Part shown: positions 1 through 64,000 of the stretch, in pieces | Layout of the letters: every line of letters begins with the position of its first letter | Position numbering within the stretch: position 1 is the stretch's first letter | DNA from: an uncultured Nitrospira sp. | GTDB lineage: Bacteria; Nitrospirota; Nitrospiria; Nitrospirales; Nitrospiraceae | Reading direction: 5' to 3' | Length of the DNA: 64,000 bases | NCBI GenBank assembly: GCA_902500825.1 | Contig: CABVRX010000020.1 | Location: 1-64,000 of the forward strand | Translations under genes and position numbers: made by a program | Notes under the pieces: generated by a model | Told to the model about the DNA's origin: nothing | What the model saw: the letters and a program-made list of their open reading frames with translations, nothing else | The model's database searches: none

Positions 1-53
1 CGCGACCTCCGGATCCACAATCCGGCGCTCTAACCAGCTGAGCTACACCCACC
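1..53 (-). tRNA. tRNA-His (GTG), 3' part outside window
   Basis: The reverse strand reads GGTGGGTGTAGCTCAGC, then a D-arm and an anticodon stem-loop CCGGA-TTGTGGA-TCCGG with anticodon GTG at 18-16. The extra 5' G (position -1) before the acceptor stem is the tRNA-His hallmark. The variable loop, T-arm and acceptor 3' strand are cut off by the window edge. Confidence 0.93.
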
Positions 54-115
54 ACGAAGGGTTTGAAGAAGGATGATATTAACAAAGCATGGATTGCCGT
101 CGCAACCGACAGGCT

Positions 116-829
116 TTACCGCCGCGCATCGAAGGCGGCTTGCATCTCGGCAAGAATAGCGGCTACCGTCGCCGGTTGATCTGCCGCATCACGGATGGGG
201 CGGCCGATCACGAGATAATCGGCGCCTGAGGCGATCGTCTGGGTGGGAGTGGTCGCTCGCGCATGGTCGTCAACCCCTTTGCCAGCCGGCCGGACCCCCG
301 GAGTGATGATCTCAAAGCGCGGACCAATCTTCTGCCGAATGGCGGCTGCTTCTTCTCCGGATGCCACCACCCCGTCACAGCCGACCTCTGAGGCCAGCAA
401 CGCCCGGGCAGTCACCAAGTCTTGCACCGTTCGTTGTATGCCCATCTCCCGCAGATCGTTGCTATCGAAGTTCGTCAGGACGGTAACGGCCAACAGTTTG
501 AGCGACGATCCCTCCCGCCCCTGTACGGCCGCGGTAAGAGCCTTGCGGTTCGCGTGAACAGTCAGAAAATCGACCCCCATTGCAGCAACCCGTGCCGTCG
601 CACGACGAACCGTCTCTTCGATATCCAAAAACTTCAGGTCGAGAAACACCCGCATGCCCCGCTCCACAATCCGCTGGACCATTGCCGGACCTGCCGCGGT
701 ATAGAGTTCAAGGCCCACCTTCACGAAGGAGATGTGTCCCTGGAGTCGGTCCAAGAGCCGATCGGCTTCTGTCGTTGAAGGCACATCCAACGCAAAAATG
801 AGCCGGTCGCGTGCCGCGATCTTCACCAT
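116..829 (-). CDS. pyrF: orotidine 5'-phosphate decarboxylase
   Basis: Last step of de novo UMP synthesis, converting OMP to UMP plus CO2 in the cytoplasm. The 237-residue protein has the family size and the early 'FALDVPS' strand. The catalytic D-x-K-x-x-D motif is seen as DLKFLDI at about residue 64, and the phosphate-binding 'TPGVRP' and 'VIGRPI' segments lie near the C-terminus. The ATG at 829 is preceded by AAGGAG with good spacing. It is transcribed divergently from rpsT and stands alone apart from the tRNA behind it. Confidence 0.96.
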   Translation of the reverse strand: MVKIAARDRLIFALDVPSTTEADRLLDRLQGHISFVKVGLELYTAAGPAMVQRIVERGMRVFLDLKFLDIEETVRRATARVAAMGVDFLTVHANRKALTAAVQGREGSSLKLLAVTVLTNFDSNDLREMGIQRTVQDLVTARALLASEVGCDGVVASGEEAAAIRQKIGPRFEIITPGVRPAGKGVDDHARATTPTQTIASGADYLVIGRPIRDAADQPATVAAILAEMQAAFDARR

Positions 830-857
830 ACCTATACTCCTTACCTCAGGCCGATTC

Positions 858-885
858 TTGACGATCGGCGATGCCCTATGATACT
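858..885 (+). promoter_or_regulatory. sigma-70-type promoter for rpsT
   Basis: TTGACG at 858-863 and GATACT at 880-885 are separated by 16 bp. The rpsT start codon is 30 bp downstream and is preceded by a TAGGAG ribosome-binding site. Confidence 0.55.
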
Positions 886-915
886 AATCAAGCCCTTTAA
901 TCATAGGAGTGATCG

Positions 916-1194
916 ATGCCTCAGACTCACAAATCCACGATTCGACGAGCTCGTCAAGCCGAGCGACGATACGAGCGGAATCGCGCCAATATCAATACAG
1001 TTAAGACGCTCATCAAGAAGGTTCAGTCCGCCGTGGCGGGGAAAAAGACGGACGAAGCCAAGGCCAGCTTGCTGGAAGCAACTTCCGCGATCGGGAAAGC
1101 CGTTTCGAAAGGCGTTCTTCATCGCAATACCGCGTCTCGCCGAATTTCGCGTTTGGCCATTCGCGTCAATGCCCTGTCCGCTTCCGGCTCTTAA
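916..1194 (+). CDS. rpsT: 30S ribosomal protein S20
   Basis: A 92-residue, strongly basic protein beginning MPQTHKSTIRRARQAERRY, typical of bS20, which binds 16S rRNA and stabilises the 30S subunit. The family pattern of an N-terminal Lys/Arg-rich helix and a C-terminal 'LHRNTASRRISRLAIRVN' segment is complete. The start is fixed by an AGGAG-like site just upstream and by its own promoter. Its last 29 bp overlap the 3' end of the convergent holA gene. Confidence 0.97.
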   Translation: MPQTHKSTIRRARQAERRYERNRANINTVKTLIKKVQSAVAGKKTDEAKASLLEATSAIGKAVSKGVLHRNTASRRISRLAIRVNALSASGS

Positions 1195-2275
1195 TCGTTC
1201 GCACGTTCGACACAACCCGCGCAGGAACTCGCTTCGGTAGAGCCGGACGAGGAGACTCGGGCGGCTTGCCTGCGGCGGCGTCTTCACAAAGCCGTAAGAG
1301 CACCCGCTCCAGCACGATCCTCGGATGGCTCCCACTTCCCCCCTTGAGCTTCCCATCTGCATCGAGAAACAGACGCAGCGCGGCTTGAAGATGCGGCTCG
1401 GAAAACCGATCCAGAAATGCGCGGACCTTCCAAGGGTCCATGCGTAAGCTCCTGGCCACCTCTCCCTCCCGACCGCCGTTGGCCAACGACTCTTTGACCT
1501 TCCAGAGGCGGCGATACTGCCATGCGAGAGAACCGAGAATGCGAAGTGGAGCCTCTCCTGCTTCAATGTTGCGCGCCAGGATAGAAAGGACTCGTCCCCG
1601 GCGACCTTCTGCGATGGCAAGGGTCAAATCAAACACCGAGGCGCCGGGATCCATGCCGCGCAGTAGATGGACATCGGCGGCGGTCACGGAACGATCAGGC
1701 GGTACATACGAGGCCAGCTTTTCTAATTCACGCCGCACGCCATAAAGTGAGGCACCACCGGACTCCTGCAACACCTGAGTTGCCGCATCCTCCAAGCGAA
1801 GCCCGACCCGTTCCGCTTCACGGACGATCCAAGCAGGCAGTTGCGCATCGCGGAGGGGGGCACAATCCACCATGACTGCCGCTCGTGTCAGGGTCTGGGA
1901 AAATTTCAGCCGACCGTCCAGCTTCGGAGTCACGAACACCAGTGTCGTGGATTCCACCGGACGGTTCACACAGTCGAGGAGGGCCTCGCTTTCCCGAGCA
2001 GTCAATTTCTCCGCCGCCTTCACCACGACCAAGCGGCGCTCCGCAAAGACCGGTACTGCCGCCACACTGTTCCGGATATCGGCGCCGCTGGCTTCATCGC
2101 CATAAAACAGTTCGTAATTGAATTCGTCCCCTTCACTGCCGATGGTTGCGCGCTTGATGGCGGCGAGCGCCGAATCCCGTAACAGGTCTTCTTCACCTAC
2201 GACAAGATACAGAGACCCGGGTCCCTGCTGTTTCAACGTCGACTCCAGCTGCACATGACTCACGGCAGATGCCAT
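1166..2275 (-). CDS. holA: DNA polymerase III subunit delta
   Basis: Delta subunit of the clamp-loader complex that opens the beta clamp. The protein is 369 residues, slightly longer than the E. coli subunit. It shows the delta N-terminal fold ('LYLVVGEEDLLRDSAL', 'VVVKAAEKL') and a C-terminal clamp-loader region ('LRILGSLAWQYRRLWKVKESL'). The basic tail (KSRKRTGH) overlaps rpsT. It is the last gene of leuS-lptE-holA, the same order as in E. coli, which supports the assignment. Confidence 0.93.
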   Translation of the reverse strand: MASAVSHVQLESTLKQQGPGSLYLVVGEEDLLRDSALAAIKRATIGSEGDEFNYELFYGDEASGADIRNSVAAVPVFAERRLVVVKAAEKLTARESEALLDCVNRPVESTTLVFVTPKLDGRLKFSQTLTRAAVMVDCAPLRDAQLPAWIVREAERVGLRLEDAATQVLQESGGASLYGVRRELEKLASYVPPDRSVTAADVHLLRGMDPGASVFDLTLAIAEGRRGRVLSILARNIEAGEAPLRILGSLAWQYRRLWKVKESLANGGREGEVARSLRMDPWKVRAFLDRFSEPHLQAALRLFLDADGKLKGGSGSHPRIVLERVLLRLCEDAAAGKPPESPRPALPKRVPARVVSNVRTIKSRKRTGH

Positions 2276-2293
2276 TGCTCCGATCCTTCGATG

Positions 2294-2941
2294 TTAACGC
2301 GATGCGGGAGCCGGGACAGACGCTTGCTTCGTGAGCGCTCCCGTCTCGAGCTGTAAGAGAAAACGTGCCGCCAGGTCCGCCGCCACAAAGCGGCCTGCCT
2401 GCTCGACCGCGCGATTCTGCAGCGCGCGATTAAACTGAAGATCGGGCGTGATGAAGAACTCCGACGCCCCCTTCACGACCTGGCTCCAGACCACTTTTCT
2501 TGACCGGACATCTTCAACTCGCGCCAAGACGATGACCTCTGTTCTGCTTTCTAACGTTGCCGTCGATGAAAAGCTGAGCGTCGGTACGATCACCGACAGG
2601 ATTTGCCCGGTCAGGATCAGATCCGCTGCTTCGGACTCAGCCACGACTTGCGCCCCACTGCCCGTGGAAAACTCTTCGCGAAGATAATTGGTGTATCGCG
2701 TTTCCAGATTCGGCTCAAAACTGCCGTTGAGCAATGTTCGAATGACGAGGCGGGGCGGAGGCTCTTGTGAAGAGACCGTGGAGGCCCCACCGATCGTCGG
2801 GCCTGCTCCCTCTACTCGGAACTGGTAGCCACAGGCGGCAACCGTCGAGGCGATGAGTGCTGAGACAAGCGTGCTGAGAATAGGAAAGAACGGCCCTCCT
2901 CTCTCGTGATTCCTGCTCACTATGGACTCAGCGCTCAGCAC
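2294..2941 (-). CDS. lptE: LPS-assembly lipoprotein LptE
   Basis: Outer-membrane lipoprotein that plugs the LptD barrel and helps insert lipopolysaccharide. A signal peptide with hydrophobic core 'ILSTLVSALIAS' ends in lipobox VAAC (Cys at about residue 37), followed by GYQFRVEG, the usual LptE mature start. The C-terminal half carries the family strand 'ILTGQILSVIVPTLSFS'. The start codon used here is GTG at 2941; a GTG eight codons downstream is also possible. It lies between leuS and holA, its conserved place. Confidence 0.88.
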   Translation of the reverse strand: MLSAESIVSRNHERGGPFFPILSTLVSALIASTVAACGYQFRVEGAGPTIGGASTVSSQEPPPRLVIRTLLNGSFEPNLETRYTNYLREEFSTGSGAQVVAESEAADLILTGQILSVIVPTLSFSSTATLESRTEVIVLARVEDVRSRKVVWSQVVKGASEFFITPDLQFNRALQNRAVEQAGRFVAADLAARFLLQLETGALTKQASVPAPASR

Positions 2942-2942
2942 C

Positions 2943-2956
2943 TCAGCATCCTGCTA
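2943..2956 (-). repeat. 14-nt remnant of the TAG-ended palindromic repeat
   Basis: The reverse strand reads TAGCAGGATGCTGA, matching the outer end of the full-length repeats at 5608-5733 and 22010-22161 (TAGCAGG-TGCTGA and TAGCAGGCGGTTGA). As in those copies, the TAG is the stop codon of the neighbouring gene, here leuS. With only 14 bases, chance similarity cannot be excluded, but the same position relative to a stop codon argues for a relic. Confidence 0.5.
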
Positions 2957-5389
2957 GATGACAAAGTTGAGTAACTTCTTTTCGACATAGATCACCTTTT
3001 TCGGTTCTTTATCTCGGAGCCACTCCGCCGCCTCCGCACGAGCCAAGCGTTCGATCTCGCCGCGTGACGTATCAACGGCGACATCGAGTTTGGCCCTGAG
3101 CCTCCCATTGACCTGAATGGGAATAGTCATGCGCTCGCTCACCGTCATCGCCGGATCGAAGATCGGCCAAGGCTGTTGCGACACGCTGGGCTGGTGCCCC
3201 ATCAAGGCCCAGAGTTCCTCGGCAACATGGGGGGCGAACGGCGAAAGCAGCAAGACGAACGGCTCGATCACCGATCGAGACCGTTGCTGCACCTTCGTCA
3301 TCTCGTTCGTGAAGATCATCATCTGCGAGATGGCCGTATTGAATCGGAGAGTCTCGATATCCTCCGTAACTTTCTTGATCGTGTAATGAAGCAAACGTTG
3401 ATGCTCAAGGTTCGGCGCGGTTGAGACGATGGCACTCGACAGTCGGCCTTGTTCATCGACCATCAGCCGCCAGGTTCGCTCCAAGAAACGAGTCACGCCT
3501 TCCACACCTCTGGTACTCCAAGGCTTCATCGCTTCAAGGGGGCCCATGAACATTTCATAGAGGCGCACCGCATCCGCACCGAATTGATCGATCATCTCAT
3601 CCGGGTTGACCACGTTGCCGCGTGATTTCGACATCTTCTGATTGTCTTCTCCCAAGACGATGCCCTGATGCACTAATTTCTTGAATGGTTCCGGCGTACT
3701 CGTCACACCGATATCGAACAGGACTTTATGCCAGAACCGAGCATAGAGGAGATGCAGAACGGCATGTTCGCTGCCCCCGATGTACAGATCCACAGGCATC
3801 CAATAGCGCTCTTTTGCCGAGTCGACGAGTTGCATTGAGTTCTTGGGGTCGATGAATCTCAGGTAATACCAGCAGGAGCCGGCCCACTGAGGCATGGTGT
3901 TGGTTTCACGCCGAGCCGGCTTACTCGTGGCAGGATCGATCGTCGTCAGCCACGAATCCAAGTTGGCCAGCGGACTCTCACCGGTACCGGACGGTTTGAA
4001 GCTGGAGGCCTCCGGTAAGACGAGGGGCAATTGCTCTTCCGGAAGCGAACGTGCCTCTCCATTAACCCACACGATCGGGAACGGTTCGCCCCAATAGCGC
4101 TGTCGAGCAAAGAGCCAGTCGCGTAGTTTATAGTTGACCGCCCTGGTTCCCTTGCCTTGCGTTGCCAACCATTCGGTAATTTTTGGAATCGCTTCAGACG
4201 GTGTGAGACCATTGATTGAAAAACTGCCGTCAGTGCTTGCTGAATTTCCGACAATGCCGCAATCCGTGTCGGTGAAGGCCGCTTGCTCCACATCCCCGCC
4301 TGAGATCACTTCGCGAATAGGCAAATGATAGTGCCGCGCGAATGCCCAGTCTCGTTCGTCGTGTGCCGGCACGGCCATGATCGCGCCGGTCCCGTAACTC
4401 ATCAGTACATAATCGGCAATCCAGATCGGCAACCGTTCGTTGTTCACGGGATTGACGGCATAGCCGCCGGTGAAAACTCCGGTCTTCTCCTTATCGAGTT
4501 CTTGCCGTTGCAGATCGCTTTTCGTCGCCGCCGTTTCACGATAGGCCTGGACGGCAGCTTTTTGTTCCCCGCTCGTGACCACGTCGACAAGCGGGTGTTC
4601 AGGCGCCAAGACCATGTAGGTCGCACCGAACAACGTGTCCGGTCTGGTTGTGAACACGCGAATCGCGCCTTTCCGGTCGGCCAGTGCAAAATCAACCTCC
4701 GCGCCGATCGATCGCCCGATCCAGTTTTTTTGCATCTCCAGCGTACTGGGAGGCCAGTCGACGAGGTTCAAGTCCTCCAGCAATCGATCGGCATAGGCGG
4801 TGATCTTGAGCACCCATTGCCGCATCGGCTTGCGAATCACGTCGAAGCCGCCGACTTCGCTCTTGCCATCGATGATTTCTTCATTCGCCAGCACCGTGCC
4901 GAGCGCAGGACACCAATTCACAGGAACTTCCGCCACGTAGGCCAATCCTCGTTCGAAAAGTTTCAGAAAAATCCATTGTGTCCACCGATAATACTCGGGA
5001 TCGGTGGTACTGAGCTCTCGCTCCCAGTCATACGAGAGTCCGACTCGTTTCATCTGACGCTTGAAGGTGGCGATGTTTTCGGTGGTTGTCACGGCGGGAT
5101 GAATGCCGGTTTTCACGGCGTACTGTTCGGCCGGTAGACCAAACGCATCCCAACCCATCGGATGCAGCACGTTGAATCCACGCATCCGTTTGTATCGAGA
5201 GACAATATCGGTAGCGGTGTACCCTTCAAGATGACCGACGTGAAGCCCGGAACCGGACGGATACGGGAACATATCGAGGCAGTAAAACTTGGGTTTCGAT
5301 CGGTCTTCGGAGGCTTTGAATGGGCGGTGCTGTTCCCAATAGGCCTGCCATTTCGATTCGATGGCGTGATGGTCGAAAGTCTTACTCAT
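2954..5389 (-). CDS. leuS: leucyl-tRNA synthetase
   Basis: Class I aminoacyl-tRNA synthetase charging tRNA-Leu. The 811-residue protein has the HIGH signature as HVGH in '[20 protein letters not shown]' (about residue 43), a CP1 editing domain with '[19 protein letters not shown]' and the editing-pocket '[16 protein letters not shown]', and the KMSKS loop as KMSKSRGN (about residue 575). The C-terminal end is [10 protein letters not shown]. The stop codon TAG at 2954-2956 coincides with the end of a repeat remnant. First gene of leuS-lptE-holA. Confidence 0.98.
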
Positions 5390-5730
5390 GGTCCGGAGGA
5401 TATGATCGACGGGCCTGATACACCCGCATCAGGACGGAGGACTCTATCACAGACCGTATGGGGCAACAATCGGTAAGAACGCGCGGCAAGGAACCGGCGG
5501 CTGATCAAAACCGCGATCAGCCGCCGGATGTTCAATCAGATCTATCAGGCTGCAGAAAACTCGGTTGATGCCAACAGTATGGCTGGAATTCTCCGTACGG
5601 TGCTTACGCAGGATGCTCAAAAAGGCTGTCCAGCAAGGCCACAGCGAACGAAGAGGTGAGGTGTACGCTTCGGTACGTTGAGCCTCTGAGCGATGCGAGA
5701 ACGCCGCTGACGGACTTTTTCAGCACCCTG
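5390..5730. other. leuS upstream region with inverted repeat and palindromic repeat copy
   Basis: Non-coding stretch between the leuS start and the outer-membrane protein gene. It holds a perfect 12-bp inverted repeat at 5495-5526 (CGGCGGCTGATC, 8-nt loop) without a T-run on either side, so it is not a clear intrinsic terminator, and then repeat copy 1 (5608-5733). No convincing gene was seen. Confidence 0.6.
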
Positions 5731-5733
5731 CTA
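5608..5733. repeat. palindromic MITE/REP-like repeat, copy 1
   Basis: A 126-bp element with imperfect terminal inverted repeats: the left end reads GCAGGATGCTCAAAAAGGC, and the right end read from the other strand gives GCAGGGTGCTGAAAAAGTCC. The interior is also near-palindromic around GTACGCTTCGGTAC at about 5662-5675, so a transcript would fold into one long hairpin. The right half is about 80% identical to 22099-22161. The right-most bases CTA form the TAG stop of the gene on the reverse strand. Confidence 0.88.
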
Positions 5734-6456
5734 GAAATGATATCCGACCCCGAAAACAAAATGGTGGAGTTGAGAGAGTGCGTTGATACCGAAATGATTC
5801 ACATTAGCTTGCCCAGCCAGATCGATGCGACCGTAGTTGTATTTCCATTCGCCAAACATCGAGACATGTCCGGTCAGCCGATATCGAAGACCTACTTGAG
5901 TGTTGAGGCCGTATCCCGTGTTTGATTGTGAATAGTTCGACGGACTGCCCGACGCCGTGAGTTGCTCCTGATGGAGAAAGAACACTCCTGGACCGATGCC
6001 GGCATAGGGCTCGAACGCTCCGGCTCGATACCGCACCATGACAAGAGGCGACACCACCACAAGTCGGTTGGTCGCACCCGGCTCGTCCTGCTGAATCGTA
6101 CCGATCCCCGGGGCGTTCAGGGTCAGACGCTGGGCGGGCCGATGAGGAGTGGTGACGAAAGCTTCGAGTTCCACTCCCAGCCATGGTATCGAGTTGAAGT
6201 AATGTCCGACTTTGGCGCCATACATGATCGAACTGTTCAACTGGACATTCGAAATGGACGTACCCTCGGGAAGGCCGACGAAACTTGGATCGTTCACCCG
6301 CCCACGTACCGTATCCGGGGCGAGGGTCGCCCCAACCATGCCGGAGACATAGGTTTCGGCGAAAGCCGGAAGAGTCGAGACGACGCTTACGGCAATCGTC
6401 ATACAGAGAACCAGGCTCTTGGACCATCGCGGTTCCTCTCCGATTTTCGTGTTCAT
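5731..6456 (-). CDS. outer-membrane beta-barrel protein
   Basis: Predicted to be exported by a Sec signal peptide ('LVLCMTIAVSVVSTLPAFAETY', cleavage after AFA). Alternating strands with aromatic ends follow ('GAKVGHYFNSIPWLGVELEAF', 'MVRYRAGAFEPYAGIGPGVF', 'VGLRYRLTGHVSMFGEWKYNY'), and the terminal residue is Phe in 'FVFGVGYHF', as for BAM-inserted barrels of the OmpA/OmpW-like 8-strand size. The ATG at 6456 is chosen because AAGGAGAT stands 8 nt upstream; an in-frame codon at 6480 has no such site. Its stop codon TAG is contributed by repeat copy 1. Substrate or role unknown. Confidence 0.85.
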   Translation of the reverse strand: MNTKIGEEPRWSKSLVLCMTIAVSVVSTLPAFAETYVSGMVGATLAPDTVRGRVNDPSFVGLPEGTSISNVQLNSSIMYGAKVGHYFNSIPWLGVELEAFVTTPHRPAQRLTLNAPGIGTIQQDEPGATNRLVVVSPLVMVRYRAGAFEPYAGIGPGVFFLHQEQLTASGSPSNYSQSNTGYGLNTQVGLRYRLTGHVSMFGEWKYNYGRIDLAGQANVNHFGINALSQLHHFVFGVGYHF

Positions 6457-6562
6457 CGAAATATCTCCTTGGATGGCCACTAGAATTACACTTGCAGACT
6501 ATGGCCTTGATGGGCATGCTCGCTATTCTACAAAAGGTGAGGGAGATACCTCGAAGGGCTAC

Positions 6563-7183
6563 ATGGGACTGTACGCGACTCAGATCTTTCCCCGACTGAT
6601 GGATTGGGTCATGGCTCAACCGGCATTCTCGCAACTCCGAGAAGCATTGTTGCAGCCGGCATCCGGGGAGGTGCTGGAGATCGGGTTCGGAACGGGTCTT
6701 AACCTCCGTCATTACCCAACCACTATCACTCGCCTTTCCATCGTCGACCCGGCAATTCTGCTTCCAGCGAAAGTCGCCCACCGCATGGCCGCCGCGCCGT
6801 ATCCGATCCAGACCAACCATGTAACGGCTGAGGCCCTGCCGTTTCCGGAACGACAATTCGACACCGTCGTCAGTACCTGGACACTCTGCACCATTCCCAA
6901 TCCAATCCTCGCGCTGCAAGAAGTGGGGCGTGTCCTCAAACCGGGAGGAAGGTTTCTATTCTTGGAACATGGCCGGAGCGACGACCGAAAGACTGCTGCA
7001 TGGCAGGACCGACTGAATCCGATTCAGAACGTCATCGGTTGCGGATGTAATCTCAATCGCCAGATTGATCGGTTAATCACTCAAGCCGGCCTGAACATCA
7101 CACATCTGGATCGATTCACTATGCAGCGTGTGCCCAGGTTGGCAGGTGAGATGTACCAAGGCACAGCAACCAAAACCAATTAG
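6563..7183 (+). CDS. class I SAM-dependent methyltransferase
   Basis: Small-molecule or lipid methyltransferase of the Methyltransf_11 type. The SAM-binding motif I is 'VLEIGFGTGLNL', followed by an acidic 'IVDPA' strand end and 'ALPFPERQFDTVVSTWTLCTIPNP' (motifs II-III), with 'LKPGGRFLFLEHG' closing the core. The start at 6563 (MGLYATQIFPRLMDW) fits the usual N-terminus of this family; upstream in-frame codons would run into the divergent gene. The last 4 bp overlap the convergent HAD gene. Substrate not predictable. Confidence 0.87.
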   Translation: MGLYATQIFPRLMDWVMAQPAFSQLREALLQPASGEVLEIGFGTGLNLRHYPTTITRLSIVDPAILLPAKVAHRMAAAPYPIQTNHVTAEALPFPERQFDTVVSTWTLCTIPNPILALQEVGRVLKPGGRFLFLEHGRSDDRKTAAWQDRLNPIQNVIGCGCNLNRQIDRLITQAGLNITHLDRFTMQRVPRLAGEMYQGTATKTN

Positions 7184-7857
7184 GCTGGTGACCGGCCGTT
7201 GAGAAGCGGTGCGAATCCGGTAATGGAGAAAAACTGAGCGAGCGGAGACGGTGGTAATTGCGAACTCGACTTGGCGCTGTGAACCAAGTTGGCCATCCCG
7301 AACTCTTTAGCAGCCAGCAGACATCCTTCATCGTCATCCATGAACAGGGATCGCGACGGATCGAAACCCAACAAGCGCTGACAATTCGGCCAATACTCCG
7401 GTCGCATCTTGAGATAACCGACCTCAAAGGCATCCACAATCCGGTTGACATAACGATCCAGACCGGTCTTAGCGACTTTGACCGACACACCCGTAGAATG
7501 GGCGTTGGTCACGATGGTCACACGCTTCCCAAGCTGCCGAAGATGGCGCAAGAATTCCTCGGCACCAGGGAGAAAGCCGATCATGTGATCGAGTTCCTCG
7601 TGCATCGCCACTACATCGATGCCGACCCGCTTCGTCCAGTAGTCCAGGTCCGTCCAAGCTAATTCGCCTTCGACCGATCGATACATCGCCATCAGGCGAT
7701 CGCGAGCTTCCTCAAACGGGAGAGCGTGCAGCACCGCATAACGACGGGGTAGCTCCTCCTCGAAAAAGAAGTTATCGAAATGACGATCGAGCAACGTCCC
7801 GTCCATATCGAGTAGCACATCGTCAATTTGAGACCAGTCGGGGGGGTGCTGAGTCAT
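7180..7857 (-). CDS. HAD-family hydrolase, GMP/IMP nucleotidase-like
   Basis: Haloacid-dehalogenase superfamily phosphatase of 225 residues. Motif I is DMDGTLLD with nucleophile Asp at about residue 17, motif II is 'VTIVTNAH', and motif IV is 'SLFMDDDEG'. The N-terminal 'LDRHFDNFFFEEELPRRYA' cap sequence resembles YrfG-type purine nucleotidases, so dephosphorylation of GMP/IMP is plausible but not proven. Its start is separated from the divergent der gene by about 80 bp. Confidence 0.82.
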   Translation of the reverse strand: MTQHPPDWSQIDDVLLDMDGTLLDRHFDNFFFEEELPRRYAVLHALPFEEARDRLMAMYRSVEGELAWTDLDYWTKRVGIDVVAMHEELDHMIGFLPGAEEFLRHLRQLGKRVTIVTNAHSTGVSVKVAKTGLDRYVNRIVDAFEVGYLKMRPEYWPNCQRLLGFDPSRSLFMDDDEGCLLAAKEFGMANLVHSAKSSSQLPPSPLAQFFSITGFAPLLNGRSPA

Positions 7858-7939
7858 CGCGCAAAGTATAGCCGAACGGAGGTATAGAAGACGAGGCAGG
7901 TTGTCTTTGAGAAAAACCCTATGCTACGGTCCGACAATT

Positions 7940-9322
7940 ATGCCGCGCCCGAAATCTACTCCCAAACAAGAACCGACACTGCCGTTGCCTTCAATGGAAA
8001 GTGGATCACCACCTCTCGTCGCCATCATCGGACGGCCGAACGTGGGGAAGTCGACGCTGTTTAACAAAATCTTAGGCGCGAAGATCGCCATTGTGGACGA
8101 TGTCCCCGGTGTGACCCGTGACCGCAACTATGCCGATGCCACCTACCGCAATCGAAAGTTTCGGCTGGTCGACACGGGTGGACTGGATCTATCTTCCACC
8201 GACAGCATGTTGTCCTTGATTCGGCGACAGTCGGAACTGGCGATTGCCGAAGCAGATATCCTCATCATGCTCTTGGACGGTCGCTCAGGATTGACCCCGC
8301 CGGACCACGAAGTCGTGCGACTATTACGCGGAGTGACCAAGCCCCTGTTCTATGTGATCAACAAGATCGACACACCAAAGTCCGAGCCCTTACTGGCCGA
8401 CTTCTACCGATTGGGCACCGACCAGCTCTATCCCGTATCTGCCGAGCATGGCCTGGGTGTCGCTGAGCTGTTGGACGCCATGTACCCGCTCCTTCCGTCG
8501 GCGGACGAGTCCGACGAGCGGCAGCAAGTCCCTCGTGTTGCCGTAGTAGGACGCCCGAACGTCGGCAAATCCACCCTCGTGAACGCGCTACTTGGAGAGG
8601 AGCGGGTCGTGGTCAGCGATGTTCCGGGAACGACACGTGATCCGATTGATTCACTGGTCGTACACCACGATCAGTCCTATGTCTTCACCGACACAGCGGG
8701 CATCAGACGACGAGGCAAGGTCGATCGTGGGGTTGAAGGCTACAGCGTACTCCGATCGCTTCGTGCCATCGGCCGATCCGATATCGCTGTCCTCCTACTC
8801 GATGGTGTGGAAGGAGTCACAGAGCAAGACACCAAGATTGCCGGGGCCATTCTGAAGCAAGGACGCGCCTGTATTCTGTTGAGCAACAAGTGGGACTTGC
8901 AGGCTGGAGATCCGAACGCGCGACAAGAGTATGAACTCGAACTCCGTCGCCGGTTTCCCTTTCTGACCTGGGCTCCGGTCCTCTACGGATCGGCTCTCAA
9001 ACCGGAATCCGTCCGACGGCTCTTCCCGCTCCTCAAAGACGTGCATACCATGTTCACCAAGCGTGTCCCCACCGGCGCGCTGAATACTTGGCTGCAGAAG
9101 ATTTTGGTCAGCCATCCCTTGCCGGTCCGCAAGCACAAGCCGTCGGCTGTGACGAAATCCGCCTATATCACGCAGGTGGCCACCAAACCGCCGGTCTTCG
9201 CCTTGTTCGTCGGCCATCCGGAAGACCTCACCCCCGCCTACCTGAAATATTTGGAGAATCAGCTGCGCGAAACCTACCAATTCACCGGCACACCGCTCCG
9301 TCTCATGGTCAGAAAGAAGTAA
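7940..9322 (+). CDS. der: ribosome biogenesis GTPase Der (EngA)
   Basis: Essential double GTPase for 50S assembly. Two G domains are complete: the first with G1 'GRPNVGKST' and G3 'DTGGL', the second with G1 'GRPNVGKSTL', G3 'DTAGI' and G4 'NKWD'. The C-terminal KH-like domain ends in 'FTGTPLRLMVRKK', diagnostic for Der. The start is uncertain: ATG at 7940 is used, while a TTG at 7901 and an ATG at 7994 just before the first G domain are alternatives; none has a strong ribosome-binding site. Confidence 0.96.
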   Translation: MPRPKSTPKQEPTLPLPSMESGSPPLVAIIGRPNVGKSTLFNKILGAKIAIVDDVPGVTRDRNYADATYRNRKFRLVDTGGLDLSSTDSMLSLIRRQSELAIAEADILIMLLDGRSGLTPPDHEVVRLLRGVTKPLFYVINKIDTPKSEPLLADFYRLGTDQLYPVSAEHGLGVAELLDAMYPLLPSADESDERQQVPRVAVVGRPNVGKSTLVNALLGEERVVVSDVPGTTRDPIDSLVVHHDQSYVFTDTAGIRRRGKVDRGVEGYSVLRSLRAIGRSDIAVLLLDGVEGVTEQDTKIAGAILKQGRACILLSNKWDLQAGDPNARQEYELELRRRFPFLTWAPVLYGSALKPESVRRLFPLLKDVHTMFTKRVPTGALNTWLQKILVSHPLPVRKHKPSAVTKSAYITQVATKPPVFALFVGHPEDLTPAYLKYLENQLRETYQFTGTPLRLMVRKK

Positions 9323-9496
9323 GGTAGTCCTCACAAAGATTTCAGTTGTGCGCTCATAACCTGTCCACAACACTCAGTCCAGCGTTACTCCAAGTCGTAC
9401 CCGAGATCTGCACAAATCAATCATTTGGTACGCCATTTACTTCAACCATGTTACCGTCTGCGATGTCTCGATTATTGAAAGAGCCAAGCCACACTC

Positions 9497-10090
9497 ATGA
9501 ATAGTAATCTTCTCAAGAAGAAATCCGATGGCAAGAGTGGGAGTGAACGATTCGTTCTTGCTGGCCAACCACTCGACTTCGATCTTCTGAGCTTTTGGAA
9601 GTGGGCGGCATCGGATCTTATCGACAATACATGGCGAGGTGTCCTTGCGGAATATCTGGTGGCCAAAGCTCTTAGAATCAAAACTGATGGAATTCGCGAC
9701 AGCTGGGGACCAGTTGATCTAGTATCACCCACTGGAGTCACGATCCAAGTAAAGTCAGCAGCATTTCTTCAAGCGTGGCACCATGATAAGTTTTCTCGCA
9801 TTATTTTTAGCATAAAGCCGCGTCGGGTCTTTGATTCTGCCACCAATAGATTTAGCGAAACGCCAGTAAGGGCAGCTCAAGTATGGGTTTTTGCCCTTCT
9901 TAAACACAAAGATAAGTTAACGCTTGATCCAATGGATGTGGCTCAATGGCAATTTTTTGTTATGTCCAAAGCTTTTCTTGATAGTTATCGGCGCAGTCAA
10001 GAATCGATCACGCTCAAGTCTCTTCTGAACCTCGGTATAGAACCGGTCGGGTTCTCAGAGCTTGCCGAGAGAGTGGAACAGTGCCAGTGA
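9497..10090 (+). CDS. orphan PD-(D/E)XK nuclease-like protein, unknown role
   Basis: Not recognised as a named family. The 197-residue protein shows 'RGVLAEYLVAKAL' followed by 'DSWGPVDLVSPTGVTIQVKSAAF'. Glu, Asp and the Q-x-K pair are placed as in PD-(D/E)XK folds (E about 51, D about 73, QVK about 83-85). This suggests a DNA-binding or nuclease fold; activity is not established. It is AT-richer than its neighbours, has no methyltransferase beside it and no good ribosome-binding site. Horizontal origin is likely. Confidence 0.6.
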   Translation: MNSNLLKKKSDGKSGSERFVLAGQPLDFDLLSFWKWAASDLIDNTWRGVLAEYLVAKALRIKTDGIRDSWGPVDLVSPTGVTIQVKSAAFLQAWHHDKFSRIIFSIKPRRVFDSATNRFSETPVRAAQVWVFALLKHKDKLTLDPMDVAQWQFFVMSKAFLDSYRRSQESITLKSLLNLGIEPVGFSELAERVEQCQ

Positions 10091-10214
10091 GCTAAAATCT
10101 AAGATACTGAAACCACTTCCGTCTTCTCTATAGTTCAAGGTGCTAGTCTAGGCCAGATTCGCTCCTTTGAAACCTGGTGACTACGAAATCCAGGTCAGCT
10201 CATGAACAGCAACG

Positions 10215-10940
10215 TCATTCCTCTTCATTCTCTTCGTCGTACCACTTCTCGCGATAGATCGGGCAGAGGCCTTTCGAGCGGAGAAAGTCGGTCACGTCCT
10301 TAATCATGCCGCCGTTTCCGCAGAGATACACGGCGAGGTTGTCCACCGTCTTGACACGCTCCTGCACCAGCGCGGTGACGCGACCGATCGGACCGGTCCA
10401 TCCCGGATCCGGACGAGACAATGCGATGGTACTGTGAAACATGGGATGCCGGGCCGTCAGTTCGTGCAGCTCTTCCTGATAGTACAGATCCCGCTGGGCT
10501 CGGAGGCCCCATAGCAAGGACACGATCTGCGGGGTGGCTTTGGGTAACAGGGTATGGAACATCGACCGGATCGGGGCGATCCCCGTGCCGGTCGCGACAA
10601 ACAGGAGATTACGTGGCGCATCGTCGCGCAAACGAAAACTTCCCGCCGGCCCTTTGAAATGGACCTGATCGCCGGGTTTGAGACCAAAGAGCCATGTCGA
10701 CCCTGGTCCGTGGTCCACGCGGTTGAAGACCAATGTCAGGAGGCTCCGTTGACTGGGCGGCGAGGCAATCGAATAGGCACGTGTCATCGGATGCGGCCTC
10801 CCTTCGACGGGAATCTCAAAAGAAATGAATTGCCCCGGCTGGAAGTCCAGTGTCGCAGGCGAGATCAATCGTAAGTCTAGCTCACGGACATCGTGCGTGA
10901 GGTCATGCACTCGGACGACCTCGCCGGTATTCGTCTGCAT
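10215..10940 (-). CDS. ferredoxin-NADP+ reductase-like flavoprotein
   Basis: FAD/NAD(P)H-binding oxidoreductase of 241 residues. The FAD-binding motif is 'RAYSIASPP' (RxYS), followed by 'GPAGSFRLRD', the NAD(P)-binding 'LLFVATGTGIAPIRSM', and 'VYLCGNGGMIKDV' near the end. The start at 10940 is set by GGAGGAC 8 nt upstream; the reading frame is open for 36 codons further but without such a site. It probably shuttles electrons between NAD(P)H and a ferredoxin or similar partner; no partner gene is adjacent. Confidence 0.85.
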   Translation of the reverse strand: MQTNTGEVVRVHDLTHDVRELDLRLISPATLDFQPGQFISFEIPVEGRPHPMTRAYSIASPPSQRSLLTLVFNRVDHGPGSTWLFGLKPGDQVHFKGPAGSFRLRDDAPRNLLFVATGTGIAPIRSMFHTLLPKATPQIVSLLWGLRAQRDLYYQEELHELTARHPMFHSTIALSRPDPGWTGPIGRVTALVQERVKTVDNLAVYLCGNGGMIKDVTDFLRSKGLCPIYREKWYDEENEEE

Positions 10941-11292
10941 CCTTGAGTCCTCCTCTCCATTCGAACAGAGTTCGCTGCGGACTCTTGCTATCTTAGCTGA
11001 GCCCTTGAGCACAAAAATAGACAGACGAGGAACTGGCCGGATCTCCAATCGCGCTGGAACGAAATAGCACCGTCCTGCGGATCAAGCCCCCTAATCTCTT
11101 GCCACTGCAAGCCAACAAGTTCCATGAGCTGTAATCGGCACATCCGCTTTCGAGTTGACTCCGATTCTGAGCCCATGTTATTCGCATAGACGATCAGTGG
11201 GTGATCGCAGCGCCATAATTGTCAAGCCCGCGAGGGTTCGGGTTAGCGGAACGAACGATTCACCACGTCCATACTGAAGAGATTCGCGTCTT
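10941..11292. other. intergenic region between divergent genes
   Basis: About 350 bp without a credible gene. A weak TTGACT (11155-11160) lies 17 bp from TTATTC and could serve the gene at 11293. I saw no strong hairpin, repeat or RNA motif. Confidence 0.5.
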
Positions 11293-12570
11293 ATGGATCG
11301 GTTGTCATACTCCAAACGGTTAGTGCACGCGTTGCTTCTCCTCGGAACGGTCAATGCCGGCTGCGCCACGGCGAGCCTCGCGGACGGAGAGAAGACCCAG
11401 ACACCGCTCACGAACACTCCTGCTGCTTCGGAAGCTGTGGCCGATGCCTCTGCCACGACGCCATCCCAGACTGATCAAGCCGCACCCAGGCAGTCCTCGG
11501 AATCTGAGGACAATGTCCCCGCACCGACGCAACCCCAGACTGATCAGGCAACACCCACTTTACCCGATGCCGGCGAGGTTGCACCTGCCGGCCCCCAGAA
11601 CGACACTCCGGCAGCCGTTCAACCTCAGGACAGCGAGACCCCGCCTGTTCAGTTCCCGGACGATGCTCCAGCGGCTCAGTCACCAACAGACATTCCTTCT
11701 ACTGCTCAACAGGAACCTGGTCCTACGGAGCCCGTTCTCACTGATGTGAACCCTTCCATCATGTTGACCGGCCGTGTCTGGCGGGCGAAGCCTGGAATCG
11801 TCTTCCTGAAAACACCGATCGGGCTTATGTCGCTCAGTTCGAAAACCACGCTCAAATCCCTCCCGGCCTCGCAAGAAGTGTCCTTTTGGATCCACGAAGA
11901 TCATGTCGTCGTTGATGTTGTCAAGCGAACCGACGGAGCGCTCGTCCACCGCTATCTGACCGGACCGTTCAAGCGAGAACACGCAGACGGCTCGCAGTTG
12001 ATACGCTGGACGCCGGAAGGTGAGAAAGCATTCCACATGGGTGCACATGAACGGATACTCGCTTCCCGCAAGGACGGCGAGCCCGTGACGGTTGAAGTTG
12101 ACGGAAGGAACACCGTCATCGGCGTGCACGACCTCCAGTTCGACCTTCAGATCAGCCAGGCCGCCACCAATGGGGCCAAGGCGCACGTGTTGCTGACCGG
12201 GACTATCTCCAAACTGAAGTCCAATTTTATTTTCTTTCGGACTCCGATCGGCATCGTCAACGTGAACTCCAAAATCGGGATCAAAAATGCCAAGGTCGGG
12301 CAGACCTTGACCGTGCGCATGCATGACCACCACGTCGTGGCGGATCTCGCCGCTTCCGTCGATTCTCCTCTCATCCGTCGTTTCGTCACGGGTCCGCTGG
12401 AATTTGCCGCTTCGGATCGAGCCAGCGTCAGGCTCTGGACTCCGGAGGGGGAACAGACCTACCCAACAGACCTTGGCAAGTCCTCATTGAACGGGGCAAG
12501 GGAAGGGACGCCTATTACAGTGGAGATCAACGGGCAAGGCGACGTCGTCGAATTCCATCGCATGAAGTAA
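11293..12570 (+). CDS. secreted protein with Pro-rich linker and two tandem beta domains
   Basis: Function not recognised. An N-terminal signal-like segment 'LVHALLLLGTVNAGCATAS' is followed by about 115 residues rich in Pro, Gln, Thr and Ala with loose repeats ('QTDQAAP', 'QTDQATP', 'PAAVQPQD'), i.e. a disordered linker. Two homologous domains of about 130 residues follow. Each begins LTG and contains 'KTPIGLMSLSSK'/'RTPIGIVNVNSK', 'HEDHVVVDV'/'HDHHVVADL', 'YLTGPF'/'FVTGPL' and 'RWTPEGE'/'LWTPEGE'. The duplication is clear by eye. The Cys could be a lipidation site, but Asn at -3 is atypical. Confidence 0.78.
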   Translation: MDRLSYSKRLVHALLLLGTVNAGCATASLADGEKTQTPLTNTPAASEAVADASATTPSQTDQAAPRQSSESEDNVPAPTQPQTDQATPTLPDAGEVAPAGPQNDTPAAVQPQDSETPPVQFPDDAPAAQSPTDIPSTAQQEPGPTEPVLTDVNPSIMLTGRVWRAKPGIVFLKTPIGLMSLSSKTTLKSLPASQEVSFWIHEDHVVVDVVKRTDGALVHRYLTGPFKREHADGSQLIRWTPEGEKAFHMGAHERILASRKDGEPVTVEVDGRNTVIGVHDLQFDLQISQAATNGAKAHVLLTGTISKLKSNFIFFRTPIGIVNVNSKIGIKNAKVGQTLTVRMHDHHVVADLAASVDSPLIRRFVTGPLEFAASDRASVRLWTPEGEQTYPTDLGKSSLNGAREGTPITVEINGQGDVVEFHRMK

Positions 12571-12615
12571 TGTTGGGAATCTGTCCGACAGGCTCCTAGG
12601 ACTTCCCGCTTCGTC

Positions 12616-12645
12616 TTGACTCCCTTTTCAATCCCCTCGTAGACT
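12616..12645 (+). promoter_or_regulatory. promoter for ECF sigma gene
   Basis: TTGACT at 12616-12621 and TAGACT at 12640-12645 are separated by 18 bp. The ATG of the sigma-factor gene follows 10 bp after the -10 element, implying a very short or absent leader. Confidence 0.45.
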
Positions 12646-12655
12646 TGCATCGCAT

Positions 12656-13279
12656 ATGAGTGCTTCACCCACCATTCGCCGCTCGCCGGCCTCGTCATCG
12701 AGTCATCCCCAATCCACCAAAAATTTTGATACGCTGTACAAGGACCATGTAGACCTCATGTATCGCTTCGCTCATCGCTTGTGCGGCGAGCCGGAGGCTG
12801 CAAAAGATTTGGTACAGGAGACCTTTTTGAATGCGTATCGGGGATTCGACAAGTTTCGGGGTGACGCCCGGATTTCGACATGGCTCTATACCATCGCCTC
12901 ACGGGCATGCCTGCGCATGCGGCGCCGACGGAAAGGCGCCCCGGAACGAGAGTTGTCCCTCGAGGAATTTATTCCCGCGTCCGACGGTGAATTTCGCTTG
13001 CAGATTCCGATCGAGGGACTCAGTCCCGAAGCCGCGCTTCAAAATAAGCAACTGCGGGAAGCGCTTGATGCCGCGATCAACCAACTACCGAAGAAGTATA
13101 AAATGGTCTTGGTACTTCGTGACATGGAAGGGTTAAGCGCCAAGGAGGTCGGAGCGATCATGGGCTTGAACGAACGAGCGGTGAAATCGCGCTTGCACCG
13201 GGCCCGACTGTTTGTGCGCCGTGAACTCAGTGCGAGAGGCCTCGGCGAAGCGCCCAGTGACCACGATTCACTTGGGTAG
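12656..13279 (+). CDS. ECF-family RNA polymerase sigma factor
   Basis: Sigma-70 group 4 regulator of 207 residues. Region 2 is seen in 'LYKDHVDLMYRFAHRLCG' and 'DLVQETFLNAYRGFDKFRGDA', with the -10 recognition helix 'ISTWLYTIASRACL'. Region 4 is seen in 'LPKKYKMVLVLRDMEGLSAKEVGAIMGLNERAVKSRLHRARL'. The gene immediately downstream encodes a zinc-finger anti-sigma factor, so this is a sigma/anti-sigma pair. The target regulon and signal are unknown; the exported 564-residue protein that follows may be linked. Confidence 0.93.
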   Translation: MSASPTIRRSPASSSSHPQSTKNFDTLYKDHVDLMYRFAHRLCGEPEAAKDLVQETFLNAYRGFDKFRGDARISTWLYTIASRACLRMRRRRKGAPERELSLEEFIPASDGEFRLQIPIEGLSPEAALQNKQLREALDAAINQLPKKYKMVLVLRDMEGLSAKEVGAIMGLNERAVKSRLHRARLFVRRELSARGLGEAPSDHDSLG

Positions 13280-13296
13280 CGGAGGGACTGATCCAC

Positions 13297-13593
13297 ATGG
13301 TAAAACGTAGTGTTTCCAAGCGGCGACGGGAGTCTTCAACGACTCAGCACCGACATGGTCATGGGAAAAGCCGGTGTCTGCGCATCCTTCGCCGATTGTC
13401 CGCGTATATCGATGACGAACTTTCCGCGAGCATTTGCCAAGAAATTCGTCGACATCTGGGCGCGTGCCCGAATTGTGAAACCTTCGTAATGTCGCTTCGC
13501 CAAACCGTGTCGCTCTGTCGCCACAGTCCTGCACGAACTCTATCGGCGGCCGACCGCGCATTGATGCGTGCGAAGATTCTGAAAACCGCCTAA
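13297..13593 (+). CDS. zinc-finger (zf-HC2) anti-sigma factor
   Basis: A 98-residue cytoplasmic protein with 'SAYIDDELSASICQEIRRHLGACPNC', the H-x3-C-x2-C zinc-binding arrangement of ZAS-type anti-sigma factors. There is no transmembrane segment, unlike membrane-bound anti-sigmas, so regulation is likely by a cytoplasmic signal such as redox. GGAGG precedes the ATG. It begins 17 bp after the sigma gene stop and is presumably co-transcribed with it. Confidence 0.85.
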   Translation: MVKRSVSKRRRESSTTQHRHGHGKSRCLRILRRLSAYIDDELSASICQEIRRHLGACPNCETFVMSLRQTVSLCRHSPARTLSAADRALMRAKILKTA

Positions 13594-13628
13594 TCCGGAT
13601 AACCCACAACGTGTGAGTCTTTTTCATC

Positions 13629-15323
13629 ATGCATAAGAACCAATTGCTTGGAATTCTACTCCTCTCGGGACTGCTGACGGCCTTTCAAGCGACCTTGCCT
13701 GATCTTGTGACGGCGGCGTCCAAGTCTTCCCAGAAGGGGACGGGAAACAAGGCCGCCATCGACACGGCCCTTCGATATGCCGAAGCCCTCGCCAAAGGAG
13801 ACAAGATCACGGTTGGACAGCTGGACTTCGCGTGCCAATACAGGCACCTGACTGTGCGATCGGCCGATCGTCAGATTCCCCAAGCAACTGAGGCCTTGTA
13901 CGAAGGTTGTTGGCAGGAACTGACTGCCGGCCACGTCCCGGTCTTGAAACGATCGGATATTGGGATGAACATCCTCTGGCCCAGCACAGGGTCTTTGGTG
14001 TTTTATGGAGATGATCTCCCCCGGACTCAAGCCTCGGCCTTTGTCATGGATGCCCTTGGAATGTCGCCGCCCGGAACCGGCCTTCATCTGACGGTTGCAA
14101 ACAGCCGCTCGATTCCGGACGGATCGTTCCGGCTCAAGCCGAAGGAGAAGGTCATCGGCGTCCCGACCACGCTGGTTGATTTGACGGTCCATTACCACGA
14201 CCCGCTCACATCCCCCGTCACATACGGGCCTGACGCCGTCCGATGGACAAATACGATCAAACGAGAGCGGCGCGCGATACAATCCATCACGACTCAATGG
14301 GTGGTCTTCACAGGGCTCAAGAAATACGGCTTTCCTCGAGATTCGGCCGTCTTTCATCTGCCCGTGAGAACCACGCCTGAAGCGCCGGGAATGGTAGCGG
14401 ACAGGATTCCGTTCACAACCGAAACGAGCCGTGCGCTTCCTGACTCCCTTGTCTGGTGGGGCCCTGACGATCAACCGGGAACCTTGACGGCGGCGGCAGC
14501 ACAAGCCGCGGCGTTTCCTGAATTGCGCGATCGTGTCGCCATGTGGAATCGCATCTTGATCATCGACCCACATCAGGTCAACGCACTCACAACCCTGACC
14601 AGAAATCTCCATGTGGCTTTGCTTCAGGGAGCAACTCAGGGCCATAGGGTGACTGTCCAGGACCCTGCTCTCTCCCTCGCAGTCAACGAATTTTATTGGA
14701 CTATCGCTGCTGCTTCCAATCGCCTCGATCTCTCGTTGGGGATGGAGGTGGGTGGATTCTCACAACCGACTCCGGCGGATCTTCTGTACCGGCTGTTGCC
14801 CGCCCTGGAAACCTTGTCGAAAATTCATCCTGAGCGGTTGGATACCCGCTTCTGGCTCGGCATGGCCTATCGCTGGAACAATGACCAGGTTCCGATGATT
14901 GAGACGTTCGAAGCCCTGGTCAAAGACATTCCGACCGATCGAAGGACGCCCAGAGCCGAGGCACTGGTGCAGCTGGCCTGGTCGCGCATCAACAAAGTGG
15001 CTTGGAACCGAGTCTTGCACGACCAGGACAGTATCCGAGCGTACGAGGACGCTCACGCGTCATCGGCCATTGCCGAGCTGCCGATCGACAAGTTTCTTGC
15101 GGAATACACCATGGCTTACAGCATGATTTTCATGCCTGACTACGGGGATAAAAGCCGGATGCTACGACATCTCACCGAGGCCAAACATTGGTTTGACGAA
15201 ATACCAGGAAAAGATGATGAGGTTTGGCGCTATTTTCTCCATAGCGAATTGCTGAAGGCCGTACTTGATGCCGATCCGATGTTTCAGCCCATCCTGGCCT
15301 TAGCAGAGCAGCCTAAGGGATGA
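13629..15323 (+). CDS. exported protein of unknown function
   Basis: Not recognised. The 564-residue protein starts with a signal peptide ('LLGILLLSGLLTAFQATL'). Its middle has no obvious motif, and its C-terminal 200 residues are helical and TPR-like ('LETLSKIHPERLDTRFWLGMAYRWNND', 'RAEALVQLAWSRINKVAW'). The gene starts 35 bp after the anti-sigma gene and could belong to the same transcript. A long antisense frame inside it is a shadow. Confidence 0.72.
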   Translation: MHKNQLLGILLLSGLLTAFQATLPDLVTAASKSSQKGTGNKAAIDTALRYAEALAKGDKITVGQLDFACQYRHLTVRSADRQIPQATEALYEGCWQELTAGHVPVLKRSDIGMNILWPSTGSLVFYGDDLPRTQASAFVMDALGMSPPGTGLHLTVANSRSIPDGSFRLKPKEKVIGVPTTLVDLTVHYHDPLTSPVTYGPDAVRWTNTIKRERRAIQSITTQWVVFTGLKKYGFPRDSAVFHLPVRTTPEAPGMVADRIPFTTETSRALPDSLVWWGPDDQPGTLTAAAAQAAAFPELRDRVAMWNRILIIDPHQVNALTTLTRNLHVALLQGATQGHRVTVQDPALSLAVNEFYWTIAAASNRLDLSLGMEVGGFSQPTPADLLYRLLPALETLSKIHPERLDTRFWLGMAYRWNNDQVPMIETFEALVKDIPTDRRTPRAEALVQLAWSRINKVAWNRVLHDQDSIRAYEDAHASSAIAELPIDKFLAEYTMAYSMIFMPDYGDKSRMLRHLTEAKHWFDEIPGKDDEVWRYFLHSELLKAVLDADPMFQPILALAEQPKG

Positions 15324-15383
15324 TGGCCGAGATCAGATTCGTGCCGGCATAGTCTTTTTGTGCCGCTTCACGTATCGTACGTG

Positions 15384-16076
15384 ATGATGTTTCGTTTGAA
15401 TCGGCACGATCTTCGTTTTCCGCCGGTTGATCGAGCCTCCCCCGAAGGCCTCCTCGCCGTAGGCGGAGATCTTCGTCCGGAGCGGTTACTCGAAGCTTAT
15501 CGACAGGGCATTTTCCCCTGGTACAACGACAACCAACCCATTCTCTGGTGGTCTCCGGACCCTCGCGCTGTGTTGTTCCCCAACAAGCTGCATGTCTCGC
15601 GCAGTCTCAAGCGGTGCCTTCGCCCGAATGTATTCACCGTCACGTTCGATACCAGCTTTCAAACCATCATGGAACAGTGCGCGGAGCCACGTCCGCAGTA
15701 CCCCGAAGGAGGAACCTGGATCACGGGTGACATGCTGGATGCCTACACACGTTTGCACGAACTCGGCTATGCCCATTCCGTCGAGACATGGCAGGTCGGT
15801 CGCCTGGTCGGCGGACTGTACGGCGTGGCGATCGGAGGTGCCTTCTTTGCCGAGTCGATGTTTACCAGAGTCGACGATGCATCCAAAGTGGCGCTCGTGA
15901 GGCTCGTCAAGCAACTTCAGGCCTGGAACTTCCGCCTCATCGATTGCCAACAATTCTCTCCCCATGTCAGCCGGTTCGGTGCGGAAGAGATTCCACGGAA
16001 CGACTTCATCACCAGCCTGTCCGAAGCTATTAAACTCCCTGACCGCCGCGGACGATGGCAATTCGACAAGCTATGA
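15384..16076 (+). CDS. aat: leucyl/phenylalanyl-tRNA-protein transferase
   Basis: N-end-rule enzyme that adds Leu or Phe from charged tRNA to proteins with N-terminal Arg or Lys, marking them for ClpS/ClpAP. The characteristic core is 'LLAVGGDLRPERLLEAYRQGIFPW' followed by 'PILWWSPDPRAVLFP', and later 'YAHSVETWQ', 'LVGGLYGVAIGGAFFAESMF' and 'LIDCQQ'. ATG at 15384 is used; a GTG at 15360 is in frame. Neither has a clear ribosome-binding site. Confidence 0.94.
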   Translation: MMFRLNRHDLRFPPVDRASPEGLLAVGGDLRPERLLEAYRQGIFPWYNDNQPILWWSPDPRAVLFPNKLHVSRSLKRCLRPNVFTVTFDTSFQTIMEQCAEPRPQYPEGGTWITGDMLDAYTRLHELGYAHSVETWQVGRLVGGLYGVAIGGAFFAESMFTRVDDASKVALVRLVKQLQAWNFRLIDCQQFSPHVSRFGAEEIPRNDFITSLSEAIKLPDRRGRWQFDKL

Positions 16077-16187
16077 CATTTGGAAGCATGTTTGGAAGGG
16101 AGACAGTTGGATATCGACGCAAGTTCCGACTTAAGCCGCTCCGACGAACACGCCGACACCGCTCTAGCCCGTCGCCCTTTCTCTGAT

Positions 16188-16970
16188 CTAAGATTTACTC
16201 TTCGGTGATCGAGGCGGATGACTTCCCTTGCTCGACTTCATCTGTGGCGACCTCTTGGAAACTGTTTTTTGGAAGATCAGGAAATATGAATGATTCTTCC
16301 TGGCGTGAACTTGTTTTATCAATCGACTAACAGCTGGGCGGTTTGGTCGAACCAAGACAAACAAGTCCCGGGCGTAAAACCCCATTTCCTTATAGCTATT
16401 AATAATCTCAACGTGCGTCAACCACTGCCTATTGGCACTAACCTCATCCTGGCATTTGACAATGTATATTCCGTCATCCTTGAGAACTCTCGCAACTTCT
16501 TTTCCCGTCTTCACATAAAGATCCAGAACAGCTGCATGCCACTTTGCTGCTCCGTTATGAATTCCAGTTCCACGAGAGTATGACTCACGAAAAGCCGAAT
16601 GAGTCCCTGAGCCTGCCAGATGACCTTCTGCTCGCCGGAAAAACCCTTCCATATAAGGCGGGTCAAAGACCACACAGTCAAGACTAGCATTTTTGTATGG
16701 AAGATCTCTGCAATCAACTCCGGTCGAAATGTCGCTCTTCAGAAGCTCATATTGTCCTTCAGGCACTCGCTTCCAGAACACTCCTTTCCCCCAAGTAATA
16801 TCGGCAACCTTTGACCCTTTGGGGACATGCAAGGCAAGAATTTCCGGGAAGAGTTCCTCATTCCCGCCAATATGCGCAGATATAACGACATCGGAAGTCG
16901 CAACCCCACTCTGCGTGCGACGACGAACCGAGGAGCTATCAATTGGAAAAAGCTGACCCTGAAAATTCAT
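16188..16970 (-). CDS. Type II DNA methyltransferase (N6-adenine or N4-cytosine)
   Basis: Modification enzyme of the restriction-modification cassette. The catalytic motif IV is DPPY in '[12 protein letters not shown]' (about residue 108). A degenerate SAM motif I ('[15 protein letters not shown]') precedes it, and the C-terminal '[13 protein letters not shown]' is typical of N4/N6 methylases. DPPY chemistry means exocyclic amino methylation; adenine versus N4-cytosine and the recognition site cannot be told from sequence. It is divergent from the controller and endonuclease genes and AT-richer than surrounding DNA. Confidence 0.85.
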
Positions 16971-16992
16971 CGAGAATTATTCCGCTACGTTT

Positions 16993-17024
16993 ATGCTGTC
17001 GATGCATATGTAGCATGATGCTAG
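16993..17024. promoter_or_regulatory. candidate controller-protein operators in the R-M intergenic region
   Basis: Two adjacent palindromes lie between the divergent methyltransferase and controller genes: TATGC-N7-GCATA at 16993-17009 and the perfect TAGCATGATGCTA at 17012-17024. Their centres are 17 bp apart. A pair of symmetric boxes here is what controller (C) proteins of Type II systems use for delayed endonuclease expression. The match to any known C-box sequence was not tested. Confidence 0.45.
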
Positions 17025-17037
17025 TCTTCTCAGCAAC

Positions 17038-17280
17038 ATGAAAGAACGGCCAATTAGTCATATCTTCGGAGATCGCATTCGTCATCTGCGAACCGAAAAA
17101 GGCCTTTCTCAGGAGGAATTGGCTGAACTTGCCGATCTCCACCGCACTTTTATTGGCCGAATCGAAAGAGGGGAGACAAATGTTACCCTCGTAAATATCA
17201 AAAAAATTTCTAAAGGCCTAAAAGTTTCCATCTCGAAACTATTTGAAGAACCTGAAAAGAGTGCTGGGAAGACCAGGTGA
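17038..17280 (+). CDS. Type II R-M controller (C) protein, XRE family
   Basis: An 80-residue helix-turn-helix protein: 'FGDRIRHLRTEKGLSQEELAELADLHRTFIGRIERGETNVTLVNIKKISKGL'. The length, the 'LHRTFIGRIERG' recognition-helix region and 'NVTLVNIKKI' are very similar to C proteins such as C.BamHI/C.PvuII types. No Shine-Dalgarno sequence precedes the ATG, as often seen for leaderless C genes. Its stop overlaps the GTG of the next gene (GTGA), implying translational coupling. Confidence 0.88.
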   Translation: MKERPISHIFGDRIRHLRTEKGLSQEELAELADLHRTFIGRIERGETNVTLVNIKKISKGLKVSISKLFEEPEKSAGKTR

Positions 17281-17921
17281 GCGAACACCCAAAACGACGA
17301 TCGGCTAAAAGTTTATCTGAAGTCCTTGAAAATATAAAGGACCCTAGGCGCTGGATGGAGACCGACAGCCTTATTCAGGTGATGACGAACAACCCCAGCC
17401 TTCGAGGCATGACCTATGGATATGTTGCAGAACATGAATTCTCTTTGTATCTCGACAAGCTTGGAATCAGAGACCACTTCAAGGAGGACGACCATAAGAA
17501 AACGAAGTCGGATCGAACATTTGCGCACAGAGGCCGACGTTTTACAATTCAACTAAAATCCCTTCAAACGAACACAATACAAGAAACAGGACCTTGTCAG
17601 TTCAAGGCTAAGGTACAGAACGACGCGAGCGACCGGCGAAAAATCAAACTGCCGAATGGGAAAACTGTTGAGACAACGTGTTACCAAGTAGGCGAGTACG
17701 ATATTCTTGGGGTCAGTCTTCAGCCGTTTACGGGCGACTGGGAATTTGCCTTCAAGAAAAACAAAGATCTCAAGGGAAGTACGAGCGGCAAATACTCAAA
17801 AAATGTCCGCAAATATTTGCTTGCTACCATTGAAGATATCTCGTTTCCCCTCCCTCAGGATTGGACCTCGGATCTTCTTTCACTTCTTGATGACACCGAT
17901 CTTGGCCAACCTGCCAAGTAG
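17277..17921 (+). CDS. putative Type II restriction endonuclease
   Basis: A 214-residue protein with no family I can name. The segment 'TKSDRTFAHRGRRFTIQLKSLQTNTI' places an Asp and the Q-x-K pair (QLK at about 99-101) like a PD-(D/E)XK nuclease core. The call rests mainly on context: translational overlap with a C protein and a divergent DPPY methyltransferase. The codon usage and AT richness match the rest of the cassette and differ from the host. Confidence 0.68.
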   Translation: MSEHPKRRSAKSLSEVLENIKDPRRWMETDSLIQVMTNNPSLRGMTYGYVAEHEFSLYLDKLGIRDHFKEDDHKKTKSDRTFAHRGRRFTIQLKSLQTNTIQETGPCQFKAKVQNDASDRRKIKLPNGKTVETTCYQVGEYDILGVSLQPFTGDWEFAFKKNKDLKGSTSGKYSKNVRKYLLATIEDISFPLPQDWTSDLLSLLDDTDLGQPAK

Positions 17922-18075
17922 GAACATTTTCCCGTCAGGTTTCTAGGATCCCCGTCCTTCGAGGCATGGCACTCTCAGAATTCAAGCTGCGCTTGTCCAG
18001 CTCAAGTCACTGAACCTTGCTCTCACCCCCGTCTCACCAAGCGGGGGCCCCTCGCTGGATTAGAAGAAACCATAT

Positions 18076-18105
18076 TTGACAGCCTTTTCCTCGGTCGCTT
18101 ATGAT
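18076..18105 (+). promoter_or_regulatory. promoter for rhodanese gene
   Basis: TTGACA at 18076-18081 and TATGAT at 18100-18105 are separated by 18 bp. A GAGGAGGA ribosome-binding site follows, then the ATG at 18134. Confidence 0.6.
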
Positions 18106-18133
18106 TTCGTCCAAGTCATGAGGAGGACATTAC

Positions 18134-18454
18134 ATGAGCTTTGTCATTACACCCAAAGAACTGAAAGCCCGACTCGATAAAGGGGACAAATTGGTGCTGC
18201 TGGATGTGCGAGAGCCTTGGGAAAACCAAATCGCCAAGCTGGACAATTCCCTCCTTATCCCGCTCGGCACCTTGCCAAATTCACTATCGAAATTGGACAG
18301 GAACGCCGAGATTATCGCCTATTGCCATCATGGGATGCGAAGCGGGGACGCGACAGGATTCTTGTTACAGCAGGGGTTTTCAAACGTGAAGAACCTGATC
18401 GGCGGGATTGATGCTTGGTCTATCCAAATTGATGGAGCAGTTCCCCGATATTGA
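18134..18454 (+). CDS. single-domain rhodanese-like sulfurtransferase
   Basis: A 106-residue protein with the rhodanese fold: 'LLDVREPWENQIAKL' (CH2A-like), active-site Cys in 'IAYCHHGMRS' (about residue 64) and 'NLIGGIDAWS' at the end. The six-residue active-site loop CHHGMRS resembles GlpE/PspE-type proteins that move sulfane sulfur. It is a stand-alone gene with its own promoter and a strong GGAGGA site. The physiological acceptor is unknown. Confidence 0.9.
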   Translation: MSFVITPKELKARLDKGDKLVLLDVREPWENQIAKLDNSLLIPLGTLPNSLSKLDRNAEIIAYCHHGMRSGDATGFLLQQGFSNVKNLIGGIDAWSIQIDGAVPRY

Positions 18455-18479
18455 TTCCGTTAAATGCCGAGAGGGGAAG

Positions 18480-18514
18480 GCCGGTGGCCTTATACATGCG
18501 GGTTACCGGCTTTT
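18480..18514 (+). terminator. possible weak terminator after rhodanese gene
   Basis: GCCGGT at 18480-18485 pairs with ACCGGC at 18505-18510 across a 19-nt loop and is followed by TTTT. The loop is long and the stem short, so this is tentative. Confidence 0.28.
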
Positions 18515-19426
18515 CCCTTGGAAAAATTCCACCGTCTGCTTCAGCCCCTCAGCAAGATCCACCTTGACTTCCCACCCAAGTTCTTGTTTGATCCTCGATG
18601 GGTCAACCACACTGCGAATCTGCTCACCGGTTTTGGCCGGGCCATGAACTTCTTTAGCCGGTGAACCGGTCAAACCAGCGAGCATCCGAAACAACTCATT
18701 GACGGATGTCTCGGTCCCGGTTCCGACGTTATACACTCCATGCGCATTCTGCCCCATGGCGGCCAGGTTCGCTTCGGCCACGTCATCAACGAATACGAAA
18801 TCGCGCGTCTGACGGCCGTTTCCATTGATAATGGGCTGCTCGCTGTTCAACATCTTTTGGATGAAAATGGCAATGACTCCTGCTTCTCCCTCCGGATCCT
18901 GTCTCGGTCCATACACGTTGGCGTATCGTAGGCTGACCACTGGAATCCCGCTTGTCCGCTGGAAGTAGGACAAGTAGTGTTCACCACACAGTTTACTGAT
19001 GCCGTAGGGCGATAGTGGATTGGTGGCGTGAGATTCAGCAGCCGGAAATGTTTCCTGTTCACCGTAGATCGCTCCACCGGACGAGGAGAACACGACCTTT
19101 CGGCAACCATATCGAACCGCTTGTTGGAGCACATTCATGGTTCCCAGGACGTTGACCTGTGCATCAAAGACGGGGTCGTCCACCGAACGGCGGACACTGA
19201 TCTGCGCCGCAAGGTGGAGGACAATGTTAGGCCGTTCATTGCGAAAGACCCGTTCCAGACGCCAGCTGGTAATGTCGGTTTTGTAGAGACTCGCCGCACG
19301 GTTGACGTTCTTCCGCTTTCCAGTGGCCAGATTGTCGACAATGACGACTTGATGCCCCTCTTCAACAAGTCGATCCACCACATGCGATCCGATAAACCCT
19401 GCGCCGCCCGTCACGAGTACTTTCAT
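18503..19426 (-). CDS. NAD-dependent epimerase/dehydratase (UDP-glucose 4-epimerase-like)
   Basis: Extended short-chain dehydrogenase of 307 residues. The Rossmann motif is 'VTGGAGFIGSHVVDRL', the catalytic pair is in 'YGISKLCGEHYL' (Y-x3-K), and 'FSSSGGAIYG' supplies the catalytic Ser/Thr region. 'NVYGPRQDPEGEAGVIAIF' and 'GRQTRDFVFVDDVAEA' are typical of GalE/WbpP-type sugar-nucleotide epimerases. The exact substrate is open. It is likely in cell-surface polysaccharide synthesis, though no glycosyltransferase is adjacent. Confidence 0.88.
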   Translation of the reverse strand: MKVLVTGGAGFIGSHVVDRLVEEGHQVVIVDNLATGKRKNVNRAASLYKTDITSWRLERVFRNERPNIVLHLAAQISVRRSVDDPVFDAQVNVLGTMNVLQQAVRYGCRKVVFSSSGGAIYGEQETFPAAESHATNPLSPYGISKLCGEHYLSYFQRTSGIPVVSLRYANVYGPRQDPEGEAGVIAIFIQKMLNSEQPIINGNGRQTRDFVFVDDVAEANLAAMGQNAHGVYNVGTGTETSVNELFRMLAGLTGSPAKEVHGPAKTGEQIRSVVDPSRIKQELGWEVKVDLAEGLKQTVEFFQGKSR

Positions 19427-19463
19427 TGGCCCTCCTGAATGAACTCTCAGCAGTTACGACACA

Positions 19464-20234
19464 TTACATACCATGAAACGAGGTGTCGTACTTAAAGATT
19501 GCTAATATTTCCTGATTGCCCTTTTTCCCTTTGATCGGGGAAGCGACGGTCTTCATTGTCCGCAGCCCCATTTCCTCCGCAAACCGTAGGACTCGCTGAG
19601 CAGCCTCTGCTCTTTGCATGTCGTCACGCACGACGCCTCCTCGACCCACTTGCCCCTTTCCCACTTCAAACTGTGGTTTAATCAAGGCAATGACGTGGGC
19701 TGGTGAACGAAGGAATTGTGTAATGGGCGGAAGCACTTTCGTCAATGAAATAAACGAGACATCGATGACGACCAGATCGACCGGCTCCGAGATAGCCGAA
19801 GGATGGAGATAGCGAATATTGGTCCGCTCGATCAGCACGACGCGCGGATCGTGCCGGAGCCGCCAATCGAACTGACCATATCCCACATCAACCGCGTAGA
19901 CCTTCTTGGATCCCCTTTGGAGCAAACAGTCGGTAAAGCCTCCGGTCGAGCACCCGACATCGAGACAGATCAGTCCTTGAGGTGCGATCGAATAGCCGTC
20001 CAGAGCCGCCGCCAGTTTTTCGCCGCCTCGGCTGACGAACGGATGATCCTCTCCAACAATCTCGATGACCGCATCGATGGGAATCACTCTGGACGGCTTA
20101 TCGACGATCGCCCCGTTGGTCTTGACCTTACCCGCAAGAATCAACCGGACGGCAGCATCTCGACTCTGCGCCAATCCCTGAGCCGTCAGCACATGGTCAC
20201 AACGACCGCTACCTCGTCGTATGTTCGTACCCAT
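19464..20234 (-). CDS. tlyA: TlyA-family rRNA 2'-O-methyltransferase
   Basis: A 256-residue protein with an N-terminal S4 RNA-binding domain ('AQSRDAAVRLILAGKVKTNGAIVDKPSRVI') and an FtsJ-like SAM domain ('LICLDVGCSTGGFTDCLLQRGSKKVYAVDVGYGQ', 'ISLTKVLPPI', 'LIKPQFEVGKGQVGRGGVVRD'). TlyA proteins methylate rRNA and are sometimes called hemolysins. It is the 3' gene in a run with xseA and xseB on the same strand. Confidence 0.92.
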   Translation of the reverse strand: MGTNIRRGSGRCDHVLTAQGLAQSRDAAVRLILAGKVKTNGAIVDKPSRVIPIDAVIEIVGEDHPFVSRGGEKLAAALDGYSIAPQGLICLDVGCSTGGFTDCLLQRGSKKVYAVDVGYGQFDWRLRHDPRVVLIERTNIRYLHPSAISEPVDLVVIDVSFISLTKVLPPITQFLRSPAHVIALIKPQFEVGKGQVGRGGVVRDDMQRAEAAQRVLRFAEEMGLRTMKTVASPIKGKKGNQEILAIFKYDTSFHGM

Positions 20235-20288
20235 GAGAATCGGAGCGAGGAAAGTCCGGAAAAGAACGACAAACAGAAGAGCGACTTG

Positions 20289-20546
20289 TTATGAGTCTTC
20301 AGCGGAACCCGGGACATCGATGTCTTCGGAGGTGAAGGCGCGCAATTGTTTTTTCCCATTCTTGTCCTGAACGAGAACGTCCACTTTCCGCTCGGCCTCT
20401 TCCAATACTTTCAGACAATTTTTGGACAACCGGATGCCTTCCTCAAAAATCTTGAGCGATTCATCGAGCGGCAGGTCTCCCTTCTCTAATTCACCCACGA
20501 TGACTTCCAGTCGAGCCATCGCTTGCTCAAACTTCACGCCAGCCAC
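20289..20546 (-). CDS. xseB: exodeoxyribonuclease VII small subunit
   Basis: Small subunit of ExoVII, which degrades single-stranded DNA with XseA. The 85-residue protein contains the whole family: 'KFEQAMARLEVIVGELEKGDLPLDESLKIFEEGIRLSKNCLKVLEEAERKVDVLV'. The GTG at 20546 is preferred because AAAGGAGAT lies 5 nt upstream and the product then has the usual size; the frame stays open far upstream but without family similarity. It lies 55 bp after xseA. Confidence 0.93.
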   Translation of the reverse strand: MAGVKFEQAMARLEVIVGELEKGDLPLDESLKIFEEGIRLSKNCLKVLEEAERKVDVLVQDKNGKKQLRAFTSEDIDVPGSAEDS

Positions 20547-20601
20547 AATAATCTCCTTTAATCCGACACGCAGCCCATTATAACGAAGTTTCAGTCGGCT
20601 T

Positions 20602-21945
20602 TTAAACCGATGGGTCCAACCTGACTTCTTCCACAGTACATCGGATCCGGCCCCTGGCGAGACGTGCCAGGATTTCCTCACCGACGGAGACCTGTCCGGC
20701 ATCCCGAATAATCCGGTGTCCGGGCATCGTTTCGAGAATTCCATACCCCCGGTCAAGAATGGCAAGCGGGCTCAGCCCGTTGAATCGGCCGAGATAGGCA
20801 TGGGTGTGCTCGGCCTTCCGCTTGAGGCCGTGGTTCACGGCAACGATCAAACGCGACCGCAGCTGTGGAATGATCGCCAGATCGCGCCGTACTTGAATCA
20901 CCGGGTTCTTCGCCATCAGCGCTTGTGTCCATGCTTGTGCGTGCTCCATCGCTTGCCTTAACTGCGCGCGGACTGTTTCTCGCATCCCAGCTACAGCGCC
21001 GTCCACCCGCTGAGCTTCCTTGAGAAGCCTAAACCGGATATGGGTCATCTGGGCAAACAGAAGATCCAGTCGTTGATGCTGCTCCAGGCATCGCGCACTC
21101 ATCGCTTGCCGACAGCGGGCGGTGAGCATGTCCAGGCGATCAAGAATTTCCGTCAACACTGGCGCAACCATTTCGGCGGCAGCGGACGGTGTGGGGGCCC
21201 GTACGTCTGCCGCAAAGTCGGCCAGCGTCACATCCGTCTCATGCCCGACAGCCGATACGATGGGGACCCGTGACGCGGCGATGGCTCGTATGACGGCTTC
21301 CTCGTTGAAGCTCCACAGGTCTTCCAAGGATCCACCGCCCCGCCCGATGATCATGACATCGACCACACCCAGTCTGTTCAATGCCTGAATGGCGGCTGTG
21401 ATCTGTTCGGCCGCTCCAGACCCTTGCACCTGTACCGGCGCGATGATGATGCTCAAGATAGGACAGCGCCGGTGCAACACGGTGATCAGATCGCGAACCG
21501 CCGCTCCAGTCGGCGAGGTCACGATTCCGACGGTTCGAGGGAATGTCGGCAATGATTGCTTGCCCTTGCTATCGAAAAGCCCTTCAGCCTCCAGGCGACG
21601 CTTCAGTTGCTCGAACGCCAACTGGAGGGCACCCCGCCCTTTGGGCTCGAGATGGTCGAGAATGATCTGATACTCTCCACGAGGCTCATACACGGAGAGT
21701 CGCCCGCGCACGACGACATGCAGCCCCTCCTCCAAGCCGAACCGCAAACGAACGGCCGCCGAACGGAAGACTACTGCCCGAATCTGGCTCGTCTGGTCCT
21801 TGAGTGTACAGTAGAGATGCCCTGACGCCGGTGCGCGCAGGTTCGAAATTTCCCCCTCAAGCCATACCTCGGCAAAGTCAGCTTCCAGAGAAACTCGAAC
21901 CATGGTGGTCAGTTCCGAGACGGTGAGGACTTGTCTCGAGGTCAA
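20602..21945 (-). CDS. xseA: exodeoxyribonuclease VII large subunit
   Basis: Catalytic subunit of ExoVII. An N-terminal OB-fold ('LTVSELTTMVRVSLEADFAEVWLEGEISNLRAPASGHLYCTLKD') is followed by the nuclease domain ('VGIVTSPTGAAVRDLITVLHRRCP', 'GGGSLEDLWSFNEEAVIRAI', 'SAVGHETDVTLADFAADVRAPTPSAAAEMV') and a long coiled coil. TTG at 21945 gives the normal N-terminus just before the OB-fold. The frame remains open to a TTG at 22038, whose first codons lie inside repeat copy 2, and an ATG exists at 21903. An AAAGGAGAGG near 21998 has no start codon at proper distance. Confidence 0.93.
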   Translation of the reverse strand: MTSRQVLTVSELTTMVRVSLEADFAEVWLEGEISNLRAPASGHLYCTLKDQTSQIRAVVFRSAAVRLRFGLEEGLHVVVRGRLSVYEPRGEYQIILDHLEPKGRGALQLAFEQLKRRLEAEGLFDSKGKQSLPTFPRTVGIVTSPTGAAVRDLITVLHRRCPILSIIIAPVQVQGSGAAEQITAAIQALNRLGVVDVMIIGRGGGSLEDLWSFNEEAVIRAIAASRVPIVSAVGHETDVTLADFAADVRAPTPSAAAEMVAPVLTEILDRLDMLTARCRQAMSARCLEQHQRLDLLFAQMTHIRFRLLKEAQRVDGAVAGMRETVRAQLRQAMEHAQAWTQALMAKNPVIQVRRDLAIIPQLRSRLIVAVNHGLKRKAEHTHAYLGRFNGLSPLAILDRGYGILETMPGHRIIRDAGQVSVGEEILARLARGRIRCTVEEVRLDPSV

Positions 21946-22009
21946 CTCGGAAGAAGAAAGGGACGGGCGAGAGTACGTAGTCGTGTGTCCTCTCCTTTGC
22001 GGTTCGCCG

Positions 22010-22161
22010 GCAGGCTGTTCAAAAATCCCGTCCAGCAAGGCCGAGGCGTAGTCATTTCACCCGCCCCACCCCGAGCTGCCCTGTCAGCACTTGCCCGGTG
22101 GTACGTTGAGGCCTTGAGTGATGCGAGAACGCCACTGGCGGACTTTTTCAACCGCCTGCTA
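22010..22161. repeat. palindromic MITE/REP-like repeat, copy 2
   Basis: A 152-bp element related to 5608-5733. The left end is GCAGGCTGTTCAAAAATCCC, and the right end on the other strand is GCAGGCGGTTGAAAAAGTCC. The block around GGTACGTTGAG and GATGCGAGAACGCC is shared nearly base for base with copy 1. The interior insertion differs, making this copy 26 bp longer. The right outer bases CTA make the TAG stop of the ymdB-type gene, and the left end lies in the 5' region of xseA. Confidence 0.88.
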
Positions 22162-22938
22162 ATCGATGACGCGAATTCGTTCAAACGAGATCGCCTTGCC
22201 CAAGCGAGGATCGAGCTCAAGCAGAACCGCACAAAATACGGACGGTCCTGATGCAACTTCAAATCGTCGCGGCATCGCGGTCAAAAATTTTTCGATCGCT
22301 AATTCTTTCTTGACGCCGATCACCGAATGGAGTGGTCCCGTCATCCCAATATCCGTGATGTACGCCGTGCCCTTCGGAAGAATTTGTTCGTCCGCAGTCT
22401 GCACATGCGTATGCGTACCGACGACAGCAACCACTTCTCCATCCAAGAAATGTCCCATGGCCATCTTTTCAGACGTGGCTTCCGCGTGCATGTCGACTAC
22501 GATCGCGGAGGTCTCCCGCTTCAACCGCGACAACTCGCGTTTGGCCGTCTGAAACGGGCAATCGATCGTCGGCATGTACACCCGACCCATCAGCTGTAGG
22601 ACTGCCAGTCGCTCCCCGCCTGCGGTCTCAATGACGACACTCCCGTTTCCCGGGACCCCCGCCGGATAATTCGCCGGACGCAACAAGCGGGGCTCCCGAG
22701 AAAAATAATCGACGGCTTCCTTCTTATCCCAGGCATGGTTTCCGGTCGTGATGACCGATATACCCGTTTCAAATAGTTCCTCGGCCAGCTCCGGCGTGAC
22801 CCCGAAGCCTCCGGCCAGATTTTCACCGTTGGCGATGACGGCATCGATACGGTGCTGTGCGATCAGCCGAGGCACCGCCCGAGCGACTGCCCGTCGGCCC
22901 GGCTCTCCCATGATATCCCCGATACAGAGGATCTTCAT
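22159..22938 (-). CDS. YmdB-type metallophosphoesterase (cyclic-nucleotide phosphodiesterase family)
   Basis: TIGR00282-type protein of 259 residues. The metal-binding motifs are 'MKILCIGDIMGEPGRR', 'VIANGENLAGGFG', 'TGNHAWDKKEA' and 'GTHTHVQTAD'. In Bacillus the orthologue hydrolyses 2',3'-cAMP and is encoded next to the RNase Y gene, as here. The start ATG overlaps the RNase Y stop (ATGA), so the two are translationally coupled. The stop codon TAG comes from repeat copy 2. Confidence 0.93.
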   Translation of the reverse strand: MKILCIGDIMGEPGRRAVARAVPRLIAQHRIDAVIANGENLAGGFGVTPELAEELFETGISVITTGNHAWDKKEAVDYFSREPRLLRPANYPAGVPGNGSVVIETAGGERLAVLQLMGRVYMPTIDCPFQTAKRELSRLKRETSAIVVDMHAEATSEKMAMGHFLDGEVVAVVGTHTHVQTADEQILPKGTAYITDIGMTGPLHSVIGVKKELAIEKFLTAMPRRFEVASGPSVFCAVLLELDPRLGKAISFERIRVID

Positions 22939-24515
22939 TTGGCGTATTCCACGTATCGGCTTTCTCGAATGACGGTGACCTTGATCTGTCCCGGATAGGT
23001 CAGCTCCTGTTCGATCTTTTTAGCAAGCTCACGAGAAAGTTGGAACGACTCGGCATCGGTGATGTCCTCTTGCCTCACAATGACGCGAATTTCACGTCCG
23101 GCTTGGATCGCGTACGCTTTCTGCACTCCCTTATGCCCGGTCGCCAGCGATTCCAGTTTTTCCAATCGTTTTACGTAAGATTCCAGAGCCTCCCGTCTCG
23201 CGCCGGGACGAGCCGCAGACAAGGCTTCGGCCGCCGCTACCAGGACGCTCTCCGGGCAGATCGGTTCCACCTGCTCGTGATGTGCGGCGATCGCGTTGAC
23301 AATCTTCGGAGATTCGCCGTATTTCTTGGCGATCTCGGCCCCTAACATGGCGTGCGGTCCCTCTTCTTCATGGCTGACCGCCTTGCCGATGTCATGGAGC
23401 AAGGCGCCTCGCCGAGCCAGTCTGACATCGAGCCCCAACTCCGACGCCATGATACCGCAAATATACGAGGCTTCGCGGGCATGATAGAGATTATTTTGCC
23501 CGTAGCTCGTTCTATACTTGAGACGCCCCAACACCTTGATCAACTCAGGATGAAAATCTGAGAGCCCCAGTTCAAAAATAATTTTCTCCGCCTCTTCGTA
23601 CATCAGCTTGTCGATATCGACCTTGACCTTTTCGACAATTTCCTCGATGCGCGTGGGATGGATCCGCCCGTCATGCATCAGCCGTTCCAGTGACACTTTG
23701 GCAATCTCGCGCCGCAACGGATCGAATCCGGAGATAATGACGGCTTCAGGGGTTTCATCGATGATCAGATCGATACCCGTCGCCGCTTCAAGCGCGCGGA
23801 TATTCCGCCCTTCCCGGCCGATGATTCGACCTTTCATGGCATCGTTTGCAATGGGAACCACTGAGATCGTGGATTCCGAGACATAGTCGCGAACCACCCG
23901 CTGAATCGAGCTGGTGATGATTTCCCGCGCCTCCCGTTCAGCGTTCTCACGAGCCTCCTCGATCGTTCGCTTGGCAAGACCAACGGCATCGAGCTTCGCC
24001 TGTGATTCCATTTCGAGGATCAAGTGCTTCCTGGCTTCATCGGCCGTCATGCCGGCAACCCGTTCCAACGCGTCGCGGTGTTCGCGTTCAGCCTTGACGC
24101 AGGCAGACTCTTTGGCCACGAGCCCCTCTTCCCGTTTCGCGAAATCCACCTCCCGCTTACGCGATTCACTCTCGCGCTTCTCTATGGCGGCAAGTTTTCC
24201 GTCGAGTCCTCCTTCCCGTTGGATGAGGCGCTTTTCCATCGCTGAAAGTTCGCCAAGCTTGGCTTTCTGCTCTTGCTCGAATTCAGACTTCGCTTGAAAG
24301 GCGAGATTCTTGGCTTCAAATCTGGCTTCCTTGAGAACATTCTCCGCCTCTCGTTGTGCATTTTGCACAACCTGCTTGGCCAGTCCTTCCGCCTCAGCCT
24401 GTTTGGCACCCGTCATGCGGCGTCGCAGCAGTTCAAATATCCCTGCACCAATAACGGCGCCGAAGATTACCGAAAGAATAATGTAGACAACATTTGCGGT
24501 AGAAATGGGAGTCAC
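22935..24515 (-). CDS. rny: ribonuclease Y
   Basis: Membrane-anchored endoribonuclease that initiates mRNA decay. One N-terminal transmembrane helix ('VVYIILSVIFGAVIGAGIFELL') is followed by a long coiled coil rich in Glu/Lys/Ala, a KH domain ('GRIIGREGRNIRALEAATGIDLIIDETPEAV') and an HD domain ('LLHDIGKAVSHEEEGPHAMLGAEIA'). The 526-residue length is standard. GAAGGGGGTG precedes the ATG. Confidence 0.97.
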   Translation of the reverse strand: MTPISTANVVYIILSVIFGAVIGAGIFELLRRRMTGAKQAEAEGLAKQVVQNAQREAENVLKEARFEAKNLAFQAKSEFEQEQKAKLGELSAMEKRLIQREGGLDGKLAAIEKRESESRKREVDFAKREEGLVAKESACVKAEREHRDALERVAGMTADEARKHLILEMESQAKLDAVGLAKRTIEEARENAEREAREIITSSIQRVVRDYVSESTISVVPIANDAMKGRIIGREGRNIRALEAATGIDLIIDETPEAVIISGFDPLRREIAKVSLERLMHDGRIHPTRIEEIVEKVKVDIDKLMYEEAEKIIFELGLSDFHPELIKVLGRLKYRTSYGQNNLYHAREASYICGIMASELGLDVRLARRGALLHDIGKAVSHEEEGPHAMLGAEIAKKYGESPKIVNAIAAHHEQVEPICPESVLVAAAEALSAARPGARREALESYVKRLEKLESLATGHKGVQKAYAIQAGREIRVIVRQEDITDAESFQLSRELAKKIEQELTYPGQIKVTVIRESRYVEYAK

Positions 24516-25053
24516 CCCCTTCTTAAAGCAGTCAGATCAGATGAACCTCAACCTGGTATAAACACCCCACCACAAATTGAGTGGAATGGGCGCGGCATGA
24601 TGTGAGGTGCAGAACGGAAGGGACTTAGGAGACCGCGAGTTGTCTCGCCTGGAAACGCAAGAGAGCGTCAGGGTACGATACCACACCCGGTAAGTTTCGC
24701 TGACTGCTCCTCCGCCACCATCGGTGTTCAGACAGCAGTCGTTGGAGAAGATCAGTTATCGAAACAGGTATGGATGGTGGATACTCGTTCCGTTCGACAG
24801 GTAGCTGTCGAATTGCTTGAATTTCAGGAATCGGCCGTCGCATGGCTGACTGAATCCCCCGTCTAAGCACGGCCCAAACTATGAGTATCCGCCGAACCGA
24901 CACTTCGCATCCCATCAAGTAGACGTTCTCTGTAGTTTTTAACACTCGTTTCCAATGGATCAACAATCGACGATGTCACCCTTTCTCTTCACCCGCACAC
25001 TCACTTATCTATATGATAACAAAGCGACTCTTTGAAATCAAGGTGATTTACCG
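24516..25053. other. 538-bp gap between zapA and rny; weak ORF, possible RNA locus
   Basis: No confident gene. A reverse-strand frame at 24625-24966 (113 codons, TTG start, Arg-rich, no recognisable motif) has no convincing ribosome-binding site. In many bacteria the zapA gene is followed by 6S RNA, so a small RNA transcribed from the zapA strand is a reasonable idea, but I could not recognise the 6S central-bubble sequence. Small hairpins exist (GGTA-TCG-TACC about 24671-24681). Confidence 0.35.
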
Positions 25054-25350
25054 CTACCGAAAGAGCGATGTTGGCATCTGTTCGTCGATCGATTCCATCA
25101 ACGTCACCATCCGCCGTTCGACATCAGCCTCCCCTTGGACTCGTTTTTTCTCGGACTCAAACAGCTGATGGGCAAGGTTAATCGCTGTCAGCACCGCTAA
25201 CTTTGATGGAGTCGTTGTCTTCATCCCTTCCGCCAGATGCTTCATGTGATCGTCGACAAAATGGGCCAGCCGCCGGATATAGGCGTCGTCACCTTCTCCG
25301 GTGATCGCGTACCGTTGACCATAAATTTCTACGTCAATGGTCTTAGTCAA
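25054..25350 (-). CDS. zapA: cell division protein ZapA
   Basis: FtsZ-associated protein of 98 residues. The family opening is 'KTIDVEIYGQRYAITGEGDDAYIRRLAHFVDDHMKHL', and a C-terminal coiled coil ('NLAHQLFESEKKRVQGEADVERRMVTLMESIDEQM') makes the dimer/tetramer. The TTG at 25350 is chosen because AAGGAGGTGG sits just upstream and the product then begins directly with the ZapA domain. It overlaps the zapB-like stop by 8 bp. Confidence 0.9.
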   Translation of the reverse strand: MTKTIDVEIYGQRYAITGEGDDAYIRRLAHFVDDHMKHLAEGMKTTTPSKLAVLTAINLAHQLFESEKKRVQGEADVERRMVTLMESIDEQMPTSLFR

Positions 25351-25597
25351 AGGCCACCTCCTTAGGATCCTCGATACCTTCGAGCAGCTCCATCTCATTC
25401 ATGACTTTTTCGATTCGCGCCTTGATGTCCATCCGTTCCTTTTCCCATTTGCTATTCATGTCATCCTGTGCAGCCAACCGCTGGCGAGCCGCCTTGAGCT
25501 CTTCCTCCAAGAGCGCGTTCTTTCGTTTGAGTTCTTGGACAAGCTTCACCAGGTCACGAATTCGAGTTTCCAATGCATCAAGTCGATCCAACGCCAT
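25343..25597 (-). CDS. zapB: ZapB-like coiled-coil cell division protein
   Basis: An 84-residue, almost entirely coiled-coil protein ('LDALETRIRDLVKLVQELKRKNALLEEELKAARQRL', 'ERMDIKARIEKVMNEMELLEG') immediately upstream of and overlapping zapA. Size, heptad pattern and partnership with zapA suggest a ZapB role in organising the Z-ring; coiled coils align easily, so the symbol is inferred from context. The ATG at 25597 has GAGAGG upstream. Confidence 0.72.
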   Translation of the reverse strand: MALDRLDALETRIRDLVKLVQELKRKNALLEEELKAARQRLAAQDDMNSKWEKERMDIKARIEKVMNEMELLEGIEDPKEVAFD

Positions 25598-25638
25598 AAT
25601 CAACCTCTCATCGTTATTGCCCCTACGGATTGTGGCGC

Positions 25639-25667
25639 ACTATAAAAACTTCACAAAACCTTGTCAA
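25639..25667 (-). promoter_or_regulatory. strong promoter for the zapB-zapA operon
   Basis: On the reverse strand TTGACA (25667-25662) and TATAGT (25644-25639) are separated by 17 bp, nearly the ideal sigma-70 promoter. The -35 hexamer contains the TGA stop codon of the upstream transglycosylase gene. Confidence 0.75.
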
Positions 25668-27949
25668 GAAACGGCCTTTTGACCACCCGCCAGACGCAAG
25701 TATTCCTTGTAGCTACGTAGGACGCGTTTGACGTATTGCCTCGTCTCCTGATACTGGATCAGCTCGACGAATTCATCCTCACTCCGGCCCCGATAGGTTG
25801 CCGCCCAGGTCCCCACAGCGATTGGACCGGCATTGTACGCCGCGATCGTCTGCACCATATTGCCGGCAAACTGCGTAAACAGTTGCTCGACATACCGAGC
25901 CCCGATTCGGATATTGATCTCTTGATCGAACAAATCTTCTCGGGATAGACTCGGAAGACGGTGCTGTTGCGCCACGGCGTTAGCGGTGGCAGGCATGACC
26001 TGCATCAATCCGATCGCCCCGACACGCGAGACCGCCCTCCAATCATATTGACTTTCCTCCCGAATGATCGCTGCGACAAGAAACGGATCAACCCCGTTGG
26101 CTCCCGACATTTTAATCGTGGGAATCAATCCGGTTGGATAGGCCACATTCCAAAGTCCATTTGCGACCGTTCCACCGGTTCGCTCCAACTTCTCACGGAA
26201 TCGAGACCGCACCAGGCGTAGGGCATGATGATAGGCACCCACCTCGTTCAACATCACCGATAACGCCCCCAACACCTCGGGGTCACGACTATACCGATCT
26301 GTCAACGCACCGAGCTCTCGCGCGGCATCGCGATCGAGACCGAGTGTTCTGAGTTCCACTGCCCGTCGGTACGCGGGCTGTTGCTCGATCTGCATGCGAC
26401 CGCTTGTCTGATTGTCCTGAACCAACGTCTGGGTTACCTCGGAGACGAGCTGAGTGGATGAGGCAGCGACGACGGATCCTTCCCCTTTCGTCTGCCCGGA
26501 AATCGACAGGTCTGTGCGTTCGCGCGCCAACTGACAGTAGTAGGTGTACGGAAAGCGCTGACAGAGCAGTACAAACGCCTCTTTTGACTTCACATCTTCC
26601 ACTTGGCCATAAGAACGGGCAATCCAGTAGAGCGCCTGGGGTTCAACGTCGCTGTCCTTCTGATCGACGATCTGCTGCCACACGGTGATCGCCTCCCGAT
26701 AACGAGCCGTTCGGTAAAGCACCCACCCTTCCCGCCAGTAGGCCTCCACTCGTTGAGAAGCCAGCTCTCCGAACTTGGACACCTGTCGATACCTTGCGAT
26801 CGCTTCATCGAACCGCGCCTCATCTTCCAACCAGATCCCGGCAAATAAATTGAGCTGCCCTTTCTGTTCCGGAGTCATCGTTCGTTTCGAGAGCGTTCGG
26901 CAGAGATCCAATAACTTCTCCCCAAGTCCCTGCCTGAGATAGACCCTCGCGAGCCACACGGTCGCTTCATCCGCCCGAGCTCCTTGTTCAGCAGTCAGCG
27001 CATGAAAGGTGTCGCGTGCCTGATCGTAAAGTTTCAACCGAACTTGGGCGATTCCCAATTTGAATTTGGCATCGATGCGGTGTGGAGAAACCGTGTCTCG
27101 CGTCAAGAACTTTTTCAACTCCTCGATCGCCTCCGCATGGAGCGACTGCCCCAGGAAAGCTTGGGCGCGCTCATAATACATGTCGGGCGTCGCTGCCCAC
27201 TGTACTCCCCCAATATTGCCTCCAAGCAGAGTCTCGGCTTCCTTGGCCTCTTTTGTCTGCGGAAACTTCGTCCAAAGCTGCTTCAGCGTTTCTCGTCCTT
27301 CCGTCAATTGATTCTCTCGAAGATAACAAGACGCCAACCGCAACCAAGCCTGAGAGATCTGCGAGTCCTTATCATTGCCATTGACGGCCTTGCCGAACCA
27401 AGACACAGCGTCGGGACAGCTGGACGCCTGGTACCACGCTTCTCCGGCACGGAGCGCCGCCTGATTGAGCAGAGTGGAATCGGGGACCGCTTGCGCCACT
27501 CCCTCGAACATCCCGGCCGCTTCCTTAGCGTCTCCCAAGCGCAGCAAAGCCTCTCCGATCCAGAGTCGAACATAATCGTCGAGCGCGGGAAAGTCCCGCT
27601 GGGCTGCCCGAAGGTAGGGCAGAGCGCCCGCGGGATTCCGATCGATCAAGATCACCCCGGACAGCAACCCGGCACGTTTGGCCCACTGCGTGGCGGGAAA
27701 TCCCTCCATGACCTTTCGGAGACGTTCCAGCTTGAGCGCCACAACCTGATCCTTCGTCAACGTGTGACCCAGGCGCTCCTTCGGCCAGGCCGCTGCCGCA
27801 AAACAATCCTCCGCAGTCGTACAGCCATTGGTCGTCGATTGTTCGGACGTCTCAACTTGCGCCGTATATCCGTCGCTAACGAGAAAACATCCGAGCACGA
27901 GCGCCAACCCGCAACCACCGATCGAACGATAGATGTGATAGGTTTTCAT
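25664..27949 (-). CDS. soluble lytic murein transglycosylase (Slt70-like) with TPR superhelix
   Basis: Periplasmic peptidoglycan-cleaving enzyme. A signal peptide ('GLALVLGCFLVSDGYTAQ') is followed by about 500 residues of TPR-like helical repeats. The C-terminal SLT domain shows catalytic Glu in 'AAIIREESQYDWRAVSRVGAIGLMQVMPATA', 'DQEINIRIGARYVEQLF' and 'TIAAYNAGPIAV'. It makes 1,6-anhydromuropeptides. ATG at 27949 is preferred to a GTG-type codon at 27976. About 760 residues, slightly longer than E. coli Slt. Confidence 0.93.
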   Translation of the reverse strand: MKTYHIYRSIGGCGLALVLGCFLVSDGYTAQVETSEQSTTNGCTTAEDCFAAAAWPKERLGHTLTKDQVVALKLERLRKVMEGFPATQWAKRAGLLSGVILIDRNPAGALPYLRAAQRDFPALDDYVRLWIGEALLRLGDAKEAAGMFEGVAQAVPDSTLLNQAALRAGEAWYQASSCPDAVSWFGKAVNGNDKDSQISQAWLRLASCYLRENQLTEGRETLKQLWTKFPQTKEAKEAETLLGGNIGGVQWAATPDMYYERAQAFLGQSLHAEAIEELKKFLTRDTVSPHRIDAKFKLGIAQVRLKLYDQARDTFHALTAEQGARADEATVWLARVYLRQGLGEKLLDLCRTLSKRTMTPEQKGQLNLFAGIWLEDEARFDEAIARYRQVSKFGELASQRVEAYWREGWVLYRTARYREAITVWQQIVDQKDSDVEPQALYWIARSYGQVEDVKSKEAFVLLCQRFPYTYYCQLARERTDLSISGQTKGEGSVVAASSTQLVSEVTQTLVQDNQTSGRMQIEQQPAYRRAVELRTLGLDRDAARELGALTDRYSRDPEVLGALSVMLNEVGAYHHALRLVRSRFREKLERTGGTVANGLWNVAYPTGLIPTIKMSGANGVDPFLVAAIIREESQYDWRAVSRVGAIGLMQVMPATANAVAQQHRLPSLSREDLFDQEINIRIGARYVEQLFTQFAGNMVQTIAAYNAGPIAVGTWAATYRGRSEDEFVELIQYQETRQYVKRVLRSYKEYLRLAGGQKAVS

Positions 27950-28104
27950 GACGACCCTGCCGACACATACCCGCATTCATTATATACGGAGCTGTCCGCA
28001 ATGGAAGAAGTTTCAGGCCCCCATGATGGGCATGGCCATATGCGGTATGACTTCCGCTATGATAGGCTTCATCCTTTGAAGATGATGATAGTGCGGACTT
28101 ATCC

Positions 28105-29187
28105 ATGGCCCCTCCCGCTACCGTGACAACGCTCTTGAGTCTCACCGAGCCTCAAATGGTGAAGTTTGTCCGCGCGCAGCGCTGGCCTGACTATCGTGCA
28201 ACTCAAATCTTGCGCTGGATCTATCAACGACGGCTTCGAACGATCACCGACATGACCGATCTTCCTATGCACGATCGCACGACGTTGTCTCAATCCACCA
28301 CGATCGGGCGCTCAACCCATGTCACGACGTTGTCATCCCAGGACGGAACACGGAAATTGCTGTTGACTCTCAGCGACGGCCTGTCGATTGAAGCGGTACT
28401 GATCCCGGATGAGGATCGGCTGACGCTCTGCGTGTCGACTCAAGTCGGTTGTATGTTGGATTGTGGTTTCTGCCTGACCGGTCGAATGGGGCTTAAACGC
28501 AATCTTAAGCTTCACGAAATCATCGATCAAATCCTGACCGCGCAAGACCTGCTGAGTGCCGATGAACACATCACGAATCTCGTGTTCATGGGGATGGGGG
28601 AACCTCTGGCCAATTTGGAGAGTCTCAAGGCTGCTGTGACCGCCTTGATCAACAAGCCATGGGGTCTGGGATGGTCGCGTAGACGTGTGACCGTATCGAC
28701 GGCTGGGCTGGCGGCCCGCCTTTCGGATGTCGCAGCACTTGGCGTGAACCTCGCGATCTCGCTCAATGCCACCACCGAAGATCAGCGGCGGGAGTTGATG
28801 CCCGCAGTCAGCGAGATCGCTTCACTGAGATCGCTCCTGGCTGCCTGTCGTCGCTACCCGCTCGCCCCTCATCAACGGCTGACCTTCGAATATGTATTGC
28901 TTGCCGGCGTAAACGACCATGCGGCTGATGCCAGCCGACTGGTACAATTGCTGAGCGGCATGCGGTGCAAGGTCAATTTGATTCCGTTCAATGAGTTCCC
29001 CGGCAGCCTGTTTCATCGTCCGTCCGAACAGGCGGTGCTCCGTTTTCAATCCATTCTCCGCGATGCCGGAGTCGATGCGTTTGTTCGAAAGAGCCGAGGA
29101 CGGGACGTTCTCGGTGCCTGCGGACAACTTGGAGACCTCCCTAACACCCCGCCCCTTTCCTTGACACCCATCGAAACTCGTTGCTAG
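28105..29187 (+). CDS. rlmN: 23S rRNA/tRNA adenine-C2 methyltransferase RlmN
   Basis: Radical-SAM enzyme methylating A2503 of 23S rRNA and A37 of some tRNAs. The cluster motif is CMLDCGFC (C-x3-C-x2-C) in 'CVSTQVGCMLDCGFCLTG', with 'FMGMGEPLANLESLKAAV' (GEP), 'RRRVTVSTAGLA' and 'SLNATTEDQRRELMP'. The C-terminal 'RKSRGRDVLGACGQL' carries the second catalytic Cys. N-terminal 'YRATQILRWIYQ' is the family's RNA-binding domain. Complete at 360 residues. Confidence 0.97.
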   Translation: MAPPATVTTLLSLTEPQMVKFVRAQRWPDYRATQILRWIYQRRLRTITDMTDLPMHDRTTLSQSTTIGRSTHVTTLSSQDGTRKLLLTLSDGLSIEAVLIPDEDRLTLCVSTQVGCMLDCGFCLTGRMGLKRNLKLHEIIDQILTAQDLLSADEHITNLVFMGMGEPLANLESLKAAVTALINKPWGLGWSRRRVTVSTAGLAARLSDVAALGVNLAISLNATTEDQRRELMPAVSEIASLRSLLAACRRYPLAPHQRLTFEYVLLAGVNDHAADASRLVQLLSGMRCKVNLIPFNEFPGSLFHRPSEQAVLRFQSILRDAGVDAFVRKSRGRDVLGACGQLGDLPNTPPLSLTPIETRC

Positions 29188-29190
29188 CAT
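29161..29190 (+). promoter_or_regulatory. promoter for the M16 peptidase operon
   Basis: TTGACA at 29161-29166 and TAGCAT at 29185-29190 are separated by 18 bp. It lies within the last codons of rlmN, so the peptidase genes can be transcribed independently. Confidence 0.55.
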
Positions 29191-29208
29191 GACCACTCCT
29201 ACTTCATC

Positions 29209-30588
29209 ATGACCATGCGGACTACTCTGAATCATTGGCCCACCCATCTCGTAGCGGCGCTCCTCGTCCTCGGCTCGACCTCGATCTCGCTCGGAGCAGA
29301 ACCGAGCGAGTACATCCTCTCAAACGGTATGAAAGTACTGCTGATCGAAGTTCCTAAGGCTCCGGTGGCCACCGTGCAGGTGTGGTACAAAGTCGGTTCG
29401 CGAAACGAGGTGATGGGACGAGCCGGACTTTCACACATGCTTGAGCACATGATGTTCAAAGGAACGGCACGGTATCCGAAGGGCTCGTTTTCCAGAATCG
29501 TCAGAAAAAACGGCGGAATCGACAATGCGTTTACAGGACAAGACTTTACCGCATATTTTGAGAATGTGGCGGCAGATCGCGTCGGCCTCGTTCTCGAACT
29601 GGAGGCCGATCGGATGCAGGGCCTCATTCTTAACCACGGCGAATTTCAGACCGAGCGCGACGTCGTAAAAGAAGAACGCCGCCTCAGATCAGAAGATGAC
29701 CCGCAGGGCGCACTGGTTGAAGCACTGTTTGCCCAGGCCTTCCTCAGCCATCCGTACCATTGGCCCGTCATCGGATGGTTCGCCGATCTCGATGCGATGT
29801 CTCTCGAAGACTTGCATCGCCACTATGACACCTTTTACTCACCCAACAATGCGACCCTCGTAGTCGTGGGGGATATCAAGGCCGACACTCTACTTCCAGC
29901 AATCAAACGTCTGTTTGAACCGATCCCCAGAGGTCCCTCGCCCAAGCAGACCCTGCCACCGGAACCAGCACAGCGAGGTGAACGCCGTTTTCTCCTGAAA
30001 CGCGAAGCGCAGGTACCGTCTGTCATGATGGGGTTTCGTGTACCCAACTATTCGAGCGAGGACTCGTATGCCCTCGAGATTCTCGAATCAATCCTGTCTC
30101 ATGGAAAAAGCTCTCGGCTCTACCAGAGCTTGGTCTACGATCAAAAGAATTCGTTGACCGTCGGCGCCGAGTACAGTGTGTTGCAGACAGATCCCGGCCT
30201 CTTTTATTTCTATTCATTGGTGAATCCCAATTCGAAGGTTGAAGGGGTCGAAGAGGCCATCGCGCGCGAGATTGTTCGGCTCCAGAATGAGCCCCCGTCC
30301 GAACTGGAACTTCAGCGGGCCAAGAACCAAGTAGAAGCGGCGCGTATCTTCGAGCAAGATTCGAATTTTCGCCATGCCATGTTGATGGGACAGGCGGAAT
30401 CCGTCGGCGCCGGCTGGCGGCGGATCGACCAATTCGTGGAACGTATCCGTGCGGTTACCGCAAAAGACATCCAGCGTGTTGCGAAGCAGTATCTTACCCA
30501 GGACAATCGGACTGTCGGAATTCTCATTCCTTCACCCTCTCTCCCTCCAGACCCGATCCCCACAACCGGCCATGAGGGGAAGTCATAG
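29209..30588 (+). CDS. M16-family zinc metallopeptidase, catalytic subunit
   Basis: Periplasmic pitrilysin/MPP-like peptidase of 459 residues. After a signal peptide ('LVAALLVLGSTSISLGAE') comes the inverted zinc motif H-x2-E-H in 'GLSHMLEHMMFKG' (about residue 82) with the downstream Glu in 'ERDVVKEERRLRSEDDP'. The C-terminal inactive M16 half includes 'YQSLVYDQKNSLTVGAEYS'. It is the first of two tandem M16 genes; the second lacks the motif, so the pair resembles heterodimeric bacterial M16 enzymes. Confidence 0.93.
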   Translation: MTMRTTLNHWPTHLVAALLVLGSTSISLGAEPSEYILSNGMKVLLIEVPKAPVATVQVWYKVGSRNEVMGRAGLSHMLEHMMFKGTARYPKGSFSRIVRKNGGIDNAFTGQDFTAYFENVAADRVGLVLELEADRMQGLILNHGEFQTERDVVKEERRLRSEDDPQGALVEALFAQAFLSHPYHWPVIGWFADLDAMSLEDLHRHYDTFYSPNNATLVVVGDIKADTLLPAIKRLFEPIPRGPSPKQTLPPEPAQRGERRFLLKREAQVPSVMMGFRVPNYSSEDSYALEILESILSHGKSSRLYQSLVYDQKNSLTVGAEYSVLQTDPGLFYFYSLVNPNSKVEGVEEAIAREIVRLQNEPPSELELQRAKNQVEAARIFEQDSNFRHAMLMGQAESVGAGWRRIDQFVERIRAVTAKDIQRVAKQYLTQDNRTVGILIPSPSLPPDPIPTTGHEGKS

Positions 30589-30595
30589 AAACACC

Positions 30596-31981
30596 ATGAT
30601 CGAGCTGAGAGTCCAGAGACACCATTCTCTTGCCCGTCGATCCATTCGACAGTGGTCGCTCACCAGCATGGCGATGCTGGCCCTGTGCTGGGTGTGTGCC
30701 GCGGAACCGGTTGATGCCGCGGACATTTCACCTACGAGATTTACCACCCCGAATGGGATCACTGTGCTCGTACTCGAACAACATTTTCTCCCGATCGTTG
30801 AAATCCATGCCCTCATCAAGGCAGGCTCAGCACAAGATCCTCCGGATAAAGCCGGTCTGGCGAATTTAGTCGCCAGCCTTCTCGATGAAGGCACAACATC
30901 CAGATCCTCCAAACAGCTCGCCGAACAAATTGACTTTGTCGGTGGTTCGTTGGGGGCTCAGGCGGACGAAGATTTCACGACCTCGTCGGCCCGCATCCTG
31001 AAGAAAGACATCGATCTCGGGTTCACTCTCCTCGCCGATATTCTTCAGCGTCCCGCTTTCCCCAAGCAAGAATTCGAACGAGTCAGATCGCAGATCCTGG
31101 GAGAAATTTCCAGCGATAACGACGATCCTGGGCATGTCGCGATGAAAGCCTTTAATCAGTTGGTCTTTCAGAATCATCCCTATCGTTGGCCGGTCAACGG
31201 GACGGAGGAGACGTTGGGCAAGGTCACCTTGGCGGATGTGCAGAACTTCTACGCCAAAGAGTATCTTCCCAATCAAGTCATCCTCACTATTGTCGGTGAC
31301 GTCACGGTGGAACAAGCGACGACGCTCGTCCAAACCCATTTCGGATCCTGGAAGAAAGGGGTAGTGCAATCGAGAACGGTTAAGAAGCCGACTGTCGTCG
31401 ACAAAAAGCTCGTGCAGCTTCTTGAAAAGGATCTTACCCAATCGACCATCGTAATAGGTCACCATGGAATCAGTCGCACCAACCCGGATTTTTACGCGGT
31501 TACCGTCATGAATCATGTGTTAGGAGCCGGAGGGTTCTCATCCCGACTTATGGATACCATTCGCGACAAGCAGGGGCTCGCCTACGGCATTACTAGTCAT
31601 TACGACGCTCGATCGATGCCTGGTTCTTTCTGGATCAACCTCCAGACCCGCACCGAAACCACCAATCAGGCCATCACCGGCGTCTTAGCGGAAATGAAGG
31701 CGATTCGAGAGGCGCCGGTCAGCGATCAGGAATTGGCCGATGCCAAAGCATTTTTGATGGGTAGCTTCCCCCTACGGCTGGATTCCACGGCCAAGCTGGC
31801 GCAAGTCTTGGCACAAGTGGAGTTTTTTGGGTTGGGATTCGACTATTTTAGTCAGTACCCAAAATGGATTGAACGAGTGACGAAAGAGGATGTGCAGCGC
31901 GTGGCAAGACAGTATCTGGACCCTCAGCACTACGCACTCGTCGTGGTCGGCAATATCGCGAAGGCCAAAGTCCGCCAATAG
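30596..31981 (+). CDS. M16-family peptidase-like protein lacking the zinc motif
   Basis: A 461-residue exported partner of the preceding gene (7-bp gap). The signal peptide is 'SLTSMAMLALCWVCAAEPVDAAD'. Where the catalytic H-x2-E-H should be, the sequence reads 'LANLVASLLDEGT', so zinc cannot be bound in the usual way. The substrate-binding C-terminal half is well kept ('SSRLMDTIRDKQGLAYGITSHYDARSMPG'). The role is probably as non-catalytic subunit of a heterodimeric protease. ATG at 30596 is preferred because GAGGGGAAG lies upstream. Confidence 0.9.
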   Translation: MIELRVQRHHSLARRSIRQWSLTSMAMLALCWVCAAEPVDAADISPTRFTTPNGITVLVLEQHFLPIVEIHALIKAGSAQDPPDKAGLANLVASLLDEGTTSRSSKQLAEQIDFVGGSLGAQADEDFTTSSARILKKDIDLGFTLLADILQRPAFPKQEFERVRSQILGEISSDNDDPGHVAMKAFNQLVFQNHPYRWPVNGTEETLGKVTLADVQNFYAKEYLPNQVILTIVGDVTVEQATTLVQTHFGSWKKGVVQSRTVKKPTVVDKKLVQLLEKDLTQSTIVIGHHGISRTNPDFYAVTVMNHVLGAGGFSSRLMDTIRDKQGLAYGITSHYDARSMPGSFWINLQTRTETTNQAITGVLAEMKAIREAPVSDQELADAKAFLMGSFPLRLDSTAKLAQVLAQVEFFGLGFDYFSQYPKWIERVTKEDVQRVARQYLDPQHYALVVVGNIAKAKVRQ

Positions 31982-32001
31982 CTGACGGAAAAGCGTATAC
32001 T

Positions 32002-32811
32002 ATGCAACCGTCCCTTATCCAACAGAAACTCGATCGACTTCGAACTCTCCTGACCGAGATGGAGTCGGTCGTAGTGGCCTATTCCGGTGGAATCGACAGC
32101 ACCTTTGTTCTGAAAGTCGCGCACGACCAACTCCACGAGAAGACAGTCGGCATCACGGCCATCTCGCCGACGTTTCCATCTATTGAGTTGGAAGCTGCCG
32201 AACGAATCGCTCAGGAGATCGGCGCCCGCCATGAAACCGTGCAGACTGATCAGTTGGCTATTGATGACTTCGTGAGGAATGACGCGAATCGTTGTTTTCA
32301 TTGTAAGACCGACCTGTACCACCTTCTTGGGAAGGTGCGGCAATCAAGGTCCGCCGCGTACGTCGTTGATGGAACCAATCTGGACGATCTGGGTGATGAT
32401 CGTCCCGGCATCAAAGCCGCTCGGGAATGGGGCGTGCGCAGCCCACTCGTTGAAGCTGAACTGTCGAAAGCCGATATCCGCATACTTGCCAAGGAGCTTG
32501 GGCTTTCGAATTGGGACAAACCTGCCGCGGCCTGTCTTTCGTCAAGAATCCCGCGTGGGATCCCGATTACACTGGAGAAACTAAGCCGGGTTGAAGCAGC
32601 AGAAGCCGTGCTCCATCGTGAGGGGTTCCGTCATTTTCGAGTGCGAGATCATGATGAGATCGCGAGAATTGAATTGGCACAGGACGAACTCCTTCGGCTC
32701 ATGGAGTCAGATCGACATGCAGAAATCAGTGCGAGGTTGAAAGCACTGGGGTTCAAATTCGTAACGGTGGATTTGGAAGGCTATCGACCGGGTGGAGTCA
32801 CCCTGAGCTGA
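32002..32811 (+). CDS. larE: LarE-type ATP-dependent sacrificial sulfur transferase
   Basis: PP-loop protein of 269 residues. The ATP pyrophosphatase motif is 'VVVAYSGGIDSTFVLKVAHDQL', and 'KPAAACLSSRIPRG' contains the Cys that LarE enzymes sacrifice when sulfurating pyridinium dicarboxylate to make the nickel-pincer cofactor. 'VDGTNLDDLGDDRPG' is also typical. No larB, larC or racemase gene is nearby, so the downstream pathway is unclear. It starts 20 bp after the M16 gene. Confidence 0.88.
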   Translation: MQPSLIQQKLDRLRTLLTEMESVVVAYSGGIDSTFVLKVAHDQLHEKTVGITAISPTFPSIELEAAERIAQEIGARHETVQTDQLAIDDFVRNDANRCFHCKTDLYHLLGKVRQSRSAAYVVDGTNLDDLGDDRPGIKAAREWGVRSPLVEAELSKADIRILAKELGLSNWDKPAAACLSSRIPRGIPITLEKLSRVEAAEAVLHREGFRHFRVRDHDEIARIELAQDELLRLMESDRHAEISARLKALGFKFVTVDLEGYRPGGVTLS

Positions 32812-32818
32812 CTCCACC
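32791..32818. terminator. convergent-gene hairpin between larE and atpF
   Basis: A perfect 10-bp stem GGTGGAGTCA / TGACTCCACC with an 8-nt loop spans the larE stop codon, 17 bp before the atpF stop. It may stop transcription in both directions, but neither side has a T-run. Confidence 0.4.
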
Positions 32819-32834
32819 CGCAGATCACGGCACG

Positions 32835-33341
32835 TCAGCGTGGATGTGATTTCGAAAGAGCCTCGAGCGCTTCATCTGCGAATCTTCGCTGATCCGATTC
32901 GGTCAAGCTTCGCTGCACCACTTTTTCCGCCACCATAAGCGCAAGTTCGGTTGTTTGTGTTCGGATGTCCTGTAACGCTTTCCGCCGCTCTTGCTCAATC
33001 TCGCGCGTCGCATCACCCTTGATACGCTCCGCCTCCGCGGTCAACCGTTGTTCGTTTTCTTCGAGCAACCGTTGAGCGCGCTCTTTTGTCGCCGCGAGAA
33101 TAGCCTCGGCTTCCTTCCCCGCCGCGCTGAGCTTGGCTTCATACTCTTTGAGTCGTCGCTCGGCTTCGGACCGGTGTAGCTCGGCCTGATCCAGACTGTC
33201 TTTGATCTTCTTTTCACGCTCTTCCAAAGCACTCAAGATGCCGGGGAATGCATACTTATAGAGCACGAACAAGAGAATCCCGAACGAGATGACCTCCCAG
33301 AAAATCAATGAAGAAAAAAAGGTTGATTCAAACTGTGGCAT
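32835..33341 (-). CDS. atpF: ATP synthase F0 subunit b
   Basis: Peripheral-stalk subunit of 168 residues. One N-terminal membrane helix ('FFSSLIFWEVISFGILLFVLYKYAFPGIL') is followed by a long charged coiled coil ('EKKIKDSLDQAELHRSEAERRLKEYEAKLSAAGKEAEAIL'). It is the last gene of an F0-only operon (atpI-atpB-atpE-atpF); delta, alpha, gamma, beta and epsilon genes do not follow, since larE converges directly. Confidence 0.93.
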   Translation of the reverse strand: MPQFESTFFSSLIFWEVISFGILLFVLYKYAFPGILSALEEREKKIKDSLDQAELHRSEAERRLKEYEAKLSAAGKEAEAILAATKERAQRLLEENEQRLTAEAERIKGDATREIEQERRKALQDIRTQTTELALMVAEKVVQRSLTESDQRRFADEALEALSKSHPR

Positions 33342-33422
33342 GGTTTCTCCCAGGGAGGCTGAGGTTCAGGCTGAGGTTGAGTCCATTCCCTCCTCGGCCT
33401 TGACCTAAACCCAAACCTGCTC

Positions 33423-33656
33423 CTAGCCTTTGCGAAAGCCCATGATGATGAAGGCGATGACCAAGCCATACAACGCAATGGCTTCGACCAGCGCGAACCC
33501 GATCCACATATACTTCGTGACGCGAGCTTCTGCTTCAGGTTGGCGTGCCACCACTTCGATCATCTTCCCGAATATGTATCCGATCCCCACACCGGCCCCG
33601 GCAAATCCTGCCGCGGCACATCCCATACCGATCAACCCTGCTGCTGCTGAATCCAT
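33423..33656 (-). CDS. atpE: ATP synthase F0 subunit c
   Basis: Proteolipid ring subunit of 77 residues with two membrane helices ('GLIGMGCAAAGFAGAGVGIGYIFGKMIE' and 'WIGFALVEAIALYGLVIAFIIMGF') joined by a polar loop (ARQPEAEARV). The ion-binding carboxylate is Glu in 'FALVEAIALYG'. The helix-1 residues around it do not show the Na+-type Gln/Glu signature clearly, so a proton-driven ring is the likelier reading. Confidence 0.95.
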   Translation of the reverse strand: MDSAAAGLIGMGCAAAGFAGAGVGIGYIFGKMIEVVARQPEAEARVTKYMWIGFALVEAIALYGLVIAFIIMGFRKG

Positions 33657-33692
33657 TATGTCTTACTCCTCCCTTGGCTAAACCCGCATGCG

Positions 33693-34442
33693 CTAATGCG
33701 CGTGCTCGTCATGGCCGTGTAAATGAAACGCGTCTCCCAAATAGACGCACGTCAAGATAGTAAAAATATAGGCTTGAATGAACGCGATACCGAACTCCAG
33801 TCCGTATATCGCCACGGTAAAGACAAAGGGCAACCACCCGATCAACAGCCCTCCCCCGACCGTGAGGCTGAACAGCACCACGAGCATCACATGGCCTGCC
33901 GTCATATTCGCAAAAAGCCGAACAGCCAGTGAAACAGGCCTCGCCAACTGACTGATGATCTCGATCGGGATCATCAACGGCACCAGCCAACCAGGAGTTC
34001 CAGGCGGGATAAGAATCCCTAGAAACTTTGCCCCATGTAACCAGAATCCTAAAACCAAACTCAATCCATACACAACGCACGAGAAAACGGCCGTCACAAC
34101 AATTTGGCTCGTCACCGTATAGGTGCCTGGAATCAACCCGATATAATTGGAAAAAAGAATAAATAAGAAGAGCGTGGCGACGAACGGGAAAAATCGCATC
34201 CCATCCTTCCCCATCGTATCCAGGATCATGTTGCGAATGAACTCCACCATCATCTCCGCCAGGCTCTGTAACTTACCCGGCACCAGTTTGCGCGACGATC
34301 CTGCCATGATCATGAGGATCGCCGCTACGGCGATGATAATCCACATAAAGATCACGGCTTTATTGATGGAAATATCCAATCCACCAATCGACAGCGGAAT
34401 CCAATTGTGAAGTTCGAACTGATGAAGCGGACTTTCTTCCAT
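33693..34442 (-). CDS. atpB: ATP synthase F0 subunit a
   Basis: Membrane channel subunit of 249 residues with five to six helices. The essential Arg is in 'IEIISQLARPVSLAVRLFANMTAGH' (SLAVRLFAN). Other family landmarks are 'FSNYIGLIPG' and 'GLEFGIAFIQAYIFTILTCVYLGDAF' near the end. It follows atpI with a 2-nt gap and precedes atpE. Confidence 0.96.
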   Translation of the reverse strand: MEESPLHQFELHNWIPLSIGGLDISINKAVIFMWIIIAVAAILMIMAGSSRKLVPGKLQSLAEMMVEFIRNMILDTMGKDGMRFFPFVATLFLFILFSNYIGLIPGTYTVTSQIVVTAVFSCVVYGLSLVLGFWLHGAKFLGILIPPGTPGWLVPLMIPIEIISQLARPVSLAVRLFANMTAGHVMLVVLFSLTVGGGLLIGWLPFVFTVAIYGLEFGIAFIQAYIFTILTCVYLGDAFHLHGHDEHAH

Positions 34443-34444
34443 GA

Positions 34445-34690
34445 CTATTCCTGTTTATTTGCGTTGTCCGACGGGCCTTGCCACCGCTGTGCGGATCGAT
34501 AAGCGTTTCGCATCCCAGTCGCCAAACCGAAGACTAACCCGATGACGAGTCCCCAAGGAGTTGTCTCAAGGAGAAACGTATCGACGACCCATCCAAGCCC
34601 ACCTCCGACGATCAGCGCAGCCAGCAGTTCCGTTCCGATTCGAACGGCCTGACCGAGCCCCGCGTATAAGGGATCTTGTGGAGGGGGCAT
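34445..34690 (-). CDS. AtpI/AtpZ-like F0 assembly protein
   Basis: An 81-residue protein with two membrane helices ('LLAALIVGGGLGWVVDTFLL' and 'GLVIGLVFGLATGMRNAYR'), typical of the AtpI/AtpZ family encoded first in ATP synthase operons and thought to aid c-ring assembly or Mg2+ supply. The ATG at 34690 is used because the promoter at 34750-34779 places the transcript start downstream of a possible ATG at 34765. Confidence 0.83.
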   Translation of the reverse strand: MPPPQDPLYAGLGQAVRIGTELLAALIVGGGLGWVVDTFLLETTPWGLVIGLVFGLATGMRNAYRSAQRWQGPSDNANKQE

Positions 34691-34749
34691 CCCAAACCCA
34701 CGGAAGGCGAGAGCACATGAGCAGAACTCTGCCCCTGATGGGGTTCGCA

Positions 34750-34779
34750 ATTTAAGCAAAACCATGCTTGGAATGTCAA
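34750..34779 (-). promoter_or_regulatory. promoter of the F0 ATP synthase operon
   Basis: On the reverse strand TTGACA (34779-34774) and TTAAAT (34755-34750) are separated by 18 bp. It rules out the upstream ATG at 34765 as the atpI start if it is the main promoter. Confidence 0.6.
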
Positions 34780-34852
34780 GCGGTTAGAGGTCTATGCGCG
34801 TAGAAACCGCTGCGGTATAGTGGACTCTCTTCGTGCCGGAGATGTATGGACC

Positions 34853-36331
34853 ATGTCGAAATCATTATCTTCGTCAGTTCCATTTTTGCATGGTCCTCCT
34901 TCCCCTCTCACCCTGACACGCCCCTCTCCTTCGGCAAGCCCGTTTGAACTGTACGCAAAGATCGCCTCTGCTCGGCATCCCTCGTTTCTCTTTGAGAGCG
35001 GCAGCGGTAAGGGCGTCATGGGACGGTATTCGTACTTTGGCGTCGATCCCTATCAAACGTTGTATGGGAAGGGGGATACGTATGTGTGCCGATCGATTCA
35101 AGGCCGTACAGATTCAGGCCTATCTCCGTTTCAATGTTTGTCTCACCTCCTGATCCGCCAACGAATCATTCGCCCTCCCGATGTTCCGCCATTTTTCGGC
35201 GGCGCGGTCGGCTACATGAGCTATGATCTCGTGCGCCAGTTTGAACAGTTGCCGAGCTTGGCCGTCGATGATCTTGCCTGTCCCGATCTGGAGTTCGCCT
35301 TTTTCGATTTGGTCGCGGCAATCGATCACGAATTGAACCATCTGGTGCTCATGTTCTGCCCGCCGCTTGAACGTTTTTTGGGCGAGCCCCGGGAAAAGCT
35401 GTTTCGCGAGGGGAGGGATCGACTGGCAGAATTTGAAGCCCGACTGACCAGACCTGACAAGGTCGACAAGCACTGGCGCAATCTCGGTCGCCTAACCTTT
35501 ACACCGGAGCAAGAGCAGGCAGTCTATGGTCGGAACGTGGGCCGTTGCCAGGAATACATCGCAGCCGGTGACATCTATCAAGCCAACCTCTCCCATCGTT
35601 TCCAGGTGACCTGTGGAACATTCTCCTCCATGGGAGACCTTCAAACCGATCTGGCTGTCTATGGTCGATTGCGCGCATTGAACCCTTCACCCTTCTCAGG
35701 AATACTCCGGTTCGACACCGTTCGCCTCATCAGTTCCTCGCCTGAACGGCTCGTTCGGCTGGAAGGGCGTCGAGCCGATACGAGACCGATCGCAGGAACT
35801 AGGCCTCGTGGTAGAAATGACGCTGACGATCAGCGGCTGATCGAGGAATTATGCACAAACGAAAAGGAACGTGCGGAACACGTCATGTTGGTCGACCTTG
35901 AGCGGAACGATCTCGGTCGAGTCTGCCGTTTCGGAAGCGTCCATGTGGATGAATTGATAACCGTGGAGCAATATTCTCATGTCAACCACTTGGTCTCGCA
36001 TGTGGTCGGCACCCTCACTGATCAGACGACTGGTTTCGATCTTCTGAAGGCCATGTTTCCCGGTGGAACAATTACCGGAGTCCCCAAGATCCGCTGCATG
36101 GAGATCATCGAGGAGTTAGAGCCCGTACGCCGCGGTCCATACACCGGCTCGATGGGATATCTCAGTTGGAGCGGAGATCTCGACTTCAACATCCTGATAC
36201 GCACGCTGGTTATGAAGAACGCCGTGGGCCATCTCCAGGTGGGAGCGGGCATTGTGGCCGATTCAAACCCGGCGCGCGAATATGAGGAAACGATCCATAA
36301 GGCCCAGGCTTTCTTCAGCGCCTTTTCATAG
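34853..36331 (+). CDS. pabB: aminodeoxychorismate synthase component I
   Basis: Chorismate-utilising enzyme of folate synthesis, making 4-amino-4-deoxychorismate from chorismate. The 492-residue protein carries the chorismate-binding domain: 'GDIYQANLSHRF', 'ISSSPERLVRLEG', 'RPIAGTRPRGRN', 'HVMLVDLERNDLGRV' and 'FPGGTITGVPKIRCMEII'. TrpE would have very similar motifs; the following pabC-like gene with a 3-nt gap favours PabB. ATG at 34853 has CCGGAG upstream; a GTG at 34820 is an in-frame alternative. Confidence 0.88.
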   Translation: MSKSLSSSVPFLHGPPSPLTLTRPSPSASPFELYAKIASARHPSFLFESGSGKGVMGRYSYFGVDPYQTLYGKGDTYVCRSIQGRTDSGLSPFQCLSHLLIRQRIIRPPDVPPFFGGAVGYMSYDLVRQFEQLPSLAVDDLACPDLEFAFFDLVAAIDHELNHLVLMFCPPLERFLGEPREKLFREGRDRLAEFEARLTRPDKVDKHWRNLGRLTFTPEQEQAVYGRNVGRCQEYIAAGDIYQANLSHRFQVTCGTFSSMGDLQTDLAVYGRLRALNPSPFSGILRFDTVRLISSSPERLVRLEGRRADTRPIAGTRPRGRNDADDQRLIEELCTNEKERAEHVMLVDLERNDLGRVCRFGSVHVDELITVEQYSHVNHLVSHVVGTLTDQTTGFDLLKAMFPGGTITGVPKIRCMEIIEELEPVRRGPYTGSMGYLSWSGDLDFNILIRTLVMKNAVGHLQVGAGIVADSNPAREYEETIHKAQAFFSAFS

Positions 36332-36334
36332 CCC

Positions 36335-37201
36335 ATGTGGATATATCTGAATAACAAGTTCGTCACAGACAAAGAAGCCGTCGTCTCCGTCTTCGACCAT
36401 GGGTTTCTCTACGGCGACGGGGTCTATGAAACGATTCGATCCTACGGCCCTCGCATCTTCATGCAGGACGAACATCTATCACGGCTGTTCCGTTCCGCTG
36501 CGGAAATCGGCCTGACGATCCCGATTCCAGCAAACAATTGGGGAGAGATTCTGCACGAGGCGATGATACGCAACGAAGTCGGGACTGATCTTCGGGATGC
36601 CTATCTGAGGATCACGGTTTCCCGAGGAGCCGGAGACATCGGGCTGGACCCGGCACTCTGTTCGTCGCCGACCGTCGTCGTAATGGCCAAACCACTTGAG
36701 CCTCTATCGCCTCATCTCTATGAAACAGGCGTCAATGTGATCGTGGCTTCCACGAAGCGGAATTTACCGTACGCCTTGTCCCCACAGATCAAAACCACGA
36801 ACTTCCTGAACAATATCCAAGCCAAACGCGAAGCGATCGCAGCAGGCGCATACGACAGCATCCTGCTCAATTGGGAGCAGCATCTGACCGAATGCACTAT
36901 CAGCAATCTGTTCTTTGTGACGGACGGTACACTGCGAACGCCCGCTCTGGAATGCGGCTTACTTGACGGCATCACCAGAATGATCGTGCTTCGCTTGGCC
37001 GAGGAACTCAATATCCACGTCGAAAAAGGTCGCTATACCGTTGATCAGTTATACCAAGCCGACGAATGCTTCCTGACAAACACCAGTATGGAAATTATGC
37101 CGGTGACTTCCGTCGACCGTAGACCTGTCGGTGACGGAAAACCAGGTCCGCTTACCCTGAAACTACAAGAGCAATTCAGGGCGGCACGAAGCCGATTTTA
37201 G
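36335..37201 (+). CDS. class IV aminotransferase, likely 4-amino-4-deoxychorismate lyase
   Basis: Pyridoxal-phosphate fold-type IV enzyme of 288 residues: 'FDHGFLYGDGVYETIRSYG', PLP-lysine in 'LSPQIKTTNFLNNIQAKREA', 'LTECTISNLFFV' and 'LLDGITRMIVLRLAEE'. Alone the sequence also fits branched-chain or D-amino-acid aminotransferase. The tight coupling to pabB suggests it releases pyruvate from aminodeoxychorismate to give p-aminobenzoate (PabC role). Confidence 0.8.
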   Translation: MWIYLNNKFVTDKEAVVSVFDHGFLYGDGVYETIRSYGPRIFMQDEHLSRLFRSAAEIGLTIPIPANNWGEILHEAMIRNEVGTDLRDAYLRITVSRGAGDIGLDPALCSSPTVVVMAKPLEPLSPHLYETGVNVIVASTKRNLPYALSPQIKTTNFLNNIQAKREAIAAGAYDSILLNWEQHLTECTISNLFFVTDGTLRTPALECGLLDGITRMIVLRLAEELNIHVEKGRYTVDQLYQADECFLTNTSMEIMPVTSVDRRPVGDGKPGPLTLKLQEQFRAARSRF

Positions 37202-37284
37202 GACAGTCCTCCCTCTCGATAAACTTCATCCTCTCGTTTTCTCTCAGATTCCACACGCTCCGAAGGCACAGGATCTGCATTTTC

Positions 37285-37312
37285 TTGACAGACAGTGACA
37301 GACTGCTATCGT
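37285..37312 (+). promoter_or_regulatory. promoter just upstream of transglycosylase gene
   Basis: TTGACA at 37285-37290 and TATCGT at 37307-37312 are separated by 16 bp. The ATG at 37319 begins 6 bp after the -10 element, which predicts a leaderless transcript. Confidence 0.5.
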
Positions 37313-37318
37313 GTGACC

Positions 37319-38020
37319 ATGCCAAAACGGAACAAACTGCCCTGTCCTTCAATCAACCGGCCTGGCATGGCCCTCCTCGTCGCATTGAGCGGCAGCGTCC
37401 TGCTGACTGTTCCAAGTGATAGTCAGGCAGAGATTTATCAATATGTCGATGCCAAAGGGACAATATCGCTCACCAACGTCCCCTCTGACACTCGATACCG
37501 CCGGGTCGATCTCCACCCGAATCGGCTCCATCCCGTTCTCTCGGAGAAAGAACTGGAACCGGTGATCAGTCGATTCTCGCGACAGCATCAACTACACCCT
37601 GCTCTTATCCGTGCCATCATCAAGGCCGAATCGGATTTCGACCCTCGTGCGGTATCACGAGCGGGAGCCGTCGGATTGATGCAATTGATGCCGCAAACCG
37701 CGCTGAAATTGGACGTTCGAGATCTTTACGATCCCGAGGACAATATCGGAGGAGGAACGAAATACTTACGCCAGTTGCTCGACCGATTCCGGGGCAATCT
37801 TCCCCTGGCGCTCGCTGCCTATAACGCCGGAGAACGTGTCGTCGATCGTTACCGAACTCTTCCGCCGATCGATGAAACCCGCCAATATGTCCGCAAGGTC
37901 CTGCGGTATTATCGACTCTTCCTCGCTCGTGACCTTGCCGTGACCGGTCACGTCATTCCCTCTTCGGAGTACGCGATGCCACGATCCGCATCGGTGTCTT
38001 CGGATCAGCCCGCCCAGTAG
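37319..38020 (+). CDS. lytic transglycosylase with DUF4124-like N-terminus
   Basis: Exported protein of 233 residues. After a signal peptide ('MALLVALSGSVLLTVPSDSQA') comes a short DUF4124-like module ('EIYQYVDAKGTISLTNVPSD') that may bind the wall. An SLT/GEWL domain follows with catalytic Glu in 'LIRAIIKAESDFDPRAVSRAGAVGLMQLMPQTA' and 'LPLALAAYNAGERVV'. The last 68 bp overlap the convergent nadB 3' end. Confidence 0.9.
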   Translation: MPKRNKLPCPSINRPGMALLVALSGSVLLTVPSDSQAEIYQYVDAKGTISLTNVPSDTRYRRVDLHPNRLHPVLSEKELEPVISRFSRQHQLHPALIRAIIKAESDFDPRAVSRAGAVGLMQLMPQTALKLDVRDLYDPEDNIGGGTKYLRQLLDRFRGNLPLALAAYNAGERVVDRYRTLPPIDETRQYVRKVLRYYRLFLARDLAVTGHVIPSSEYAMPRSASVSSDQPAQ

Positions 38021-39587
38021 GTCGAACCTCCGAACGCACGTGACTATGCTGTTTCCAACCCGGCCGTTTGGATCCTGGAAAATCTGATCGATAATGGGCA
38101 CCGACGCTGTTTTCTCTCCAGAGCGCAGCTTCCGCCACGCAATGTGCTACTTGAACCATGTTCTTCACCTCCAGATCAGCTCTCCCCGCGAAGGATCCGG
38201 ACACCACCTGTGCCCACCGCGCAAGCTGAGCCGTGGCGCGAACGAGCGACTCTCGGGAACGGACAAGTCCCACTTGCCCCCACATGGTCCGTCGAAGCGA
38301 GCTCCGTATTTTTTCTGCATCTTCTAACCGTTCCAACCGACTGTGTCGTAAGCGTTCCGTATGGTGAGTCAATTCGGGCATCGAACGACGAGAGGCCCAC
38401 GCGACAGCAGCAACGCCGGCCCGCATTCCAAATACCAATCCCTCCAGTAATGAATTGCTGGCCAGCCGGTTGGCGCCGTGCACACCGCTGCACGCAACCT
38501 CGCCCGCCGCAAAAAGACCCGGCAATGTCGTGGCGCCGTTGATGTCGGTCGCCACCCCTCCCATCATGTAATGGGCGCTCGGAGAGACCGGGATCCATTC
38601 TTCCGTGATATCGATATCATGGCGCAGACAGGTCGCATAGATCGTCGGAAATCGCCGTTTGACAAAACTCGATCCCAAGTGAGTCACATCAAGGTAGACA
38701 TGCCGCGCACGCGTAGCCGCCATTTCCGCCCAGATGGCCCGCGCCACAATATCCCGCGGAGCCAAGACGCCGAGCGGGTGGTACCGTTGCATGAACGTCT
38801 CTCCTCTATTATTTCGCAGTCGACCTCCCTCTCCTCGCATGGCTTCCGACAACAAGAACGGCGGGCTCGACGGCAAATACAGCGACGTCGGGTGAAACTG
38901 GACGAATTCCATGTCCTGGAGTTCCGCCCCTGCGCGAAATGCCATGGCCATGCCGTCGCCGGTCGCATTGGGCGGATTTGTGGTGCGAGCAAAAATCTGC
39001 CCAGCCCCGCCTGTCGACAGGACGACAGCCTTCGCGGGAATGATGAAGTGTTCACCCGAATGTTCATCCAGCACCACCGCTCCGCAACAGCGACCTTCCT
39101 CAACCACAAGATCGACGGTGAAGTGGTAATCCAGCCGGACGATCCGCTTTTGTCGCGCGGCCTGCACCATCAGAACCCGAACCATTTCGTTTCCTGTCGC
39201 ATCGCCTCTCGCACGGAGGATTCGGCTGCGGCTGTGAGCCGCTTCACGGGCAAAGGCAAACTTCCCACCGGTTTTGTCGAATTTCGCACCCCAGCGGATG
39301 AGCTCTTGAATCCGATCCGGTCCTTCCTCGACCAATACACGCACCGCTTCATGACGACACAGCCCGTGTCCGGCCTTGACAGTATCCGTCAAATGGATGG
39401 CGACATCATCCTCTTCGCTCAAGGCCACAGCTACCCCGCCTTGTGCGAAGATGGAATTGCTTTGTAAGGGATGGCCTTTGGTGAGAACGATCACTCGACC
39501 CATTCGGCAGAGGTCCAGGGCGGCACGAAGCCCGGCGACTCCGCTGCCGATGACCAGAAAATCTGCTTCCAGTGCACTCCTGGGCAT
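37953..39587 (-). CDS. nadB: L-aspartate oxidase
   Basis: Flavoenzyme oxidising aspartate to iminoaspartate for NAD synthesis. The FAD motif is 'DFLVIGSGVAGLRAAL' at the N-terminus, with 'NSIFAQGGVAVAL', 'LSTGGAGQIFARTTNPPNATGDGMAMAFRAGAELQDMEFVQFHPT', 'MRGEGGRLRNNRGE' and 'YMMGGVATDINGATTLPGLFAAGEVACSGVHGANRLASNSLLE'. ATG at 39587 gives the standard N-terminus. It starts 2 nt after the lipoprotein gene. No nadA or nadC is adjacent. Confidence 0.95.
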   Translation of the reverse strand: MPRSALEADFLVIGSGVAGLRAALDLCRMGRVIVLTKGHPLQSNSIFAQGGVAVALSEEDDVAIHLTDTVKAGHGLCRHEAVRVLVEEGPDRIQELIRWGAKFDKTGGKFAFAREAAHSRSRILRARGDATGNEMVRVLMVQAARQKRIVRLDYHFTVDLVVEEGRCCGAVVLDEHSGEHFIIPAKAVVLSTGGAGQIFARTTNPPNATGDGMAMAFRAGAELQDMEFVQFHPTSLYLPSSPPFLLSEAMRGEGGRLRNNRGETFMQRYHPLGVLAPRDIVARAIWAEMAATRARHVYLDVTHLGSSFVKRRFPTIYATCLRHDIDITEEWIPVSPSAHYMMGGVATDINGATTLPGLFAAGEVACSGVHGANRLASNSLLEGLVFGMRAGVAAVAWASRRSMPELTHHTERLRHSRLERLEDAEKIRSSLRRTMWGQVGLVRSRESLVRATAQLARWAQVVSGSFAGRADLEVKNMVQVAHCVAEAALWRENSVGAHYRSDFPGSKRPGWKQHSHVRSEVRPTGRADPKTPMRIVASRTPKRE

Positions 39588-39589
39588 CG

Positions 39590-40105
39590 TTATCGTGGTT
39601 GAATCTGTGGTGAGGGCGGTTCCGACAACATCTGTCTCGTCTTCATTCCGAATGGCAGATCTCCCTGCGCGCCGCGCAAGAGAATTGAGTGCGTACCAGC
39701 CCATTGCAACCGTGCATGGCCTCGTTGCCGAATACCCGTGTCATTGGCATCTCTTTTCCACGTCCCTTGCCAATGGATGAAGACATCGATATCGTCTTTT
39801 TCGATCACGACCCGTTCAATCTTGAATTCGAGAGAGATGGCAGAAAAGGTCTCGAAGTCCATGTCCACCTGCCGTTGCAGTTCGTCATGATGATCGACCG
39901 GCAACAGCATAGAACGGAATCCGGGCTGATCTTTTTGTTGATAGGCGATTCGCAAGGATTCCAACGCTTGATCGATCCGGAGGAGTCGTTCGTGCTCTGC
40001 GGGGTATCGGATGGTCTTCGACGGACACCCAACCATCACCACAGCCAGCACCAGGAGCCACACGATAGATAAGGACTGTGAGAACCAAATCCTTCGGTCA
40101 TCCAT
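39590..40105 (-). CDS. putative lipoprotein, unknown function
   Basis: A 171-residue protein with signal peptide 'LSIVWLLVLAVVMVGCPSK', lipobox VMVGC. The mature part contains 'RIDQALESLRIAYQQKDQPGFRSMLLP', a pattern of small SnoaL/NTF2-like proteins, then strands 'AISLEFKIERVVIEKDDIDVFIHWQGTW'. The role is unknown. It is coupled to nadB by a 2-nt gap. ATG at 40105 is preferred over an upstream codon at 40123. Confidence 0.75.
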   Translation of the reverse strand: MDDRRIWFSQSLSIVWLLVLAVVMVGCPSKTIRYPAEHERLLRIDQALESLRIAYQQKDQPGFRSMLLPVDHHDELQRQVDMDFETFSAISLEFKIERVVIEKDDIDVFIHWQGTWKRDANDTGIRQRGHARLQWAGTHSILLRGAQGDLPFGMKTRQMLSEPPSPQIQPR

Positions 40106-40145
40106 GGCGGTGCAGTATAGCATATGGGAAAAAGGCGCCGTGAGG

Positions 40146-40174
40146 TTGCATTTTCAGCGGAAAGCTTTTAGACT
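40146..40174 (+). promoter_or_regulatory. promoter for COX24-domain mini-gene
   Basis: TTGCAT at 40146-40151 and TAGACT at 40169-40174 are separated by 17 bp. A TAGGAG ribosome-binding site follows before the ATG at 40200. Confidence 0.55.
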
Positions 40175-40199
40175 CGGCCCTCCTTAGGAGATACAGCAT

Positions 40200-40295
40200 A
40201 TGTCCAGCGTCTTGAAAAAGCGACGAAAGAAGATGCGCAAGCATAAGTACAAGAAGTTGCGCCAACGCCAGAAATTTCTTCGCCGAAAAAGTTAA
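40200..40295 (+). CDS. AURKAIP1/COX24-domain mini-protein (31 aa)
   Basis: A 31-codon gene reading MSSVLKKRRKKMRKHKYKKL then RQRQKFLRRKS. This extremely basic peptide with the 'KKRRKKMRKHKYKKLRQRQ' core matches the AURKAIP1/COX24 domain found in tiny bacterial proteins and in mitochondrial ribosomal protein mS38. It probably binds rRNA as a small ribosomal subunit protein. It has a clear AGGAG site and its own promoter. Confidence 0.83.
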   Translation: MSSVLKKRRKKMRKHKYKKLRQRQKFLRRKS

Positions 40296-40325
40296 GCTCA
40301 TCCGGCGTGGCGGGAGGAGGGAACC

Positions 40326-40544
40326 GTGGCCGAGGGAAAGAAAGTCCGCATCCGCGTACGGACGGTCAACTGTACCTACGTGGGAGACTTCCTGGTCCCT
40401 CCGATGCGGAATCGCGTCTCCGACGCGATCAATGAAGAAGCGCGTCTCTTCATCAGCCTGACCGACGTCGTGATCGACGATAAGGACCGGTCGGATTTCG
40501 TTGCGATCAATAAGAACCTGATCGAATCGATCGCTCAACTCTAG
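40326..40544 (+). CDS. small conserved protein, DUF6812-like
   Basis: A 72-residue protein of beta character: 'KKVRIRVRTVNCTYVGDFLVPPMRNRVSDAINEEARLFISLTDVVIDD'. It resembles a small family annotated DUF6812, from memory; function unknown. GTG start with GGAGGAGGG upstream. It follows the COX24-type gene by 30 bp and precedes msbA by 89 bp. Confidence 0.72.
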   Translation: MAEGKKVRIRVRTVNCTYVGDFLVPPMRNRVSDAINEEARLFISLTDVVIDDKDRSDFVAINKNLIESIAQL

Positions 40545-40633
40545 TCGTATCGTCCCCAACCCCGTCAGCGTATTCTTTCAGCGCCAACATAGATGGAACA
40601 CGATTCTGTGCGCGATCACACCGCGCGACCACC

Positions 40634-42364
40634 ATGTTGATCTTCAAACGATTCCTCCCGTTCGTGCGCCCTTATGCGGCGCGTTTGATGCTGGCCGGGA
40701 TTTTGGTGAGCGGGGTCGCACTCATTAATCTCACCTTGGTCCGGCTGGCCGGCACCCTCTGGGATATCATCACTGTCCAGCACGATGCCGAGAAGATGAC
40801 GCGGTCGATCGGCTTGTTCCTGAGCCTTGTCATCCTACAGGGACTCTGCGCGATGGGTCATAGTTATCTGACCGCGTGGGTCTCTCAGGAAGTCGTCGCC
40901 GACTTTCGCAAGCATCTCTTCGGTCACTTGCAGACGCTGACGGTCAGCTTTTTTGCTCGACGTCGTACGGGAGAACTGCTCTCCCGATTGATGACCGATG
41001 TGACGGTCATCCAATCCATCGTGACCGAAACGCCGATCGACGGCGTCAAACAACTCGTGACGTTCGTCGGGGGCATCACGTTCCTGCTCATGATGAATTG
41101 GCGGCTCTGCCTCCTGATCCTGATCCTTCTTCCGTTGCTGGTCCTGGTCGCCAAAATATTCGGCCGCAGGTTGAAATCCCTTTCCACCTCGATTCAAGAC
41201 CACACAGCCGCGCTCAGCACCCTCGTCGAAGAAGTGATTTCCGGCATTCGTATCGTCAAATCGTTCGTCCAGACACAACGGGAAAAGACTCGGTTCGCGG
41301 ACCAGGTCGATCAAACCCTTCATCTCACGCTCCGTCGAGCGAGAATCATGGCGGTCTTCATCCCGGTGATCAGCCTCCTGACGTTCTCATCGGCAACAGC
41401 GGTGCTGTGGTATGGAGGCAGACAAGTCATCGACGGGGTCGTTACGCCGGGCGATCTGTTCGCCTTCGTCCTGTTCGCCGGCATCTTGATCGGCCCCTTC
41501 AGCTCGGCAGCGCGCGTCTTTGCGCAGATCAAAGAGGCCCAGGGAGCAACACAGCGTGTCTTCGAAATACTGGATGCTCAGCCGGACATCAGCGATCGAT
41601 CCGACGCACAGACCCTGGTAACCGTCGATGGCCATGTGCAGGTGGAAGGGGTCAACTTCAGCTACGATACCCGCCATCCGGTGTTGTCGAACCTGTCGTT
41701 CGAGGCCAAGCCAGGCGAATTGGTTGCGTTCGTAGGGCCAACGGGTGCCGGCAAGACCACCGTGATCAACCTGCTTCACCGCTTCTACGACCCGACGGAA
41801 GGTCGCATCACGATCGACGGCAAAGATTTGCGCCATGTGACTGTTGAAAGTTGGTACCGACAGATTGCTCTGGTCCCACAAGAAACCATTCTCTTTGGGG
41901 GCACCATCCTCGACAATATTCGCTACGGCAATATGGCAGCGAATGAGGCCACAGTAATGGAAGCGAGCGAAGCCGCTCATGCTCATGACTTTATCACGAG
42001 CTTGCCGGACGGGTATCAAACCTTGGTGGGCGAGAAGGGCGTCAACCTCTCCGGGGGACAACGCCAACGAATCGCAATCGCGCGGGCGATTTTGAAGAAT
42101 CCTCGCATGTTGTTGCTGGACGAAGCGACCTCGTCGTTGGATACCGAATCAGAACGGCTGGTTCAGGAAGCGCTTCAACGCCTCATGGAAGGTCGCACGA
42201 CCTTCGTCGTTGCCCACCGACTGTCGACCATTCAGCGTGCCGATCGCATTTTTGTTTTAGACAAGGGTACACTTGTTGAGGAAGGGACACATACGCAACT
42301 CATGGCCCGCCAAGGGTTATACCACTACCTGTACACCATTCGTTTGAACGAACCGATTACGTAA
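40634..42364 (+). CDS. msbA: lipid A export ABC transporter MsbA-like
   Basis: Type I ABC exporter with fused membrane and ATPase domains, 576 residues. Six membrane helices occupy residues about 10-320 (e.g. 'LMLAGILVSGVALINLTLVRLAG'). Walker A is GPTGAGKTT (about 372), the Q-loop is 'LVPQETILFGGTI', the signature is 'VNLSGGQRQRIAIARAIL', Walker B is 'MLLLDEATSSLD' and the H-loop is 'FVVAHRLSTI'. MsbA flips lipid A-core; other lipid or drug exporters look alike, so the name is the family default. Confidence 0.9.
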   Translation: MLIFKRFLPFVRPYAARLMLAGILVSGVALINLTLVRLAGTLWDIITVQHDAEKMTRSIGLFLSLVILQGLCAMGHSYLTAWVSQEVVADFRKHLFGHLQTLTVSFFARRRTGELLSRLMTDVTVIQSIVTETPIDGVKQLVTFVGGITFLLMMNWRLCLLILILLPLLVLVAKIFGRRLKSLSTSIQDHTAALSTLVEEVISGIRIVKSFVQTQREKTRFADQVDQTLHLTLRRARIMAVFIPVISLLTFSSATAVLWYGGRQVIDGVVTPGDLFAFVLFAGILIGPFSSAARVFAQIKEAQGATQRVFEILDAQPDISDRSDAQTLVTVDGHVQVEGVNFSYDTRHPVLSNLSFEAKPGELVAFVGPTGAGKTTVINLLHRFYDPTEGRITIDGKDLRHVTVESWYRQIALVPQETILFGGTILDNIRYGNMAANEATVMEASEAAHAHDFITSLPDGYQTLVGEKGVNLSGGQRQRIAIARAILKNPRMLLLDEATSSLDTESERLVQEALQRLMEGRTTFVVAHRLSTIQRADRIFVLDKGTLVEEGTHTQLMARQGLYHYLYTIRLNEPIT

Positions 42365-42415
42365 GGTCGATGACTCAGCGAGAAAGCCCGCCTCACTTTC
42401 CGCTATTTCAAGACA

Positions 42416-42448
42416 TTTAACGAGCCTGTAACACGAAGCGCGTATGAT
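42416..42448 (+). promoter_or_regulatory. Pho-box-like promoter P1 (response regulator)
   Basis: TTTAAC at 42416 and TGTAAC at 42427 are 11 bp apart. After 10 nt comes TATGAT (42443-42448), the -10 element. Weaker hexamers could extend the array upstream (42405). There is no -35 hexamer, as in activator-dependent PhoB/PhoP promoters. Confidence 0.65.
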
Positions 42449-42487
42449 CTTCTACGGCGCTACCGGATAAGACAGGAGGGAAGTCTC

Positions 42488-43198
42488 ATGACTTCGCAAC
42501 GTCCCAAGAAAATTCTCATCGTCGAGGATGAACAGGACATTGCACAGTTGGTCAGGCATTATCTTGAAAAAGAAGGATATCATCCGAACATCGCTAAAAC
42601 CGGTCTTGAAGCACTCAACTTCGCAGTACCTGAGCATCCCGACTTAATTATTCTTGACCTCATGCTGCCTCAGATGGACGGATTAGAGGTGTGCAAAGCC
42701 CTCCGTCACAAGCCCGAGACTGCGCGGTTGCCCATTATCATGCTGACGGCGAAGAAGGATGAATCCGATACCGTTGTCGGACTTGAGCTCGGAGCCGATG
42801 ATTACGTCACCAAACCCTTCAGCCCCAAGACATTGGTGGCTCGGGTCAAAGCTCTCTTCCGTCGGCTGGAGCGGACCAACGACCAAAAGCCAACGTCCTT
42901 AGTGTACGGTTCCTTGCACATGGACCTGACGCGACATGAAGTAACAGTAAACGGCAAAGAAGTGCCGCTCACGACCAAGGAGTTTGGTTTGCTGGAGCAA
43001 TTGTTGCGGCACCCGGGGCGAGTACTGACGCGGGAGGTGCTCCTTAATGAAGTGTGGGGTTACGACTATTATGGGACGACGCGAACCGTCGACGTCCACG
43101 TTCGGCGCGTGAAACTGAAAGTGCCGCTCCTCAATGACTCGATCGTCTCGGTCAAGACGCTGGGATACAAACTCTTGGACCAGCCTCGGACGCAGTAA
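42488..43198 (+). CDS. PhoB-like OmpR-family response regulator
   Basis: A 236-residue DNA-binding response regulator. The receiver has the acidic pocket 'VEDEQD', phospho-acceptor Asp in 'IILDLMLPQMDG' (about residue 57), Thr in 'IIMLTAKKDE' and Lys in 'YVTKPFSPK'. The winged-helix domain includes 'LTTKEFGLLEQLLRHPGRVLTREVLLNEVWGYDYYGTTRTVDVHVRRVK'. No histidine kinase gene adjoins it. It carries a Pho-box-like array in its own promoter, suggesting autoregulation, and lies at the head of a cluster with the same array. Confidence 0.9.
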   Translation: MTSQRPKKILIVEDEQDIAQLVRHYLEKEGYHPNIAKTGLEALNFAVPEHPDLIILDLMLPQMDGLEVCKALRHKPETARLPIIMLTAKKDESDTVVGLELGADDYVTKPFSPKTLVARVKALFRRLERTNDQKPTSLVYGSLHMDLTRHEVTVNGKEVPLTTKEFGLLEQLLRHPGRVLTREVLLNEVWGYDYYGTTRTVDVHVRRVKLKVPLLNDSIVSVKTLGYKLLDQPRTQ

Positions 43199-43242
43199 CC
43201 CTTCTTCCCAAACCCATCCATTGTTTGGTGCCACATCGAGAC

Positions 43243-43297
43243 TTTTACACAGATGTAAGCCCTCCGTAACCATTTGTTGCCGGTCATGCCGTATCAC
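43243..43297 (+). promoter_or_regulatory. Pho-box-like promoter P2 (DksA/TraR gene)
   Basis: Four hexamers start every 11 bp: TTTTAC 43243, TGTAAG 43254, CGTAAC 43265, GTTGCC 43276. After 10 nt comes TATCAC (43292-43297) as the -10 element. Confidence 0.72.
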
Positions 43298-43396
43298 TGA
43301 TCGCAGGAGGTCAGTGGTCTGGCAACTACTACACAAGCGAAGTATCAGTCGCGTGAGCCGATCAACAGATCACCTCACTTGCTGGGAGTACGTCAT

Positions 43397-43735
43397 ATGA
43401 CCAAGCGTGTACGATTGAGAGAGGAACTCAGCCGGCAACGAGCCGCGCTGCTGACCAGCTGGAACCTCGCGCTTGCTCCTCTGTCCGAGCGAGCACTCTA
43501 TGCTGACCCCGCTGATCAGGCAGCGAGCGATTTCGGGCATGATCTGGCCATACAGGTAAGAACAAGAGTGATCGCCAGGCTCAAGCAGATCGAGCATGTT
43601 CTTATGTTGATGCAAACCAAGCACTATGGATGGTGTCGGCGCTGTCGCAAGACGATTCCTTATGCTCGACTGGTCGTTCAACCTGATACGCGCTTTTGCG
43701 TTGCTTGTCTTGAATTCATGGAGAGCGGACGGTAA
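43397..43735 (+). CDS. DksA/TraR-type zinc-finger transcription factor
   Basis: A 112-residue protein. N-terminal coiled-coil arms carry the tip motif D-x2-D-x-A as DPADQA (about residues 37-42). The zinc finger is 'CRRCRKTIPYARLVVQPDTRFCVAC' (C-x2-C-x17-C-x2-C). It acts in the RNA polymerase secondary channel, usually with ppGpp. ATG at 43397 has GGGAG upstream. It is preceded by a four-unit Pho-box-like array, linking it to the neighbouring phosphate genes. Confidence 0.87.
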   Translation: MTKRVRLREELSRQRAALLTSWNLALAPLSERALYADPADQAASDFGHDLAIQVRTRVIARLKQIEHVLMLMQTKHYGWCRRCRKTIPYARLVVQPDTRFCVACLEFMESGR

Positions 43736-43884
43736 CGAAATGATGACGAATCGCGCCATGTCGCGCAGGAGCCAATCTGCCCTCCCACTCAGCTTGGCTC
43801 CCCTCGCTTGCCTCTTCTTTCAGGAGAAGGGGCAAGCGAGCCCTGCACCATCATGCGCAAGGCCCGCAACATCTCCAGTTCTTT

Positions 43885-45900
43885 TCAACTGCCGATCTTC
43901 CCTCCGTCATCTTTGGTAATGACGATCAAGGCCGACCGTGGTCGACCACCGTTCGGACCGTCCGGCCAGGAGCTGAACTGCTTCGGATTGTTTGGATCGC
44001 CGGGCTGGTCATCCGGCCGCTCGCCAGGATGCTGAATCCCGACGAACATGTTGCGCCGATCAGGAGTCATCATGACGCCGGTGATCTCACATTGATTCGG
44101 GCCAACCAGAAACCGGCGTGTCTCCTTGGTCTCCGGATCGGCTGCCACCATCACATTGTTGCCGAATCCCGCGTACGCGCCCGCATTGATGGTCGAGGTG
44201 GATACATCGGTCTGGATCCAGACCAGTCCTCTAGGGTCCACATAGATGCCGTCCGGTGAGCCGTACTTATCGCCGAAGATCGTGGAACCATGGGCTGGGT
44301 TTGCCGGATCGCCGCATAGGGCGAAGAGATCCCAGCCGAACATCGACTCCGTCCAATCCTGCCGATAGTACCAACGAATGATGTGCCCATAGGTATTAGC
44401 GACCCGAGGATTGACTGCATCCACCGGAGGTCGAGCCGAGCCGGCAGCGGTCGTCCCATCGGGAGTATTCACCGACGACGGACTCGTGCCGCGCCGGTTG
44501 TTATTGGTCAGCGTCGCGATCGCCGTCAGAGTTCGAGGGAACGTATCGATCCACTCGGGTCGATCCATCATGGTCGCGCCGACTACGTCCGCGGCGCCGC
44601 GCGTATTGATGAGAATGTCGCTCAGGGTCCATCCGGCGAGACGCGGATTGTCCGGAGTCAATGGAAGCCATTCCCCAGCCCCGTCCGCGTGAAACTTGGC
44701 GACATAGAGAATGCCGTCATCCAGAGGATTGATGCCTTGCTCGCGTGCCTGTCTCCAAGGAAGATTGGATACGTAGCGGTAGATATACTCATTCCGTTCA
44801 TCATCGCCCATGTAGACCACGACCTTCCCGCTCCTGGCCTCCTGCACCCAGGCGCCTTCGTGCTTGAGACGGCCAAGCGCGGTTCGCTTCACCGGCGTCG
44901 AGTGAGGCCGGAACGGATCGATTTCTACGACCCAGCCGAACCGATTCGGTTCGTTGGGCTCCTCATCGACTCGGAAACGCTTATCGGTTGTGTGCCAGCG
45001 ATACCCGGAGCCCGTGGCATTGATGCCGTATCGCTTCTCAAGATTTGTCTGTGGTCCGTTCTTGCGGAAGTAGCCGTTGAAATTTTCTTCACAGGCCAGA
45101 TACGTCCCCCAAGGCGTGTAGCCCATGGCGCAGGTATTTAACGTGCCCAACACGCGCTTTCCGGTGGGATCTTCGCTCGTCACGAAGCGAGGGTCACTTG
45201 CCGCCGGTCCACCCATTTCAATGGGGGTCATGCCGGTGATCCGCCGGGCAAAGGGAGATGGCCGAACCACGTCCCACTTCCCACGGCGACGCCGGGAGTC
45301 GAAGGGAACGCCGGTCCGCTTCGTCACTTCGATGATCGACACGCCATGAGCGTTGAGCGACTTGTTCGTCTTTTCCTGTGTCCAATTGTTGACTCCATCC
45401 GGAAACAGCAAACCATCGTCTGTATATTCATGGTTCTGGACAATCAAGCCGCGCCGTGATCCAACAATGGGGAAATAGACGAGGCCGTCATTATGCATGC
45501 CCCACTGACGCGCCTGGTCATCGGCGGTGTTGCTCGCATCCTGTTTGAACGTCGGACCGTTCGACAACGGGTCGCCCCAGGCAATGAGAACCTCGGCTGT
45601 ATAACCATCCGGCACGACCAGTTCGTCTGCGGTAGAGACCGGAACACTTTTGAACCTCAGCATGGGCTTGCGGCGCCCTCGTCCCTCCGCTCCTTCTTCC
45701 GCGTCGTTATCTTCAGCCGTTTCTTGGGCGGAGGCGGGCATGGCACTCAACACCCCTTTGATACCGCACAGTGACACCGCCGCAACAGTCGCGAGAGTGC
45801 CGGTCAAAAGGTGGCGTCGCGACAGACGCGCGCCCAAGATGTCTTGGAAGTGTTCGTTGCCGGAAGCATTACTCACGCCCTCATCATCGATGATCGACAT
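43885..45900 (-). CDS. PhoX-family (DUF839) alkaline phosphatase-like protein
   Basis: Calcium-iron phosphatase family, 671 residues. It is exported by the Tat route: 'LSRRHLLTGTLATVAAVSLCGI' holds the twin Arg. The body includes 'LSNGPTFKQDASNTADDQARQWGMHNDGLVYFPI', 'QNHEYTD', 'GYTPWGTYLACEENFNGYF', 'FGWVVEIDPF' and 'YMGDDERNEYIYRYVSNLPW', typical of PhoX. It releases phosphate from organic esters in the periplasm or outside. The promoter carries four 11-bp-spaced Pho-like hexamers. The C-terminus includes 'GVMMTPDRRNMFVGIQHPGE'. Confidence 0.9.
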   Translation of the reverse strand: MSIIDDEGVSNASGNEHFQDILGARLSRRHLLTGTLATVAAVSLCGIKGVLSAMPASAQETAEDNDAEEGAEGRGRRKPMLRFKSVPVSTADELVVPDGYTAEVLIAWGDPLSNGPTFKQDASNTADDQARQWGMHNDGLVYFPIVGSRRGLIVQNHEYTDDGLLFPDGVNNWTQEKTNKSLNAHGVSIIEVTKRTGVPFDSRRRRGKWDVVRPSPFARRITGMTPIEMGGPAASDPRFVTSEDPTGKRVLGTLNTCAMGYTPWGTYLACEENFNGYFRKNGPQTNLEKRYGINATGSGYRWHTTDKRFRVDEEPNEPNRFGWVVEIDPFRPHSTPVKRTALGRLKHEGAWVQEARSGKVVVYMGDDERNEYIYRYVSNLPWRQAREQGINPLDDGILYVAKFHADGAGEWLPLTPDNPRLAGWTLSDILINTRGAADVVGATMMDRPEWIDTFPRTLTAIATLTNNNRRGTSPSSVNTPDGTTAAGSARPPVDAVNPRVANTYGHIIRWYYRQDWTESMFGWDLFALCGDPANPAHGSTIFGDKYGSPDGIYVDPRGLVWIQTDVSTSTINAGAYAGFGNNVMVAADPETKETRRFLVGPNQCEITGVMMTPDRRNMFVGIQHPGERPDDQPGDPNNPKQFSSWPDGPNGGRPRSALIVITKDDGGKIGS

Positions 45901-45955
45901 GGAAATCTCCTCCTACCCTAAGTTCGGATGAATGTATGGCTCTGCAACCGTGGCG

Positions 45956-46010
45956 ACTCTCGCATCGGATCGTTACAACATGGTCAACAACTGGTAACGA
46001 TCGCGTAAAA
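45956..46010 (-). promoter_or_regulatory. Pho-box-like promoter P3 (phoX)
   Basis: On the reverse strand four hexamers start every 11 bp: TTTTAC at 46010, CGTTAC at 45999, GTTGAC at 45988, TGTAAC at 45977. Ten nt further is GAGAGT (45961-45956), a poor -10 that still has the A2 and T6 positions. The phoX ATG is 56 bp downstream, with AGGAGGAG before it. Confidence 0.68.
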
Positions 46011-46124
46011 AGTCCTCGTTTCAGACGCAAGCAGAATGCATCGCGGCCTCAGGCAATCGGGCAGGCATGCTTATCAAAGTGCGAGAGGTGAACCTGTTAG
46101 AATGATGGCGGGGCAGGAACGACC

Positions 46125-46808
46125 ATGCCGGAACATGTCATCATCATTAAAGGAACCTGCTTCGGTTTTTGCTCCCTTTCCCCTTTGGTCTTGTTCTTCT
46201 GCGTAGCCGGTCTTTCTTCGACTTTGGTCTTTCTACCGGTCGGCGCTGCGGCGAACCCTCAATCTGAGGTTGCGTTATGGTTCGAATCGGGTATGGCCGT
46301 GGCGACCAGTCAACTGAGCGGCCGAAGAGAACTGCCGTTGGGTGCGCAGGAAGTCGTTATGAGTTCCGGCGCGAATGGGATCAGCGGCATCGTGGTGACA
46401 TCTCGTCGGCTCTTGGGGTTTTCAAGCCGCGCTCTGACCTGGACCAATAAAGAACTGGACGTGAGCGAAAAAGTTCTCGAACGGAAGATCCTCCCAACCT
46501 TCAGCCTTATCAGGACGGATCGGCATCTGTACGGATTTCGCGGCGTCAACGGTCTGTGGCTCGAAGAAGCGCTAGGCGTGCGAGAAAAAGTGACACGCTT
46601 CCACAGCAATGACTATGGAGCGGTCTTCATCACGAATGAACGATTCATCGGATTCACCTCGCTACTGGGAGGGTTCGCCTCGAAGCCTTTGGACGTACAC
46701 GAACGTATTGTCAGTGTAGCCAATGAGAATGGCCTCATTCTCGTTTCCACCACGAAGCGCACGCTGGTCTTCGGCAGCCGCTTGAGTGGGTGGGAAGAAT
46801 TCGAGTGA
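46125..46808 (+). CDS. exported protein with four propeller-like repeats
   Basis: Not recognised. The 227-residue protein has a signal-like hydrophobic N-terminus ('LVLFFCVAGLSSTLVFLPVGAAA'). It then has about four repeats of 45-50 residues with the shared pattern T-x-x-R-x-x-x-F: 'TSRRLLGFSSRALTW', 'TDRHLYGFRGVNGLW', 'TNERFIGFTSLLGGF', 'TTKRTLVFGSRLSGW', the first three each followed by 'LDV/LGV-x-E-K/R'. This suggests a small beta-propeller or beta-solenoid. It is divergent from phoX; its own promoter lacks the 11-bp array. Confidence 0.72.
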   Translation: MPEHVIIIKGTCFGFCSLSPLVLFFCVAGLSSTLVFLPVGAAANPQSEVALWFESGMAVATSQLSGRRELPLGAQEVVMSSGANGISGIVVTSRRLLGFSSRALTWTNKELDVSEKVLERKILPTFSLIRTDRHLYGFRGVNGLWLEEALGVREKVTRFHSNDYGAVFITNERFIGFTSLLGGFASKPLDVHERIVSVANENGLILVSTTKRTLVFGSRLSGWEEFE

Positions 46809-46927
46809 CCGATATCCTATTTGTTCAGCGAGCATTTCCGGCAGTTGATTGCAGGTTTCCACGCGGGAAATCCTGAACACGCAAGCAGGAGCGCTTCTCG
46901 GCAAGCCTTTCTGAAGTGTAATCCAGA

Positions 46928-46966
46928 ATTAACTCCTCCGCGACCAGTTTGTAACGCACCGGTCAC
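46928..46966 (+). promoter_or_regulatory. Pho-box-like array P6, no clear -10
   Basis: Hexamers ATTAAC 46928, CGCGAC 46939, TGTAAC 46950 and GGTCAC 46961 start every 11 bp, all ending in AC. At the expected -10 position stands GAAGAA, which is not a good match. It precedes the doubtful ORF at 47079. Confidence 0.4.
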
Positions 46967-47078
46967 ATACTTGATTGAAGAACCTAGCGTCGACTGCCTC
47001 GATACTTGATTAATAAGTTCCGTCGAACGGCTTGCCGTATGGCCTCTCAACCACGTTCGGAACAAAAGGAGTTTCCCT

Positions 47079-47294
47079 ATGGGTTTCGATGGCATCCTGA
47101 AAAGATTTGCTGTGTTCGCAGTTATACGTTTGCTCGGCATCAATGATCTTCACAGTCAACTCTCGCAAATCCAGCAAGTGACACCCCGTCGAGCGGGAGG
47201 GACAGCTATACTTGCAGCTCATCTCCATACAGCGAAGCAGGACTCTCATGACTCCAACCTGCTTAACCGAACGCTTTATTCCTGTAGAAAATGA
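47079..47294 (+). CDS. doubtful 71-codon ORF
   Basis: Unrecognised ORF starting MGFDGILKRFAVFAVIRLLG (amphipathic, Arg/Lys-bearing). It has a strong AAAAGGAG site 7 nt upstream and the array at 46928-46966 further up. The C-terminal two thirds look random (Gln, His, Ser rich). It may be a short real peptide with a degraded tail, or chance. Listed because it is the only credible gene between 46809 and 47466. Confidence 0.3.
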   Translation: MGFDGILKRFAVFAVIRLLGINDLHSQLSQIQQVTPRRAGGTAILAAHLHTAKQDSHDSNLLNRTLYSCRK

Positions 47295-47351
47295 TGTCTA
47301 ACAGCTGTCAATTGCTACCTAGTCTCCTGTCCTGACGACCAGCGCATCATT

Positions 47352-47406
47352 CTTCACACTGAATTGGCTCGATCGTAACGAGGGTGAAACAGCCACCCGA
47401 TAGGCT
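47352..47406 (+). promoter_or_regulatory. Pho-box-like promoter P4 (small membrane peptides)
   Basis: Hexamers CTTCAC 47352, ATTGGC 47363, CGTAAC 47374 and TGAAAC 47385 start every 11 bp. After 10 nt comes TAGGCT (47401-47406) as the -10 element. Confidence 0.65.
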
Positions 47407-47466
47407 TTCATCGTGTTCATCAGTGAAAAAACCCGACTCTCGTAATATGGAAGAGGGTGAGAGACT

Positions 47467-47586
47467 ATGATGACATCATCGGTCGTGATCGTAGGAACGC
47501 TCGTGTTCGTGACCGTTTTGAGTGTGCTGGGTAAAGTGCTTTCTATATGGGTCGCGAGTAAACCATTACAACCTGAAAGGAGGTGA
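47467..47586 (+). CDS. small single-pass membrane peptide (39 aa)
   Basis: Short gene reading MMTSSVVIVGTLVFVTVLSV then LGKVLSIWVASKPLQPERR. One hydrophobic helix is followed by a basic tail. A GAGGGTGAGAG site precedes the ATG pair (47467/47470). It is 6 bp from the next small gene, whose ribosome-binding site overlaps this stop codon, and both lie behind promoter P4. Function unknown; possibly a regulatory or accessory subunit of a membrane complex. Confidence 0.6.
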   Translation: MMTSSVVIVGTLVFVTVLSVLGKVLSIWVASKPLQPERR

Positions 47587-47592
47587 CAAGCT

Positions 47593-47676
47593 ATGGCGAC
47601 ATGGATCGTCGAAGTGTTCCTGGTCAGCGCCATTGTGGGGCTGATGTATACGGTGTTCTCTCTGGGTCGCGAGTAG
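47593..47676 (+). CDS. small single-pass membrane peptide (27 aa)
   Basis: Gene reading MATWIVEVFLVSAIVGLMYT then VFSLGRE: one membrane helix with almost no soluble part. The ribosome-binding site is optimal (AAAGGAGGTGA, 8 nt before the ATG), which is hard to explain for non-coding DNA. It is probably translated together with the 39-aa peptide. Function unknown. Confidence 0.62.
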   Translation: MATWIVEVFLVSAIVGLMYTVFSLGRE

Positions 47677-47811
47677 ACAAACGTCTTGCGGGAAATGGAG
47701 GCTCGATTGTGAATGGGAATCGTCAGACGAGAGTCGCAACGGGTGTTCATGCTCCCGCGGCTCTCGTCGAGAAGGAGAAATTGAATCCCCCCCCCTCTTC
47801 ATTCCTCCAAA

Positions 47812-47866
47812 TTTTACTGGCCTGTAATATCTCCCTAACGTCGACGCAACAGCATATTGGTAGCCT
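47812..47866 (+). promoter_or_regulatory. Pho-box-like promoter P5 (CBS-domain gene)
   Basis: Hexamers TTTTAC 47812, TGTAAT 47823, CCTAAC 47834 and CGCAAC 47845 start every 11 bp. After 10 nt comes TAGCCT (47861-47866) as the -10 element. Confidence 0.7.
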
Positions 47867-47903
47867 AGAGCTAATACAAAAACAATAATCAAGGAGGATC
47901 AGT

Positions 47904-48287
47904 ATGGTCACAGTCGGCAATTTAATGCAGAAGGAACCAGTGACGGTGGACGCAGGCACCTCGGTCATTGAGGCGGCGAAATTGATGAAAGCCTGCAACG
48001 TCGAAAGTGTGCTTGTAGCCCGCCAAGCGCATATTGTCGGTATCCTCACGGAATCGGACGTCGTCAAGAAGTTCGTGGGGGCTGAGAAAGTGTCCTACTT
48101 CGTGCCGGTGGAAGACATCATGAGCAGTCCGGTTCCCGGCATCGAAGAACGGCGGCCGTTGACGGAAGCTGCCGACCTCATGGACAAGCATCGCACGCTT
48201 CACCTCGGCGTGACCAAAGAAGGCGCGCTCATCGGTCTCGTGTCGGTGCGGGACTTTCTCCGTCCCGTGTCTATCGACGACTTCTAG
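47904..48287 (+). CDS. tandem CBS-domain protein
   Basis: A 127-residue cytoplasmic protein made only of two CBS motifs ('VGNLMQKEPVTVDAGTSVIEAAKLMKACNVESVLVARQAHIVGILTESDVVKKF' and 'VEDIMSSPVPGIEERRPLTEAADLMDKHRTLHLGVTKEGALIGLVSVRDFL'). Such pairs bind adenosine nucleotides and sense energy state. AAGGAGGA precedes the ATG. The promoter carries the 11-bp array, so it is probably part of the phosphate response. Confidence 0.9.
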   Translation: MVTVGNLMQKEPVTVDAGTSVIEAAKLMKACNVESVLVARQAHIVGILTESDVVKKFVGAEKVSYFVPVEDIMSSPVPGIEERRPLTEAADLMDKHRTLHLGVTKEGALIGLVSVRDFLRPVSIDDF

Positions 48288-48463
48288 CGACTCTCCCTTT
48301 CTTGAGCCCGCTGGCTCCTCCACCTAGACGGCCCTTCCCCGTCTTCCCTTTCGCCCGTCGCACAGGCGACGCTCCCTGGCATTCTTGGACGCCCTCCGAG
48401 TTGCATTTCCCTCCCTCCTGCGTTGACACTGAAGGGCGCCGGCTCTGCCATGAGGATTCCACG

Positions 48464-49948
48464 ATGATTGGATTGGACAAACATCTCGTTCCGCCTAGTC
48501 GCTCCTCCCCAATCTCATCACAACCAGAACGCGAACTGAAGCTAGCCATTGCTCCAGATTTCCACCTGCCTCGGTTTCCTGGCACGCCGCTCCCCCGGAG
48601 GCAGCTGATCTCCACCTATTACGACACTGCCGCCTACGACTTGGCCCACGCGAGGATTACCCTTCGCCATCGAATCGAACGGGGGAAGAAGTCATGGCAG
48701 CTGAAAATTCCATTGGACGATGATCGGCAGGAAGTGGAAGTGGCCGGCGACCAGGCCGATCCACCGGCCTCGCTGCGCAGCTTACTGATTCTCCATCTTG
48801 GACCTCGAAAACTGATGCCGGTCGTGACGCTGCGCGTCTGGCGAAGGGGCTTCCTGGTACGTGATGGCCGCATACCCGTCGCGGAGATCGCGCTCGACAC
48901 CGTGTCAGTCGACAAGAACGGCCGTACTACTCAGCGCTTTCGTGAGCTGGAAGTCGAACAACGGCAAGGCGACGAGGCCTCACTTCGTTCTCTTGAACAG
49001 CGGATGCGAGAGGCCGGTGCGTCCGATCACGACGGAAGGCCAAAATTATTTCGCGCGCTCTCCCTCCCGGCCCGTACCTCACCTAGGCAGCCTGAGACGG
49101 AGGCACCGGTGGTCGAACACGTAAAGTGGGCGCTCGCTCAGCACGTTGGATGGCTCCTCGCCCATGATCCCGGAACGAGGCTGGGAACCGAGAGCGAGAG
49201 CCTACATCAAATGCGCGTCGCGACGAGACGCCTGCGTGCAGTGCTCCACGCTGCTCGACCGATCCTTCTCCCCGCATGGGCCACGTCGCTGCAACAGGAG
49301 CTTGATTGGCTCAGTGATCTGCTGGGGCCAGCCCGCGATCTGGATGTCCAGATCTCCTATTTTAGGGACGAATCTGCGGGATTGGATGCACGCGATCGCA
49401 AGTTGTTAGCGCAATTCATCGCCCATCTTCGAATTCAACGAGAGGCCGTTCAGAAGATGGTCCTCGGCGAGCTCACGAGCGCTCGCTACTTCGAACTCAT
49501 CCGGCGGCTGCAACAGGCCGCGCATGATCCGTCGGTGGTGGAGTCTCCCCTGCGCGTACGTCATCTCGCCCAGCGAGCATTCAAGAAGCTGCGCAAGGCG
49601 ATCAACCGGTTAGGTCCTTCCCCGTCAGACACCCGACTTCATAAGGTTCGCATCACGGCCAAGCGCGCCCGCTATGCGGCGGAACTCGCCTGCAGCTCGG
49701 TGGGAAAACTTGCCAGGCGCTTTATCAAGTCCGCGCGTGCGATCCAGGATTTACTGGGTATCCATCAGGATGCGATCCAAGCGGAACGTCATATCCGGCA
49801 GTTCCTCAAATACTCGACCAGCGTCCGCGCCGGATTCGTCGCAGGACGCATGGCCGAGCGGCAGCGCCACCGGCGTCAACGAGTCCGCAAAGACATGAAG
49901 TCGCTGTTCAAGGCTTTGCTAAAACGAGGAAAGAAGGCGTGGAGGTGA
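48464..49948 (+). CDS. CYTH-CHAD domain protein
   Basis: A 494-residue protein. The N-terminal CYTH (triphosphate tunnel) domain begins with the ExExK-type motif 'ERELKLAI' and has alternating basic strands ('ARITLRHRIERGKKSWQLKIP'). The CHAD domain from about residue 210 has conserved His/Arg helices ('LHQMRVATRRLRAVLHAARP', 'LGPARDLDVQI', 'LHKVRITAKRARYAAELA'). CHAD domains bind polyphosphate and CYTH hydrolyse or bind triphosphates. ATG at 48464 is preferred; the frame is open from 48302 without family similarity. Confidence 0.88.
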   Translation: MIGLDKHLVPPSRSSPISSQPERELKLAIAPDFHLPRFPGTPLPRRQLISTYYDTAAYDLAHARITLRHRIERGKKSWQLKIPLDDDRQEVEVAGDQADPPASLRSLLILHLGPRKLMPVVTLRVWRRGFLVRDGRIPVAEIALDTVSVDKNGRTTQRFRELEVEQRQGDEASLRSLEQRMREAGASDHDGRPKLFRALSLPARTSPRQPETEAPVVEHVKWALAQHVGWLLAHDPGTRLGTESESLHQMRVATRRLRAVLHAARPILLPAWATSLQQELDWLSDLLGPARDLDVQISYFRDESAGLDARDRKLLAQFIAHLRIQREAVQKMVLGELTSARYFELIRRLQQAAHDPSVVESPLRVRHLAQRAFKKLRKAINRLGPSPSDTRLHKVRITAKRARYAAELACSSVGKLARRFIKSARAIQDLLGIHQDAIQAERHIRQFLKYSTSVRAGFVAGRMAERQRHRRQRVRKDMKSLFKALLKRGKKAWR

Positions 49949-49965
49949 AGGGACAAACGGTGCTG

Positions 49966-50111
49966 TCAGCTAAACCAATCGATCACGTTGGTAAGTAGCG
50001 CCAGCAAGGTCGTCGGATCACGGTTCCCGGTGACGCTGTCGACCCAGGGATTGCCTCGCGCGGTGACGTGGTAGAGGGCTCCAGGAATTCAAGATGCAGT
50101 GGGCGGGCCAT
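49966..50111 (-). pseudogene. frameshifted REP-associated tyrosine transposase fragment
   Basis: From ATG at 50111 the reverse strand encodes MARPLHLEF and then, after a one-base deletion, 'PGALYHVTARGNPWVD', 'NRDPTTLLALL' and a stop at 49966. 'MARPLxLEFPGALYHVTARGN' is the diagnostic N-terminus of Y1/RAYT transposases. Only the first 50 or so residues remain and the catalytic Tyr domain is gone. It is a dead remnant at the 3' side of the CHAD gene. Confidence 0.8.
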
Positions 50112-50251
50112 GTACGTAATCTGGCATCGCAGTGCACAAGACAAGACTCGACGCCAATCCGTAGTCGCAATTTGCATTTCTCTCACCATTGACAGTCCTA
50201 CCAAAGAGAAGTAGCCTGCTGCTACTACTTCTTCATTAATGCCATCTTTCT

Positions 50252-50746
50252 ATGTATAGGCCTACAGTCATAACGCGGAAGTCGAAGAACAAAATCACCA
50301 TAGATCAACTGCGCCTGGCCTGTCGCCATGTGGGAGAAATGCGAAAGCAAGGAGTTACGGAGAACCTTGCTATTAGAACTCTCGAGCTCTTCACAAACCT
50401 TTATGCCAAACTTTCAACAGGCGGCCGCCCATCGCCTGACCATGTAAGCCACTACACGCTTTGGTCCTGTGAAGCACGGAGGCTCAAAAAGAAAAAACCA
50501 AATGGAAAACCGAAAGATATGTTTCGCGTTGAACATGGGACACCTCGTCGAGCTTTTGCCAGAATGGTCTTGGACCTGTATAACAAAGATCGGCTCAACG
50601 AGAAAACCATGCGGAAAATTGTTGATAATCACTGGAAGGTAGCCGTCGTTACTCTCAAAGAGGATCAACGCCTAAACAAGATTGCCAGATCAACAGTTTT
50701 CCCCACACCAGAAGAAAGATGGGGCAAGGCAGGAATCCGTTTCTAA
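50252..50746 (+). CDS. unknown protein in AT-rich accessory DNA
   Basis: Not recognised. A 164-residue basic protein: 'TIDQLRLACRHVGEMRKQGVTENLAIRTLELFTNLYAKLSTGG', 'WSCEARRLKKKKPNGKPKDMFRVEHGTPRRAFARMVLDLYN' and 'DNHWKVAVVTLKEDQRLN'. It is helical and Lys/Arg-rich, perhaps nucleic-acid binding. The A+T content is higher than in the flanking housekeeping genes, and the IS5 element lies 110 bp downstream, so it is probably acquired cargo. No strong ribosome-binding site. Confidence 0.6.
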   Translation: MYRPTVITRKSKNKITIDQLRLACRHVGEMRKQGVTENLAIRTLELFTNLYAKLSTGGRPSPDHVSHYTLWSCEARRLKKKKPNGKPKDMFRVEHGTPRRAFARMVLDLYNKDRLNEKTMRKIVDNHWKVAVVTLKEDQRLNKIARSTVFPTPEERWGKAGIRF

Positions 50747-50857
50747 ACCACGATGACTGAATCTATGTACCTGAGCAAGGAACGTGCAAATATAGCGGCA
50801 ACAACTGTTTCGTGGCACACGGCGCTACTCAATACGCGTGGACCACATTGGAGCTAA

Positions 50858-52030
50858 GGAAGGTCTGATTTATTTTCTTCGTGCCCTATGCTAAGGGTCG
50901 CGTAGCACTGAACTGGAGGCGCACCCATGCAGCAACACACGTTTGCTGAGGTCTCGTTTGAGCAATATCGCAAGCCCACCCGCCGGGAGCGGTTTCTCGA
51001 TGAGATGAACCGCATCGTGCCGTGGATAGAACTGGCTGCCGCCATTGAGCCATTTTATCCCAAGGCCGAGGGAGCTGGTCGTCCGCCAGTGGGAGTCGAA
51101 CGCATGCTGCGCCTCCATTGTCTGCAACAGTGGTTCAGCCTGTCGGACCCGGCGGTGGAGGAGGCGCTGTACGACTCACGCGCTCTACGGCAGTTTGTGG
51201 GCATTGATCTGGGCCGCGAGCCCGTGCCGGATGAAACGACGATCTGCAAATTTCGGCATCTGTTGGAAGCCCATCAGTTGGGGGAACGGCTCTTTGCACG
51301 GATCGGCGCGTATCTGGCTGCCCAGGGCATGAAGGTCAGCCGAGGGACCATCGTGGACGCCACCATCATTGCGGCGCCCAGTTCGACGAAGAATCGCCAG
51401 AAGGAGCGGGATCCAGAGATGCATCAGACGAAGAAGGGCAACCAGTGGTCCTTCGGCATGAAAGCGCATATCGGGGTGGATAGTCGAACCAAGCTGATCC
51501 ATTCGGTAGCCGCCACCGCGGCCAATGTGCATGACAGCCAGGTGTTGCCGGACCTGCTACATGGCCAGGAGACGCGGGTATGGGGCGATGCCGCCTACAG
51601 CGGACAACGCGCCGTGATCCGGCAACACGCGCCCGGTGCCCAGAGCTTTATCCAGGCCAAAGCCCATCGCCATCGACCCCTGAGCGAGGCGGAGCGGGCT
51701 TGCAATCGCACCAAGTCGAAGGTCCGCGCCAAAGTCGAACAGGTGTTCTTGGTGATCAAGCGGATCTTCGGGTGGTCCAAAGTCCGCTACCGTGGGTTGG
51801 TGAAGAATACGAACTGGCTCATGGTCGCGGGCGGGTTGGCGAATCTGTATGCGGCTCGTCGGCACCTGTTGGCAGGGGCATAGCGGGCGGGCGAACGGGG
51901 CGCGGGCGGCCAGATAATTGGCGACCCCGACAAAGACATTCCCGCACCCTCGCAGTTCAATATGGATAGCCCTTGGAGACCAACCCAACTACAGATGTCT
52001 CAGCGCAAACGTGAATTAATCAGACGTTCC
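50858..52030 (+). mobile_element. IS5-family insertion sequence
   Basis: An element of about 1.17 kb bounded by terminal inverted repeats GGAAGGTCTGATTTATT (left) and GGAACGTCTGATTAATT (right, read from the other strand). CTAA stands outside both ends in inverted form, consistent with a YTAR target; a direct duplication longer than TA could not be assigned. It contains one transposase gene and about 150 bp of non-coding right end. The transposase is intact. Confidence 0.88.
50927..51883 (+). CDS. IS5-family DDE transposase
   Basis: A 318-residue transposase. The N-terminal DUF772-like DNA-binding part is 'PWIELAAAIEPFYPKAEGAGRPPVGVERMLRLHCLQQWFSLSDPAVEEALYDS'. The DDE catalytic core has Asp in 'GTIVDATIIAAPSS', Asp in 'RVWGDAAYSG' and Glu in 'KVEQVFLVIKRIFGWSKVRYRG'. 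GGAGG lies 11 bp before the ATG. All three acidic residues are present, so it may be active. Confidence 0.93.
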   Translation: MQQHTFAEVSFEQYRKPTRRERFLDEMNRIVPWIELAAAIEPFYPKAEGAGRPPVGVERMLRLHCLQQWFSLSDPAVEEALYDSRALRQFVGIDLGREPVPDETTICKFRHLLEAHQLGERLFARIGAYLAAQGMKVSRGTIVDATIIAAPSSTKNRQKERDPEMHQTKKGNQWSFGMKAHIGVDSRTKLIHSVAATAANVHDSQVLPDLLHGQETRVWGDAAYSGQRAVIRQHAPGAQSFIQAKAHRHRPLSEAERACNRTKSKVRAKVEQVFLVIKRIFGWSKVRYRGLVKNTNWLMVAGGLANLYAARRHLLAGA

Positions 52031-52168
52031 TTAGGTCTTGCATTGTGCATCGTCTGCTCTGCCTGTTTCAGTCAGAAGTTAGCCACCATATCATATTCGA
52101 CAAGATGGTTATCAAGCTGGATGGGGAATGCCCTTGTGATCGATAGACTTCAAGATGGCTCAACATAA
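51995..52168 (+). CDS. hybrid ORF: IS end fused to lipoprotein-like fragment
   Basis: ATG at 51995 lies inside the IS right end and the frame crosses the terminal repeat into flanking DNA: MSQRKRELIRRS | LGLALCIVCSACFSQ and on to a 57-residue product. The IS part supplies a basic n-region and the flank supplies a hydrophobic core with lipobox VCSAC. It is probably the rest of a small lipoprotein gene whose original 5' end was displaced by the insertion. No good ribosome-binding site; expression doubtful. Confidence 0.35.
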   Translation: MSQRKRELIRRSLGLALCIVCSACFSQKLATISYSTRWLSSWMGNALVIDRLQDGST

Positions 52169-52244
52169 AGGACTCACAGGCCTCGACTCACTCTGAAGCA
52201 GAGAGCATCCGAAACAAGTGTGCAGAAACAGTGGATCGTGGAGC

Positions 52245-52892
52245 TTACTTCACTTTGGACAACTCGGCGGGAATTCTGATTTCTTTGCCGTCTTGCAGAT
52301 TGACCACGAACACGGACACTGCCATGGGGTCGAACTGTTCGTACGCGAAAAACGCCGTGAACCGTGACCTGAAGGCTGGGCCATTGCCTTCGTTCTTTCG
52401 CCCCCGCTCGGCCTTGCCGATATCAATGGGCTTGACCCGCTTCGATCCTTGCTGCAATTCTATCACTGCGCCTTCCGCGAAATACTCGTCATCGCCGCAT
52501 AACTGCACGTCCATTTCCATATTGGGCATGTCCATCACCTTCTGGATAAACTCCTCGGGCATGCGCACGTCCATCTTCCGTTTCTTCGATTCTGCCGCCT
52601 CTTGGCGGCCGAAGGCTTCCAGTCGATACCGCTTGGTGCGAAGAACAGCGCTCGCGCCGCAGGGGTCTTTCTCCGGATCGGCCCCTACGCGAGTTGCTAA
52701 GGACGCTTGCTGAAGGACTTTCTTCACGTCTTCCGGCGAATTGGCCTTTTCCATCGGTATTCGCCCAATCTCCAGCGCTTTGTGCGCTTCGTCTGAGGAC
52801 AGAGTGACATCAATCGCCCACACACCGCTGTTCCCTGCCGCAAGGACTCCGATCAGGCCCAATAGTGACGCAATTTGTTTGCGAACAGTCAT
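52245..52892 (-). CDS. exported protein of unknown function
   Basis: Not recognised. The 215-residue protein has a signal peptide ('IASLLGLIGVLAAGNSGVWAID'). The mature part is charged, with 'VTLSSDEAHKALEIGRIPMEKA', two Cys ('DPCGAS', 'VQLCGDDEYF') that may form a disulfide, and 'FTAFFAYEQFDPMAVSVFVVNLQDGKEIRIPAELSKVK' at the end. GGGGAAGGC precedes the ATG. It stands alone next to the IS scar. Confidence 0.68.
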   Translation of the reverse strand: MTVRKQIASLLGLIGVLAAGNSGVWAIDVTLSSDEAHKALEIGRIPMEKANSPEDVKKVLQQASLATRVGADPEKDPCGASAVLRTKRYRLEAFGRQEAAESKKRKMDVRMPEEFIQKVMDMPNMEMDVQLCGDDEYFAEGAVIELQQGSKRVKPIDIGKAERGRKNEGNGPAFRSRFTAFFAYEQFDPMAVSVFVVNLQDGKEIRIPAELSKVK

Positions 52893-52988
52893 GCCTTCCC
52901 CTTAATAGCACAACATGGCGAGGTCTAAAATATCCAGAACACTCAGATGAATGGCGTGCATTGTAGGTGAACCGTCATGCCTTTGCAA

Positions 52989-53630
52989 TTAGGCTGCGAA
53001 CCGATTCCAATTTGCATATGGCTTGCGGCGATACAAATCTTCGACGTTCACGAGTATAGAGCAACCAGCTGATCGAAGCAGACGCGCCACCAGCTTCAGC
53101 GGTAATCCCACCACGGTCGTATAGTCGCCGTGGATCCGTTCTACCAGATCTCCACCGAGTCCTTGGATCGCATAGGCTCCGGCCTTGTCTAACGATTCCT
53201 CTGATGCAAGATACCGGTCATACACTTGCTCGATATCCGCTTTCATCCAGACTTCCACAGTTGCAATCTCCACTGATTCAATCTGTCGCGCTCGATCGCA
53301 TACGGCGACGGCAGTATGGACCTGATGGGAACGGCCGGCCAGACGTGACAGCATGGCGCGTGCGTCCGCAAGGTTCATAGGTTTCCCAAGCAGTCGACCG
53401 TCGAGATCAATCACTGTATCGCTGCCGAGTACGAGGGCTTGTGACCTCACAAGTGCCACGGATCTTGCCTTTTCACGCGCGAAGAGCCTGACCTGTTCGA
53501 TCGGTGACAACCCGACGGTGGGGCATTCGTGGAACTCCGACGAACACACCTCGAAGGAAAGACCCAGCAATGCCAGGAGTTCTCGGCGGCGGGGCGAACT
53601 CGACGCCAGCACTAGGAGTCTGTCCGACAT
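52989..53630 (-). CDS. maf: Maf-like nucleoside triphosphate pyrophosphatase
   Basis: House-cleaning enzyme that removes non-canonical or excess NTPs, historically a septum inhibitor. The 213-residue protein has the hallmark 'LLVLASSSPRRRELLALLG', 'FAREKARSVA', 'VLGSDTVIDLDGRLLGKP' and 'GAYAIQGLGGDLVERIHGDYTTVVGLPL'. ATG at 53630 starts directly at the domain; a longer frame upstream has no similarity. Confidence 0.94.
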   Translation of the reverse strand: MSDRLLVLASSSPRRRELLALLGLSFEVCSSEFHECPTVGLSPIEQVRLFAREKARSVALVRSQALVLGSDTVIDLDGRLLGKPMNLADARAMLSRLAGRSHQVHTAVAVCDRARQIESVEIATVEVWMKADIEQVYDRYLASEESLDKAGAYAIQGLGGDLVERIHGDYTTVVGLPLKLVARLLRSAGCSILVNVEDLYRRKPYANWNRFAA

Positions 53631-53796
53631 TGCCGTTCGTGACGAGGTGAAGGAGGTGCCGGTAGATGCAAGGCCGCAGGTCCCGAAAACCCGGAAGCGT
53701 ATTCGCTGGAATACGTTGAGGATTTTCGGGGCCGAGAACGACGCAGATGCCGGCACATCGTTCGCCGCAGTAGAAAGGTCAATGTCGGACGGACTC

Positions 53797-54972
53797 CTAG
53801 CTGCATCGCAAGACCAGCGCGCTCAGCTCATCGTCTGATTCGGCCTGGGGTAGATCCACGATTGCTTCCGGCCGATTGCGAAAATCTGCGAGGAGGGCAT
53901 GGAGTCCTTCGACGGAAGAGACCCGCACCATCTGTGCGCGAAGCGAGGCGGCATGTGGAAAGCCTTTGCAATACCAGCCGAGATGTTTACGCATACGATA
54001 AAATTGCTTTTCTCCAACTAGTGCCTGGAACTGTTGCGCATGGTCGATCAAGACGGCGAAGCGCTCGCTCAGTGAAACCTCGACGGGATCTCGTCCGACC
54101 TCAGTACCATTCATGCCATGGGCTCGCATACGGGCTTGCTCTTTTGAACGAAAGAACCACGGCGAGCCAAGCACGCCCCGCCCGACCAACACGCCATCGA
54201 CCCCGGTTTCACGAACTCGTACCGCGATATCGTCAAGGCTCTGAATGTCTCCGTTCCCCAATAACAATGTTCCGGTCCCCTTCACCAACGCCGCCGCGCG
54301 CCCAATAGCCGACCAGTCTGCAGTGCCTCGATACATTTGCCGGAGCGTTCGTCCATGAAGCGAGATCACAGCCGGTTGTTCCATTAAAAGCTCCTCAACC
54401 CATCCCTCAACCGCCTCTGAGTCATAACCAAGCCGGGTCTTCACGGAAAGGGGCAGTTGGCGCCGAGGGGTTGGATCGGTTGTGCCGCGTTGTTGATTCA
54501 GACGTTCGAACATGGCCACCCGCGCCGACTTAAAACCTGCTTCTTCCAGAGTCTGTCCGCCGGCCCAATCCTCGATTCCACGTCTGGCAGCCTGCATAAT
54601 CGTGCGAGCCAGTTCCGGAGTGCGGATCAACCCGGCGCCTGATCCGGATGACGCGACGCTCTTCGACGGACAACCCATGTTGATGTCCAGTCCGTCAAAC
54701 CCCAGCTCGCACACAGCCTGTGCCGCTAAATAGAAGAGAGCCGGGTCTTTCCCATAGAGCTGCGCCACGATCGGACGCTCCCGCTCGCTGTACAGAAGCG
54801 TCTCCAAGTGAACCTCCGGTCCGTGACAGACATCATGGACGTGCGTAAATTCCGTAAAGCTGACGTCCGGCTTTCCCTGCTGAGCAATGATGGATCGAAA
54901 GCAGGCATCGGTCACACCATCCATCGGGGACAACCCTATGAGCGGACGAGGGAGGCTCAACCAAAAGGTCAT
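53797..54972 (-). CDS. tRNA-dihydrouridine synthase (Dus family)
   Basis: Flavin enzyme reducing uridines in tRNA D-loops. The 391-residue protein shows 'IGLSPMDGVTDACFRSII', 'VAQLYGKDPALFYLAAQAVCELGFDGLDINMGCPSKSVASSGSGAGLI', 'SVKTRLGYDSEAVEGW', 'ISLHGRTLRQMYRGTADW' and 'GVLVGRGVLGSPWFF'. The catalytic Cys is in NMGCPSK. It starts 1 nt after the stop of the DUF692-like gene, so the two form an operon. Which uridine is modified cannot be told. Confidence 0.93.
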   Translation of the reverse strand: MTFWLSLPRPLIGLSPMDGVTDACFRSIIAQQGKPDVSFTEFTHVHDVCHGPEVHLETLLYSERERPIVAQLYGKDPALFYLAAQAVCELGFDGLDINMGCPSKSVASSGSGAGLIRTPELARTIMQAARRGIEDWAGGQTLEEAGFKSARVAMFERLNQQRGTTDPTPRRQLPLSVKTRLGYDSEAVEGWVEELLMEQPAVISLHGRTLRQMYRGTADWSAIGRAAALVKGTGTLLLGNGDIQSLDDIAVRVRETGVDGVLVGRGVLGSPWFFRSKEQARMRAHGMNGTEVGRDPVEVSLSERFAVLIDHAQQFQALVGEKQFYRMRKHLGWYCKGFPHAASLRAQMVRVSSVEGLHALLADFRNRPEAIVDLPQAESDDELSALVLRCS

Positions 54973-54973
54973 A

Positions 54974-56452
54974 TCAACTCACTGGAATGCCGGGTTCGTT
55001 GGCAAAACGGTAGGCGCACCGAAGCTCCTTCGCTTCTTTTTCGGCAATGCCCTGCAACTCAGGCGCCACCTCATGGACAAACTCCACGAATCGTTCGACC
55101 TTCAACAAAAAGAAGTCATAGATTCCGGAGAAAGGTCTTGGCTCACGAAACCAGAACGCTACAAACCCATCGAGCGACACATCACGTTCTCTGAGCCGAC
55201 GACAGGATTCTACGAACATGTCCTCTACCTTTCCTCCCCAGTGAAGAATCTCATAAGGAAGATAGACGAAGCGATAGAGGTCCAAATCTTGGATACCGGC
55301 CGTGTCTTGGCTCCATTCTGCTCCCACTGGCTCCGTTTTGCCCGTTAGTACGCGTGCATATCGATCGTAGGCCACTCCAAGCGTTTGCGTGTCAGGTATT
55401 GATCTCGGCTCTTCTGACAATGAACACCTATCGAAATCCGATACGATCCGTTCGTTGCTCAGCGGGGAGAATAGCGGCCTATAATGCTGGGAAAATTCGG
55501 CGAATTCATCCACGATCAATTCGACCTGTTTCGTATCCACTTCCAAGGCCATCCCCTTCAGGCTGGTGAGCCGTGGATGGCAGAGAATCTGATCGAGCAT
55601 CTCGAACAAGACGGTTGGAATGGGAGCAGCATGGTCATCGATCCAAGCAGGGAGTGCATCATCACCCATACCGCCCCTCGGTCGCGAAGCGAGCGTTCGG
55701 TGTGATTCATGACCGGCCAGACCCGCCACGTGAATCTCTACCACACGATCCATGGGAAACTCGTTGAGAAATTCCTCGACAAATCGTGTGAGCGACGTGG
55801 CTCGATGCGCTCCGGAATATCGAAACACCGTCCAGAGATGGCCCACGTCCAAGACCAGCCCACAGGGAGCCTGTTCGCTGACGACGCGAAAAAACCTTGG
55901 AATGGACATCGTCCCAGCGACAAAGTACGTAAGTGGCGGCATTTCAAGCAGCACCAACGGCGTGCTCTCGTTGGCCAAACGACACTGTTGATCGAGCAAA
56001 TGTTGGATCAATCGTGTATTGTGAGCCACCACTTTTGCGCTTAACGGAGTGTAGAGGGGGGGAAGATAAGTCCCGTAGTGATAGCCGGCGAGATACTTTG
56101 TCGCACATTCATGATTCAGCCAGGCACTTTGCAAGATCATCAGTTGTTCGGCAGCTTCAGAGATTTCCTGTCCAAACGCCGTCGAATCGGCCATCTCGGG
56201 CTGAGTGACCCACAACCCTTCACCATGATAAGTCAGCAGACCGTCGCCGGCCTCCTTCCTCGTGGACACCAAAGCCGTGGAGGTCGTACGGAACACTTCA
56301 AAGTAATCAGGCGGCACTTGACGTTCTTGTAGACTTCGCCGCAAGCTAGCGAGGTCCGGAGCATGGATATCGACGGAAAGCCCCATCCCATGCACCGGAA
56401 TTGTCACGAGCCGACGAAGGAATTCCCTATGGTGAGACCGACTCATCGCCAT
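54974..56452 (-). CDS. DUF692-like TIM-barrel protein with C-terminal extension
   Basis: A 492-residue protein. The N-terminal about 300 residues look like DUF692, relatives of the iron enzymes MbnB/TglH that modify peptides: 'GMGLSVDIHAPD', 'HGEGLWVTQPEM', 'LLEMPPLTYF', 'CGLVLDVGHLWTV', 'RVVEIHVAGLAGH', 'DALPAWIDDHAAPIPTVLFEML' and 'GMALEVDT'. The last 190 residues are a separate helical region. No precursor-peptide gene was found beside it. The similarity is by motif pattern only. It is translationally linked to the dihydrouridine synthase. Confidence 0.65.
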   Translation of the reverse strand: MAMSRSHHREFLRRLVTIPVHGMGLSVDIHAPDLASLRRSLQERQVPPDYFEVFRTTSTALVSTRKEAGDGLLTYHGEGLWVTQPEMADSTAFGQEISEAAEQLMILQSAWLNHECATKYLAGYHYGTYLPPLYTPLSAKVVAHNTRLIQHLLDQQCRLANESTPLVLLEMPPLTYFVAGTMSIPRFFRVVSEQAPCGLVLDVGHLWTVFRYSGAHRATSLTRFVEEFLNEFPMDRVVEIHVAGLAGHESHRTLASRPRGGMGDDALPAWIDDHAAPIPTVLFEMLDQILCHPRLTSLKGMALEVDTKQVELIVDEFAEFSQHYRPLFSPLSNERIVSDFDRCSLSEEPRSIPDTQTLGVAYDRYARVLTGKTEPVGAEWSQDTAGIQDLDLYRFVYLPYEILHWGGKVEDMFVESCRRLRERDVSLDGFVAFWFREPRPFSGIYDFFLLKVERFVEFVHEVAPELQGIAEKEAKELRCAYRFANEPGIPVS

Positions 56453-56551
56453 CGTTTCTCTCTTGCAGACGGTCACAATTCGCTCCTAGTTTATGTCGTC
56501 AAACTCTTGAATGACAAGGCGTTCAACCTCTCATGGTCTCAAAGTGCCTTC

Positions 56552-56560
56552 TGCTATACT
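56552..56560 (+). promoter_or_regulatory. extended -10 promoter for CBS-PilZ gene
   Basis: TGC-TATACT at 56552-56560 is an extended -10 (TGnTATAAT type); no good -35 is visible. The start codon lies 60 bp downstream. Confidence 0.45.
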
Positions 56561-56620
56561 TGGCATACATTGCGGCCAGGAGGGGGGCAGATTCGTGAGG
56601 AAAGAGGACCACACTGAGGA

Positions 56621-57397
56621 ATGGCGGACAACGACGATCAACAGCCAAACGCCACGGATCACCAGACCATCCTGGTTGCCCACATGATGACACCCGGCGT
56701 AGTCCAGATTCCAGGCGATGTATCGGTCACCGAGGCGGCATCGCTCTTGGAACGTGAGCGAATGCCCTGCCTCCTGGTCAAGGATACGGAATCTCGGTTC
56801 GGACTCATGACGCCGACCGACATTGTCAAAAAAGTCGTCGCGCAGGGCCTCGAACCGGATGACATCGAAGTCCGAACCATCATGACACGATCGGTCCAAT
56901 TCATTGAGTACGATCGAGCAATGGACGAGGCCTCGGCGCTTATGATGTCCTCTGGAACACCGATCCTCATCGTCACGAAACAGAATCAACCGGTCGGCGT
57001 CCTCACCGCAAAAGACCTTATTCTTTCTCCGAAGCGATGTGTAACGAACATCTCCGCCACCATCAGCATCATTGAAGGAGAGGGTGTGGGATATGAGCAT
57101 CAAGTCGCTATTTCACAACTCAGTCATGCCGGCGCCTCAGTGAAGTCTCACGCCTTATTGCTGCCGGGAGCCAAAGTCATATTGAGTTTTTGTCTCTCTG
57201 AGATGATGAGCCCTTTGACTATTCGAGGGACCGTCTTGAATAACGCCAGGGTGGAATCGCTGTCTGGCACGATCGACTCCCTTGTGACAGCACCTCGAGG
57301 TGTAGAGATACAATTCGTGGATCTCTCACCAGCAGATCAGTCCAGAATTAAAGCTTGGGTGTTGGCCAAACTTCCCAAGACTTTCGATCCTTCTTAG
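56621..57397 (+). CDS. CBS-pair plus PilZ-like domain protein
   Basis: A 258-residue cytoplasmic protein. Two CBS motifs come first ('VAHMMTPGVVQIPGDVSVTEAASLLERERMPCLLVKD' and 'VRTIMTRSVQFIEYDRAMDEASALMMSSGTPILIVTKQNQPVGVLTAKDLI'). A C-terminal beta domain follows ('LLLPGAKVILSFCLSEMMSPLTIRGTVLNNARV', 'GVEIQFVDLSPADQSRIKAWV') that resembles PilZ. The usual RxxxR c-di-GMP motif is not obvious, so ligand binding by that domain is uncertain. It may couple nucleotide status to a c-di-GMP-type output. Confidence 0.8.
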   Translation: MADNDDQQPNATDHQTILVAHMMTPGVVQIPGDVSVTEAASLLERERMPCLLVKDTESRFGLMTPTDIVKKVVAQGLEPDDIEVRTIMTRSVQFIEYDRAMDEASALMMSSGTPILIVTKQNQPVGVLTAKDLILSPKRCVTNISATISIIEGEGVGYEHQVAISQLSHAGASVKSHALLLPGAKVILSFCLSEMMSPLTIRGTVLNNARVESLSGTIDSLVTAPRGVEIQFVDLSPADQSRIKAWVLAKLPKTFDPS

Positions 57398-57421
57398 ACC
57401 GCACCGGATCCTCCACAATCT

Positions 57422-57450
57422 TTGACCAAAGTCCAATCCATTGGTACAAT
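57422..57450 (+). promoter_or_regulatory. promoter for LOG-family gene
   Basis: TTGACC at 57422-57427 and TACAAT at 57445-57450 are separated by 17 bp. This places the transcript start just before 57460 and supports the ATG at 57482 over the in-frame TTG at 57422. Confidence 0.65.
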
Positions 57451-57481
57451 TTTTTGTCCCACTCATTGTAAGAGGACAACT

Positions 57482-58537
57482 ATGAATACAACCGGCAGAT
57501 CTCCGCAGATTCCTCCCCGTCCCGCCTTATCACGAGAAGAAATTTTGCATCACATCAGCGCCCTTCTCGACAGCAGGGAGGATGATTTGCATGCCGCTCT
57601 TATGACCGAACTCCTGACGGGGTTGCTGAAACTCCACGATGCGCATCTAGACCTCTTGGATGTAAAGATCGTAAATCGCGCCGTCAAAGAACTGCGTCAT
57701 GCATTCAGCGTCTTTCACGATTATCGCGGTCGCCAGAAAGTCAGCATCTTCGGCTCGGCGCGAACTCTCCCGGATGATCCCAATTATCAACTAGCCTACC
57801 AATTCGCCCAAACCATCGTCCGGGAAGGGTTCATGGTCATCACCGGGGGCGCAGATGGGATCATGCGGGCCGCTCAAGAGGGTGCCGGCCGCGAGAACAG
57901 CTTCGGCGTCAACATCATGCTTCCGTTCGAGCAAGGTCCTAACTCCACGATCGCCGATGACCCGAAGCTCATTACCTTCAAGTACTTCTTTACCCGCAAA
58001 TTGATGTTTCAAAAGGAAGCGAACGCCATTGCGCTCTTCCCGGGCGGGTTCGGCACACACGACGAAGGTTTCGAGATCCTCACGCTGGCCCAAACCGGCA
58101 AGAGCGATCCGCAACCGATCATCTGCCTTCAAGCCCCTGGGTGCGATTATTGGGACGATTGGTCTGACTTTGTCACGAAACAACTGCTGAATCGGAAGCT
58201 GATCAATGAAGAAGACATGAGTCTCTTCACAATCGTCAATTCCGCAGACGCAGCTGTGAGCCAGATCCTTCGATTCTACCGGCGTTACCATTCCATACGC
58301 TTTGTGGGACGAGAGCTCGCGATGCGACTTAAACAGACCATTACGCTTGAGCAACTCGAGCAGCTCCAGTACCGATTTGCTGATCTCCTCGCGGACGGCA
58401 CATTCGAACTTCGTGGCCCACTCGCGGAAGAATTGGATGAGCCGGCCCTACGCGATCTTCCTAGGCTTGTGTTCAATTTTAATCGACGCAGTACCGGTCG
58501 ACTTCGCCAATTGATCAATCACCTGAACGAGCTATGA
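57482..58537 (+). CDS. LOG-family (TIGR00730-type) Rossmann protein
   Basis: A 351-residue protein of the 'lysine decarboxylase-like' LOG superfamily. The core is 'KVSIFGSARTLPDDPNYQLAYQFAQTIVREGFMVITGGADGIMRAAQEGAG' and the signature PGGFGTHDE in 'IALFPGGFGTHDEGFEIL', which in LOG enzymes hydrolyses nucleoside 5'-monophosphates such as cytokinin precursors. It is longer than plant LOG by N- and C-terminal helical extensions. AGAGGAC precedes the ATG. Confidence 0.88.
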   Translation: MNTTGRSPQIPPRPALSREEILHHISALLDSREDDLHAALMTELLTGLLKLHDAHLDLLDVKIVNRAVKELRHAFSVFHDYRGRQKVSIFGSARTLPDDPNYQLAYQFAQTIVREGFMVITGGADGIMRAAQEGAGRENSFGVNIMLPFEQGPNSTIADDPKLITFKYFFTRKLMFQKEANAIALFPGGFGTHDEGFEILTLAQTGKSDPQPIICLQAPGCDYWDDWSDFVTKQLLNRKLINEEDMSLFTIVNSADAAVSQILRFYRRYHSIRFVGRELAMRLKQTITLEQLEQLQYRFADLLADGTFELRGPLAEELDEPALRDLPRLVFNFNRRSTGRLRQLINHLNEL

Positions 58538-58615
58538 GCAGCTTTCAGTAGGTTGAAATGGACACGGCAGGCGTCTTTTAGTCCTGACCCGGGCGTGTTA
58601 TTCTCTCCCAACTCT

Positions 58616-59488
58616 ATGGGTACCGTATCTTCCGCACCTCCATTCCATGGTTCTCCGGACATTGTCCTGTACCATGCTGAATGTTCCGATGGGTTTGGAG
58701 CAGCCTGGGCTCTGTGGAAAAAGTTTCCGAGTGCCAGATTTTTGCCCGTCAAACATGGCCACCCACCCCCTCCCGACCTCAAGGATCGCCGTGTTGTGAT
58801 CGTCGACTTCAGCTATGCACGGCCAATTCTTGAAGCCATGGTCTTCGAGACCAAGGAACTCCTTGTTTTGGATCACCATATCACCGCCGAACTAACTTTG
58901 GATGGATTTGCAAACGCGTACTTCGATCAAACCAAGTCCGGTGCGGTCTTGAGCTGGGAATGGGCTCACGGCACGGCGGCACCATGGCTACTTCAGTATA
59001 TTCAAGACAAGGATTTATGGACCTGGGCTTTGCCGGGGAGTCGCGAAATCAACGCTGCCTTGGCCTCCTACCCGTTTGACTTCAACATATGGGACGGTTT
59101 TACTCAGTCGACGCTCGAACAGGAGGGGCGAGCCATATTGCGTTACGAACATGAGCTCGTCGGAAAACTCGCCGCACAGATATCGATGGTGGAATTCCAG
59201 GGTATCGTCGTTCCTGCTGTGCACAGCTCGGTCTTGACCAGCCAAATCGGCGAACGGCTGTCGCCTCATCATCCCTTTTGCCTGATCTGGCATGATCGTG
59301 ATGCTCGTCGCTATTTCAGCATGCGTTCCCGGTCCGACGGTATGGATGTCGGGAAAATCGCCGCCTCATTCGGAGGCGGAGGCCATACTCATGCTGCTGG
59401 ATTTTCCGTTCCACTTGAGATCAATGGAACACCGCCGGCCGATCCCAGACTGCCTCGCCCGGTCTTCGATCGTCGTCGAACTCCATAA
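58616..59488 (+). CDS. DHH-family phosphoesterase
   Basis: A 290-residue phosphoesterase. The metal-binding motifs are 'VLYHAECSDGFGAAWALW', 'RVVIVDFSY', 'ELLVLDHHITAE' (LDHH, about residue 88) and the DHHA1-type 'IAASFGGGGHTHAAGFSVPL'. Members cleave nucleotide or oligonucleotide phosphodiesters; the substrate here is unknown. The start is uncertain: ATG at 58616 is just before the domain, and an in-frame ATG-like start at 58553 is possible. The rhomboid gene follows after 12 bp. Confidence 0.87.
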   Translation: MGTVSSAPPFHGSPDIVLYHAECSDGFGAAWALWKKFPSARFLPVKHGHPPPPDLKDRRVVIVDFSYARPILEAMVFETKELLVLDHHITAELTLDGFANAYFDQTKSGAVLSWEWAHGTAAPWLLQYIQDKDLWTWALPGSREINAALASYPFDFNIWDGFTQSTLEQEGRAILRYEHELVGKLAAQISMVEFQGIVVPAVHSSVLTSQIGERLSPHHPFCLIWHDRDARRYFSMRSRSDGMDVGKIAASFGGGGHTHAAGFSVPLEINGTPPADPRLPRPVFDRRRTP

Positions 59489-59500
59489 TGTCGGACCACC

Positions 59501-60202
59501 GTGATTCCGCTCCACGACGATAATCCTACTCAACGAACTCCCTTCGTCACGATGATCCTCATCGGCGTCTGTATCGCTGTGTTTCTCCATCAAGTGAATC
59601 TTACTCAGGAGGCCGCCGAACTCTTTGCATTTCAATACGGTGCTATCCCCTCCATTATCTTCGGTCGCGCTTTGCTTCCTGAGGAAGCTGTTGCGATTCC
59701 GTCGTCGCTCACCCTGGTCACCAGCATGTTTCTTCACGGAGGCTGGATGCATCTACTCGGGAACATGCTGTACCTCTGGATTTTCGGGAATAACATAGAA
59801 GACGCGATGGGGCATGCGAAATTTGTCGCCTTCTATCTCTTGTCCGGTATCCTTGCCGCTCTGAGCCATGCCTTAACCGACCCTTCCTCCCAAATTCCAA
59901 TGGTTGGAGCAAGCGGGGCCATCTCGGCCGTGCTCGGGGCTTATCTAGTGTTATATCCACGCGCTCACGTATTGGTCTTGCTGCCGGCGATCGGAATGAC
60001 TCGGGTGGCAGCGGGTATCGTGCTCGGCATGTGGTTTATCACACAGCTGATCAGTGGAGGCATGAGCGTGGGTGCCACCGGAGGCGGTGTCGCTTTTTTC
60101 GCTCACATCGGTGGATTTATTGCGGGTATGGCACTGATCGGTCTTTTCAAACGAAAAGAGGTGCGTTTTTTTTCGCCGGGCCGATCGACGTGGCCTTCAT
60201 AA
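59501..60202 (+). CDS. rhomboid-family intramembrane serine protease
   Basis: A 233-residue six-helix membrane protein. 'SMFLHGGWMHLLGNMLYLWIFGNNIED' is the family loop with conserved His and Asn, the catalytic Ser lies in 'MVGASGAISAVLGAYLVLYP' (GASG, about residue 144) and the catalytic His in 'FFAHIGGFIAGMALIGLF'. It cleaves membrane-anchored proteins within the bilayer. GTG start. Confidence 0.93.
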   Translation: MIPLHDDNPTQRTPFVTMILIGVCIAVFLHQVNLTQEAAELFAFQYGAIPSIIFGRALLPEEAVAIPSSLTLVTSMFLHGGWMHLLGNMLYLWIFGNNIEDAMGHAKFVAFYLLSGILAALSHALTDPSSQIPMVGASGAISAVLGAYLVLYPRAHVLVLLPAIGMTRVAAGIVLGMWFITQLISGGMSVGATGGGVAFFAHIGGFIAGMALIGLFKRKEVRFFSPGRSTWPS

Positions 60203-60231
60203 GCATCATTCCGGCTCTAGAGGGTACGCCC

Positions 60232-62055
60232 TCATGCGGCATCCAACATTTCTCTGACCTTCTCGATCAATCCTGATTGACGGTAGGGTTGCTGCAGAAC
60301 AAACCGCCGGTTAATCCGGAGGTGTCGAATCGTTTCATCATCGTAACCTGAGACGAACAGTGTCTTCATCGTCGGATGCTGCCTCAAGAGTCGACGGGCA
60401 AGTTCACGCCCCTCGATTTCCGGCATTACCAAGGGACTCACCGTGAGATGAACAATCCCATGATATTGCTGTGTGAGCATAAGCGCCTCAACCGATGAGG
60501 CCGCCTCCAAGACTCGATAGCGGTGCCGCTGAAAAGCCGATAGCGCCAACTTCCGTTCGATCTCGTTTTCCTCCACAAGCAGAATCGTTTCGTCTCCTTT
60601 GGCCAGTATGACTTTCGGCATCACTTCCTCCCGCGCCTCCGCCGTCGAGACCGCAGGGAAGACGACCAGGACGGCGGTTCCTTGTCCTGGTCGACTATCG
60701 ACTTGCAGTGTGCCGCCGTTCTGGTTGACGATTCTGAAAACTGTGGTGAGGCCAAGCCCGATATTGGTTTCCTTTGTTGAAAACAAGGGCTCGAACATAT
60801 GTGCTTGGGTATCCAAATTCATGCCGGTTCCCGTATCAGTGATTTGAATTAAGATTTGAGGGCGAGGTGATTCGGAGAAATCCTCAAGAGTCTTGACCTC
60901 GATGGTCAGCCGACCTCCATTCGGCATTGCATCACGTGCATTGACGACCAACTGAAAGAGGACCGTTTCCAACCCTTCTCGATCCACCTCGACATAAGCC
61001 ATCTGCTTGTCGAGCTGTATGCTCAGTTCAATGTGATCCGGTAAAAGGCTGGCGATCAGACCATGCATATCCGCCAGCACAGTACGGACGGACAATTGGT
61101 TTCGAACGTGTCGATCGTCAAGATTCAGGGCAATAAGCTGTGCCGTAAGCATGGAAGCTTTTTCCCCTACCCGGAAGAGCGCATCTGCCGATGACTTGAT
61201 TGGGTCACTCTGCTGCAAATGCGATAGCATGACACCCGTGTGTTTTCCGACGACGGCAAACAGCGTCCCGAATTCGCCCGCAATTCTCGTCGCAACTTGG
61301 CCGACGGCTTCCATCTTCTGTGCTTCATGGAGTTGTCTCTCAAGCCCCTGCCTAATAACCTGTCCCTCACGGAGATCAACATTTGCCTTCGCGAGATTGT
61401 CCTTCAGGCCTTTAATCCGCAATTCAAGTTGAGTTTTGGCTGTCTCCAATTCCTCTTCGGTCATCTTCAACTCCTCTACATCTCTCAATAGCGAGGCCTT
61501 TTCTTTCTGTGCTATCGCCGTGCTTTCTAGTGCGACTCCATAGAAGACCGCCATGACGAGAAGAACCGGAATCCCCAGCAGCTGTCCGGAGGCCATGATC
61601 CCGGTTTGCAGAACTCCTTCATAGAGCACAAGGGCGTAGCCGGTACTCAAGAGCAGGGAGAGACCGAGTAGATGACTCAACCGTCTGACAGACGCCGCGA
61701 TCAACATAAGAACAAAATAAACGATATAGAGATCGGAACGGGCGTTTCCAGAAAGGTAGATAACGGTGGTCACGAGGAGTGTATCCAGGGAAACGAGTCC
61801 GGCACTGAACCACGTGGCCTCCAGAACTGTCCGAGGCAGCATTGCGGTAACAAAGACCACCATCCATAGTCCCATCACTAGACCGTTGCTCGTTACTCGA
61901 CTGATCACTGACTCGGCACCGAAGAGCAATTCATACGATAGGATGATAGTGACAAGACTCTGAAGAGCGAGGTAGCGGGAGCCTGGATCGGTGAGCAGCT
62001 GATAGAGTCTGTCTGATGCTGGATCGCGATCACCTTTGCCAAAACTTTGTTCCAT
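60232..62055 (-). CDS. membrane hybrid histidine kinase, degenerate (no phospho-acceptors)
   Basis: A 607-residue protein: six predicted membrane helices (about residues 25-190), a coiled coil, an H-box region, a HATPase domain and a receiver. The ATPase motifs are intact: 'QLVVNARDAMPNGG' (N box), 'ITDTGTGM', 'FEPLFSTK', 'GLGLTTVFRIV'. The usual 'IAHDFNNLL' H-box reads 'IAGEFGTLF', so the phospho-His is Gly. In the receiver the usual 'TDVVMP' reads 'SPLVMPEI', so the Asp is lost, and the Lys of 'KPF' reads Q in 'QQPYRQ'. Start 62055 has GGAAGGATC upstream. Likely a sensor/regulator without phosphotransfer. Confidence 0.85.
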   Translation of the reverse strand: MEQSFGKGDRDPASDRLYQLLTDPGSRYLALQSLVTIILSYELLFGAESVISRVTSNGLVMGLWMVVFVTAMLPRTVLEATWFSAGLVSLDTLLVTTVIYLSGNARSDLYIVYFVLMLIAASVRRLSHLLGLSLLLSTGYALVLYEGVLQTGIMASGQLLGIPVLLVMAVFYGVALESTAIAQKEKASLLRDVEELKMTEEELETAKTQLELRIKGLKDNLAKANVDLREGQVIRQGLERQLHEAQKMEAVGQVATRIAGEFGTLFAVVGKHTGVMLSHLQQSDPIKSSADALFRVGEKASMLTAQLIALNLDDRHVRNQLSVRTVLADMHGLIASLLPDHIELSIQLDKQMAYVEVDREGLETVLFQLVVNARDAMPNGGRLTIEVKTLEDFSESPRPQILIQITDTGTGMNLDTQAHMFEPLFSTKETNIGLGLTTVFRIVNQNGGTLQVDSRPGQGTAVLVVFPAVSTAEAREEVMPKVILAKGDETILLVEENEIERKLALSAFQRHRYRVLEAASSVEALMLTQQYHGIVHLTVSPLVMPEIEGRELARRLLRQHPTMKTLFVSGYDDETIRHLRINRRFVLQQPYRQSGLIEKVREMLDAA

Positions 62056-62251
62056 GCTTTTTGATCCTTCCCTGCAATAGCAGGTGAAGAACAGCAAATT
62101 GTATGCCTCAAAAATCACTGGGCAGTCGTGTCATTTACTGGGATTTGTGTTTTCCTCCTAAACTTTTCCGAATCAAACATCGACAAAATCGAACAGAGGC
62201 AGAGTGCTTGCTGCCGAAGCACCATCACCACGTATACGATATGGAGCGAAT

Positions 62252-63412
62252 CTAGGCAGGTCTTTGGATGCGCTTAATGAACCGGTGAGCCAATTCTTCT
62301 GCCGCCAGAGCTTCGGGAGCGGTAAATGTCACATGTCCCATCTTTCTACCAGGCCGAATTCGCTTTCCGTACAGGTGTACCGCAGCTCCCGATGTTGAAT
62401 GGAGTGCGTAGGCCCCATCTCTGGATGTCACGGATCGCACTTCCTCGCCGATGAGATTCACCATGACCGCAGGGCATAAGAGCCTGGTTTCTCCAAGTGG
62501 GAGCCCACAGGTGACTCGTACTTGCTGCTCGAATTGGGATACGGTACAGACGTCCAGTGTATAGTGACCAGAGTTGTGAGGGCGCGGTGCGATCTCGTTA
62601 ATCAGAAGGGAACCATCTTGGGCCTGAAAGAGTTCTACACAAAAAACGCCGACGCCTTGTAACGCTGCTACGGCTTGTATTGAAAGATTTGCGGATTTCT
62701 CAGCGACGTCAAGAGAAATGGAAGCAGGCACGCGGCTTTCTCGTAAGATACCCAACTCGTGCCGATTCTCGACCACGGGATACACACAGTATACTCCACT
62801 CTCATTTCGCACGACGAGAACCGAAAGCTCTCTGACATATTCTATGAACTGTTCAAGAATCCACCGATGACCGGGTTTAGCATTTTCCAATAACTGTTCA
62901 ACTTCTCTTATATCAGTAGTGTCTCGGAGCAGCCACTGACCTTTCCCGTCGTACCCACTCTTCGCTGTTTTACAAACAGCGGGAAGGCCAAGACGATCGA
63001 TTGCTGAGATCAGTTGAGGTACCGATTCAACGAGGGCAAAAGCGGCAACAGGGAGTTGCCGTGACGACAAGTATTGTTTCTGCTCAAGTCGGTCCTGGAG
63101 TATCCGGAGAACAGCACCGGATGGTCGCATCGGGCGATGCCCTTCCAGCCATTCGCAGAGTTCCGCCGGCACATTTTCCCATTCCAAGGTCACGGCATCC
63201 GCAATACCAGCGAATTGGTCGCGTACACCAAGATCCGTGAATGGCGCTGTAAATGAGTGGGTGGCAATTCGATGAGCGGGCGCCTCAGGATCTGCGTCCC
63301 AGACAGCTACCCGGTAACCCATGCGGTGTGCGGCCCCGGCAAACATGGCCCCTAATTGTCCACCACCCAATACGCCCAGAGTTGAGCCTGGCTCAAGAAT
63401 GTTCTCGATCAC
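62252..63412 (-). CDS. purK: 5-(carboxyamino)imidazole ribonucleotide synthase
   Basis: ATP-grasp enzyme of purine synthesis making N5-CAIR from AIR, bicarbonate and ATP. The 386-residue protein has 'TLGVLGGGQLGAMFAGAAHRMGYRVAVWD', 'AVTLEWENVPAELCEWL', 'PAVCKTAKSGYDGKGQWLL', 'WILEQFIEYVRELSVLVVRN', and 'LLINEIAPRPHNSGHYTLDVC'. The GTG at 63412, 10 nt after purE, gives the standard N-terminus. Coupled with purE. Confidence 0.95.
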   Translation of the reverse strand: MIENILEPGSTLGVLGGGQLGAMFAGAAHRMGYRVAVWDADPEAPAHRIATHSFTAPFTDLGVRDQFAGIADAVTLEWENVPAELCEWLEGHRPMRPSGAVLRILQDRLEQKQYLSSRQLPVAAFALVESVPQLISAIDRLGLPAVCKTAKSGYDGKGQWLLRDTTDIREVEQLLENAKPGHRWILEQFIEYVRELSVLVVRNESGVYCVYPVVENRHELGILRESRVPASISLDVAEKSANLSIQAVAALQGVGVFCVELFQAQDGSLLINEIAPRPHNSGHYTLDVCTVSQFEQQVRVTCGLPLGETRLLCPAVMVNLIGEEVRSVTSRDGAYALHSTSGAAVHLYGKRIRPGRKMGHVTFTAPEALAAEELAHRFIKRIQRPA

Positions 63413-63422
63413 AGCGCTTGAC

Positions 63423-63974
63423 TCATCTCGTGCCCTTGGCCTCGGGGGAAGTGAGAATGCTCTCCGTTTGAGCCCTCCGGTAGTTCTTAATGCGCTCGGC
63501 AATTTCGGAATGACTCCCGGCGAGAATTTGGCCGGCGAGGAGGCCCGCATTTTCAGCGCCTCCGATAGCCACCGTGGCAACAGGAATACCTTTTGGCATC
63601 TGAACGATTGACAATAAGGAATCGAGCCCACGAAGGTTTTCTGTTGGGATCGGCACGCCGATCACAGGGAGGTGCGTCTTGGCAGCCAGCATACCGGGAA
63701 GGTGAGCCGCTCCTCCAGCTCCCGCAATGATAACTTCTATCCCCCGGTCAGGAGCACTTGTCGCGTACTCGAAGAGACGATCCGGCGTACGATGAGCAGA
63801 AACGACGAGTAGTTCATAGGGAATGCCAAGCTCGTCTAAGATCGCTGCGGATTTTTCTAAAACGGGGAAATCCGATTTACTGCCGCCCAAAATACCGACG
63901 AACGGCTGACGGCTCATGAATTTTGGGTCTGCCTTTTTCCGAGATGGTCTTGCTGCCCGCTGTCTTCTGGCCAT
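63423..63974 (-). CDS. purE: N5-CAIR mutase
   Basis: Converts N5-CAIR from PurK to CAIR. The family motifs are complete: '[46 protein letters not shown]', '[28 protein letters not shown]' and '[23 protein letters not shown]'. The ATG at 63974 has AGAGAGG upstream and adds a 19-residue basic extension; an ATG at 63917 would start directly at the domain but has no site. Confidence 0.95.
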
Positions 63975-64000
63975 CGACTACCTCTCTTTCCCACCAGGCA

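Follow-up and report, generated by a model that had tools for sequence, protein, structure and literature searches.

A membrane protein encoded by an uncultured Nitrospira sp. has the layout of a hybrid histidine kinase, yet it has lost both phosphoacceptors (the histidine of the H-box and the aspartate of the receiver) together with the receiver lysine, while its ATP pocket is kept. The gene lies in the window, by which we mean the whole stretch of 64,000 nucleotides that was analysed. The same-site losses recur throughout the genus, the residues of the ATP pocket are nearly invariant, and the gene is syntenic and under purifying selection. The reading that we consider probable is that of an ATP-binding membrane pseudo-hybrid histidine kinase (hereafter the pseudokinase), which would act through direct contact on a partner, either a kinase or a response regulator, in the manner of DivL and RocA.

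Domain architecture and altered sites

The features of the gene and its surroundings are collected in Table 1. The open reading frame, its coordinates and the motifs are all as the initial annotation described them, and the position of the ATG is shared with six aligned orthologues (upstream alignment). Pfam matches of the protein are HATPase_c (1.7e-18) and Response_reg (7e-10). HisKA has no Pfam match in it; in a canonical protein that shares the membrane domain, HisKA scores 7e-13. PAS and Hpt domains are absent in the Pfam scan, the receiver forming the C-terminal end of the protein.

The AF2 model, built with 30 relatives (mean pLDDT 68, pTM 0.54), is of good quality in the CA domain and the receiver and weak in the membrane part and the ATP lid. 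It places membrane helices at residues 24-45, 53-71, 81-102, 107-123, 126-151 and from 161 onward; the confidence is low there, and the helices agree with the six proposed initially. A single unbroken helix (161-278) leads from the sixth membrane helix through the coiled coil and on into the first DHp-like helix. The second DHp-like helix (285-309) follows, and then come the CA domain and a (beta-alpha)5 receiver. According to Foldseek and sequence profiles, the DHp-CA core is closest to the CckA DHp-CA structure with ADP (5idj; E 9e-45), further near folds being CckA CA with AMPPNP, ZraS, LvrB, ShkA and DivL. Since no Pfam family was found over the N-terminal membrane domain in the proteins scanned, it may represent an undescribed sensor domain. 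This domain recurs in canonical histidine kinases, in a GGDEF protein (L197) and in short proteins with a Cys-rich C-terminal module (L196, L204, L205); the loci listed with the recurring domain are L196, L197, L200, L201, L202, L206 and L207.

Table 1. Features of the pseudokinase gene, its neighbours and its relics (window positions unless a locus is named)
Feature	Position	Strand	Remarks
Pseudo-hybrid histidine kinase ORF	60232..62055	-	607 aa, ATG start
N-terminal membrane domain, res 24-183	61507..61986	-	six predicted helices, without Pfam family
Predicted signalling coiled coil, res 184-235	61351..61506	-	one helix from last membrane helix to DHp-like helix (AF2)
DHp-like (HisKA-derived) helical hairpin, res 236-311	61123..61350	-	not recognised by Pfam HisKA
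Degenerate H-box IAGEFGTLF	61258..61284	-	Gly260 (61276-61278) at the phosphoacceptor His site
CA / HATPase_c domain, res 341-468	60652..61035	-	N372, D407, G409, G411, K428, G433, G435 kept; lid 2 residues shorter
Pseudo-receiver domain, res 488-605	60241..60594	-	Asp to Pro541 (60433-60435), Lys to Gln589 (60289-60291), acidic Asp to Glu496 (60568-60570)
Upstream element GTTCGATTTTGTC	62182..62194	-	126 nt before pseudokinase ATG
purK	62252..63631	-	upstream neighbour, same direction, syntenic
Rhomboid protease gene	59501..60202	+	convergent neighbour, syntenic
3' relics between rhomboid and purK	L191 1001-1311; L190 1616-1669		two non-carrier species

Alignment with canonical relatives bears out the three losses claimed at the outset. 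The canonical H-box IAHDFNNLL has become IAGEFGTLF, with Gly in place of His; the receiver motif VTDVVMP reads VSPLVMP, with Pro in place of Asp and Ser540 aligned to the preceding Thr; and LQKPF reads LQQPY, with Gln in place of Lys. In addition, the second acidic Mg-site residue of the receiver, Asp in canonical relatives, is Glu. The N, G1, F and G2 boxes had all been called intact. This holds for the N box, G1, the F box and the GLGL core; G2 is intact only in part, as the ATP lid is two residues shorter (TKE--TNIGLGL versus TKEPGKGTGLGL in canonical relatives). Because of the shortened lid, ATP binding may be weak, which has also been reported for DivL. Among the hallmarks of an active HisKA hybrid kinase, the HATPase_c fold with its motifs is thus present, while the H-box His and the receiver Asp and Lys are missing.

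Residue states and selection among relatives

Matches at E 1e-80 or better were found in 45 of the 79 genomes (species) of the window's genus (g1), a few of them being fragments or broken copies. The complete orthologues within the genus are 61-82% identical, and the named relatives are almost all from Nitrospira or other Nitrospirota MAGs, one being titled Nitrosospira. For the comparison of residue states we used 94 sequences in three groups: 39 from g1, 27 from g24 and 28 from g25/27. In g1 the His column holds G22 K8 V3 S2 E2 T1 R1, the Asp column P37 S1 and one gap, and the Lys column Q19 H16 S2 and two gaps. An alignment of orthologues had been proposed as a check, and it reveals losses at the same sites in all genus orthologues that are complete enough to judge, so the pattern is not due to chance. 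Orthologues with a canonical His or Asp, the mark of a strain-specific lesion, were looked for in the genus and not found among the 39 aligned. As the losses run genus-wide, we rejected such a lesion as their explanation.

The sister groups display intermediate states. In g24 the His column holds H16 N6 D2 Y1 L1 Q1, the Asp column H26 Q1 and the Lys column Q24 R3. The corresponding columns in g25/27 are N15 E4 D3 S3 A1 H1 Q1, D20 G5 E2 A1 and R28, and the second acidic receiver residue there is P23 A4 V1. The phosphoacceptor His is kept in 16 of the 27 g24 sequences, so some of these relatives may still autophosphorylate. Overall, the former His column contains fourteen different residues, His included, and ranks 9, 3 and 3 of 91 in variability within its domain in the three groups. 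The losses appear to have been stepwise and repeated rather than a single event, because the sister genera retain His or Asp (20 of 28 for the Asp in g25/27), yet none of their 55 sequences has the receiver Lys. In a quick ML tree (column 540 taken out, Asp column 541 left in) the degenerate sequences (98 rows) group apart from canonical kinases with SH-aLRT support of 100, although long branches leave the deepest joins unsure. On this tree, Lys and the second acidic Asp change once each, and His and Asp change at least six times each (15 and 11 losses if regain is barred). The counts therefore suggest that a part of the receiver site was lost early, and the acceptors repeatedly.

The ATP pocket behaves quite differently from the acceptor sites. 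Out of 18 chosen pocket positions, 14 are invariant over the 94 sequences, the varying ones being D375 (E in 5), F425 (Y in 2), F421 (Y in 1) and L434 (F in 1). Mean entropy of the set is 0.010, 0.021 and 0.050 in the three groups versus 0.72, 0.43 and 0.77 for the CA domain. None of the 20,000 random draws of CA positions per group was as low, a result that demonstrates retention and not a new function, such sites being conserved in all kinases of the fold. It may be argued that the CA domain serves as a donor in heterodimers, phosphorylating the His of a canonical partner in trans, so that its own acceptor is unneeded. Near-invariance of the catalytic residues (N372, D407 and K428 are present in all 94 sequences) exceeds the needs of a pure scaffold, and partner kinases are available, since the genome has 33 HisKA matches, of which 32 are over the curated cut-off. 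However, the DHp-like region has diverged past Pfam HisKA, the ATP lid is shortened, and the membrane domain is matched by no other protein of the genome at E 1e-8; we consider such a donor role unlikely. The idea of a natural kinase that lacks a substrate site, in which a membrane-bound CA donor lends its ATP-loaded domain to other kinases in mixed dimers and the sister genera preserve stages of dismantling (first the receiver acid, next Lys, and finally His and Asp, these two repeatedly), seems to us equally doubtful.

The receiver has the lowest mean domain entropy in g1 (0.44) and g25/27 (0.46); in g24 its entropy is 0.26 versus 0.27 for the coiled coil. Conserved residues specific to the family include R580, N582, Y591, R592 and Q593. 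One could read the pseudo-receiver as a ligand-binding input domain and the whole protein as a small-molecule sensor. The pseudo-receiver of ShkA binds c-di-GMP (PMC7010744), full-length ShkA and CckA CA with c-di-GMP are both among the nearest folds, and the conservation of the receiver in two of the three groups is in line with this reading. Nevertheless, ShkA output needs an active DHp and a second receiver, and the pseudokinase has neither, which makes the sensor reading improbable. Even more improbable, in our view, is a phosphoprotein with an unconventional acceptor (Ser/Thr/Glu or another His). Two candidate residues stand beside the lost acceptors: Glu261, next to the former His, is kept in 93 of 94 sequences, and Ser540, next to the former Asp, is conserved across the groups. 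Ser540, however, corresponds to the Thr/Ser of ordinary receivers, and the only conserved columns with His are 128 in the membrane region and 536 and 579 in the receiver. A relocated acceptor His was rejected, as the DHp-like region has none among its conserved columns.

Whole-protein dN/dS is 0.05-0.22 (14 pairs), and that of the receiver is 0 to 0.13; values for single domains in very close pairs spread more widely, up to 0.48. Purifying selection acts on every domain. Low dN/dS and the nearly complete invariance of the ATP-pocket residues support a repurposed pseudokinase rather than decay, as the initial annotation had proposed. With acceptor loss conserved among orthologues and purifying selection, the protein probably belongs to the functional class of pseudo-histidine kinases.

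Gene order, gene loss and the upstream element

The gene order dus - MbnB/TglH-family enzyme - CBS - LOG - DHH - rhomboid - pseudokinase - purK - purE is kept, within reach of the fetched stretches, in the window's genus as well as in g24, g25, g27, g14, g16 and g26. Since this order is shared across seven genera, we regard the genes as positional orthologues. No partner emerged from the analysis, and the neighbourhood looks like stable housekeeping synteny rather than a functional cluster; both points weigh against the preferred reading. Its MbnB/TglH/ChrH-family protein (PF05114; 500 aa, window positions 54974-56476, minus strand) is syntenic in the family. A full-length profile search across the phylum (395 genomes sampled) listed members that match from end to end in this family of genomes alone; outside it, the kinase core alone matches at the same threshold. 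Farther away in the window there is an OmpR-type response regulator (42488-43198, plus strand), and in the interval up to the next gene, at 43885, we saw no ORF for a kinase. The latter codes for a PhoX alkaline phosphatase (43885-45900, minus strand), which is less than 6 kb apart from a CYTH-CHAD protein (48302-49948, plus strand).

The remaining 34 of the 79 species of the genus have no match at E 1e-80. In all 16 non-carriers of the genus that were searched, rhomboid and purK are close together, the gaps between their matches being about 25 to 115 bp and too short for the gene, except in G066 (~340 bp) and G073 (~520 bp). Six of these loci (G066, G073, G024, G010, G061 and G003) were compared with the protein, and the other ten were assessed by match coordinates. 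The last 18 residues remain in G066, and residues 465-543 plus 581-607 in G073; these remnants are relics of the lost gene. The loci of G024, G010, G061 and G003 have no significant remnant. In G012 the orthologue is broken by an insert of ~1 kb with a transposase-like ORF (L143, about 6600-7600). The gene is dispensable, as it is unmatched in those 34 species and no longer present at the locus of any of the six inspected non-carriers. Its patchy presence, the relics in two species and the transposase-bearing insert might also be expected of a decaying gene that is leaving the genus and has no present function. We find this quite improbable, because dN/dS is well below 1 in every domain and both the ATP-pocket residues and an upstream element are conserved.

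That element, GTTCGATTTTGTC, occurs once in exact form in the 3.79-Mb genome, and we know of no described box to which it corresponds. Allowing up to two substitutions in at most 500 bp upstream of a fixed membrane-domain codon, we found it in 33 of 34 genus loci (L079-L112), L099 being the exception. The same two-substitution search did not find it in L127, L129, L134 or the canonical L144. When the whole fetched stretch was searched on the gene's strand, the pattern GTTC[GCT]NTTTTGT was present near the gene start in 15 of 20 loci (L118-L137; g24, g25, g27 and g26) and not found in L125, L127, L129, L131 and L132. None of the six non-carrier loci fetched has the element. A sigma-70 promoter was not found between 59900 and 62500.

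Known systems and the proposed mode of action

The best profile and fold match of the core is to CckA-type HisKA hybrid kinases (5idj, 5idm), which have the same DHp-CA-REC order. In contrast to them, the pseudokinase is without the His and the receiver Asp and Lys, has the shorter lid, and carries a six-helix membrane domain and no PAS. DivL of Caulobacter is without kinase activity, binds TNP-ATP weakly, binds DivK and controls CckA (PMC4211667). As in DivL, the acceptor His is replaced and N, G1, F and G2 are kept. However, DivL contains PAS domains, and its acceptor site holds Tyr or, rarely, Ala, whereas in the pseudokinase family that site is free to vary and the protein also carries a pseudo-receiver. 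The pseudokinase also resembles RocA in having six putative membrane helices and a kinase-like core; to our knowledge, RocA has no receiver. RocA of Streptococcus pyogenes interacts with the kinase CovS, its own His being dispensable, and its CA domain is without several residues contributing to kinase function (PMC7028121), whereas the ATP-pocket residues are kept here. With no PAS in Pfam, Gly at the acceptor site and an ATP pocket in place, the pseudokinase is not orthologous to DivL or RocA. RcsD, likewise membrane-bound, has an inactive kinase core and cooperates with a partner kinase (PMC13317618); its Hpt domain takes part in phosphotransfer, whereas the pseudokinase has no such domain. 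RetS, which is also a hybrid kinase, has a degenerate core and inhibits another kinase (PMC5992135), but it is the opposite case: its HATPase is degenerate and its receiver Asp works, whereas the pseudokinase retains the ATP site and lacks the acceptors. The output face of the FrzS pseudo-receiver reportedly matters and its phosphorylation does not (PMC1974792), and ChrS inactivated by a frameshift is reported to act through HrrS (PMC9491836).

Contact regulation by the pseudokinase is indicated because a kept ATP pocket, missing acceptors, a pseudo-receiver with family-specific residues and a membrane sensor occur together; the protein probably works by touching partner proteins, not by passing phosphate on. 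The six-helix domain would sense a membrane or envelope signal, which may travel via the coiled coil to a putative dimer of the DHp-like region. The CA domain presumably still binds nucleotide and would thereby set the conformation. As output, two parts would touch the partner directly: the DHp-CA core and the receiver, which is conserved and non-phosphorylatable. This partner would most simply be a canonical sensor kinase or a response regulator, the activity of which may be turned up or down. A partner with the same membrane domain was rejected, given the absence of such a protein in the genome at the threshold named above.

The class of pseudo-histidine kinases is known. The Nitrospira family is undescribed in the open-licence papers that we found, and the search of such papers returned none on this pseudokinase in Nitrospira. 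The novelty lies in a combination: both acceptors are lost and the ATP pocket remains, in a family that is syntenic and contains intermediate states. The known pseudo-histidine kinases of bacteria are few and mostly single cases; the graded natural variants described here allow asking which parts of a histidine kinase matter without phosphotransfer. There is also a consequence for annotation, in that such Nitrospira proteins are easily named hybrid kinases and wrongly counted as phosphorelay parts.
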